Of a stretch of DNA of 34,752 nt, positions 1 through 34,752 are shown piece by piece (within the stretch, counting starts at the first letter, position 1; each line of letters begins with the position of its first letter). The notes under the pieces were generated by a model. That model searched no databases. It was not told the origin of the DNA and was given only the letters and a program-made list of their open reading frames with translations. Source of the stretch: a virus; IMG/VR virus record IMGVR_UViG_3300047553_000037, positions 1-34,752 of that record; one strand, written 5' to 3'. The translations under genes were made by a program, and so were the position numbers.

Positions 1-265
1 GCAAGAAACCGCGCTCTCTGGCTTTGTCCCGATTGGACTCGACCCAGCCATGGCATCCAGTTACCCCAGAGCCACAAAGCAAAATCAGGTTTGCTGGTAG
101 GTGCAAGGTCTCATCTCTGGAGCCGCCCATTCGCCGAGGAACTCGGTGATGAACTGACCAGCCGAACATATCGCCCATGCCACCGCACTTCTCGCATCGG
201 TAATTGGCTCGGTAGAAAACTTGGAATCGAACTTCATCCCCTACTTTGAGTTTAGGTTTTGCCAT
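1..265 (-). CDS. HNH endonuclease, C-terminus cut by window edge
   Basis: The minus-strand frame opening at the ATG at 265 runs 88 codons and leaves the window, so the 3' end is missing. It carries a CEKCGG zinc pair (residues 24-29), a VHHRVPRRMGGS stretch with the HNH double histidine (H39/H40), PANLILLC supplying the Asn (N59) and a Cys, and CHGWVESNRDKARERGFL supplying the last His (H72). This is the complete order of a small zinc-bound HNH nuclease. Phage HNH proteins can assist terminase in packaging or act as free-standing nickases; the packaging genes are not visible, so the role is open. The ribosome-binding site is weak. The frame continues upstream to the stop of the preceding gene, so a non-ATG start is possible. 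Confidence 0.85.
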   Translation of the reverse strand, partial: MAKPKLKVGDEVRFQVFYRANYRCEKCGGMGDMFGWSVHHRVPRRMGGSRDETLHLPANLILLCGSGVTGCHGWVESNRDKARERGFL

Positions 266-368
266 TGGAGTCTCGCGTTCGATAAAGATTCTGTGCAACC
301 AGAGCAGATATGTTCGCTCGTCTGTAACGCCGTGACCGTAGCCAGTCTGCAAATCGGAATATCCTCAT
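252..368 (-). CDS. possible 38-aa hypothetical protein
   Basis: An ATG at 368 overlaps the TGA of the preceding gene as ATGA, the coupling used at several junctions here. The frame gives 38 residues rich in Arg and ends at 252-254, 14 bases inside the HNH gene. No domain is recognised. The alternative is that this gap is the 5' part of the HNH frame, which is also open here. I favour neither strongly. Confidence 0.3.
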   Translation of the reverse strand: MRIFRFADWLRSRRYRRANISALVAQNLYRTRDSNGKT

Positions 369-760
369 AGGTCAGATGCCACCTCTCCTGAATCTGTTTC
401 CATATCAGCATCGGTTTTGCCTTTCGCTAATGTTGCTCTTATCTGCGATAAATAAAAATTCACTTGCTCTGGTGTTGCCGCTTTTGTCCGAGTATCTTCC
501 AACTCCAACATATACCGCTGAGTGGCTTCTCGGTCTCTTTCGTTCTGTCGCTGTCGAACCCATTCTTTGTTGAAATATACTGGGGCGATAACCTTTTCGT
601 CATTCATGTAATGAACAGACACAAAATACTTTGCAAACTCAAAAGTCATGTCAGGCAACAGGGCAGAATCCCATGCAAGGATTTTCCCTTCATCTGCCTG
701 AAGGCGACCATCAAAGAGACAGGCGTAGGCAAAGAGTTGAGCAACCTCAGAACGGTTCAT
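365..760 (-). CDS. conserved phage protein next to replication initiator
   Basis: 131 residues. The N-terminal half (MNRSEVAQLFAYACLFDGR, then an ILAWDSAL helix and an FEFAKYFVSVHY helix) resembles a small helical family found in actinobacterial phages directly downstream of the replication initiator. The C-terminal half is charged and probably extended, with RQRQNERDREATQRYMLELE suggesting a helix. It overlaps the initiator gene by 14 bases, so the two are probably co-translated. A helicase-loader or loader-partner role fits the position but no ATPase motif is present, so this is inference. Confidence 0.7.
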   Translation of the reverse strand: MNRSEVAQLFAYACLFDGRLQADEGKILAWDSALLPDMTFEFAKYFVSVHYMNDEKVIAPVYFNKEWVRQRQNERDREATQRYMLELEDTRTKAATPEQVNFYLSQIRATLAKGKTDADMETDSGEVASDL

Positions 761-1493
761 TCTCTAACTCCCTTCCTTCTTCAGCGATGAACTTCTCAGC
801 AATCTCTAGCGCTCGCATAACTGAACTCTCGGTCCGTGTCATCCCACCGCCCCTCTGTGGCAATGGAGCATCAGCCCATCTCTCTTGGTTTAGCCAAGTG
901 GATGCGTGAGCCGTGAACTCAGGCTGGCGATTAGGGTCTTGAGCAAATCTCTTTGCTCCCTCAATAATCAAATCAACTGGAGCCTTCTTTAGCGCTTTTA
1001 GAAATGCTGTCCTCGCCGCGCCTTTTGCTTCTCTCCTTGGATAGATAGACCAAAAGAGGTTGAAATCCGAATCCGAAGGATTCGGTGTAGTTATATCTTT
1101 ACTTGGGATGGGATGGGTATGGGATGGGATGGGATGGGGAAGGAGAACTCCGTCAGGAGTCACGCCCTCTGTCACGCGTGACATTCTTGACTTTGCTTTC
1201 CGTTCAGCCGCCTTTTTACGCTCGGATTCAACTTTTTCCTTGGTAAATTGGTACTCATCGTAACCCAAAATCTTGATGTCATCTCCACAAATTTCCCACA
1301 AGTTTGCCGCAACTAAGGCTGAAATATGACGAGAATTTGATAGTTTTTTGACGAGATTTATCGGGATAATTCCATCAGTTAGGTAAGCGTTGGAATAACA
1401 GAGCGCTGTTATGTACAGGCGAAATGCTCCATCGCTTAACCCGATAATCTTTGGATGGTTAGGAAAACCATCATCAAGTCTTACCCAGGTCAT
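747..1493 (-). CDS. replication initiator / replisome organiser-like protein
   Basis: Read from the ATG at 1493, which has GGAG five bases upstream, giving 248 residues; an in-frame ATG at 1526 has no better support. The N-terminus (MTWVRLDDGFPNHPKIIGLS, then FRLYITALCYSN) is the winged-helix type start of phage replication initiators. A basic stretch and a Pro/His linker (PHPIPSHTHPIPS, about residues 118-130) separate it from a C-terminal DnaD-like region with FNLFWSIYPRREAKGAARTA. Known members of this class bind the phage origin and recruit the host helicase. The linker is encoded by a G-rich repeat on the plus strand (1105-1139), which could be part of the origin. Confidence 0.75.
   Translation of the reverse strand: MTWVRLDDGFPNHPKIIGLSDGAFRLYITALCYSNAYLTDGIIPINLVKKLSNSRHISALVAANLWEICGDDIKILGYDEYQFTKEKVESERKKAAERKAKSRMSRVTEGVTPDGVLLPHPIPSHTHPIPSKDITTPNPSDSDFNLFWSIYPRREAKGAARTAFLKALKKAPVDLIIEGAKRFAQDPNRQPEFTAHASTWLNQERWADAPLPQRGGGMTRTESSVMRALEIAEKFIAEEGRELENEPF
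1105..1139 (+). repeat. GGGAT-type G-tract repeat inside the replication gene
   Basis: On the plus strand seven runs of three or four G are separated by only two or three bases (GGGATGGGATGGGTAT and similar). This is an ideal G-quadruplex pattern and also looks like short iterons. It encodes the Pro/His linker of the replication initiator on the opposite strand. Confidence 0.8.
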
Positions 1494-1509
1494 TCTCTCT
1501 CCTTCAATG

Positions 1510-1884
1510 TTAGAAGTGGTGTCCACAATTAGGACATGATTTCTTCTTCTGGCGGTTCTCTACTTTTCGGCTGTCAATGAACTCGGGTAACACATAGACC
1601 TTGCAACGGTTACGAGTCTCTTTCAATCTCGCTACTCGCTCGGTCAGATGGAGAACGGACAATACACCCGATGCTGACCCATGGTGAAGTCCTAGCGATT
1701 CCGCCAACTCTTTCCATGTAGCGCCGTGTCTGCCGCGATTGGCTAGGTAGGTAAGCGCCGCAATCTGGCGCTTACCCGTGGTTCCATCTGAATCTTGAAC
1801 TCTCGCTCTCTCCTCAGATGAATCCGAACCTGACCAACCCGATGTGCCGTTATACGGGACTTCAGGAAACGCTAACTGTGTCAT
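1510..1884 (-). CDS. winged-helix DNA-binding protein with C-terminal zinc motif
   Basis: The start at 1884 is chosen because AAGGAG lies eight bases upstream; an ATG at 1914 would overlap ERF much further. The 124-residue protein has a disordered N-terminus, then a winged-helix segment (GKRQIAALTYLANRGRHGAT, WKELAESLGLHHGSASGVLS, LHLTERVARLKETRNRCKVY). It ends in SCPNCGHHF, a Cys/His group that could bind zinc. Small proteins of this form are common beside recombination and replication genes of actinobacterial phages. It overlaps the 3' end of the ERF gene by 23 bases. A regulatory or replication-accessory role is inferred. Confidence 0.75.
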   Translation of the reverse strand: MTQLAFPEVPYNGTSGWSGSDSSEERARVQDSDGTTGKRQIAALTYLANRGRHGATWKELAESLGLHHGSASGVLSVLHLTERVARLKETRNRCKVYVLPEFIDSRKVENRQKKKSCPNCGHHF

Positions 1885-2536
1885 CGCTTGACTCCTTAGT
1901 GGTTGAAGTTTCAACTACTGGGGAAGTGCCGACACGAACTTGAGCCTCCTTGAATGAAATTCGTAATGTCTCAAGGATTGATGGCTCTATCGCATCTTTG
2001 TACTTTGTGATGTAAGCGCCTAACTTTGCAAGGTTGTCCAAGTCGGATGCTTCAGCAATAGCCTTGGCGAGCATCTTGGTATCAACTACGACTTTCTCTG
2101 AACGCTCGTATGACTGAGCATCTGGGTCAATGTCATCTGTTGGTAGTGATAGTGATTGGAGGAGCGCTGTTCGAAATGCTACAGACATCGCCTTAGCGGT
2201 TGCCTTATCTCCTGAATCCATTGCCTCACCTACAACCGTGGCTTTAATTGCATCTCCGTTAGCACCAATAAATGTGTAAGTGACTTTGACTTTGACATGA
2301 CCCATGACTGTACGGTTCTTGCCAATCTCAACACTTGCATAATCGTATTCTTCAACTGTCGGTACCACGATGACACCAAACTTTTGAAGTTGCGGTGATA
2401 CAGCATTTACAACTGAATCAATACCTCGGAAATTAAATCCCTGAGCATTGTTGCGGTCTGTCTTTGCGATTGCTCCAACTGCCTTCATAACTTCATTGAG
2501 GGCTTGAGCGATAGGTAGTGCTTTTGTCTCTGACAT
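1862..2536 (-). CDS. erf: ERF-family single-strand annealing protein
   Basis: 224 residues. The N-terminal two thirds match the ERF superfamily: an IAQALNEVMKAVGAIAK helix, NFRGIDSVVNAVSPQLQKFG (about 35-54), beta strands through VMGHVKVKVTYTFIGANGD, then the hallmark GDKATAKAMSVAFRTALLQS (109-128) followed by LPTDD. ERF proteins form rings that anneal complementary single strands during phage recombination and genome circularisation. The Ser/Thr-rich C-terminal tail is variable in the family and may bind host SSB. The neighbouring Gam-like gene would protect DNA ends, so the two form a recombination module. Confidence 0.9.
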   Translation of the reverse strand: MSETKALPIAQALNEVMKAVGAIAKTDRNNAQGFNFRGIDSVVNAVSPQLQKFGVIVVPTVEEYDYASVEIGKNRTVMGHVKVKVTYTFIGANGDAIKATVVGEAMDSGDKATAKAMSVAFRTALLQSLSLPTDDIDPDAQSYERSEKVVVDTKMLAKAIAEASDLDNLAKLGAYITKYKDAIEPSILETLRISFKEAQVRVGTSPVVETSTTKESSDDTVSVS

Positions 2537-2548
2537 GGTTTCCTCTCT

Positions 2549-3091
2549 CTATTCGGTGACGAACTTGATTGATGTCTCGGCTGGAATCACTTCGACTTCT
2601 GGAACAATTTCGCCTTGGGTTGAAATTACCACACCTTCTTCAGTAATCAAAGCCTTTACTGCCGTTTTGTCTATATCAGTTTTGACTTTAAGAAGTGAAG
2701 GGTCGTTTGCGGTAGCCCATTCAATAAACTTGGCTTCATCTTTGAACTCGACCTTTGGCTGTCCAGCGGTAGTCTTGATGGTGCCATGGGGCAAAGATAT
2801 GCTTTTACGACCCTCAGAGCGCTGTGTAAGGGCGTAAGGGCGTAGGACTGCCTCAAAGTACAGGGAGTCCCTCTCAAGGGCTGTATTGACCGTAGAGAGC
2901 CATTCTGTGATGCGAACTATCTCGGCATCGTAGATGGCTTTGTTCTCGGCTTGCTTACGGCGAATGACTGCTAATTTGCGAATTGCCCAGTCAGCCTTTT
3001 GGTCGTTATCAACGACAAAGCCCTCATTTTCCGCTGAGATTGAAGATACAGCGGGACTATCGAACTCATTGATTTCTGGTTGTGTTGTCAT
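2549..3091 (-). CDS. gam: Gam-like host-nuclease inhibitor
   Basis: The start at 3091 (MTTQPEINEF) is supported by GAGAGGAG just upstream; a longer in-frame ATG at 3229 would run through the neighbouring membrane-protein gene and the promoter-like gap. The 180-residue product has a helical coiled-coil core (DWAIRKLAVIRRKQAENKAI, YDAEIVRITEWLSTVNTALE) typical of the Mu Gam family, whose dimers bind double-strand ends and block RecBCD/AddAB-type nucleases. A C-terminal part with KSISLPHGTIKTT and EFKDEAKFIEWA is also typical of phage Gam homologues. It is the first gene after a promoter-like element and heads the early DNA-metabolism block. Confidence 0.85.
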   Translation of the reverse strand: MTTQPEINEFDSPAVSSISAENEGFVVDNDQKADWAIRKLAVIRRKQAENKAIYDAEIVRITEWLSTVNTALERDSLYFEAVLRPYALTQRSEGRKSISLPHGTIKTTAGQPKVEFKDEAKFIEWATANDPSLLKVKTDIDKTAVKALITEEGVVISTQGEIVPEVEVIPAETSIKFVTE

Positions 3092-3097
3092 GTTGCT

Positions 3098-3114
3098 CCT
3101 CTCATAGCGAGAGG
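3098..3114 (-). promoter_or_regulatory. palindrome overlapping the gam ribosome-binding site
   Basis: On the minus strand CCTCTC and GAGAGG form a perfect six-base inverted repeat around a five-base loop. The right arm is the Shine-Dalgarno sequence of gam, and the left arm touches the putative -10 box. It could be a protein operator at the transcription start or a hairpin that masks the ribosome-binding site. Confidence 0.4.
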
Positions 3115-3141
3115 TTACACACCCCCAGTTGGGTATGTCAA
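3114..3141 (-). promoter_or_regulatory. candidate sigma70-type promoter for gam operon
   Basis: A perfect TTGACA (3141-3136) is followed after 16 bases by TGTAAC (3119-3114), four of six to the -10 consensus. The spacer contains AACTGGGGGTGTG, which recurs as AACTGGGGTGTG in the gap upstream of the gene at 14171. The position between lysis and early genes fits a separate early promoter. Confidence 0.45.
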
Positions 3142-3144
3142 ATC

Positions 3145-3423
3145 CTACAAGCCGATGATTTGCCCAACATAGACTGAAGCACCGACAACTGTAGCAATGA
3201 TTAAAGCGCCGACAGTACGGACCACCCACTCGGAGCGTGACTCCATCTTTTCAACTCGGTCAAGGATTGACTCCATAGCCTGTTGAAAACGAGCAGAATC
3301 AGATGAGTAGACATCGCGGCGAACATAAGTCTCGCCGATATTGATGTTGATTTGCTTGACTTCCGAAGTGAGGTCATCAAGCCTACGCATGATTTCTCCG
3401 AGGGTTGGTTCGTGTTCTGCCAT
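3145..3423 (-). CDS. coiled-coil membrane protein, possible second holin
   Basis: 92 residues. The N-terminal part (MRRLDDLTSEVKQINI, then FQQAMESILDRVEKMESR) is amphipathic and likely coiled coil. A single hydrophobic segment near the C-terminus (WVVRTVGALIIATVVGASVY, about 66-85) is a probable transmembrane helix. This coiled-coil plus one C-terminal helix architecture resembles XhlA-type lysis accessory proteins. It lies immediately downstream of the endolysin, which supports a lysis role, but a tail-associated membrane protein cannot be excluded. Confidence 0.65.
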   Translation of the reverse strand: MAEHEPTLGEIMRRLDDLTSEVKQININIGETYVRRDVYSSDSARFQQAMESILDRVEKMESRSEWVVRTVGALIIATVVGASVYVGQIIGL

Positions 3424-3431
3424 TTGATTTC

Positions 3432-3938
3432 CTATGCTGTGAACTTAGGGCGACCAAAGCCGACAATAGCGAGAGGTAAGCCTTTTTTAGTGCCTTTTTT
3501 GTAAGCACGAACTTTTTTGGCAACCTGTCCACCGTTTCGTTGGTCTCCTTTTTTGTCTGGGCTGGTATTTCCTTCAATGCAGGTAACTGTTCCGTCACCG
3601 TTATCTTTCAAAACAATTCCAACATGAGAAATACGGTCTACGCCATCTCCAGGGAAATCAAAGTAAACAATGTCGCCTGGTTGTGGAGTTGCTGTCTCTG
3701 CATCTTCCCAAGCCTTAGCCTTCTGGAAAGCCTTTGCTCCTGCAAGAGTCGAGACCGTATTAGGAATCTTGACCCCAGCCTCGTTACCGCACCAATTTAC
3801 AAATGAACCGCACCAAGGTAAGAAATTAGCCTTGGTGTAAGCGCCATACTTTGTTTCGTTATCTTTTGGACCTTCGATAGTTCCAATTTCCTTGAAGGCT
3901 ACCTGAAGGAAAAGTTCAACCGAACCCTTCTCCGCCAT
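3432..3938 (-). CDS. endolysin, CHAP-type peptidase/amidase
   Basis: 168 residues forming one CHAP (NlpC/P60-like) domain. The catalytic Cys is in PWCGSFVNWCG (C43), the His in RISHVGIVL (H105), and the polar third residue in CIEGNTS (E122 or N124). PQPGDIVYFDF before the His strand is the usual CHAP signature. CHAP enzymes cut peptide or amide bonds in peptidoglycan at lysis. No signal peptide and no separate cell-wall binding domain are seen, although the C-terminal KKGTKKG stretch is basic. The ATG overlaps the TAA of the upstream holin-like gene (TAATG), so the two are coupled. Confidence 0.9.
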   Translation of the reverse strand: MAEKGSVELFLQVAFKEIGTIEGPKDNETKYGAYTKANFLPWCGSFVNWCGNEAGVKIPNTVSTLAGAKAFQKAKAWEDAETATPQPGDIVYFDFPGDGVDRISHVGIVLKDNGDGTVTCIEGNTSPDKKGDQRNGGQVAKKVRAYKKGTKKGLPLAIVGFGRPKFTA

Positions 3939-4231
3939 TACTTTGCCTTCTTCTTTGCTACAGCCTTCTTTGCAGGGGCTTTCTTTGTTGTAAGTTTCTT
4001 GAGTCCTTCAGCCGCAACTACTTCAGCAATCTTACCGAAGGCTGGGTCTTGCTTATTGATATAGCGGAGGGCAACTGGCAGAACCGCCGCGATGCCTGAA
4101 GCCAAAATTGCCTTGATTGTGTCTGTATCAAGAGCGAACAGGTCTCCTCCTGTTGCCATGAAAGTTGCTGTCATTGCCGCTAAGAATGAGCGACCATAAG
4201 ATGCGAGCATTGCTTTTTGCTTATCGTTCAT
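3938..4231 (-). CDS. holin-like membrane protein with basic tail
   Basis: 97 residues. Two hydrophobic stretches (SFLAAMTATFMATGGDLFAL, about 14-33, and IKAILASGIAAVLPVALRYI, about 39-58) would form a hairpin of two membrane helices. The C-terminus is a Lys/Ala repeat tail (KKAPAKKAVAKKKAK) as in many holins, where it stays cytoplasmic. A good GAGGAG sits before the start. Next to the CHAP endolysin this is best read as the holin that times lysis; its exact family is not certain. Confidence 0.75.
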   Translation of the reverse strand: MNDKQKAMLASYGRSFLAAMTATFMATGGDLFALDTDTIKAILASGIAAVLPVALRYINKQDPAFGKIAEVVAAEGLKKLTTKKAPAKKAVAKKKAK

Positions 4232-4273
4232 TGTGAACTCCTCTACTAGATGTATAAATAATAACCTATCAGT

Positions 4274-4945
4274 TTATGAACCAAGGTAGATAAGACTCAT
4301 TTTAGGATTGTGGTCGCCTGTGTTCATAATGTCTAAATCACTTCCGCTGTTCTGCCAAACTCGCAACTCAACATAATCGTTTTTTGTCAAAGTAACTGCG
4401 TGGCAAGTAACGGTGCTGTGTGTATCAACTGAATTCGAGACTGGGTTGAAGTCAGAGCGAGCCAACTCAAGAGTGTTGTTTTTCAAAATATTGACCGCTC
4501 TATGCCCTGATGCTGAAGCCTCAAAAGCGACATTGCCTGTAATTATGTAACGCCCAGTTACGGGAACCGTCAGCCGTGTTGGATTTGGACTTAAATCCCA
4601 ACAATTCCATCCATCAGAATCAACTGCATCAAAGATTACTTTTGTTTGCGTGGCAGTTGGAATCGTTTGAGAGGATGTACGAGAGGCAGTAGGAGCAAGA
4701 GTTCTATCAGCACTAGCCACCATACCAATCCCTAGTAAGTCAGCCCCATCGTTTAGAAGCCAAACTTGGTCGGAGGGCTTTGGAGCGTAATTGCTTAAAT
4801 ATCGAACTGAAGGCAAGGTGAAACCATCGCTGGTTATCTGAACATCCATAGTGCGATTGGAATTGACTGTGATGACGGTGCCTTGGCGTAGTCTGAGTCC
4901 AGAGGGCGTTGCTTTAATTTGATTGACTAGGTAACTAATATCCAT
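4274..4945 (-). CDS. tail-tip protein with C-terminal C1q-like jelly roll
   Basis: 223 residues in two parts. Residues 1-85 (LRQGTVITVNSNRTMDVQI, then VWLLNDGADLLGIGMV) look like the small OB-type domain seen at the start of phage baseplate and spike proteins. Residues from about 95 on (PTRLTVPVTGRYIITGNVAF, then a hydrophilic loop and DYVELRVWQNSG, ending PKMSLIYLGS) have the strand pattern of C1q/TNF-like trimeric heads, which bind receptors on tail tips. It is the last structural gene before lysis. The stop is followed by a 42-base gap. Confidence 0.6.
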   Translation of the reverse strand: MDISYLVNQIKATPSGLRLRQGTVITVNSNRTMDVQITSDGFTLPSVRYLSNYAPKPSDQVWLLNDGADLLGIGMVASADRTLAPTASRTSSQTIPTATQTKVIFDAVDSDGWNCWDLSPNPTRLTVPVTGRYIITGNVAFEASASGHRAVNILKNNTLELARSDFNPVSNSVDTHSTVTCHAVTLTKNDYVELRVWQNSGSDLDIMNTGDHNPKMSLIYLGS

Positions 4946-6063
4946 CAGAATCTCCTGCTTCGCCCAATAGCGTTCATGGTAGAGGTTGGTGCAAGTGGAA
5001 TAGTAATTGCATCTAACATCAAGGTTGCATCAACTCCAGATGGCGAGCGCACAACCTTTACCAAGTCGTAGACATCGTGCGCTGGGTTCACAATTTGGTC
5101 CCATGTAATTTTTTCGGATGCCCCAATGACTTTCTTCAACTCAGCGCGAGCCGCTTCGGTAGCCTCGGCAACTGTAAGAATATTCGGAGAGGATTTGAAA
5201 AGCGGAACTGAGCCGTATGTAGTCACATAGGTTGGACTTGATGGGTTATCGTCAAAGGCTTCACCGATAACTCCGATAGTCAGGTTTGTTCCTTCACCCG
5301 TATAGATGACATGGTTATATGACTCATCGCTCGAAAGGTTGCGACCTAATTGGGTTAGGACTGAATCTTCTCCATCGGTGTACTCAACTAAAGCCTTGCC
5401 TAAATCTGGGTCTGGAATTGGTCTCATACGAGCCGTACCATTTTCATCAAAGTACAAATCCATTCCAGCCGACTCAGCAATTTTGAGACATTCTTTCCAA
5501 GGGTCAGATGACTGGTCAAGGCTTGGATAGATAATTGTTGTAACTTGATTTGTTGCAGGAAAGTCTGTTTTTACATTCGGGTAGCGGTCTTTAAGAATCT
5601 GAGCGATGGCAGTTTCTTTGGGAGTTGCATCTTCAATATAAAAATTATGGCTAGTCCACTTTGCCTTAGCAACTCTTAGACTTCTATCTGAGCCTTGGAT
5701 GTTAATTTTAACTCCAGCAGGGGTATCTGTAATTTCTACAGTTGTTATCTGAAAGACCCCAAGAGGAACCAATTCTTCCGTACCATCTTGATATTGAACG
5801 CCACGGTAAATCTTTACTTCACGGTTATATGGCAAAAAAACTGCTGAACGGTTATTTGTAGGGATAAGGGTTCCATCGGTATCAACGAACTCAAGAGAGC
5901 ATTGTCTACGGATTGAACGGCGATTATCAATAGTGACTTCTCCACCAATGGGAGATGCCGAACTCAGGATTGTTCCATTAGCCGTATCGTAAATCTCTAC
6001 CTTGATTTTGCTGATGTGAGACTTTCGAACTGACGAAAGGAATGTGTCAGTTACGGGATACAT
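4945..6063 (-). CDS. baseplate hub / minor tail protein
   Basis: 372 residues. The N-terminus contains a beta-rich domain with GEVTIDNRRSIRRQCSLEFV and REVKIYRGVQYQDGTEELVP, followed by LGVFQITTVEITDTPAGVKI. This is the arrangement of hub proteins related to T4 gp27 and of siphophage distal-tail proteins. ATPKETAIAQILKDRYPNV and WKECLKIAESAGMDLYFDEN form the second hub-type domain. It probably sits at the tail tip, joining tube to receptor-binding parts. Adjacent genes overlap it by one base at both ends. Confidence 0.7.
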   Translation of the reverse strand: MYPVTDTFLSSVRKSHISKIKVEIYDTANGTILSSASPIGGEVTIDNRRSIRRQCSLEFVDTDGTLIPTNNRSAVFLPYNREVKIYRGVQYQDGTEELVPLGVFQITTVEITDTPAGVKINIQGSDRSLRVAKAKWTSHNFYIEDATPKETAIAQILKDRYPNVKTDFPATNQVTTIIYPSLDQSSDPWKECLKIAESAGMDLYFDENGTARMRPIPDPDLGKALVEYTDGEDSVLTQLGRNLSSDESYNHVIYTGEGTNLTIGVIGEAFDDNPSSPTYVTTYGSVPLFKSSPNILTVAEATEAARAELKKVIGASEKITWDQIVNPAHDVYDLVKVVRSPSGVDATLMLDAITIPLAPTSTMNAIGRSRRF

Positions 6064-6488
6064 TATGGAGCGCCTACCTCAAAGTAATTGACCTTAGCAT
6101 TACGGATTAGATTGCCAATTGGTCCAACTTCGGTCCATGTTCTGTCTACAAAACGGACATACTTTTGGCGACCAAGTGGGTCATGGACATGGAGAACTCC
6201 TTGGAATGTTAGAACTGGATATAAGTTATCCCATTCTGTTTCTCCCTGTGTTGTGAACTCATAAGAGCCATCAATACCATAAATACTCGTAGCAACAACG
6301 ATTGTTTTAGATGCACCAAGAGGTTTGAATTGTCCATAAGACTCAACAATTTGAGAATTCAATGGTTGCTGAACTCGGAGCGAGCGCACCTTGATTGTTG
6401 GACTTTCAATAGCAGTAAAAGACCAAACACCAGGATTGGTAATTTGAATTGGCTCTGTTGATACATAGCCAGATGAAAGAACAGCCAT
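6063..6488 (-). CDS. minor tail protein
   Basis: 141 residues, beta-rich, with no catalytic motif. Features include SLRVQQPLNSQIVESYGQFK, IVVATSIYGIDGSYEFTTQG and VHDPLGRQKYVRFVDRTW, a pattern seen in the C-terminal segment of large actinobacterial-phage minor tail proteins. Here it is a separate gene between the FnIII/carbohydrate-binding tail protein and the hub, with one-base overlaps on both sides. A tail-tip structural role is inferred from position. Confidence 0.6.
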   Translation of the reverse strand: MAVLSSGYVSTEPIQITNPGVWSFTAIESPTIKVRSLRVQQPLNSQIVESYGQFKPLGASKTIVVATSIYGIDGSYEFTTQGETEWDNLYPVLTFQGVLHVHDPLGRQKYVRFVDRTWTEVGPIGNLIRNAKVNYFEVGAP

Positions 6489-8077
6489 TAGATTTCAGCC
6501 CTCGCTTTCGCACGATAAGTAACGGTTGTATCAAGAGGAACTTCATAATCATCAAGAGATGCAATTTGTGAAGAAGATGCTGTAACTGGGCTGTTACGAA
6601 TTTCAGTATATGTATCTCCGCTGTCATCTGAACGCTCAACTACAAAAGAGAATGTACTGAATCCGCCGCGAGTCCAGACTGGACTATCTCCAGCGTGGAA
6701 AGCCACCTTGTCTACATAATGAGTTTCGGATGACCCAGCGCTTGCTACCTTCACAATTACCTGAGCGTGGGTCGCTGTTGCTGGAGCGGTGGCAGATACA
6801 TTGCACTCGTTCCACGCACTAGACGAATCATTTTCGGCTGTACCGAAAGCGGTAGAGAGAGCAGTACCAGCCGCGTTAAGCCAGATGATTCCAACGGAGC
6901 AGGAGCGAGCGGTTGAACCAGCCCTGAACTCAGCGGTAGCCGCAAACTTATTGTTTGCCGTTACTGGGAACTTTGTGGCTGTGGTTGTAGATGCAGTCAT
7001 ATCTCCAGCCGAACCAGAGAGAACTGCCAATGATGCTGAACCGCTTGAAGCCTGAGATGTACTCCGTGAAATAGAGCAGTTCGTGACCGCCGCCCATCCT
7101 GTTGTATCAGTTTCAAAAGAAGCCTGATTAGGAGAGAGTGCGTTTGTACGACCAAAGATTGTGACTGTCACAGCGCCCGTAGTTGAGTCATAGAACGCAG
7201 ACACGGCAGGAGTAGCAGGTGAGTCAATAGATAAAGAGAACTGAGAGTAAGCCCAAGCGCTGAAATAGTTATTACCGTTGATTAGAGAGGCAACTCTGAC
7301 ATAAGCGCGATAGGTAGTGCTATTGGCTAAATCGCCTTCTAAGGTCTGACCATTATTGCTTGAAGTGATAATCCCTGTCTCGATTGTTGCTTCAGTTGTA
7401 TCTGGGCTAAAACTTGCTCCGCCATAGGTGGTCGAATCATAAATTTTAATCTCGTAAGCATTTTGAGGAGAACCATCAGAAAATGTGGGAGTCCATGTAA
7501 CTGAAGGAAATGATGTATCGGTAACTGTTCCGCTTGGCGCTGTGACTGTGACTGTCGGGCGTGGAGCGGTCTCAACATCAATATAAAGAGCGTAAAGATA
7601 TGTTCGGTTAGTTGGGTCTGGAGGAAGAACTACTGAGCCAGTCGCACCATCTGTGAACTTAACGACCAGATTATCGAGAAGGGTTTGAGTCCATGAGGCT
7701 CCATTAGGAGCGCTCGTTAGTTTAATACCTAGGTCATAAGTGGTTGCAGAAACAATTCCTTGTTTTGTAATTGGAACGCCATAACTTACGGTTCGACCAT
7801 TACGGTCTGTAATTACACCAATGCTGAACTGAGCAAGAGAGTCTGCCGCTAGTGAGGAGATGCGAGCGCGGAGATTGATTGAAGTAATTGTTTCATCCGC
7901 TGACAAAGTGGTAGTTCCGAACTCAGCCTCGTATGAGGCGGGTACGGTTGTGCTAGTACGCAATAAATAAGTGGTGTCAGTATCGTCTGCTAGAACTGCA
8001 AAGTCAGAGCCACCTGTTCCAGTAAAGAGAGTATCGCCGTTCCAGTTAGCATTAGGGCGAAGTGTGTACGAAGCCAT
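6488..8077 (-). CDS. tail protein with fibronectin III and carbohydrate-binding-like modules
   Basis: 529 residues directly downstream of the tape measure, the usual place of the distal tail protein. Residues 1-170 form a beta domain. About 172-290 looks like a fibronectin type III repeat (PRPTVTVTAPSGTVTDTSFP, YEIKIYD, TTYRAYVRVASLINGNNYFS). About 315-470 has the lectin/CBM pattern N-x-SFETDTTGW...SRSTSQASSGSASLAV, ending in VIVKVASAGSSETHYVDKV. A second FnIII-like segment follows. It probably contributes to cell-surface sugar binding at the tail tip. Extensive Ser/Thr/Ala content is normal for such proteins. Confidence 0.7.
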   Translation of the reverse strand: MASYTLRPNANWNGDTLFTGTGGSDFAVLADDTDTTYLLRTSTTVPASYEAEFGTTTLSADETITSINLRARISSLAADSLAQFSIGVITDRNGRTVSYGVPITKQGIVSATTYDLGIKLTSAPNGASWTQTLLDNLVVKFTDGATGSVVLPPDPTNRTYLYALYIDVETAPRPTVTVTAPSGTVTDTSFPSVTWTPTFSDGSPQNAYEIKIYDSTTYGGASFSPDTTEATIETGIITSSNNGQTLEGDLANSTTYRAYVRVASLINGNNYFSAWAYSQFSLSIDSPATPAVSAFYDSTTGAVTVTIFGRTNALSPNQASFETDTTGWAAVTNCSISRSTSQASSGSASLAVLSGSAGDMTASTTTATKFPVTANNKFAATAEFRAGSTARSCSVGIIWLNAAGTALSTAFGTAENDSSSAWNECNVSATAPATATHAQVIVKVASAGSSETHYVDKVAFHAGDSPVWTRGGFSTFSFVVERSDDSGDTYTEIRNSPVTASSSQIASLDDYEVPLDTTVTYRAKARAEI

Positions 8078-11000
8078 TATTTAGCCGCCAATTCCTTAGC
8101 CAAGATTGCAAATGTCTGTTCAATCTTATCGGTAATCATCTTGATTTCTTCTTCTGTATTCTTAGCGCCTGAAGTATTAACAACAACTTGGAAAGCACCT
8201 TGCTGGATGAACTGGTTATTGCCAGATGTGCGTGTAGCCAATTCAGCCTCGGTTAAACGGTTAAGTTGAGTCTGAGCATTTCCAATCAATCCACCAAACG
8301 CCGCATCTGCGCCGTACTGACCAATCGCCGCACCTGAGAACGAGATTGCCTTTTGGAGAGAGTTAATCTGAGCAATTGCCTCAGCACCACCACCAAGAAT
8401 TGATGCCGCAAGTTGAGCGCCCTTGACTGGTCCAGATTCAATAATATCTTTGAGAGCGCCTGAGTCAAGACCCATCGCTTGAAGTGTTGCAATTTGCTGA
8501 GCGAACTGGTTGCTCTTATCAAGGCGCTGGCGCATATTCTCAATAAGAGACTTAGCCTTTGGAATAAATCCATCTGGCAACTCAATGCTCTTAAGACCAG
8601 CAAAGCCCATGATTGTGTCTTTAAGAGAATCAGCGAACTCACCTGATGCTTTTCGAAGGTCATCTAGTACGCCCTTGATTGAGTCAATACCCGCTTGCAT
8701 TGCCTCACGGATAGCCTTCATACGGTCAGCCGCTTTTAGAGCATCTTCCGCGGCTTTAGCGCCATCGTCTACCTTTGATGCTTCGTTATATTTCTTTTGC
8801 TCCTCAGCAAGAATGTCGCCAAAGCCAAGACCTTGCTTGAGGCTTTCCTTAATCTTGTCAATGAAGTTACCGATGCCGTCTCCTACAGCACCAGCGAAAT
8901 CTGTATTATCAGCAAACTCCATCATTGTTGCTGATAGACCAATTAGGAACTCACCAGCCTCATCAGCCTTCTGTGCTAACCCATCAATAAAATCACCAAC
9001 TGTGCGAGCCATGTCAAAGTCTTTTACATCCTGCATCGCATCAATCAAAGTACCTAAAGCGCTAGATGCCATCTTTGCGCCAGAGACCATTACATCAATA
9101 ATTTTTGCGCCGTTATCTTGGTTGCCAAACTCTTGTACTTTAACAGCAAAATTCTTTAATGTTTTTTCTGTTTTTCTTAAACCATTTTCTACTGCTTCTC
9201 CAACAGTAGATATGCCATTGACCATGTTGGTTGTGCCTTTAAGAATTCCATCAAACATTTTCTCGCCAAGACCAACCATGCCTTTAGAAAAACCAGTAAC
9301 TACATTTTTTGTAGCATCTAATCCGCTATTGATAGCACCAGCGACCATATCTCCTATTTTTGGAATCTTACTAAATAAAGAAGCAATGCCTCTAATCCAG
9401 GCAGTCATTTTGTCAAAAGCCCAACCAAGGAAACTGCCAATGCCTTCTGCAATTTTGTTTAGGACACTAAAAATGCCTTCGCCCACATTCCCAATAGCGG
9501 AAAGTATTTTTAAGAATATGTTTTTAACTCCGCCAAATAAATCATTAAAGGCTCCAACTAAGTCGGCAATTGCACCAATTACAAAAGCGAAAACCCTGAC
9601 AATGCCCTCTACCACCAAAGAAATAACTTTGATAATTGCATTAAAAATAGTTTTAACTACATCATAGAGAAGTCCGTGGCTTTCCATAAGGCTAATAAAT
9701 CCATCTACGACAAACTTAAATGCCTTAAGAATAAATTGATACCAAGTCAAAATAACATCAATAATGAACTCAAATACCTTAACTACCACTTCAAGCAAGA
9801 ACCCAAAGACTCGCATGAGTAATGCAATGCCCTTCATTACATACCCAGCCGCTTTGACAATCATGGCAAAAACATAAATAACAATTTTAATTACAAAATT
9901 AAAGACTGCTTTCATAACATTTCTAAACTTCTCATTTACAGCCATTAACAAACCAATAGCAGTAATCAAGGCAACAATAGCCGCAATATAAACACCAACA
10001 GGATTCATAAGCATGATTGCGTTTAATCTCAACTGAGCCGTACTTAAGGCTGTGGTAGCCGCGGTCTGCATTGCTGTAAGTCTAGTTTGGATTGCTGTTA
10101 TGGCATTTAGAACGGTTACCTGAGTCATATAGGCTAGGTAAGCAACTCCAAGAATTGCTAAGACAAAGCCAAGTGCCTTAAATACATTGATGTAAGTTTT
10201 AACAAAGTTAATGCTTCCTCGGACAATTCCAGCAAGAGCATTTATAGCCTTAGCAAGAACGGCAACTCCAATTACGGATATGGTCCCCATGACCTTACCT
10301 ATTTCTACAAATATTGGGACAATAGGTTTTAACGCGCTTACCAAATTAAGCATTGCGGTTCTAACTTGAGTGGATGTTGCCGCTAAAACAACAAGGGCAA
10401 CTGGCAAAGGGGACAATTTGCTTAAAATAGAGCCTACGACTGGAACCATGCTAAATAATTGTTTTCCAGCCATAACAGCAAACGCTGAGCCAACTGAGGC
10501 AAGAACTGGGAGTAGCATTTCAAATCTTTCAGCCATTGCGGTTATGCTCGCCTGAGAACCCTTTAGCGCTCCATCTAATTTTTCAACTGGAGTTGTAGCC
10601 TCAGTAAACTTTTTAACAGCATCGCCCAGTTTAGTCAGAAATGCAGTTATAGGTTCCGTTAGTTTTACAAAAACCATTTGTAGAGCAGTTAATACATTCT
10701 TAAACTTTTCGCTCTTGTCAAAGGCTTTTGCTATATTCTTCTCAAGGTCATAAAGACTCTTAATCATTGGTCCAAATGCCTTGAGTAGAACTCCGCCTAC
10801 TGCTACTTGGATTTCATTATGGATACGAGCAAAAGAACGAAGTACCTTGCCAGGACTATCCATAGCCGCTTCGTAAACTCCAGCAACTTTAGCCGCTTCA
10901 GCGAGCGCACCAGTAGCAACTGCCTGTTGCTTTTGCTGATAAGTAAGGGCGTTAGCGCTTACTCCAATTTTTCTTGCAAAAGATTCATACATCTGACCAG

Positions 11001-11520
11001 CAGATTTTTGGATACCAACAGATTTGAGAACTTCACTTCGACCCGTGATAACTGCGTGGGTGAGCATATTAAATGTATCTGTTGAGTTCTTTCCAGAAAT
11101 AACAGCAAGGTCTTGAGCCGCTCTCGCCAACTGAGAGGCAAGAGATAAATCTAAATTATTCTGAGCAAACTTAATGGCTGACTGCGATGCAGTCTCCATC
11201 TCAATACCCATATCTTTTGTTGCAAGTGCGGCATCTTTAATCGCCTGATAACCAAGACCCGTTGCTTTACCAACGGCGTTCATGGATACATCCAACTCAT
11301 CTACGCGAGCCGCCGCCATAAATGCTTTAGTGCCAAAAGCAATTAACGCCGCGGTTGCAGTACCCGCCGCAATTCCAATGCCCATGACTGCACCACGCAA
11401 CCTTGATGATTGCGCGGTGAAGTTATTCATTGATTGGGTAGCCTGTTGCATACCCTTGGTGAACTGTGCTGTTTCAGCGGTTAGCCGAGCGCGAACTTCC
11501 ATGGTTGGAGTTTCTGCCAT
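8077..11520 (-). CDS. tape measure protein
   Basis: 1147 residues, the longest complete protein in the window. The start MAETPTMEVRARLTAETAQF followed by MQQATQSMNNFTAQSSRLRG is a typical tape-measure opening. The centre (about 330-660) holds several long hydrophobic stretches such as FVLAILGVAYLAYMTQ and FVIKIVIYVFAMIVKA, which in this family are thought to help DNA cross the membrane. The C-terminal third is helical and rich in Lys and Asp. Its length sets the tail length, which implies a long tail. The ATG overlaps the stop of the chaperone extension frame as TAATG. No lysozyme or peptidase motif was noticed. Confidence 0.93.
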   Translation of the reverse strand: MAETPTMEVRARLTAETAQFTKGMQQATQSMNNFTAQSSRLRGAVMGIGIAAGTATAALIAFGTKAFMAAARVDELDVSMNAVGKATGLGYQAIKDAALATKDMGIEMETASQSAIKFAQNNLDLSLASQLARAAQDLAVISGKNSTDTFNMLTHAVITGRSEVLKSVGIQKSAGQMYESFARKIGVSANALTYQQKQQAVATGALAEAAKVAGVYEAAMDSPGKVLRSFARIHNEIQVAVGGVLLKAFGPMIKSLYDLEKNIAKAFDKSEKFKNVLTALQMVFVKLTEPITAFLTKLGDAVKKFTEATTPVEKLDGALKGSQASITAMAERFEMLLPVLASVGSAFAVMAGKQLFSMVPVVGSILSKLSPLPVALVVLAATSTQVRTAMLNLVSALKPIVPIFVEIGKVMGTISVIGVAVLAKAINALAGIVRGSINFVKTYINVFKALGFVLAILGVAYLAYMTQVTVLNAITAIQTRLTAMQTAATTALSTAQLRLNAIMLMNPVGVYIAAIVALITAIGLLMAVNEKFRNVMKAVFNFVIKIVIYVFAMIVKAAGYVMKGIALLMRVFGFLLEVVVKVFEFIIDVILTWYQFILKAFKFVVDGFISLMESHGLLYDVVKTIFNAIIKVISLVVEGIVRVFAFVIGAIADLVGAFNDLFGGVKNIFLKILSAIGNVGEGIFSVLNKIAEGIGSFLGWAFDKMTAWIRGIASLFSKIPKIGDMVAGAINSGLDATKNVVTGFSKGMVGLGEKMFDGILKGTTNMVNGISTVGEAVENGLRKTEKTLKNFAVKVQEFGNQDNGAKIIDVMVSGAKMASSALGTLIDAMQDVKDFDMARTVGDFIDGLAQKADEAGEFLIGLSATMMEFADNTDFAGAVGDGIGNFIDKIKESLKQGLGFGDILAEEQKKYNEASKVDDGAKAAEDALKAADRMKAIREAMQAGIDSIKGVLDDLRKASGEFADSLKDTIMGFAGLKSIELPDGFIPKAKSLIENMRQRLDKSNQFAQQIATLQAMGLDSGALKDIIESGPVKGAQLAASILGGGAEAIAQINSLQKAISFSGAAIGQYGADAAFGGLIGNAQTQLNRLTEAELATRTSGNNQFIQQGAFQVVVNTSGAKNTEEEIKMITDKIEQTFAILAKELAAK

Positions 11521-11732
11521 TATCGCCTCGCTTTCGCTCTACGCTCTGCCTTCTCTTGCTCTTTTGCCTTGAGAGTCCAAAGCGCAGTCCACTCAGTTAA
11601 TTCCATACTTGTAAGGGGGCGGTGTGCTGGACTCCCGTAAAGAAGTTCAGCCACCGACCTACCCAACTTTTCTGCTAATTCGAAAAGAAATCTACGCTCA
11701 GGATTCTTTAGGAAATCGTGCCTGTGCTTCGT
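11520..11732 (-). CDS. tail assembly chaperone, frameshifted C-terminal part (gpT-like)
   Basis: A frame shifted by +1 (or -2) relative to the upstream chaperone is open from just after a TAG at 11733-11735 to the TAA that overlaps the tape-measure ATG. It encodes FLKNPERRFLFELAEKLGRS, VAELLYGSPAHRPLTSMELT and EWTALWTLKAKEQEKAERRA, ending in a basic tail. The LAEKLG...ELTEW...L pattern is that of the second half of siphophage tail chaperones. It has no start codon of its own in a good context, so it should be made as a fusion to the gpG-like part. The shift must occur between codons about 104 and 119 of the upstream gene. Confidence 0.75.
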   Translation of the reverse strand, partial: TKHRHDFLKNPERRFLFELAEKLGRSVAELLYGSPAHRPLTSMELTEWTALWTLKAKEQEKAERRAKARR

Positions 11733-12057
11733 CTACCGCCTCCGCTGTAAGACCAGATGAGCCAAGTGCCTTTGTTGCAAGGCGCTCAACTACTGCACCA
11801 TTCTTTGACAGAATGGCTTCTCTATCTTGGTCTGTAAAGACTGGTAGACCTGTTGCTGGGTCATAAACAGTTGCGATAACTGTCATTGCGTACATCAGAC
11901 CGACATCTGTTTTGTCGCCCTTAGATGCGTTTTCACCCAACTTGGCGCGTTCTGCCGCTGTCATTGAACGAACTTCAACAGTTACTCCCCATTCAGGGAC
12001 TTCAACTGTTTCCTTCGTGATGTCATCGGCACTAAAGATTGTTTCTTTGAGACTCAT
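11698..12057 (-). CDS. tail assembly chaperone, N-terminal part (gpG-like)
   Basis: 119 residues with AAGGAG upstream. MSLKETIFSADDITKETVEV, PEWGVTVEVRSMTAAERAKL and DREAILSKNGAVVERLATKA match the first-frame tail chaperone that lies before the tape measure in most siphoviruses. The protein binds the tape measure and recruits tube subunits. The ratio of this form to the frameshifted form matters for tail assembly in lambda. The gene ends ARFPKES then TGA, and the second half continues in another frame. Confidence 0.88.
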   Translation of the reverse strand: MSLKETIFSADDITKETVEVPEWGVTVEVRSMTAAERAKLGENASKGDKTDVGLMYAMTVIATVYDPATGLPVFTDQDREAILSKNGAVVERLATKALGSSGLTAEAVDEAQARFPKES

Positions 12058-12115
12058 TTATTTCTCCTTGGGACACTAGGTTGGTCACGATTTATTAAGT
12101 TGTATTGCTATTAAA

Positions 12116-12532
12116 TTATGCGTATGTACCGCGTGTTACTGCACCTGTTACCTGGAACTCTGCTGAGTATGTCACGACATCGCCAACAGCGCCAGACTTC
12201 TCGTAAGAAGTAAGGATTGCTTCACCTGTGTACTTAACCTGTCCATTTGTTGAACCTTCTGGACCGTATTCGAATGAAACTGTTGCCGCTTGTCCTGCGA
12301 TTCCTGCAAGGTGAGCATCAACTGTTGCATCAAAGTTTCCTGATGCTGAGATGGTTGAATCTGTCAAACCGACAATGTAGGTCTTTGCAGATGAACCGAA
12401 TGAAGTTGTTTCAGCGGTCTCAATTGTCTGAGGGAATGAAACATCTGTAAGTGTGTTTGAAATATCGGTAAGTGTGCCACCTGAGTTGTCTACCTTGAAT
12501 ACGGTGGACTTACCATGACGAAATGTAGGCAT
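12116..12532 (-). CDS. major tail tube protein, copy 2
   Basis: 138 residues. MPTFRHGKSTVFKVDNSGGT, then ETAETTSFGSSAKTYIVGLT and TISASGNFDATVDAHLAGIA are the core of a siphophage tail tube protein, which stacks in rings around the tape measure. It shares its first eight residues and the ETAET.(S/T)FGSSAK segment with the next gene upstream, so the two are tandem paralogues. This copy lacks the extra C-terminal domain of the other. A 58-base gap separates it from the chaperone gene. Confidence 0.8.
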   Translation of the reverse strand: MPTFRHGKSTVFKVDNSGGTLTDISNTLTDVSFPQTIETAETTSFGSSAKTYIVGLTDSTISASGNFDATVDAHLAGIAGQAATVSFEYGPEGSTNGQVKYTGEAILTSYEKSGAVGDVVTYSAEFQVTGAVTRGTYA

Positions 12533-12535
12533 TTA

Positions 12536-13267
12536 TTATCTCCTTGAAAAAGCCACGATTGGGGTGGCGCTACCTGTTGAACCTGCAACCGTGTAGTTCA
12601 CGCGCAGGTATCTTGCTACTGATGTTCCAGCCGCAACTTCAATTCGCTCAGATGTTTTCTGAGTTGATGTTACTGCGGTGAATGTCACCAAGTCTGTAAA
12701 GGTTGAGTTGTCGGCTGACTGCTGAACCTTCACGGTGATATTTCCGTTACGAGTATTTGTCGGAACAGAAAGAAACGCAACTCCACCGTTTGCTGATGAA
12801 GCGCCATTGTCCACGCCAGTTCCGTTACCAGTCGCGGTGACGGCTGAACCAGAGGACAAGATGACCCCATGCTCTACGCCTTCAGATGACTGGAACTCAG
12901 CACTTGCCTGAACAACATCTGCAATTGCACCTGATACTTCGTATGAGGTGGTATCGGACTCAAGCATCACGGCACGATAGCCATTAGCGTGACCTTCTTC
13001 GGCAACAATAACTTTCTGCTTTGTTGCTCCTCCGAGGATTGTTGAGAAATAATCATCTGTACCTGTTGAATCGGTACCTTCGAAAAGACCGCTGAGAGAT
13101 ACTGTTCCATCTACAAGCCCAGGAATGAACTCCTTAGCGCTTGACCCGAATGTACTTGTCTCTGCTGTCTCGACTGTTGTAGCCGCTGACACATCATTGA
13201 AATAAGATGAAAAATCAAACTCATCTACGAATACTTTTACACTTTTACCGTGACGGAATGTAGGCAT
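12536..13267 (-). CDS. major tail tube protein, copy 1, with extra C-terminal domain
   Basis: 243 residues. Residues 1-135 align by eye with copy 2: MPTFRHGKS start, TVETAETSTFGSSAKEFIPG, LVDGTVSLSGLFEG and SYEVSGAIADVVQASAEFQS. Residues from about 140 on form an added beta domain (NITVKVQQSADNSTFTDLVT, VARYLRVNYTVAGSTGSATP) with the discoidin/galectin-like strand pattern often displayed on tail tubes. One copy may form the tube and the other a specialised ring, or both may mix. The order and coupling to the preceding small gene are tight. Confidence 0.8.
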   Translation of the reverse strand: MPTFRHGKSVKVFVDEFDFSSYFNDVSAATTVETAETSTFGSSAKEFIPGLVDGTVSLSGLFEGTDSTGTDDYFSTILGGATKQKVIVAEEGHANGYRAVMLESDTTSYEVSGAIADVVQASAEFQSSEGVEHGVILSSGSAVTATGNGTGVDNGASSANGGVAFLSVPTNTRNGNITVKVQQSADNSTFTDLVTFTAVTSTQKTSERIEVAAGTSVARYLRVNYTVAGSTGSATPIVAFSRR

Positions 13268-13578
13268 TATTTCTCCTCAACTGGGCGCTGGTGAATTGTT
13301 CCATCTTGAAGAAAGCCATCGCCATCGCCATCTGTGGCATCTGGGTCAAATCCATCTTCTTCTTTGACAGCCTCAACTGGAGCCTCAACGACTGGCTCAA
13401 TGATTGGCTCAACTTTAGGTTCTTCGATTTTCTTTGCTGGCTTAGAGGAATCCTCAATAGCGCCAGACTCAAGTAGCCACTTGATTGAAGCGGCTGGCAA
13501 ATCTTCTACGACATCGCCAATTTCGGCGCGTTTGTTTGGTGGGTAATCAATACCCTGAAGTACACGGTACTTAGCCAT
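13267..13578 (-). CDS. small protein with acidic linker and DGDG..DGT tail
   Basis: 103 residues with AAGGAGG before the ATG. Residues 1-45 (YRVLQGIDYPPNKRAEIGDV, VEDLPAASIKWLLESGAIED) form a small domain like the head/tail-associated proteins that precede tube or connector genes. The middle is a Pro/Glu/Val linker. The end (DATDGDGDGFLQDGTIHQRP) is a short motif that also ends the large protein at the right edge (DRDGDGLVFDGTAREKP). The repeated Asp/Gly spacing suggests a calcium-binding loop. It is the first gene after the terminator at 13698-13733. Function unknown. Confidence 0.65.
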   Translation of the reverse strand: MAKYRVLQGIDYPPNKRAEIGDVVEDLPAASIKWLLESGAIEDSSKPAKKIEEPKVEPIIEPVVEAPVEAVKEEDGFDPDATDGDGDGFLQDGTIHQRPVEEK

Positions 13579-13590
13579 CTATTCCTCCTT

Positions 13591-13621
13591 GACGGCGCAT
13601 GGGTAGCCCAAGTACACCGTC
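13591..13621 (-). promoter_or_regulatory. 5'-leader hairpin before the tail operon
   Basis: On the minus strand GACGGTG pairs with CGCCGTC (seven pairs, one G-U) around an inner TGGG-cta-CCCA stem, directly upstream of the ribosome-binding site of the gene at 13578. The rest of the 173-base gap (13579-13751) holds the terminator and no recognisable gene. The hairpin may stabilise or regulate the tail transcript. Confidence 0.4.
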
Positions 13622-13697
13622 TAAGGTCACACGGACACGGAGGTAAGACGACTAACTCGGGCGACTAGCGCACATTAAGGAAAGTGTATCAGGCATG

Positions 13698-13733
13698 AAA
13701 AAACCCCTTGGGCTTCTCCGTCACCAAGAGGTT
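13698..13733 (-). terminator. Rho-independent terminator
   Basis: Minus-strand arms AACCTCTTGG and CCAAGGGGTT make ten base pairs (one G-U) around a 12-base loop, followed directly by six T. It lies 18 bases after the stop of the KOW-like gene and separates the DNA-metabolism genes from the tail operon. Confidence 0.88.
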
Positions 13734-13751
13734 CTTTCAGGAATTAACTTA

Positions 13752-14171
13752 TCAGACTAAAACCTTTGCTTCGACATAATCTGAACTGACAAATACTTTT
13801 TCTCCAGATTCAAGGACAATGCCAACGCGCTTCAAGATGGACTCGCCGTTCCAAGTCTCGTAGCCGAGCCAGAAGATTTCACCCTCTGTTCCCTTTGCTA
13901 CTTTGCGACCCTTGACCACGACAACTTTCTGACCTTTGACGATTTGACCCTCGGCTAATTGGCTCTGTAAAAATTCTTGGTACTCAACAATTTCCTTCTC
14001 GTCACATTTGTGAACTGGATAGATAGCCTTACCACGGTCTCCGTAGTCAGCAAATCTGCTTGAAACAATCTCGACACTAGCGATGTAGAACTTGCCACCT
14101 TTGGACTCGCACTTAACAACTTCGCGCCCACACTTGAAGCAAGGCTTTGAACCTTCGACTGGTCTTGCCAT
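13752..14171 (-). CDS. conserved phage protein with zinc motif and KOW/SH3-like domain
   Basis: 139 residues. The N-terminus has CFKCGREV (residues 11-18) plus later Cys and His residues (VKCES, VHKCDE) that could complete a zinc site. The C-terminal half (GQKVVVVKGRKVAKGTEGEI, FWLGYETWNGESILKRVGIV, KVFVSSDYVEA) is a small beta barrel of KOW/SH3 type found in many phages and thought to bind nucleic acid or protein. It is followed by a terminator and preceded by a promoter-like element, so it may form its own transcription unit. Exact function unknown. Confidence 0.7.
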   Translation of the reverse strand: MARPVEGSKPCFKCGREVVKCESKGGKFYIASVEIVSSRFADYGDRGKAIYPVHKCDEKEIVEYQEFLQSQLAEGQIVKGQKVVVVKGRKVAKGTEGEIFWLGYETWNGESILKRVGIVLESGEKVFVSSDYVEAKVLV

Positions 14172-14196
14172 TTCTATCCCCTTTCGTTACAGGAAT

Positions 14197-14225
14197 AGCA
14201 TATCACACCCCAGTTAGTTATTCAA
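14197..14225 (-). promoter_or_regulatory. candidate promoter sharing a spacer motif with the gam promoter
   Basis: TTGAAT (14225-14220) and TATGCT (14202-14197) are 17 bases apart, and the spacer contains AACTGGGGTGTG, nearly identical to the spacer upstream of gam. The -10 match is partial. The element overlaps the 3' end of the 37-aa zinc protein. Confidence 0.4.
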
Positions 14226-14327
14226 GGGTGCGCCCTCACAACAATTAGATTTCTGGTGGCAATGGGGGCAAAGCCAGCGGGTCGAAATCGGCTCGTACTC
14301 TTTGCCGCAAAAATCGCACTCAAGCAT
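14214..14327 (-). CDS. 37-aa zinc-binding protein
   Basis: From the ATG at 14327 the frame reads MLECDFCGKEYEPISTRW then LCPHCHQKSNCCEGAPLNN and stops at 14214-14216. Two CxxC pairs separated by 14 residues plus the final CCEG are a compact zinc-finger form found in many actinobacterial phages. It overlaps the end of the upstream gene by eight bases, consistent with coupling. It probably binds nucleic acid or protein; the role is unknown. Confidence 0.72.
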   Translation of the reverse strand: MLECDFCGKEYEPISTRWLCPHCHQKSNCCEGAPLNN

Positions 14328-14601
14328 CTCGGCGAGCGCGTTCCTCTCGAATCATGGCTAAGGTCAGGAAATATCCGATGCCGTCTACGACTGTATCTGG
14401 CTTGGTGATATGGGCTTCTCTTGCAATCTTAACTCCCACCATGCAAAGGCTTACCTGCTCCGCTGTGACCTCTATACCGAGGATAGCGCTCCAGATTTGA
14501 GCCGCCCTAGTGAAGTTATCCAGAGGATGCCCGTAAGCCTCCTGTCGGTCTCCAGAGACGAGTTCAGCCGCAAAGAGGGCTATGTCTCTAGGGTCATTCA
14601 T
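14320..14601 (-). CDS. DUF6378-like conserved phage protein
   Basis: The start at 14601 is chosen because ATGA overlaps the stop of the phosphoesterase and because the resulting 93 residues fit the family; an upstream ATG at 14730 would add a Cys-rich stretch translated from inside the phosphoesterase gene. DIALFAAELVSGDRQEAYGH, PLDNFTRAAQIWSAILGIEV and CMVGVKIAREAHITKPDTVV followed by DGIGYFLTLA are the conserved blocks. The family is common in phages; its small helical, acidic/His pattern recalls nucleotide-handling helical proteins, but no activity is established. Confidence 0.8.
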   Translation of the reverse strand: MNDPRDIALFAAELVSGDRQEAYGHPLDNFTRAAQIWSAILGIEVTAEQVSLCMVGVKIAREAHITKPDTVVDGIGYFLTLAMIREERARRDA

Positions 14602-15797
14602 TGAAGCAGTTGGAGGTCTGTTATCCCCCGCTCCGACACAACAAATGTCAGAACTCCTACATCCGCAGTTTCCCCCGTTGATTGACTCCACCATACGCTT
14701 CCCCCATCTAGTGCTGGGGCTTGGAGCCATTTAACTCCACCCCAATCTGCCATCTTCAAAGAGTGATAATGACCAGTCACAAGAATGTCACAATCGCCAA
14801 TCTTATTGCGCCCTAGGGTTTGGTCAGCAATCCATCTACGAAGTTTTGCTTCAACTCCTGACCCAGCCCGAGCCAGATGTCCGTGAGTAATTCCAATAAT
14901 TTTTGTACCCGCTTCAACTGTCAGCGATAGGGCATCGGTAGGGATAGCGAACTTGATATGTCCGTAGGCTTCAGGATTGGCTTGGAAGATTTCAGCCACG
15001 GACTCAACTAGGGCTACATCGTCATTATCATTAAGGGTTGTAAAGGCTTTACCGTTCTTACGATTCTCGCCATGGTTTCCGCCAATCGCCGCAACTGTGA
15101 TTTCTGGAGCGAACTTAGACCAGCGGATTAGGGCATCACGCAAGAGACGGCGAGCAATCTTTACTTGGTCTCGTCTATCAACTTCAACTGTAAAAGTCTG
15201 GATGTCATAATGTCCATCGCAACCTTCAACTAAATCACCGAGACAAAGGACTGTTATGGATTCAATGGGTCTGCCCATCTTCTTCAACTCTTTGTATCGG
15301 GCTTCAACATCATCAATGGCTTGGAGCCAACGACCAACTAATCCTTTAAGTCCATCTCCATCTTTCTTGCCTACCTGCCAGTCAGCGGCAACTACAACAA
15401 GACTAGCCGCGCCTTCAATAAGTGGCTTTCTTTCTCTAGGCTTATGCTTTCGTATCTCTTGAATCAAATGGTCTATATCGGCGCGTTCTTTAATGCCTTT
15501 ACGAACGACCTTGCCTTTCCATTGGCGGTTCAACGCACCTTCGGTGTTTCCCCACACATTGAAAAGGACAGGCTCGACAACTGCGAAGTGTTCGGGGTCC
15601 AGACCCCAGAGGCGGAGAACTCCTGACCAATCTGGGTGAGCATCTCCTGGCATCGGCTCTGTAGTTACTAATCCTTCATTGCCATCCCAGGTAACCCCAG
15701 GAGTCCATTCAGCACTACGCTTACGCGATTCAACTGGCTGGGTCGTATTGTTTTCTGAAGTCTTTAGTAAGTTTTCGAGAGCATCGTCTAAATTCAT
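14598..15797 (-). CDS. MRE11-like calcineurin-type phosphoesterase
   Basis: 399 residues. All five metallophosphoesterase motifs are present in order: ADWQVGK (D139), CLGDLVEG (D188), GGNHGENR (N241, H242), THGH (H305, H307) and TGHYHS (H343, H345). These bind the two metal ions. Phage members are usually called MRE11-like exo/endonucleases, acting in DNA recombination or end processing. A roughly 135-residue N-terminal extension precedes the domain; WSGVLRLWGLDPEHFAV and LFNVWGNTEGALNRQWKGKV in it are typical of actinobacterial-phage versions. The ATG overlaps the upstream stop (ATGA). Its position between connector and tail genes is unusual. Confidence 0.85.
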   Translation of the reverse strand: MNLDDALENLLKTSENNTTQPVESRKRSAEWTPGVTWDGNEGLVTTEPMPGDAHPDWSGVLRLWGLDPEHFAVVEPVLFNVWGNTEGALNRQWKGKVVRKGIKERADIDHLIQEIRKHKPRERKPLIEGAASLVVVAADWQVGKKDGDGLKGLVGRWLQAIDDVEARYKELKKMGRPIESITVLCLGDLVEGCDGHYDIQTFTVEVDRRDQVKIARRLLRDALIRWSKFAPEITVAAIGGNHGENRKNGKAFTTLNDNDDVALVESVAEIFQANPEAYGHIKFAIPTDALSLTVEAGTKIIGITHGHLARAGSGVEAKLRRWIADQTLGRNKIGDCDILVTGHYHSLKMADWGGVKWLQAPALDGGSVWWSQSTGETADVGVLTFVVSERGITDLQLLQ

Positions 15798-16174
15798 TTA
15801 TCGCACTTACATCCATCTAAGCCTTGCATACGCCTACGGTGTCGGCGAATCACATTTGAACTGATTTCGAAGCCATAGTCTGCAAGGACTTTAGCAATCG
15901 CTGAGCCTTCAACTAATGGGTTCAAAAGAGCCTCCGCAAGTTTTGTAGAAAACGCTTCAGGCAACTCAGATAGCAATGCACCCATGGCGCACTTATATCC
16001 AGGAAGTGTTTTCTTTCCGTGGAGGGAGTCTAACTTATTGCTAAATTCATCCAGATTTATTCTTTGACTTACATCTTGGACATCGTATACTCCACGGGCG
16101 CGTTGCTGACTCAAAGAGGAGCCTGTCGCATTTCCAGCACCTTTGGAACTCGTCTGTCGTTGCGTTTCTGCCAT
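15794..16174 (-). CDS. HTH-type phage protein paired with the phosphoesterase
   Basis: 126 residues from the ATG at 16174. The recognisable part starts near residue 56: GYKCAMGALLSELPEAFSTK, then AIAKVLADYGFEISSNVIRR with HRRR and a final CKCD. An alternating-helix segment ending in an RHRR-x-CxC tail is typical of small actinobacterial-phage proteins encoded just upstream of the MRE11-like gene; it resembles a helix-turn-helix. The first 43 codons overlap the Com-like gene in another frame, so the true start could be later (an ATG exists at 15985). A DNA-binding role is inferred. Confidence 0.65.
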   Translation of the reverse strand: MAETQRQTSSKGAGNATGSSLSQQRARGVYDVQDVSQRINLDEFSNKLDSLHGKKTLPGYKCAMGALLSELPEAFSTKLAEALLNPLVEGSAIAKVLADYGFEISSNVIRRHRRRMQGLDGCKCDK

Positions 16175-16235
16175 ACGGGTCTACCACTCTCTCTTGGGGA
16201 GCCAATGGCTCCTGTGTTACTTCCTCACTAGACAT
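16047..16235 (-). CDS. Com-like zinc-finger protein
   Basis: 62 residues. The C-terminal half reads CWKCDRLLFESATRPWSIRC then PRCKSKNKSG: two CxxC pairs with the LLF spacing and CPRC ending of phage Mu Com, the zinc-binding protein that activates translation of the mom modification gene. No Mom-like gene is recognised nearby. Many tailed phages carry Com-like proteins between neck and tail genes. Ribosome-binding signals for the ATG at 16235 are weak, and in-frame TTG or GTG codons downstream are alternatives. It overlaps the tail terminator gene by 19 bases and the next gene by 128. Confidence 0.7.
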   Translation of the reverse strand: MSSEEVTQEPLAPQERVVDPYGRNATTDEFQRCWKCDRLLFESATRPWSIRCPRCKSKNKSG

Positions 16236-16618
16236 CGAAAATTCACCGATAGTAGTGGTCGCTGTTTTGGGTCTACACCCAATGGGTTTACGCTACCCAT
16301 TGGCTCTATACGCAAAATCTGGACATTGGAAATTGTGACATCAGTTACCGAAGCAAGCAAGTTTCGAATCACCTCAACTGCATCTCGCGCCGTTGGATAA
16401 TCTTCACGACCAGCACGACAAATAACTTGAATCATTGGATAATCAATTGCAATTCCGCCATTACCCATTGTGAAGGCTGGCGGAGTTCCTGAGTTTTCAA
16501 AGACTGCTGTACAGACATCTGGGGACTCAGGCAAAGTGCCAAGAAATAGATTTGTGCCGAGGGTGCCAAGGCTGTTGGTCACCAAGTAATCCCCTATGGA
16601 TTCTAGGATTGTTGCCAT
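16217..16618 (-). CDS. tail terminator-like protein
   Basis: 133 residues. MATILESIGDYLVTNSLGTL, GTNLFLGTLPESPDVCTAVF and GIAIDYPMIQVICRAGREDY followed by PTARDAVEVIRNLLASVTD are the features of the phage minor capsid / tail-terminator family, which caps the tail tube on the head side. It is the fourth gene of the usual series adaptor, stopper, neck protein, terminator. Start and stop overlap neighbours by one and 19 bases. Confidence 0.8.
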   Translation of the reverse strand: MATILESIGDYLVTNSLGTLGTNLFLGTLPESPDVCTAVFENSGTPPAFTMGNGGIAIDYPMIQVICRAGREDYPTARDAVEVIRNLLASVTDVTISNVQILRIEPMGSVNPLGVDPKQRPLLSVNFRCLVRK

Positions 16619-17025
16619 TAGACTGCCCCGTTCTTTCTGATTAGGTCAATAATACGCTGTGCCATGTTTCTCTGAATATCTGGCAATCTCTCCATGAAAG
16701 GTTGCTCAAGATATTTAGCCTGTGTTGGAGCATTGTGTTTGTAGTACATAATCTCATGGACATAAAGGGCGTATGGAGCCGCTGGTCCTCCAAAGAAAAT
16801 ATCAACTCCAATGCCTTGAGGAGTATTCATAGGAGCCGAGACTCCGCCTGAGCCACGCAAAGCGCCTGTATCAATAGGGGTCAAAATCATGGCTTTAGCA
16901 AAAATCATATTGGCTTCTTCAAGGATTACTTGACCAACTACTTTGCCAGCATCCCTGCCTGATACCTCTAAAACATGGCGTAGTTGCTCTGCCCCATCAA
17001 TTTCAAATGAGAATGTTTGAGCCAT
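16618..17025 (-). CDS. HK97 gp10-like neck/tail-completion protein
   Basis: 135 residues with the family signature TPIDTGALRGSGGVSAPM (about 55-72), followed by IGVDIFFGGPAAPYALYVHE and a C-terminal helix after AKYLEQPFMERLPDI. Proteins of this family join the completed head to the tail. The neighbours upstream (stopper) and downstream (terminator) are in the standard order. Confidence 0.87.
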   Translation of the reverse strand: MAQTFSFEIDGAEQLRHVLEVSGRDAGKVVGQVILEEANMIFAKAMILTPIDTGALRGSGGVSAPMNTPQGIGVDIFFGGPAAPYALYVHEIMYYKHNAPTQAKYLEQPFMERLPDIQRNMAQRIIDLIRKNGAV

Positions 17026-17027
17026 AA

Positions 17028-17363
17028 TTACCGCCCAAAGCGTATGACGGTGTGATGCGCTCCGTTTTCATCTGCGAGATTATCAACTGCATTGATGGTA
17101 AATGTGTCGTTTCCGACCACCATCCTATGAGATACGGTGATTGAAGTCTGTGGACCGTTGGTGATAAAGCGCCCAATATCGGTAACTTCAACTCCCTGAA
17201 CATCTCGGCTACGAACTGTGTCATAGATAAGGCGACCAGTAGCCGTGACATTTGTGCCAGCATTGCCATAGGTAGTTTTGTTGTATTTATCAACTGAAGC
17301 CTTGGGTGTAAAGACCACGGTATCGGTCATAAACTCTGTGACTTTTGAATAGATAGCATCCAT
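17028..17363 (-). CDS. head closure (stopper) protein
   Basis: 111 residues, beta-rich: TEFMTDTVVFTPKASVDKYN, ATGRLIYDTVRSRDVQGVEV, TDIGRFITNGPQTSITVSHR and ending VIRFGR. The small barrel pattern, size and place between adaptor and gp10-like gene match SPP1 gp16 / HK97 stopper-type proteins that seal the portal after packaging. Sequence alone is only moderately diagnostic. Confidence 0.72.
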   Translation of the reverse strand: MDAIYSKVTEFMTDTVVFTPKASVDKYNKTTYGNAGTNVTATGRLIYDTVRSRDVQGVEVTDIGRFITNGPQTSITVSHRMVVGNDTFTINAVDNLADENGAHHTVIRFGR

Positions 17364-17376
17364 TGTTGCTATCCCC

Positions 17377-17823
17377 CTATTCTACGATGCGTGTTTCGTA
17401 GTAAGAGTTTGGGTTATCCATCTGACCAACAACAAAGTCTGTTGCAAAATCTGTAGTTGTCTTGTCATCTGTGGACTTCAAAGCATCGGACTTAGCCCAT
17501 GGTGCAGGTGGAGATTTACGCATCTTGCGTTGGAATAGGCTGTTAGCCAACTCTTTGTAATGAGCAATCTTTGAACTGTAAGACTCAGAGACAGATATAT
17601 CTCCAACGCTCTTTGAACTGCTATCGGCTAGACGGGCAAAACGAGCGATAAGGATTTCGGCACATTCACGCGCCGCATCGTAGGCATCGCCATTCCATTC
17701 AGTAATAACATAACTTAATTCTTCGTCTGAGAAAAGCGCATCAGTTGAATCTGTGTCATTGAGCAAAAAGCGAACATAGTTTCGAGTGGAGGTACTCGGG
17801 TCGCCTGAGTATGTAAAAGTCAT
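17377..17823 (-). CDS. head-tail adaptor protein (gp6-like)
   Basis: 148 residues, helical. STRNYVRFLLNDTDSTDALF, SDEELSYVITEWNGDAYDAA and ECAEILIARFARLADSSSKS followed by VGDISVSESYSSKIAHYKEL are typical of gp6/gp15-like adaptors that bind below the portal ring: a short helix, acidic loop, AA-rich helix and a VGD.S.S linker. The ATG overlaps the fibre-gene stop (TAATG). The adaptor is normally next to the capsid gene, but here the fibre cassette lies between them. Confidence 0.82.
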   Translation of the reverse strand: MTFTYSGDPSTSTRNYVRFLLNDTDSTDALFSDEELSYVITEWNGDAYDAARECAEILIARFARLADSSSKSVGDISVSESYSSKIAHYKELANSLFQRKMRKSPPAPWAKSDALKSTDDKTTTDFATDFVVGQMDNPNSYYETRIVE

Positions 17824-18356
17824 TACATACCACCAAGGAATAACATGGATGTGCGAACAAAGTTCTGAGTTGCAAGAATATCCGACTCATTAGGCAAGGT
17901 GACTGTCACATCTTCTGTCGGTTCACCTGCCGAAAGAGTAAGTTCATAAGCATCTGCTGTAGTTCCTTCAAATACAATGTTTTGAGTGAAAGCCAACTCA
18001 AGCCCTGTTTGCTGACCAGTAAATGTTGCGTTGCTAATTGTTGGTGAAGTCAGCGCTGTAATGGCTGTTAGATTTCCAGTTGTAATAACCGTTCCAGAAG
18101 CATCTGGCAAAGTGATTGTTCGGTCAGCCGTTGGGTTAGTTACTTGAAAAGTGGTTTCGCTTCCATCAGCGCTTGAACCTTCAAAAATAATGGCTGTCGG
18201 TACTTCAATATTAGATGTAAATATTGGAGATGCCGCAAGGATGTAGTTATCTAACTCGTTATCAACATCTGTAGCCAAGTTTTGAATATCTGTATGAACG
18301 GCAGGGTTATCTCCTGCGCTTGGATAGCGCAAACCTTTGGTTGTTGTACCTGCCAT
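17823..18356 (-). CDS. short tail fibre / virion-associated repeat protein
   Basis: 177 residues. The start MAGTTTKGLRYPSAGDNPAV and TDIQNLATDVDNELDNYI is a phage fibre N-terminus. Two FEG.(S/T).AD...T...PT.D.T.TLP repeats follow (about 57-85 and 128-155); the second (TFTGQQTGLELAFTQNIVFE and GTTADAYELTLSAGEP) is nearly the same as a segment of the larger fibre gene at 22333-23274. The protein ends RTSMLFLGGM, one of four short hydrophobic C-termini in this cassette. It may be an attachment or trimerisation part of the receptor-binding complex. Confidence 0.7.
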   Translation of the reverse strand: MAGTTTKGLRYPSAGDNPAVHTDIQNLATDVDNELDNYILAASPIFTSNIEVPTAIIFEGSSADGSETTFQVTNPTADRTITLPDASGTVITTGNLTAITALTSPTISNATFTGQQTGLELAFTQNIVFEGTTADAYELTLSAGEPTEDVTVTLPNESDILATQNFVRTSMLFLGGM

Positions 18357-18379
18357 TTTATACTCCTATTGGGTAATAA

Positions 18380-18616
18380 TTAGATTACGAGAACTGCGGC
18401 TTCTTCTTCAGTAAGAGTCTCGCCAGCAACAAGTTTTGCGCGAGCAGAAGCCTTAAGAGCCTCTTTTACATCTGCTTCAGCCTGGCGAGTTGCCTCTGCT
18501 TCAGCCGCCGCCGCCGCATCTTGGTCACGCTGAGCAATCTCAGCGGGTGTCAAATCAATATATTGCTGACTCCCAGTTGCTAGGTCTACTACAAGTTTCT
18601 TAGGTACATCACTCAT
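18380..18616 (-). CDS. small fibre-associated coiled-coil protein
   Basis: 78 residues. KLVVDLATGSQQYIDLTPAE then a long Ala/Glu helix (IAQRDQDAAAAAEAEATRQA, KASARAKLVAGETLTEEEAA) matches the small helical proteins encoded beside phage tail fibre genes, some of which act as fibre assembly factors. It overlaps the upstream gene by eight bases. Confidence 0.6.
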   Translation of the reverse strand: MSDVPKKLVVDLATGSQQYIDLTPAEIAQRDQDAAAAAEAEATRQAEADVKEALKASARAKLVAGETLTEEEAAVLVI

Positions 18617-18944
18617 TTACTGTCGCCTTCCAATCGGTTGTTTCTTCATCCCAGACATATATGATACCGTCAGTTGGATAAGCAACTGGGGCTTCCCAAC
18701 GACAAGTTTCTTCATCAAGAATCCAAGATGGATATGGTTTAGGAGCAATGAACGCATCGCGCTCTGCATCATAAGACATCCCAATTCCTGCATAATTCTT
18801 GCGGATGTTGCCGTTATATGAGGTCTTGACCCAAGTACCGCCAAGACTATTCATAAATGCTTCTCCTTCATCTGCCTCGCTGTTGTTGCCAACGAGTACA
18901 CGGAGAACAATGTTGTTCTCGTCAATCTCTGCCCAATGTGACAT
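18609..18944 (-). CDS. conserved aquatic-phage protein (MSHWAEIDENN family)
   Basis: 111 residues: MSHWAEIDENNIVLRVLVGN, GGTWVKTSYNGNIRKNYAGI, GMSYDAERDAFIAPKPYPSW and ILDEETCRWEAPVAYP. The same blocks occur in a small protein encoded by many marine and freshwater phages, usually beside tail fibre or baseplate genes; its function is not known. The high similarity to that family contrasts with the actinobacterial character of most of the window and suggests exchange among aquatic phages. Confidence 0.8.
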   Translation of the reverse strand: MSHWAEIDENNIVLRVLVGNNSEADEGEAFMNSLGGTWVKTSYNGNIRKNYAGIGMSYDAERDAFIAPKPYPSWILDEETCRWEAPVAYPTDGIIYVWDEETTDWKATVNE

Positions 18945-18956
18945 ATTTATTTCTCC

Positions 18957-20348
18957 TTATACCATTGCGTATCTAATAATTACTATACCTGAGCCACCTG
19001 CTCCATTAGCCGCAGGATAACCGCCAGCACCACCGCCACCGCCACCAGTATTAACGGTTCCAGCAGAACCAGCACTTCCGTTTGTGCTTCCGTTTCCACC
19101 GCCACCAGCACCGCCTGGACCAACATTACCGCCAGCAACACCAGAATCTCTGCCGTAACCACCGCCGCCGCCGCCAGCATAGTAATTGCTAACACTAGTA
19201 TTGGTTGGAGATGCAAATGCCGAAATTGCTACACCAGCACCACCAGCACCACCAGTTCCAGTTCCGCCTGAACCTGATGGACTTCCACCTGCGGTACCTG
19301 CACCACCACCGCCGCCACCCGCAGAGCGATTGTCAAGAACATTACCGCCTAATGCACCTGCGCGACCTTGATTAGCGGTACCTGAACCAGCGCTACCTAA
19401 CCCACTACTGTCTCCACCACCAGAACCACCTGTAATTCCGCTAAAACTTTGGAAACTTCCACCACCACCGCCCCCAACAGATGTTATGGTTGAAAATGTA
19501 GAGTTACTTCCAGAATTACCTGGTACATAAAAGTTACCTGATGTAGTTCCAGCGCCACCAGCGCCGATAGTAACTGTGTAATTTTGCGCTGTAAGTGATA
19601 ATGCGGTTTCAAGCGAACCACCACCGCCTGTTGCGGTTACAGTTGAACGAAGTCCACCCGCGCCACCACCGCCGCCATAGTATCCAGTACCACCCGCGCC
19701 ACCACCTGCAACTACTAAGTAGTCACAAGTCAATGCTTTAGTAGGAGTAAATGTTCCTGAACTCAAGAAAGCGTGATACCAATAAGTACCATCATTAGCA
19801 ACGATGTTTCCGCCTGATGCAAATGGAGCGGTTACTGGAGTTGTTCCGAGTGCCGCTACGCCGTATAGCGAGAAGGTACTACCTGCCGTTAAGTTTCCAG
19901 ATGTTGTAAGAATAACCAAGGAACTAATTGCGCTTGATTGCGACCAAAGCCCTGAACTAACTCCCATAATAGCGGCTGAACCATTTGTTTCAGTATTGTA
20001 ATCTACAGATATAGACTTGCTTCTAGATGAAGTATAATTTGGAATATACCACTCAATATTACTAAATGTGTTTGCGGTTGATGTACTGCCTACTGATGAA
20101 GCGTAAGCAATTGTGTCATTAAAACTTGAAAGAGCAGAACCACTTCCTTGAACATTTCTAGATGACATATTAGTGCTACTACCATTAGGGTTAATTCTTA
20201 AGGCGATTGCTTGTCCACTATAATCTGAGCGAACAGAACCAACAATCTTCAAATCGGTATAACCAGTCTGGGGTATGTTGTCAAAGGTTACAGATGCCGC
20301 GGTTTGAGTAAGGTTAATTGTCTCTAAAAGAATATAATTTTGTGCCAT
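18957..20348 (-). CDS. glycine-rich receptor-binding protein, copy A
   Basis: 463 residues. Residues 1-170 are a beta-sandwich (LETINLTQTAASVTFDNIPQ, TGYTDLKIVGSVRSDYSGQA, ending TFSLYGVAALG). A short link with FLSSGTFTPTKALTCDYLVV leads into about 250 residues rich in glycine runs and ends GSGIVIIRYAMV. The second part matches the glycine-rich adhesin type in which stacked polyglycine helices display variable host-contact loops. It is a paralogue of the next gene upstream. Likely role: host recognition at the virion surface. Confidence 0.75.
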   Translation of the reverse strand: MAQNYILLETINLTQTAASVTFDNIPQTGYTDLKIVGSVRSDYSGQAIALRINPNGSSTNMSSRNVQGSGSALSSFNDTIAYASSVGSTSTANTFSNIEWYIPNYTSSRSKSISVDYNTETNGSAAIMGVSSGLWSQSSAISSLVILTTSGNLTAGSTFSLYGVAALGTTPVTAPFASGGNIVANDGTYWYHAFLSSGTFTPTKALTCDYLVVAGGGAGGTGYYGGGGGAGGLRSTVTATGGGGSLETALSLTAQNYTVTIGAGGAGTTSGNFYVPGNSGSNSTFSTITSVGGGGGGSFQSFSGITGGSGGGDSSGLGSAGSGTANQGRAGALGGNVLDNRSAGGGGGGAGTAGGSPSGSGGTGTGGAGGAGVAISAFASPTNTSVSNYYAGGGGGGYGRDSGVAGGNVGPGGAGGGGNGSTNGSAGSAGTVNTGGGGGGAGGYPAANGAGGSGIVIIRYAMV

Positions 20349-20359
20349 TTTTTATCCCC

Positions 20360-21721
20360 TTACGCTTTTAAGTAACGAATAATTACAATGCCTGAACCAC
20401 CAGCGGCTCCATTGCGTGAATTGACACCAGTATATGCTCCACCACCGCCACCTGAGCCAGAATTATGAACTCCCGCTACTGGGTTTAAGTTTCCAGTAGC
20501 CGAGTTTTCTTTAGCACCATTTCCACCGTTAGTTCCACCGCGACCAAGTTCCATAGTGCCTGATGCTAAATAACCACCACCGCCGCCACCCGAGGCTAGT
20601 ATATTGATGCCGCTAAGATTTAACCCAGAGAATATTGTAGAAATTGCTTTACCTTCTCCACCATCACCAGGATTACCTGATGCCGCCGCGGTACCAGCAG
20701 AAGTAGCACCACCACCACCCGCACCGTGGTAGTTATTTGCCGCGCCAAACCCAGGCGCTCCGCCAGCATTTGTATTGCTTCCTGATGCACTTCCGCCGAC
20801 AGTTCCAGTTAAAGAAGCACCTCCGCCAGAACCACCAGTTTTACCGTTTTGGTTTCCGCCTGTTCCATCACCAGAACCACCACCACCACCGCCTAGAGCA
20901 GTAGTTATAGAAGAAATACTTGAGTTTCCTCCGTTGTAACCAGGTACGGTTTGAGATGTTCCAGTTGCTCCACCATTGCCAATTGTTACTGTATAACCAG
21001 TTCCAGATGTATATGTGCCTCCAGTATTAACTGCGATTTCTCCACCACCACCACCGCCGCCGTTATTCCATCCGCCACCACCACCACCGCCAACTACGAC
21101 AGCATCGGCAGTAATAGTTGATGTTGGTGTAAATGTTCCAGATGCTCCGAAGATATGATAAAAATATGTAGTATCAGAATAAATTGTTCCACCAGTTGCT
21201 TTAGGTGTAGAACTTGCACTTTCTGATTTTATTCCATAAAGCGAGACGGTTGTACCGACACCAAAACTTGCGGCGTACTGCATTGTAATTGATGTTATTG
21301 CAGATGTACTTCTGTATAAATTTGCCCAATAACCAGTATAACCAAACTGTCCAGGATTTTCTCTATTCAAAATAGTTTTGAATGTAGTGGTGTTTGAGTA
21401 ATTCATAAAATGGAGTATGCTTAAATGAAGATTAGCAGAATTTGTCATTGCCGCTCCAGAACTAAGCCAATTACCAGATGATAAGCCTGTGCTTCTAAAA
21501 GATACTGGTGTGTTGGTGTCTAGTCCCGCCAATGTGGTATTGCTGTATATGGCGCTTGTATCGCCATTAACAATAAAAGTTCCAGCACCCGACCCGTTTG
21601 GCACAACATTCATAACTACTACTAAATCAGTATAAGTTTGCGGTATGCTATTAAAAGTTGCAGAAGTAGTTGTGCTTCCTATTGTAACTTTATCTAATTC
21701 GACATAAGTATTATTAGCCAT
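20360..21721 (-). CDS. glycine-rich receptor-binding protein, copy B
   Basis: 453 residues with the same two-part plan as copy A: an N-terminal sandwich (LDKVTIGSTTTSATFNSIPQ, TYTDLVVVMNVVPNGSGAGT, VSLYGIKSES), a GASGTFTPTSTITADAVVVG link and a glycine-rich C-terminal half ending GSGIVIIRYLKA. The inner glycine region differs between the copies while the module ends are conserved, as expected if loops diversify for different receptors. Start and stop abut the neighbours closely. Confidence 0.75.
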   Translation of the reverse strand: MANNTYVELDKVTIGSTTTSATFNSIPQTYTDLVVVMNVVPNGSGAGTFIVNGDTSAIYSNTTLAGLDTNTPVSFRSTGLSSGNWLSSGAAMTNSANLHLSILHFMNYSNTTTFKTILNRENPGQFGYTGYWANLYRSTSAITSITMQYAASFGVGTTVSLYGIKSESASSTPKATGGTIYSDTTYFYHIFGASGTFTPTSTITADAVVVGGGGGGGWNNGGGGGGGEIAVNTGGTYTSGTGYTVTIGNGGATGTSQTVPGYNGGNSSISSITTALGGGGGGSGDGTGGNQNGKTGGSGGGASLTGTVGGSASGSNTNAGGAPGFGAANNYHGAGGGGATSAGTAAASGNPGDGGEGKAISTIFSGLNLSGINILASGGGGGGYLASGTMELGRGGTNGGNGAKENSATGNLNPVAGVHNSGSGGGGGAYTGVNSRNGAAGGSGIVIIRYLKA

Positions 21722-22320
21722 TATTTAACTCCGTAAAGTGCAAAGGAACTGTATGCGGCGATATTTGCTGAGTTGCCTGAAGCCAAAGTTATACTGTTAA
21801 TTGCTTCAATATTTGTAGGCATCCATAGAATACTTCCCATTGTGATGTAGCCAGTTCCGTTCATATCGAAACCACGCAATGTGCGGAGAGTTTTATTTTT
21901 AGTTGTTGAACTGTAATCAAGAATATCCATCACGCCACCGCAAAATACATTTGCTAAATTTGTCGCAGTTGGAACAAGAAACCCAGTAGGCTGACCACTC
22001 AATCCAAATCCATCGTTATATGCGCTCGAACCATCTCCCTCCATACGGCGACTATAGTAGTTAGAACCAGAGTCACCATTAAAGTTAATCCATAGATTAT
22101 CTAAAGAAGAACCTCGGTCAGTTCTAGCGAGTACACGGAGTTGAAGATGCTTATATCCGCTAGGGAGACCTGAAAAAGTTACAGTAGATGTAGCGGTAGC
22201 AAGAGTTACGGAAGCCAAAGAATCATACGCACCAAATGGACCAGCGTAAGCCGCTTCACTTGCGCCTTTACCAAATCCAGCACCATAAGCCGCAGAAGCG
22301 CGACCAGCAATAATTGGCAT
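21721..22320 (-). CDS. fibre protein with single beta-sandwich module
   Basis: 199 residues. After an Ala/Gly-rich start (MPIIAGRASAAYGAGFGKGA) it has one sandwich module (YDSLASVTLATATSTVTFSG, LPSGYKHLQLRVLARTDRGS, ending NIAAYSSFALYGVK). The module is the same type as the N-terminal part of the two glycine-rich proteins but lacks the glycine-rich half. It is probably a virion surface or fibre component. Confidence 0.65.
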   Translation of the reverse strand: MPIIAGRASAAYGAGFGKGASEAAYAGPFGAYDSLASVTLATATSTVTFSGLPSGYKHLQLRVLARTDRGSSLDNLWINFNGDSGSNYYSRRMEGDGSSAYNDGFGLSGQPTGFLVPTATNLANVFCGGVMDILDYSSTTKNKTLRTLRGFDMNGTGYITMGSILWMPTNIEAINSITLASGNSANIAAYSSFALYGVK

Positions 22321-22332
22321 GAGCCGTCTCCC

Positions 22333-23274
22333 TTATGCGAACTTAGTTTGTGAGGCTAGTACCGTAAAGGTAGCGCTTCCTGTCTTGATAATGGTGTAGA
22401 CATACGAATCAATTGAGGATGCGTTTCCTGCGCTAAATGCTGTTCCTGTTATGTACTTAGGAGTAACTGCGTTTCCATCAATTGTAAAAGCATTTGAATA
22501 ATAAGCAGTTGAACCTTGAGTAGCCAAGAAAACAATAGTCATTGAATCATTTGTTGTAAGCGAGTCGTTCAAAGTTGTAGAGCCATCTCCACGAACATTG
22601 AGAGTCCAGTTGCCTGTGGCATTTGATGTGTAGTAGAGAACGCCTTGAGTAAGAGCATCAAATTGAACTGTTGAACCCGCCGCAGTAGCAGATACAGTTA
22701 AGCGCTCCTCTGGAGACTTTAAGATTGGAGTTGTAAGAACTGGGCTTGTTCCAAAGACTAGAGCGCCTGAGCCTGTTTCGTCTGTAATAGCGGAAGCAAG
22801 GTTGGCGCTTGATGGAGTTCCAAGAAGTGTGGCAACTCCTGTACCAAGAGAAGTAATTCCAGTTCCGCCATTTGCAACAGGAAGTGTTCCAGTTACGCCT
22901 GTTGTAAGAGGTAGTCCAGTTGTATTTGTAAGTGTTCCTGATGCTGGAGTTCCAAGAGCAGGAGTGGTCAAAGTTGGACTGGTTAGTGTCTTATTTGTAA
23001 GAGTATCTGTTGTATCACGAAGAACTACTTGACCCGTTGCATCTGGCAAGGTAATTGTTCGGTCAGCGGTTGGTTCTCCAGCGCTTAAAGTTGTCTCAAA
23101 AGCATCGGCTGTAGTACCTTCAAAAACGATAGACTGATTAAAGGCAATCTGCAATCCACTTTGCTGACCTGTAAAAGTCGCATCGGTAATTACTGGTGCT
23201 GTAAGAGTCTTGTTAGTAAGTGTTGCAACTGCATCTGCGGTGACTCCTGCGCCACCATTCGTGGTGATTGCCAT
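22333..23274 (-). CDS. tail fibre protein with repeated TLTNKTL / [10 protein letters not shown] blocks
   Basis: 313 residues. It has [20 protein letters not shown], a [20 protein letters not shown] block, a second [20 protein letters not shown] and [20 protein letters not shown] followed by LPVANGGTG. The last blocks are the well-known triple-helical fibre repeats of many tailed phages. The C-terminal 110 residues form a beta domain ([20 protein letters not shown]) that could be the tip. It shares about 50 residues with the fibre gene at 17823-18356. Confidence 0.8.
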
Positions 23275-23275
23275 A

Positions 23276-23605
23276 TTATGCTATCTCGCTTCCGAACGCG
23301 CTGAATGAAAAACTTGTAGATGATGCGTAGACAGTTACTACATCTGAAGCATCAATAGTAAGACCAAGGGTATAAGCCGTAGTTGTATTGGCTTGGATTG
23401 TTGCATCATAAACGACATAGTGTTCAGTTGCTAAAGTCGCTCCATTTGGGCGTACTGCAATTCGATATGTGCCACTTGTGCCAGCCTGATTACAGATGGT
23501 GATGGTTGAGATAACCGTCTGTGTAGATGCAGGGCAGGTGTAAAGAGTTGTGGCAGTTGTGGCTGATGGGTTTGATTGCCCAAGAACCTTGTAAGTAGTT
23601 GCCAT
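23276..23605 (-). CDS. small beta-rich virion/fibre protein
   Basis: 109 residues. [40 protein letters not shown] and [16 protein letters not shown] form a beta pattern seen in small structural proteins of aquatic phages. It contains no catalytic motif. Position within the fibre cassette suggests a virion component, possibly an accessory of the adjacent fibres. Confidence 0.65.
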
Positions 23606-23609
23606 GCGG

Positions 23610-24287
23610 TTATCCTCCGATGAGTAATAATGGACTAATAGTACCAGCCGAGTTATTTGAGGCTGTTGTAGCGCTTGATGATGCTGAAGCCGCGTAACTC
23701 TGCGCTGAAGTTACGAATGTTCCAATGTCCTCACCCGAGATGTTATAGGAAGCCGCGGTGAGAGCGGTATAGGTTGCAAAAGCCGTATCTAACGCTGTGT
23801 ATGTGGCATAGGCAGAACCGATATACCAGTATTCGCCTGATGCTGGGAAAGTATCCGTAGACTGGTTAATCAAAGCATCAAGGGCAGTAATATTGGACTC
23901 AAGAGAATCCCAAGAAGTTTGGTCTACTGCCTGTACGAATGTTTCAGATAGCGATGGGTCTGGGCTAATGTCTGCTAAATCGAGAGAACCAACTGTGGTG
24001 TAAGGGATGCTAATTGAGTAGGTACGACCATTGGGAAATGATTCTTCAACTGTGTAGATAAAAGGGTTAGGCACTACATCTGGGTCGTTGGTCGCTGGAA
24101 GCGATACAGAGAATGAACCTGAACTCAAAGGCACGACCACGCTAGATGGAGCAACCATCTGGTCATCTGTACCGTTACGCAAGACCTCACCAATACTAAA
24201 GCGAATCTGACCTTCAATTGGTGTGCCTTCAAAATCTACATAGGAGCCAGTTACGGTAACTGAAGTTAGGTTTGGACCTAGAGCCAT
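23610..24287 (-). CDS. fibre-associated protein, paralogue 1 (VTGSYVD type)
   Basis: 225 residues. The N-terminal 110 residues (SVTVTGSYVDFEGTPIEGQI, PFIYTVEESFPNGRTYSISI) form a transthyretin-like beta domain shared with the gene at 24486-25031. A helical segment with LDALINQSTDTFPASGEYWY follows, then an Ala/Ser-rich helix and the hydrophobic end SPLLLIGG. The domain is found in actinobacterial-phage tail or head fibres. The cassette context supports a fibre connector role; this is inference. Confidence 0.65.
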   Translation of the reverse strand: MALGPNLTSVTVTGSYVDFEGTPIEGQIRFSIGEVLRNGTDDQMVAPSSVVVPLSSGSFSVSLPATNDPDVVPNPFIYTVEESFPNGRTYSISIPYTTVGSLDLADISPDPSLSETFVQAVDQTSWDSLESNITALDALINQSTDTFPASGEYWYIGSAYATYTALDTAFATYTALTAASYNISGEDIGTFVTSAQSYAASASSSATTASNNSAGTISPLLLIGG

Positions 24288-24484
24288 TACGCACCTACCA
24301 AGAATAATAAGTCGAACTTAGACTGCTCAACAGTTTCGGCTGAATTCTTAGATGCAAGGGCGCTGGCAGTTGCCGCACTCAAAGCATCAGCATTGGTCTC
24401 AGAGGCATCTGTAGCGCCTTCTAGGGCTGTTAAAAGGGTATTTGAAGCGGTGTATTCGGCTATCGGTACATACGGCTCTGCCAC
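24287..24484 (-). CDS. small helical fibre-cassette protein
   Basis: 65 residues: a short start then an Ala/Ser/Glu helix (ALEGATDASETNADALSAAT, ASALASKNSAETVEQ) ending DLLFLVGA. The end is the same short hydrophobic type as in its neighbours, as if it were a separate C-terminal half of the two VTGSYVD-type paralogues. It overlaps the next gene by one base. Function unknown. Confidence 0.55.
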   Translation of the reverse strand: MAEPYVPIAEYTASNTLLTALEGATDASETNADALSAATASALASKNSAETVEQSKFDLLFLVGA

Positions 24485-24485
24485 T

Positions 24486-25031
24486 TTATACTCCCATCAT
24501 CATTAACTGATTAGTAGTGAAATTTGCTACTGAACTAGCCGCTTTTGAAGCGGCTGTTGCGTAAGCCTGAGCATTGCCTTCGTAATCTGAAGCATTGACA
24601 ACAATCTCTCTGATACCGCTTGCATCGTTATAGCGGGTCAATAGACCTTGGTATTGGTCAATAGTGATGTAGGAAGCCGCATCGGTCTGAGAAAGGGCTG
24701 TAAGCAGGTCTGCAAGGTTCTGTGTAGTACCTGCTACTGAAAGCGGTAGCGCAATCTGGAAAGTACGACCAGAGGTAAAGTTTTCAACTATCGTATAAAT
24801 AAAAGGTTGTGGAGTCACATCTGTATCAGAGGTGACGGGTAAGGTAATCGTGAAAGAGCCTGTTGCATCTAATGTCTTAACAATATGAACTGGCATGATG
24901 TGGACATTAAGAGTTTTTTCTTTCAAGATGGTCTGAGGCTCAAAAGTGATTGAACCTCGAACTGGATTACCCAATAAATCTACATAGGTACCAGCCACCG
25001 TTACGGTTGAGAGGGATGCTGGTAGTGCCAT
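24486..25031 (-). CDS. fibre-associated protein, paralogue 2 (VAGTYVD type)
   Basis: 181 residues. STVTVAGTYVDLLGNPVRGS, ITFEPQTILKEKTLNVHIMP and PFIYTIVENFTSGRTFQIAL align with the first 110 residues of the gene at 23610-24287, so these are duplicated modules. A helical tail (ASDYEGNAQAYATAASKAAS) ends NQLMMMGV. Probably a structural adaptor of the fibre system. Confidence 0.65.
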   Translation of the reverse strand: MALPASLSTVTVAGTYVDLLGNPVRGSITFEPQTILKEKTLNVHIMPVHIVKTLDATGSFTITLPVTSDTDVTPQPFIYTIVENFTSGRTFQIALPLSVAGTTQNLADLLTALSQTDAASYITIDQYQGLLTRYNDASGIREIVVNASDYEGNAQAYATAASKAASSVANFTTNQLMMMGV

Positions 25032-25033
25032 GA

Positions 25034-25306
25034 TTAAGCGCCTTGACGAATTACATTAACTGTCTGTGTTGATGAAGCAACTACGCCGTAAAGTTTTTCA
25101 CCATCTTGCATTTCAACTGAAAAGGTGATTCCAGCGGCTAGTTCAAATCCATAGGCGGTTGTAGTCACGCCTTCTCCACCTAGATAGACGGTAGCGCCTC
25201 CAGCGGGATTCTGGACTGAGACGGTCTGACCATCTTTTCCAGCATAGTTAGATGAAATCTGTGTTGGTGTAGTTCCAATTGATACTCGTTGGTGCGAGAT
25301 TGCCAT
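25034..25306 (-). CDS. small beta-rich virion protein
   Basis: 90 residues: MAISHQRVSIGTTPTQISSN, YAGKDGQTVSVQNPAGGATV, then TTTAYGFELAAGITFSVEMQ and an ASSTQTVNVIRQGA end. This is the pattern of small phage head-fibre or decoration proteins. It follows a terminator and has a good AAAGGAG ribosome-binding site, so it opens the fibre cassette. Confidence 0.6.
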   Translation of the reverse strand: MAISHQRVSIGTTPTQISSNYAGKDGQTVSVQNPAGGATVYLGGEGVTTTAYGFELAAGITFSVEMQDGEKLYGVVASSTQTVNVIRQGA

Positions 25307-25317
25307 GATGCTCCTTT

Positions 25318-25353
25318 AAGAAAAGGGGGTGACTCATTTTACTGAGCCACCCC
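25318..25353 (-). terminator. Rho-independent terminator closing the capsid block
   Basis: On the minus strand GGGGTGGCTCA and TGAGTCACCCC form eleven pairs (one G-U) with a six-base loop, followed by CTTTTCTT. It lies in the 53-base gap between the 73-aa gene and the first fibre-cassette gene. Confidence 0.8.
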
Positions 25354-25359
25354 TCTCGA

Positions 25360-25581
25360 TTACTTAGGGGCGACTTCTTTCTTCGCCTTTGGTTTTTCAA
25401 CTGCTTCAACCTCTGGCTCGGCTTTTGGCTCTACCTTTGGCTTTGCTGTTTCTTCGATAATTCTAATATAGCGACTGCGGTTTAGAGCCTTTGCGTGTTT
25501 CCATCCCTTGACATCAATAATGTCTCCAGACTTCAACAGGCGACCATCAACCACCATATTCTTAAGAATTTCTGCTTTCAT
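25360..25581 (-). CDS. small head-associated protein with Pro/Lys/Glu tail
   Basis: 73 residues. MKAEILKNMVVDGRLLKSGD, IIDVKGWKHAKALNRSRYIR forms a small SH3-like domain, followed by a Lys/Pro/Glu tail. The plan (about 45-residue domain plus acidic/basic linker) is like that of the 103-aa protein before the tail-tube genes. It starts at the stop of the preceding gene. Function unknown, probably head-related by position. Confidence 0.55.
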   Translation of the reverse strand: MKAEILKNMVVDGRLLKSGDIIDVKGWKHAKALNRSRYIRIIEETAKPKVEPKAEPEVEAVEKPKAKKEVAPK

Positions 25582-25925
25582 TACGCAGTCATATCAATCC
25601 ACACATACGAGAATGTACGCGCTGTGTCGTTGATTGCTGAACCAGTTGGGTTGTAAAGATAGATTGAAACTGTGTCTGCCGCTGAAACAGCCGCTCCACA
25701 GAAAATCAAATCATCATTTAGGTCTGCTGGTGGGTTTACGATAATGATGTCAGTTGTCTTAGCACCTGTAAGAGTGAAAGTAACTGAACCGCGAGTTGTA
25801 GCGTTAATTGATGCTGGGTCTACTGATGCTGTACCAAAATCTAGTCCATACACCATATCGCCAGTTGAGCCTTGAATAGCACCAACTGAAACTTCACCGC
25901 GAGAAATACGATTTACTTGAGGCAT
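25581..25925 (-). CDS. capsid-associated protein of unknown function
   Basis: 114 residues, beta-rich: MPQVNRISRGEVSVGAIQGS, GSVTFTLTGAKTTDIIIVNP and DTVSIYLYNPTGSAINDTAR followed by TFSYVWIDMTA. It follows the major capsid gene after a terminator-like hairpin. The size and place suit a capsid decoration or head fibre protein, but no family is recognised. Confidence 0.6.
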   Translation of the reverse strand: MPQVNRISRGEVSVGAIQGSTGDMVYGLDFGTASVDPASINATTRGSVTFTLTGAKTTDIIIVNPPADLNDDLIFCGAAVSAADTVSIYLYNPTGSAINDTARTFSYVWIDMTA

Positions 25926-25957
25926 TTGTTTTCCTTTTCTAAAATTTGATTTATTAA

Positions 25958-25993
25958 GAAAGAAGGGGAGAGCCTTTTCAGACCCTCCCCTTC
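25958..25993 (-). terminator. terminator-like hairpin after the major capsid gene
   Basis: Minus-strand GAAGGGGAGGGTC and GGCTCTCCCCTTC make a 13-pair stem (two G-U) around TGAAAA, followed by TTTCTTAATAA. The T-run is short, so it may be a partial terminator or a 3'-end stabiliser that limits transcription beyond the capsid gene. Confidence 0.65.
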
Positions 25994-26004
25994 ACTCAAC
26001 TTAA

Positions 26005-26982
26005 TTATGCAACGATTGTGTTCCAGAAGTAACCGAGGTCTGCTCCGATTACCTTGTTATCAAATGCCATTTCCGCTTCAATGCGGTCTGACTTGATTGA
26101 CTCCATGCGGAACTGTGAAGTTCCAACAGTCTGTCCGAGACCACCTGAAACACCTGTCCAAGCGAATGTGTAACCCGCTGAAGGTGTAAGAAGTCCTGGG
26201 TTTGGAGCAACATGGGTAAGGAGTGCGCCCTTGCCAAATGCAAAGCCGTAAGCCTCTGATGCGCCTTCGTTGTTTGTAGCCTTGACAGCCTTTGCAACCA
26301 TAACGCGTGGAATGTCGAACATTGCCGCGAGCATATCGGTTGTGATTGTCTGTGAAGATGTGTACTTGATACGGTCTACAAGGTCTGGGTGATTCTTAAG
26401 AGCCTTGAATACATCGTATCCGAGAACGAGTGTGTTTGCTTCCATTCCTGTATTACCAAGAATCTCAGCCTTACCTGACTCGATGTCAGCGATTGGGTCT
26501 GATGATGCGTAATCTGACCAATGCTTTGTCTCGCCTGATGATGGAGCGCCAGCAACACCTGTTACATCGTCAGCCCATACGCCAGTTGTGAAAAAGTCGC
26601 TTACGAACTGAAGTTCGCGGCGAAGCATCAAACGGCGAGTAACGAACTCTGTCGCCTCACGGAGAGGGTTCAAAGGTGAGTCTGCGTTAGCAAGTGTCTG
26701 GTCATCTACATCCTTGTGGAACGCCCAGACATCTGCTGAGTATGTTCCAGTTGAAAGGTTGTATCCGCCACCAGCAGATTCAGTTCCAGGTGCGCGGCGC
26801 TGAGCCTCGTCACGGAACCAATCGTTCTTGGTGTAGGTGAAGTATTTGTCAGACTTCTTATCCACAGGAATAACTGGGAATACCTTGTCTGCAATGAAGT
26901 TATCTTGGTTCTGTAAATAAGCAACCGAGATGTTTGTGAGAATAGCATCAATGTGAACGCTATTGATATTTGGCTGTGGCAT
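26005..26982 (-). CDS. major capsid protein
   Basis: 325 residues. MPQPNINSVHIDAILTNISV, NFIADKVFPVIPVDKKSDKY, RRAPGTESAGGGYNLSTGTY and RRLMLRRELQFVSDFFTTG are typical of the gpE-like HK97-fold capsid family. NTLVLGYDVFKALKNHPDLV and the C-terminal ESIKSDRIEAEMAFDNKVIG complete the fold. It is preceded by scaffold-like and decoration-like genes, the standard order. No N-terminal delta domain is evident, consistent with a separate scaffold protein. Confidence 0.92.
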   Translation of the reverse strand: MPQPNINSVHIDAILTNISVAYLQNQDNFIADKVFPVIPVDKKSDKYFTYTKNDWFRDEAQRRAPGTESAGGGYNLSTGTYSADVWAFHKDVDDQTLANADSPLNPLREATEFVTRRLMLRRELQFVSDFFTTGVWADDVTGVAGAPSSGETKHWSDYASSDPIADIESGKAEILGNTGMEANTLVLGYDVFKALKNHPDLVDRIKYTSSQTITTDMLAAMFDIPRVMVAKAVKATNNEGASEAYGFAFGKGALLTHVAPNPGLLTPSAGYTFAWTGVSGGLGQTVGTSQFRMESIKSDRIEAEMAFDNKVIGADLGYFWNTIVA

Positions 26983-26997
26983 TGTTAGTTATCCCCC

Positions 26998-27393
26998 TTA
27001 TGCCGCTCTGCCTGGATTGGCACAGTTAATAACTGCTGTAACGATGTTTCCATCTGCCGCAGATTCGGTTAGTAGTGTTCCTACAACATACTTTGTTGTA
27101 TCTGTTCCAGCGACAAGAGCGACTGCCTTGCCTGTTGCACCTGTACCTACAAGTGCGCCTTCGCCAATTGCGGCTCCAGCAACAATCTTTGTTCCGCCAA
27201 CAACAAGCACTTCTGCTTCCTGTCCTGCGGTTGGTGCGTTCTGAAGAACTCCGATTGGAATATCAGTAGCGCCAGAAGCCGCCGCTACATTTCCGCTGGA
27301 ATCCAACTTTACAAATGTGTACTGCTTTGAGGAAAGGTCTGCCGCCGCTACGAGGGTGACCTTTACCGAGTAATTACTGATTTCGTATGCCAT
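26998..27393 (-). CDS. capsid decoration-like protein (DUF2190-like)
   Basis: 131 residues of mostly beta character: VKVTLVAAADLSSKQYTFVK, LDSSGNVAAASGATDIPIGV, LQNAPTAGQEAEVLVVGGTK and the DGNIVTAVINC end. It fits the DUF2190/decoration protein family encoded between scaffold and major capsid genes; such trimers bind and stabilise expanded capsids. Confidence 0.78.
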   Translation of the reverse strand: MAYEISNYSVKVTLVAAADLSSKQYTFVKLDSSGNVAAASGATDIPIGVLQNAPTAGQEAEVLVVGGTKIVAGAAIGEGALVGTGATGKAVALVAGTDTTKYVVGTLLTESAADGNIVTAVINCANPGRAA

Positions 27394-27395
27394 GT

Positions 27396-28187
27396 TTAAG
27401 CACCCTTTTCGTTACGGTATTGGACATAAAGTTCAGGATTCTGTGATGCAACATCAGCGAACGCTTGTTCGAATGACTTTGCATTTCCATCCTCAACTGC
27501 TGACTTTGCCAAAGCGGTCAAACGACCATAGGCATCGCCTGTAGTGAAGTCTGCGGATTTCCCGATTTCCGCAAAGATGTTTGCTGATTCTGCTTGTGCA
27601 TTGACAGATGTGAGGATTTCCTCAACTGACTTTGCTAGGTCTGAATCAACTGCTGACAAGCGGCGAAGCGCTGGTCCGACCTTCTCTGCATCAAGATTCA
27701 AATTAGAGAATCCCTTTGCCTTTTCAATTGCTTCAGCATCAGCCTTAGCCTCGCGCTCCTTGCGGAGTTCTTCGGTTGCTGTTTCTGCTTGCTTCTTGAA
27801 ATCTTCAATCATTTTGACGACTGACTCTGGAGCAGACTTTAAGAATTCTGCTTCATCCGAGGTTTCTGACTTAGACATTTCAACTTCATCTTCCTTCATT
27901 TCTTCGGAAGCGATTTTGGCTTCAAGGTCTGCAATCTTCTTCATTGCTTCCTCAAGTGTCATTTCAGCCTTTTCAACCTGCTCATCAGTAGCCGTAGTAG
28001 TTACTTCATCCTGTGTTACATCAGGCATGATTTCCTCCTCGGTGAGCGATTCGTCTAAGACTCTCTGAACTTCAGATTCATCGGCTGATTTCATAACCAG
28101 CCAACCTTCATGTAGATGTGCAGGGTGGTCTACCCCAGATGTTTCCTCAATGACTAAATTCGCCATTTTGCGAGTACGAGCCAACAT
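27396..28187 (-). CDS. capsid scaffold-like protein
   Basis: 263 residues. The N-terminus has MANLVIEETSGVDHPAHLHE then GWLVMKSADE, typical of phage head proteins next to the protease. The core is acidic and helical (MTLEEAMKKIADLEAKIASE, SVVKMIEDFKKQAETATEEL, RKEREAKADAEAIEKAKG), the mark of an internal scaffold, and the C-terminal part (SFEQAFADVASQNPELYVQY) would bind the capsid subunit. TAGGAG precedes the first ATG; a second, stronger site exists at 28028. The XkdF-like protease upstream probably degrades it. Confidence 0.82.
   Translation of the reverse strand: MLARTRKMANLVIEETSGVDHPAHLHEGWLVMKSADESEVQRVLDESLTEEEIMPDVTQDEVTTTATDEQVEKAEMTLEEAMKKIADLEAKIASEEMKEDEVEMSKSETSDEAEFLKSAPESVVKMIEDFKKQAETATEELRKEREAKADAEAIEKAKGFSNLNLDAEKVGPALRRLSAVDSDLAKSVEEILTSVNAQAESANIFAEIGKSADFTTGDAYGRLTALAKSAVEDGNAKSFEQAFADVASQNPELYVQYRNEKGA
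28026..28040 (-). promoter_or_regulatory. strong internal ribosome-binding site and ATG in scaffold gene
   Basis: GAGGAGG is followed after five bases by an in-frame ATG (MPDVTQDEV) within the scaffold gene. Starting there gives a 210-residue protein lacking the first 53 residues, but keeping the whole coiled-coil core. Nested starts for scaffolds are known in several phages. Confidence 0.5.
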
Positions 28188-28287
28188 TCACTCCTAACGA
28201 AAAGTGCCTACTTGAACCAGTATGGACTGGAAAATAAACACGGGTCTTGACTGGATAAGAATAACACAGGTGTAATTTCGACCTTTT
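28188..28287. other. 100-base intergenic region with repeats upstream of scaffold gene
   Basis: Plus-strand reading shows an imperfect direct repeat (GACTGGAAAATAAACACGGG at 28225-28244 and a 22-base GACTGGATAAG... copy at 28249-28270) and an inverted repeat CCAGT-atgg-ACTGG (28217-28230). A plus-strand TTGACT (28247-28252) and TGTAAT (28271-28276), 18 bases apart, resemble a promoter pointing against the genes. No clear minus-strand promoter or terminator is visible. Confidence 0.45.
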
Positions 28288-28554
28288 TTACTGGTTAATC
28301 AAAATCCTTAGATTGGTCAGGGCGGCTATCAAATCCTCAAAAGCCATCATTGAAAATGGGTTATCGCTTTGCCAGAATCGGGCAACTCGGAAATGAAAGT
28401 CTCCCTCACCCATCTCGCTCCAGACAAAAAATACCTGTGAATCATTAGGTAACTTAGCCACTAGCCCAGCAAATCTAGGCGCTGTTGTAACTGGATTTAC
28501 CTCTAACCCCATACCGCGAAGAATGCTCGCGGTGTCCTCAATGATGCTTTTCAT
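28288..28554 (-). CDS. hypothetical protein, 88 aa
   Basis: The ATG at 28554 directly abuts the TAA of the frameshifted extension frame upstream (TAAATG). MKSIIEDTASILRGMGLEVN, SQVFFVWSEMGEGDFHFRVA and the C-terminal MMAFEDLIAALTNLRILINQ suggest a small alpha/beta fold. I do not recognise the family. It lies between the Tudor-like and scaffold genes and is likely head-related or merely in transit. Confidence 0.65.
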   Translation of the reverse strand: MKSIIEDTASILRGMGLEVNPVTTAPRFAGLVAKLPNDSQVFFVWSEMGEGDFHFRVARFWQSDNPFSMMAFEDLIAALTNLRILINQ

Positions 28555-28818
28555 TTAATTCGTATATCTCTGACTTGGGGTAATTCGGGATGGGCGCAAG
28601 ATGTCCATATCATCCATCCAGCGTGGGTCATCCGCATCTAATTCTTCGAACTCACCCTCGGAGTCATCGTCTGTCGAGTGAAACTTAGGATGGTCACGAT
28701 AGTTTTTTGGTTCTGGGGAATCTTCGCCCTCTGAATCGTCTGGGTTGTATTTCCCGTTAGCCCAAGCCCCATGTGATGCTTGGTCGTGATTACCGTGTTT
28801 GGCTACTGCTACTTTTTT
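28555..28818 (-). CDS. -1 frame extension of the Tudor-like protein carrying an HDQ box
   Basis: Directly after the A9 run, the frame one base back from the Tudor-like gene is open for 85 codons and has no start codon in a usable position. It reads VAVAKHGNHDQASHGAWANG, then a very acidic stretch (DDSEGEDSPEPKNYRDHPKF, STDDDSEGEFEELDADDPRW) and ends SRITPSQRYTN. Its stop abuts the ATG of the next gene, exactly as for a normal gene in this operon. KHGNHDQASHGAWANG is the same box that appears twice in each of the two upstream proteins, which shows the frame is translated. Expected fusion: about 219 residues. Confidence 0.75.
   Translation of the reverse strand, partial: KKVAVAKHGNHDQASHGAWANGKYNPDDSEGEDSPEPKNYRDHPKFHSTDDDSEGEFEELDADDPRWMDDMDILRPSRITPSQRYTN
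28753..28800 (-). repeat. HDQ box copy 5
   Basis: Encodes KHGNHDQASHGAWANG in the frameshift extension. It is one codon pair shorter than the other four copies before HDQ. Confidence 0.75.
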
Positions 28819-29213
28819 TTTAATGTAGACATCTTATGACCAACCTTAGTTTCGGTTGGCTTGCCATCACGGTACAACTGGATAAGAACTGCTGGGTCAT
28901 CTTCAGTTCCTTGAATAGTAAAACTTGAATCAGGCACATTGATTTTGCCGTTTGATACAACGCGAACTACTTTGCCGCTTGCACTTCCACCTGATGAATT
29001 CCAAGAAACCATATCGCCTCTTGATACAGAAACAGCCTTCTTCATTGAATAAGCCATGTCGCGCATAGCCTTTTCTATCATTGATTTAGCGTAACCCTTA
29101 AGACCTGCGATTCCCTTTTGATTGACTTCTTCTTCAATCATCGCGTATTCGTCATCCTTCATGTTTTTCATAGGACCTTTACGAAGTTCGGTGAGAATCT
29201 TTTTGTCTTTCAT
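28809..29213 (-). CDS. Tudor-like (HVA1-type) protein, zero-frame product
   Basis: 134 residues. The N-terminal half (EYAMIEEEVNQKGIAGLKGY, AKSMIEKAMRDMAYSMKKAV) is helical. The C-terminal half (VSRGDMVSWNSSGGSASGKV, VRVVSNGKINVPDSSFTIQG, TEDDPAVLIQLYRDGKPTET, VGHKMSTLKKK) is the HVA1/Tudor-like small beta domain often found beside or fused to phage head proteases and portals. The gene overlaps the XkdF-like gene (ATGA). It ends on a run of nine A immediately before TAG; a -1 slip adds the HDQ extension. Confidence 0.85.
   Translation of the reverse strand: MKDKKILTELRKGPMKNMKDDEYAMIEEEVNQKGIAGLKGYAKSMIEKAMRDMAYSMKKAVSVSRGDMVSWNSSGGSASGKVVRVVSNGKINVPDSSFTIQGTEDDPAVLIQLYRDGKPTETKVGHKMSTLKKK
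28812..28818 (-). promoter_or_regulatory. A AAA AAG slippery heptamer
   Basis: The heptamer lies in the correct phase in the last sense codons, one codon before TAG, within a run of nine A (28821-28813) followed by G. It is identical to the slippery site of E. coli dnaX. A CCAACC...GGTTGG stem-loop sits 21 bases upstream (28859-28840) and a CCAAGC...GCTTGG stem-loop 28 bases downstream (28783-28762); neither is at the usual stimulator distance. Confidence 0.7.
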
Positions 29214-29929
29214 TTGGTTTCCTTTGGCTTTTTCTTCTTTGGATTCATAATTGTATCAACATGAACATCATTGACCCCTGGACCATCTTCCTTCTCAACT
29301 TCTTCCATATCAACATAAAGGCGTTCAGCCTTACCGCCGATTGAGTATCCAAGAATCTTTCCAGATTTAACTAATTCCCAAGCCCAAGGCTCCCAGATAA
29401 CACCAAGAAATACTGTGTTTGCTGGATAGGTGTGGTTCACATCAATACCGCTTAGGGTCTGGATAGGAACTGTTAATTCATAAGGGAACGCCATTACTTC
29501 GACCCATTCACCTGCGACTACATCGCGGTTATGTTGAAGTCTGATACGGCGGTCATTGCTCTTTACATAATCCCAGACGGCTCTCTGCAACTCATCTGAA
29601 TCTGTCCATTCACCATGAGCATCAATGCGGTCTGGAATGTACATAGCCCCAAGCGTGTAGCGCTTTTCGCCCTCCGCTTTTGATACTTCGTACTTGCCGA
29701 TGTTTTTAACTACTTCGACAATAAAAGCATCTGGAAATATCTTTGCGGCTATCTCTGGAGTTACCTCTTGGTAATCCATTGAGCCATCTACGAGAGCCTT
29801 AACCAATCGGTCAGTCGGCTCCCAATCTCCATGCCACTCCATCTCAAACTTGGCATCTGGGGCATCTAGCCCTAGACGGAAAAGCGTGAGCGGATTGCCT
29901 TGGAGGTCTACCTTTACGAAATAACGCAT
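29210..29929 (-). CDS. XkdF-like prohead protease
   Basis: 239 residues. The N-terminal third (GLDAPDAKFEMEWHGDWEPT) is variable. From about residue 92 the XkdF-like domain follows: GAMYIPDRIDAHGEWTDSDE, LQRAVWDYVKSNDRRIRLQH (H133), AGEWVEVMAFPYEL, then ANTVFLGVIWEPWAWELVKS and GKILGYSIGGKAERLYV (S196). H133 and S196 are candidates for the catalytic pair of this putative serine protease family. Such proteases process scaffold and capsid during maturation. It overlaps the polyvalent gene by 16 bases and the Tudor-like gene by four. Confidence 0.85.
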   Translation of the reverse strand: MRYFVKVDLQGNPLTLFRLGLDAPDAKFEMEWHGDWEPTDRLVKALVDGSMDYQEVTPEIAAKIFPDAFIVEVVKNIGKYEVSKAEGEKRYTLGAMYIPDRIDAHGEWTDSDELQRAVWDYVKSNDRRIRLQHNRDVVAGEWVEVMAFPYELTVPIQTLSGIDVNHTYPANTVFLGVIWEPWAWELVKSGKILGYSIGGKAERLYVDMEEVEKEDGPGVNDVHVDTIMNPKKKKPKETK

Positions 29930-32148
29930 ACGGCTACCCCTCTCTCTAGGTTCCAGGACATTTTACCAACTGGGGTTGATTTTATCAAGCCAGCCTGTCG
30001 TGCTGTCTCGTACTCCTGTACGACTAGCGTTCCCATGGTTAGGAGCGTAGCCATGTTGGTTGGGCGAGGGATTGACTTAGCAATATCTACCATCTGTGAC
30101 CAATAGCCTTGGCGGGATGTCTCGTTGGTTTCAACTCTGTACTGCTCATAGATTGGGTGAAGTTGTGATTCCTTTGCCTTGAATGAGCGAGGAGTGTGCA
30201 ACTGAACTTCGACTGTGATGCCATCCTTTGTAGCCTTAATATTGGCTCCATCGTAAGGGTCGCCTGTCTGCCAGAAATTCTTTGTACGCAACTTAAATCC
30301 AGCCGACTCAAGCGCCTTGATGGTTCGGTCTGCTCCAGCGGTGTACTCATCATCTGGCATTGTCATCGTGTAGCGAATTGCATCTGAAATGTTCTCAGCC
30401 GCTTTTTGATGGTCACCGCCAAAGTCTTTCTCTGCATCTAAATCAATTTTGCGAGCCAATGAATCTGTTGTTTTAACTCTGTACTGAAGCCCGATAAGTT
30501 GTCCACCTGACATCTTTGCAAGGTCTTGCATCAATCCAGTTACCTGTGGTTCAACTGAAAGAATTCTGTCGCGCAGTCGCTTTGCCGATTGAACTGCTCC
30601 CGCGGTTCTGTTTCCTTGTGGCTTTGTATCCTCAATAAGAGGTAGAGACTTGTCTGAAGCCCCAGCCCATGAGCCGTGAGCATTTTGGTCGTGCTGTCCT
30701 TCAAGATGCTTCCAAACAAATTTAGATTTCTTTGCAGGTGCATCAATAGCCTGACCTTCAAAGCCATTTGCTGTAGCCCATTCACGGGATATACCTAACG
30801 CTTCTTCTGCCGTCACCGACAATCTGTAAACAGGCAATGTCGTTCCAGGATTATCAAAAGCAAAACCAACTGAAGCGCCCCATGTGTGGTGACCATCAAT
30901 AACAAAGCCATCGCTTGAAATCAAAATTCTTTCATCTTGAGGTATTCCGCCATCTTCACGGAACTTGTTATAGATAGCACCAGAACGAGAAGATGAAATC
31001 TCTTTCTGAATAGGCTTTAACTTTAATGGGTCTGCTTCCTCAGCGGTTGAGGTAACTCCCTCAGACTTCTCAATTTCAGAGAGGAAGCGAGCGCGTTCTT
31101 TTCCAGGAATCTGTGGCATATCTTTACGAGCAATACCCATACCTTCATCACCAAAAAGAAGCGTTCCATCAACGCTCAACTCAGTAAGGTCTGGATGGTC
31201 TGTTCTCTTTGCCGCTCCCATAAGAAACGCAGAAACATTCTCAGCCTCAACATGAGGATGCTTTCCATCCAAAATATCTTGAGCAATATCGTCTGCCCAA
31301 CTGCCATGAGTTTTTTGGTCGTGCATACCTTGGTTATGTTTTGAAACTTCTTTCTCAGCCTGAGCGACCATGGACTCAGCCCAAGCGAATCCTGCATCTC
31401 CGCCCCACGCATCCCAAGCCACGCGACCTGGAGATGGGAAACCTTTTTCGCCTTGGCTAAATCCAAGTGCGTTCTTATCAACCTCATGGCGAGAGAAGAA
31501 AGATTTCATGCGCTTCAAAGTTGCAAGAGAGATTGATTCACCCGCCGCTAACTGGCTTGCTCTACCGCGACCAACTCCAGTAAATCCGCTACCAGCCTTA
31601 CCATCTGCAATCCAATCAAGCGCTCTACGAGCCGCCGCTCTAACTGCCTTCGGTGGCGTGTGACCATCCGCTTTCTTGAACTGGTGCATCTGGGCTAAGC
31701 GTTGTTCTGCCTCAGCCTTTGTGTTGTAAGTGCCAAATCGTCTCTTGCCTTCTTCATCGTAAACGGTGTACTTGCCGTTCTCGTTACGAATCATTTTGTG
31801 TAATTCTTCAGACTTCTCTAGGCGCATCTCATACCCAGTAGTAGTCAAAAATAGTTGGACATCTGCAACTGCTGACCCTGTTGATTTGATGACATCTTCA
31901 ATCATCTCGGCAGGAAGGGAACCAACAAGGGCTTTGAGATTGGCTTGCTTCATTGTGTCTACAAGGATTTCGAACTCATCCCAGACATCGTTCTGAGGCG
32001 CTTCTAGCCCACGGCGCAACATCTCATTGACGGCTAAGTGATGGACTTCTAGGACCTCTGGGGTCGCCTCTGATTTATGAAGGCGCTCATGCAAAGCGCG
32101 TAGTTTATCCGCGCTTAATTCAATTAGTTTTGGTGCAATCTCCGCCAT
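29914..32148 (-). CDS. polyvalent head-region protein with ParB-like and RelA/SpoT-like domains
   Basis: 744 residues in modules. 1-110: helical start common in actinobacterial-phage head proteins. 119-160: short repeat-like segment with FGTYNTKAEAEQRLAQMHQF. 161-262: PPKAVRAAARRALDWI to GRVAWDAWGGDAGFAWAESM, a known phage domain of unknown role. 271-287: HDQ box. 300-460: ParB/sulfiredoxin-like region with DGFVIDGHHTWGA. 480-495: HDQ box. 530-672: RelA/SpoT-like nucleotidyltransferase with YRVKTTDSLARKI, ISDAIRYTMTMP, DPYDGANIKATKDG and VEVQLHTPRSFKAK (E647, Q649 candidates). Such multidomain proteins may be packaged in the head and injected with DNA. This role is inferred. Confidence 0.8.
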   Translation of the reverse strand: MAEIAPKLIELSADKLRALHERLHKSEATPEVLEVHHLAVNEMLRRGLEAPQNDVWDEFEILVDTMKQANLKALVGSLPAEMIEDVIKSTGSAVADVQLFLTTTGYEMRLEKSEELHKMIRNENGKYTVYDEEGKRRFGTYNTKAEAEQRLAQMHQFKKADGHTPPKAVRAAARRALDWIADGKAGSGFTGVGRGRASQLAAGESISLATLKRMKSFFSRHEVDKNALGFSQGEKGFPSPGRVAWDAWGGDAGFAWAESMVAQAEKEVSKHNQGMHDQKTHGSWADDIAQDILDGKHPHVEAENVSAFLMGAAKRTDHPDLTELSVDGTLLFGDEGMGIARKDMPQIPGKERARFLSEIEKSEGVTSTAEEADPLKLKPIQKEISSSRSGAIYNKFREDGGIPQDERILISSDGFVIDGHHTWGASVGFAFDNPGTTLPVYRLSVTAEEALGISREWATANGFEGQAIDAPAKKSKFVWKHLEGQHDQNAHGSWAGASDKSLPLIEDTKPQGNRTAGAVQSAKRLRDRILSVEPQVTGLMQDLAKMSGGQLIGLQYRVKTTDSLARKIDLDAEKDFGGDHQKAAENISDAIRYTMTMPDDEYTAGADRTIKALESAGFKLRTKNFWQTGDPYDGANIKATKDGITVEVQLHTPRSFKAKESQLHPIYEQYRVETNETSRQGYWSQMVDIAKSIPRPTNMATLLTMGTLVVQEYETARQAGLIKSTPVGKMSWNLERGVAVCVIS
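30658..30711 (-). repeat. HDQ box copy 4
   Basis: Encodes KHLEGQHDQNAHGSWAGA between the ParB-like and RelA/SpoT-like parts. Confidence 0.8.
31288..31341 (-). repeat. HDQ box copy 3
   Basis: Encodes KHNQGMHDQKTHGSWADD between the PPKAVR domain and the ParB-like part. Confidence 0.8.
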
Positions 32149-32179
32149 GTGTACATAGTAGCGGATGGAATTACAACCG

Positions 32180-32326
32180 TTATTTAGTTTCCTGAACTGG
32201 AGTTAGTTTCATTCTGACCAACTCATCCAGAATGGCAATCTCTTGGTCATCTGGAGCGCCATCCAACTCTGAGGGCATAGTGGCATCAATACGCTCAATG
32301 CGCTTGAGTCTCTCTAGTCTGTCCAT
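32180..32326 (-). CDS. 48-aa hypothetical protein
   Basis: The ATG at 32326 follows the TAA of the large upstream gene by one base, and the frame ends at 32180-32182. The product (MDRLERLKRIERIDATMPSE, LDGAPDDQEIAILDELVRMK, LTPVQETK) is charged and helical, with no recognised family. Tight packing and the clean start/stop support it as a real gene rather than chance. Confidence 0.6.
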   Translation of the reverse strand: MDRLERLKRIERIDATMPSELDGAPDDQEIAILDELVRMKLTPVQETK

Positions 32327-32327
32327 G

Positions 32328-34752
32328 TTATGAGTTTACCGCACTTACTGGCTTTTCTCTAGCGGTTCCATCAAAGACCAAGCCATCGCCATCACGGTCA
32401 ATTGGACCTTCAAATAGGTTGCGACCTTCAGCGGTAAGAACCTTTGTGTAATAGAGATTCTGGTCTTGTAAAAGCCTTTGCCCCGCCCATGTATATTCAA
32501 CTTTTGTCTCACCTGTAACTGGAGATTCATAGTTATTGGATTCTTTGTCTTTGTATCCAATCATGGCAAAATCATTCGGCAATGGAAAATTGTTATCGCT
32601 AACGCTTTTAACTGAGTCATAGAAGATGCCATCTTCTGTTGATTTGTACCCGTTAGTAGCCCGTTCCATGAGAGCATCAAACTCAACTCTGGCTGGACTT
32701 CCAAATAAGAAATCTGTGCTGTTATTTGCTTCGTAGTAGAGATTTCTAATGCCGCCCTCAACATTCTTAGGATTCCAGTCAAAACCAGAACGCGCCCAAT
32801 GGCGAGCGCCATCCCACCCAGTCATAACAGTAATCCCACCGATACCACGCTGGGCATACCAATCTTCTTGGCGCTGAATAAATTCTTTGCCAAAACCAAG
32901 TCCCTTGTAATCATCATCCATCTTGAATATATGGTGGTCTACCATCCACACGCCCTCTTGCTTATAGAAATATCTTTCGAACTCTCCAGCAAAATTTCCG
33001 TCATCGTCTGTAATTGTTCCTTTTACGCTAATTACTGGTTGATTTCCATTTCCCACATCTTCAAAAGCGGCATCTACATAGGTAACCTCAGATTTAAGGG
33101 TAGTTACATAATCTCCGCTTGAACTGACTACTTCGTGTTCTGTGTTATAGACTTCCTCAAAATATGGAACAATTTCTCCAGTTAATTCTTGAACTTCTCC
33201 AAGTCCTGCTTCAGCGTTATATGCCGCTTGCAAATCATCCATGTTTTCTGAAATGTAATTACTAATCATTTCATCTTTGAGCGATTCGTAAATCGCGTTT
33301 TTCTCTTGTTCCGTTACCTCTTTTAGTTCGGATGCTGAAGCAACCCTCTCATTCCAAATTTCATCAATACCGTCTACAGCCGAGATAAATAATGAAGCAT
33401 CATTATTGACCATCATTTCTAATTGCTCAATATCTGCATCAGCATTTTTCATGCTATCTATAATTGCATCTAAATCCTCAAGGGCTGGTCCAAGGTTAGA
33501 CATCTCATCCATACGAGCAATTTCTTCAGCCGTATATCCATTAGCCCAACTGCCATGGGTACTTTGGTCATGCTGACCTTCAAGGTGTTTAATCGCTGGG
33601 ATTAGCCCAGCCTCAAAACGAATTACTTTGTAAGACTTCTCAAATGTTGCTGGGACTTCCCAGAACTCTTTAGGGAGCAATGCGACTTTCTGCTCAGCAA
33701 AGCCTTGATTGCGTGTGTTGTACCAAGAATTCTGCCCACGGGTTTCTGTGGTAAGCGCACCGCGAGCGGTTTCTGTAAACATCTGTGAATGGTGGACCCA
33801 TGCAGATTCTTCTCCGTCTTGACCAAAGCCTCGACCAGTAGCGGCGTGTCCAAAGAAATCGTGAACTGCTCGGAACTTGTCATTCTGCTCATCCTTGAAG
33901 AATGGGTGTGAGCCTGTAGAGGCTGTGCTTAATACTTTTAGAACTCCCTTACTTACATCTGCAAACATCTCTCTGGAAGTTTTATATGGGTCATCGGCTA
34001 CAAATTCAACCTTGATGCCCATGGTCTTAGTCATGTAATCGAACTGCGCCTCTACCTCTGTGGCTAGGGCTGTATAAGATTCAAATGCTTTTTCATCTTT
34101 GACGGGCAACTCATCGTAAGCATCTGCAATGCGAGCCGCTCTTGCTCGGTTCGCAACTGTCTTTTGATAATCAATAGAATCATCTTGTTTAATTCCCGCT
34201 TTGAAGGCGTACTCTTTCGCGCCATCTCTAGCCGCCTTAACTGAATCTGGACCGAAGCGACCTGAAGCCCACGACCCGTGAGTGGCTTGGTCGTGCTGTC
34301 CCTCTAGGTGCTTTTCAACTGAGTGATAACGACCTAGGCAGACATGACCTGACTCTAACGGTTCTTTTCTATCGCGTTCAGAATCTCCTCCGCGAAGGCT
34401 TGCTTCTCCTCGGGGGTCATCTGATTGACGGGGATTGGAACTTCCACCATCTTTGGATTTGTTTGTTCTGTCATCTTCCTCATCTTTCATGTAAATGTAT
34501 TCGTCTTTTTCAATGTCGTACACAGATTGTTGGTCGTTATCGAATCCAGCGCGAACTGCTTCACCTCTGGAGTCGTAGCGGCGAGAGACATCAAGGTACA
34601 CAGTTCCTTGGTCTTTTACAACCCAGATACCAAAATAGGCTCCGCGCTCGCTGAGTGCATCTGCGTTCTTCTCGATATAGTCCAAGAGAATCTCTCGGCT
34701 ACGGTCACGACTTGAGAAGAAATCTTTGTATTCAACTGTCTGTTCAGCCCCA
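32328..34752 (-). CDS. multidomain protein, 5' end beyond window: HDFFGH domain, GNAT-like domain, two HDQ boxes
   Basis: The frame is open to the right edge, so the true start is outside; a TTG at 34685 is not convincing because coding-like sequence (VEYKDFFSSRDRSREILL) continues upstream. Numbering from that TTG: 17-58 GIWVVKDQGTVYLDVSRRYD and SVYD, a segment common in actinobacterial-phage proteins; 125-142 HDQ box; 170-345 a domain with FRAVHDFFGHAATGRGF (H275, H280) and DGEESAWVHHSQMF, possibly metal-binding; 366-383 HDQ box; acidic helical stretch; 554-637 GNAT-like region with YKGLGFGKEF; end DRDGDGLVFDGTAREKP. Probably a head-associated or injected protein near the portal. Confidence 0.75.
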   Translation of the reverse strand, partial: GAEQTVEYKDFFSSRDRSREILLDYIEKNADALSERGAYFGIWVVKDQGTVYLDVSRRYDSRGEAVRAGFDNDQQSVYDIEKDEYIYMKDEEDDRTNKSKDGGSSNPRQSDDPRGEASLRGGDSERDRKEPLESGHVCLGRYHSVEKHLEGQHDQATHGSWASGRFGPDSVKAARDGAKEYAFKAGIKQDDSIDYQKTVANRARAARIADAYDELPVKDEKAFESYTALATEVEAQFDYMTKTMGIKVEFVADDPYKTSREMFADVSKGVLKVLSTASTGSHPFFKDEQNDKFRAVHDFFGHAATGRGFGQDGEESAWVHHSQMFTETARGALTTETRGQNSWYNTRNQGFAEQKVALLPKEFWEVPATFEKSYKVIRFEAGLIPAIKHLEGQHDQSTHGSWANGYTAEEIARMDEMSNLGPALEDLDAIIDSMKNADADIEQLEMMVNNDASLFISAVDGIDEIWNERVASASELKEVTEQEKNAIYESLKDEMISNYISENMDDLQAAYNAEAGLGEVQELTGEIVPYFEEVYNTEHEVVSSSGDYVTTLKSEVTYVDAAFEDVGNGNQPVISVKGTITDDDGNFAGEFERYFYKQEGVWMVDHHIFKMDDDYKGLGFGKEFIQRQEDWYAQRGIGGITVMTGWDGARHWARSGFDWNPKNVEGGIRNLYYEANNSTDFLFGSPARVEFDALMERATNGYKSTEDGIFYDSVKSVSDNNFPLPNDFAMIGYKDKESNNYESPVTGETKVEYTWAGQRLLQDQNLYYTKVLTAEGRNLFEGPIDRDGDGLVFDGTAREKPVSAVNS
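33537..33590 (-). repeat. HDQ box copy 2
   Basis: Encodes KHLEGQHDQSTHGSWANG between the HDFFGH domain and the helical/GNAT-like part. Confidence 0.8.
34260..34313 (-). repeat. HDQ box copy 1
   Basis: Encodes KHLEGQHDQATHGSWASG between the N-terminal part and the HDFFGH domain. Confidence 0.8.

Follow-up and report, generated by a model that had tools for sequence, protein, structure and literature searches.

Does the Tudor-domain gene of this phage encode a single protein, or are two proteins made from it by a change of reading frame close to its end? The window analysed here, the whole of virus record IMGVR_UViG_3300047553_000037 (34,752 nt), carries the gene on its minus strand (28809..29213), where the zero frame specifies a head-module protein of 134 aa ending STLKKK*, the predicted short isoform. 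An earlier note on this DNA had described the product as a Tudor-like head protein, and the zero-frame protein does match Hva1_TUDOR (PF11160), with an E-value of 8.6e-10 and a score of 39 bits against the curated cut-off of 24.1; the assignment also draws on relatives of the gene. The minus-strand junction reads TCT ACA TTA AAA AAA AAG TAG, and the slippery run of nine adenines (A9) in TTA AAA AAA AAG TAG, conserved in relatives, occupies 28813..28821, where it appears as T9 on the plus strand and is the sole A/T run of at least eight in the entire window. The zero-frame stop TAG (28809..28811, minus strand, read 28811-28809) is the first codon past the shift site. Both heptamers that the run offers, A AAA AAA and A AAA AAG, are in the -1 phase, so that the ending AAA AAA AAG TAG and the phase of A AAA AAG are as first described, on the minus strand.

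From the run onward the -1 frame (28555..28821, minus strand) starts AAA AAA AAA GTA GCA GTA GCC AAA CAC GGT and provides KKK, 85 codons and a TAA, which would form the C-terminus of a long isoform composed of an HDQ box and an acidic tail. The box, KHGNHDQASHGAWANG (28753..28800, minus strand), is similar to four boxes in two upstream genes, with H codons at 34295, 33572, 31323 and 30693, and the 85-codon extension with a box resembling four others is therefore present as the earlier note had claimed. The same note had placed the tail stop one base before the next ATG; the two are indeed adjacent, but the one-base gap does not exist, as the TAA at 28557-28555 abuts the ATG at 28554 directly. 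This ATG opens the next gene, of 88 aa (28288..28554, minus strand). A comparison of the tail with a collection of 50,697 deposited phage records gave no match.

The gene is embedded in a head module on the minus strand. Upstream of it, and overlapping its start by 4 nt, is an XkdF-type prohead protease identified by its Peptidase_S78_2 domain (29210..29929), preceded by a 744-aa protein with two HDQ boxes and a C-terminal region resembling head-morphogenesis proteins (29914..32148; profiles phrog_7625 and phrog_2859) and by a 785-aa protein with two further HDQ boxes and a phrog_3170 domain (32328..34685). Downstream, profile matches identify a phrog_13547 protein, scaffold-like by its position, a head scaffolding protein (phrog_673) and the major capsid protein (Phage_cap_E), all within 26005..28187. 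The nearest relatives of this capsid protein are those of Arthrobacter phages, at 58%. The phage family itself is uncultured and mostly from freshwater. In other lineages the Tudor domain is fused to the S78 protease (L050, L062), and in Roseobacter phage CRP-811 to protease and capsid protein together; since the domain is joined elsewhere to a prohead protease or a capsid protein, the Tudor module is part of head assembly.

To place the junction in a wider setting, relatives were collected in five scans of viral contigs and de-duplicated by junction sequence, yielding 127 junctions, with one locus (L356) left out as its -1 call was an unrelated downstream gene. The tail lies in the -1 frame in 70 of these 127; because the loci come from overlapping scans, the 70 represent distinct sequences and not independent origins. 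Another 26 carry the box in the zero frame and 23 have some other in-frame continuation, five are short, and two (L175, L278) have a run of eight with the tail in +1. By run length the -1 junctions divide into 54 with A9, two with A10 and 14 with A7. All 70 have at least seven A from the Leu codon on, with A AAA AAA in phase, so the unit common to them is this heptamer, nearly always inside exactly nine A. The earlier note had proposed looking among homologous phages for a conserved site with separate frames, and 70 distinct junctions retain the -1 arrangement.

Several features of the comparison bear on whether the two frames are kept apart deliberately. In 70/70 of the -1 junctions the first codon past the shift site is a zero-frame stop, which may be TAG, TAA or TGA. 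Where the -1 codon after KKK encodes Val in groups A1 and A2 it is GTA in every case, a choice that preserves the zero-frame stop. The tail is under purifying selection, with median dN/dS values of 0.06 (A1), 0.08 (A2) and 0.10 (A7 group) that are similar to those of the head. Although the tail has an open frame of its own, ATG, GTG and TTG are absent from the -1 frame between 8 codons before and 25 codons after the junction in all 70 cases, and relatives carry the same sequence as an in-frame fusion; a tail encoded by an independently initiated gene is hardly credible.

The same observations address the simplest objection, namely that one A has been lost from a plain fused gene by assembly or sequencing error. 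The site is a homopolymer, fused in-frame relatives exist, among them one with ten A in nearly the window's own context (L030), and L175 and L278 have runs of eight. Against this stand the 54 A9 junctions, which are all distinct and in many cases come from different metagenomes, an A7 class of different sequence, and a zero-frame stop held in 70/70 through changes among TAG, TAA and TGA with a codon choice that preserves it. Given the stop, the GTA choice, the lack of start codons and the tail dN/dS, a base missing from a single assembly is ruled out as the explanation, and the alternative raised in the earlier note is excluded for the family by its 70 -1 junctions, its invariant stop and its A7 class; for the site at hand, such an error is very improbable. 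L030 could represent a genuine fusion, a variant form or a mistake of the assembly. Its ten A in frame represent what the earlier note had regarded as the mark of a plain fusion, and this occurs once in the same context, with L171 (A10 followed by T) similar; weighed against 70 -1 junctions, the claim of a tail in a separate frame stands.

A related possibility is phase variation, in which replication slippage would switch a population between A9 (short form) and A10 (fused form). The A10 in-frame sequences L030 and L171 and the A8 sequences L175 and L278 could be such variants. However, the run almost always has nine A and seldom another length, and the A7 class with its hairpin would be left unexplained, all of which makes this account improbable. 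The comparison instead argues strongly for the production of tailed and untailed proteins that the earlier note had suggested, through the 70 -1 junctions, the stop and the missing start, and the programmed synthesis of two isoforms is, as judged from sequence comparison, very likely.

How the frame would be changed is a separate matter. The -1 junctions present two types of signal. A stem of at least 6 bp starting 2-11 nt past the run is found in 14/14 A7 junctions, as compared to 1/56 A9/A10 junctions. The A7 stem consists of 6-7 bp (GCCTAGA ... TCTAGGC) and begins exactly 6 nt past the run in every one of the 14; mean fold z-scores are -2.7 for A7, -0.2 for A1 and -1.5 for A2. Among 312 same-residue pairs at the stem codons (4, 5, 9 and 10), not one differs synonymously, as compared to 930 of 3108 elsewhere in the tail, and random sets of four tail codons matched this in 137 of 20,000 draws. 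No covariation was detected in the A7 stem, six of the seven pairs being invariant, and it lacks such support because its pairs hardly vary. In one relative (L017) tail and stem are both lost and the run is shortened. In another (L047, junction ~245) the A7 and hairpin are retained, and the -1 tail carries NHDTIGRFASGSG where the HDQ box would be expected. Two more (L019, L132) have the A7-hairpin cassette joined to a Tudor head from another branch of a weakly supported tree, which suggests that the cassette may have been exchanged between branches; the tree is based on 79 columns and has many weak forks, so counts of gain and loss are rough.

A rival account, that of the earlier note, would have the ribosome alone slip by -1 on A AAA AAG or A AAA AAA in all classes. 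Every one of the 70 junctions has A AAA AAA in phase, A9 followed by G is the commonest type, both heptamers suit ribosomal slippage at A9, and the A7 hairpin lies at the classical distance. A further hairpin ~22 nt downstream is present in many members of one A9 group, where 7-8 of its 8 pairs form in 34/48 sequences as compared to 2/23 non-tail boxes of similar peptide. This account is nevertheless strained by the 55/56 A9/A10 junctions without a stem at 2-11 nt, and by the bases that follow A9 in its 54 -1 junctions (G in 44, T in 8, C in 2), as C or T is evidently tolerated there. The third Lys is also dispensable, given that in-frame relatives have KKN, RKS or NKS, yet A9 is retained. Nor is there a consistent Shine-Dalgarno-like element upstream; an AAGG, considered as a candidate stimulator, is possible in part of the sequences but does not occur consistently, with AAA as the relevant Lys codon in half of the A1 sequences. 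A search of Rfam found no family at the site in the window at the gathering threshold, and only sub-threshold chance matches at the junction of L007. A ribosome-only mechanism throughout is possible, although less likely than not.

The A9 junctions, without a stem and with G, C or T after the run, are fitted at least as well by transcriptional slippage. Bacterial RNA polymerase slips efficiently at nine A or T, and Thermus dnaX makes use of such a run (PMC5009743). A run of this kind, of about nine A/T, is present at the window site. The downstream stem-loop of the E. coli dnaX type is seen in just 1/56 junctions of the window's A9 class and in 14/14 of the A7 sister class. The dnaX-like ribosomal slip on A AAA AAG put forward in the earlier note is therefore one candidate among others for the A9 class, with no stem at the right distance and G, C or T after the run, and fits best in the group with A7 and hairpin.

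Taken together, the preferred reading is a programmed change of frame at this site, by which one gene would supply a Tudor-domain head-assembly protein in two isoforms, most likely through slippage of the polymerase at A9 and probably of the ribosome at A7; on the strength of the sequences, its probability is put at roughly 0.8. The majority of transcripts would give the 134-aa short form, and a fraction would enter the -1 frame at the A-run to give a form of ~219 aa with the HDQ box and acidic tail. In A9 phages, including that of the window, the most likely route is slippage by RNA polymerase, which would leave a share of the mRNAs with one extra A; the ribosome may contribute by slipping -1 on these nine adenines. 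In the A7 sister group, -1 slippage of the ribosome on A AAA AAA, aided by the hairpin 6 nt downstream, is the probable route.

The genomic background of the run was surveyed in stretches of ~60 kb from related records. In three records with the A9 frameshift (G001, G005, G006) the site is the sole A/T run of at least nine, as in the window, and in one with the tail in frame (G004) the only such run in 60 kb again lies at the junction. Two others, one with A7 (G002) and one in frame without a run (G009), have no A/T runs of at least nine. Twelve in-frame junctions retain a run of nine or ten A; their -1 frame meets a stop after 4-7 codons, so slippage there would yield a short form. As proof of a reversed logic, these early stops were judged too weak, since in-frame relatives without a run also stop early in -1. 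A broader proposal is that this one gene family obtains its short and long pair by interchangeable routes, namely a slipping polymerase at A9, a ribosome that slips with the help of the hairpin at A7 and, for some of the in-frame A9/A10 relatives, the reversed version; this is offered tentatively, with the balance somewhat against it. A pair of isoforms is in any case not universal, as in-frame fusions exist, including three distant cases in MAGs found by a scan of genomes with the Tudor alignment, as do relatives without a tail (L017, L122, L283, L037, L038).

As for the tail itself, related phages have 4-10 HDQ boxes each. The repeated peptide may be a module that the head-assembly proteins of these phages share, with one copy accessible solely by slippage. 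In five relatives (L340, L341, L348, L349, L350) the Tudor protein has an additional HDQ box and an insert in its N-terminal half. Conservation of GAC before CAA in the tail box was examined as a possible signal for the frameshift, but the idea was dropped, as other boxes have it too and it fits the avoidance of GATC. The window contains no GATC (140 expected) and no GGCC (94 expected), and related ~60-kb phages have 0 GATC and 0-8 GGCC, a scarcity that suggests avoidance of restriction or methylation sites. A structure model of an in-frame homolog combines a beta barrel with a helical N-terminus and a tail of low confidence, and the acidic tail is probably disordered; a fold search of the PDB with this model gave no match at E <= 0.001 and weak fold matches only. 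In the prohead, the tail likely serves as a tag that equips a minority of the Tudor subunits with a box common to other head-module proteins, in which case the slip would set the ratio.

Phage head and tail proteins with C-terminal extensions made by frameshifting are known, as are Ig-like domains attached in-frame and out-of-frame (PMC5009743). Phages T7/T3 (gene 10), Lactobacillus A2 and Listeria PSA/A118/A500 resemble the present case, as predicted, in that one gene yields a virion-module protein of which a minority is extended. Here, however, a Tudor head-assembly protein takes the place of the major capsid or tail protein, an HDQ box with an acidic tail that of the Ig-like domain, and two signal types serve a single gene family. 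The lambda-type G/GT tail-assembly chaperone likewise uses a slip near the gene end to make a longer minority product for assembly, but is a different gene, situated just before the tape measure and not between protease and capsid genes. A separate candidate for that frameshift is present in the window at 12057-11520 (minus strand), where a 119-aa gene ends GAA TCC TGA and the +1 (or -2) frame reaches the tape measure start. A parallel to the two signal types is dnaX, in which one homologous gene relies on nine A and another on a shorter run combined with a stem-loop (A9/T9, transcriptional, in Thermus thermophilus; A AAA AAG, ribosomal, in E. coli). This pair sets the precedent for mixed routes (PMC5009743; Larsen 2000, cited in PMC3711429). 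In E. coli dnaX it is the short form that results from the frame change, whereas here it would be the long one, and the upstream Shine-Dalgarno-like stimulator is inconsistent here.

Among the papers available for searching, none was found to describe this Tudor/A9 gene. With ~70 natural versions of one frameshift signal, nine-A versus seven-A-plus-hairpin, occurring in closely related phages, the family makes slippage by the polymerase and by the ribosome directly testable within one gene.
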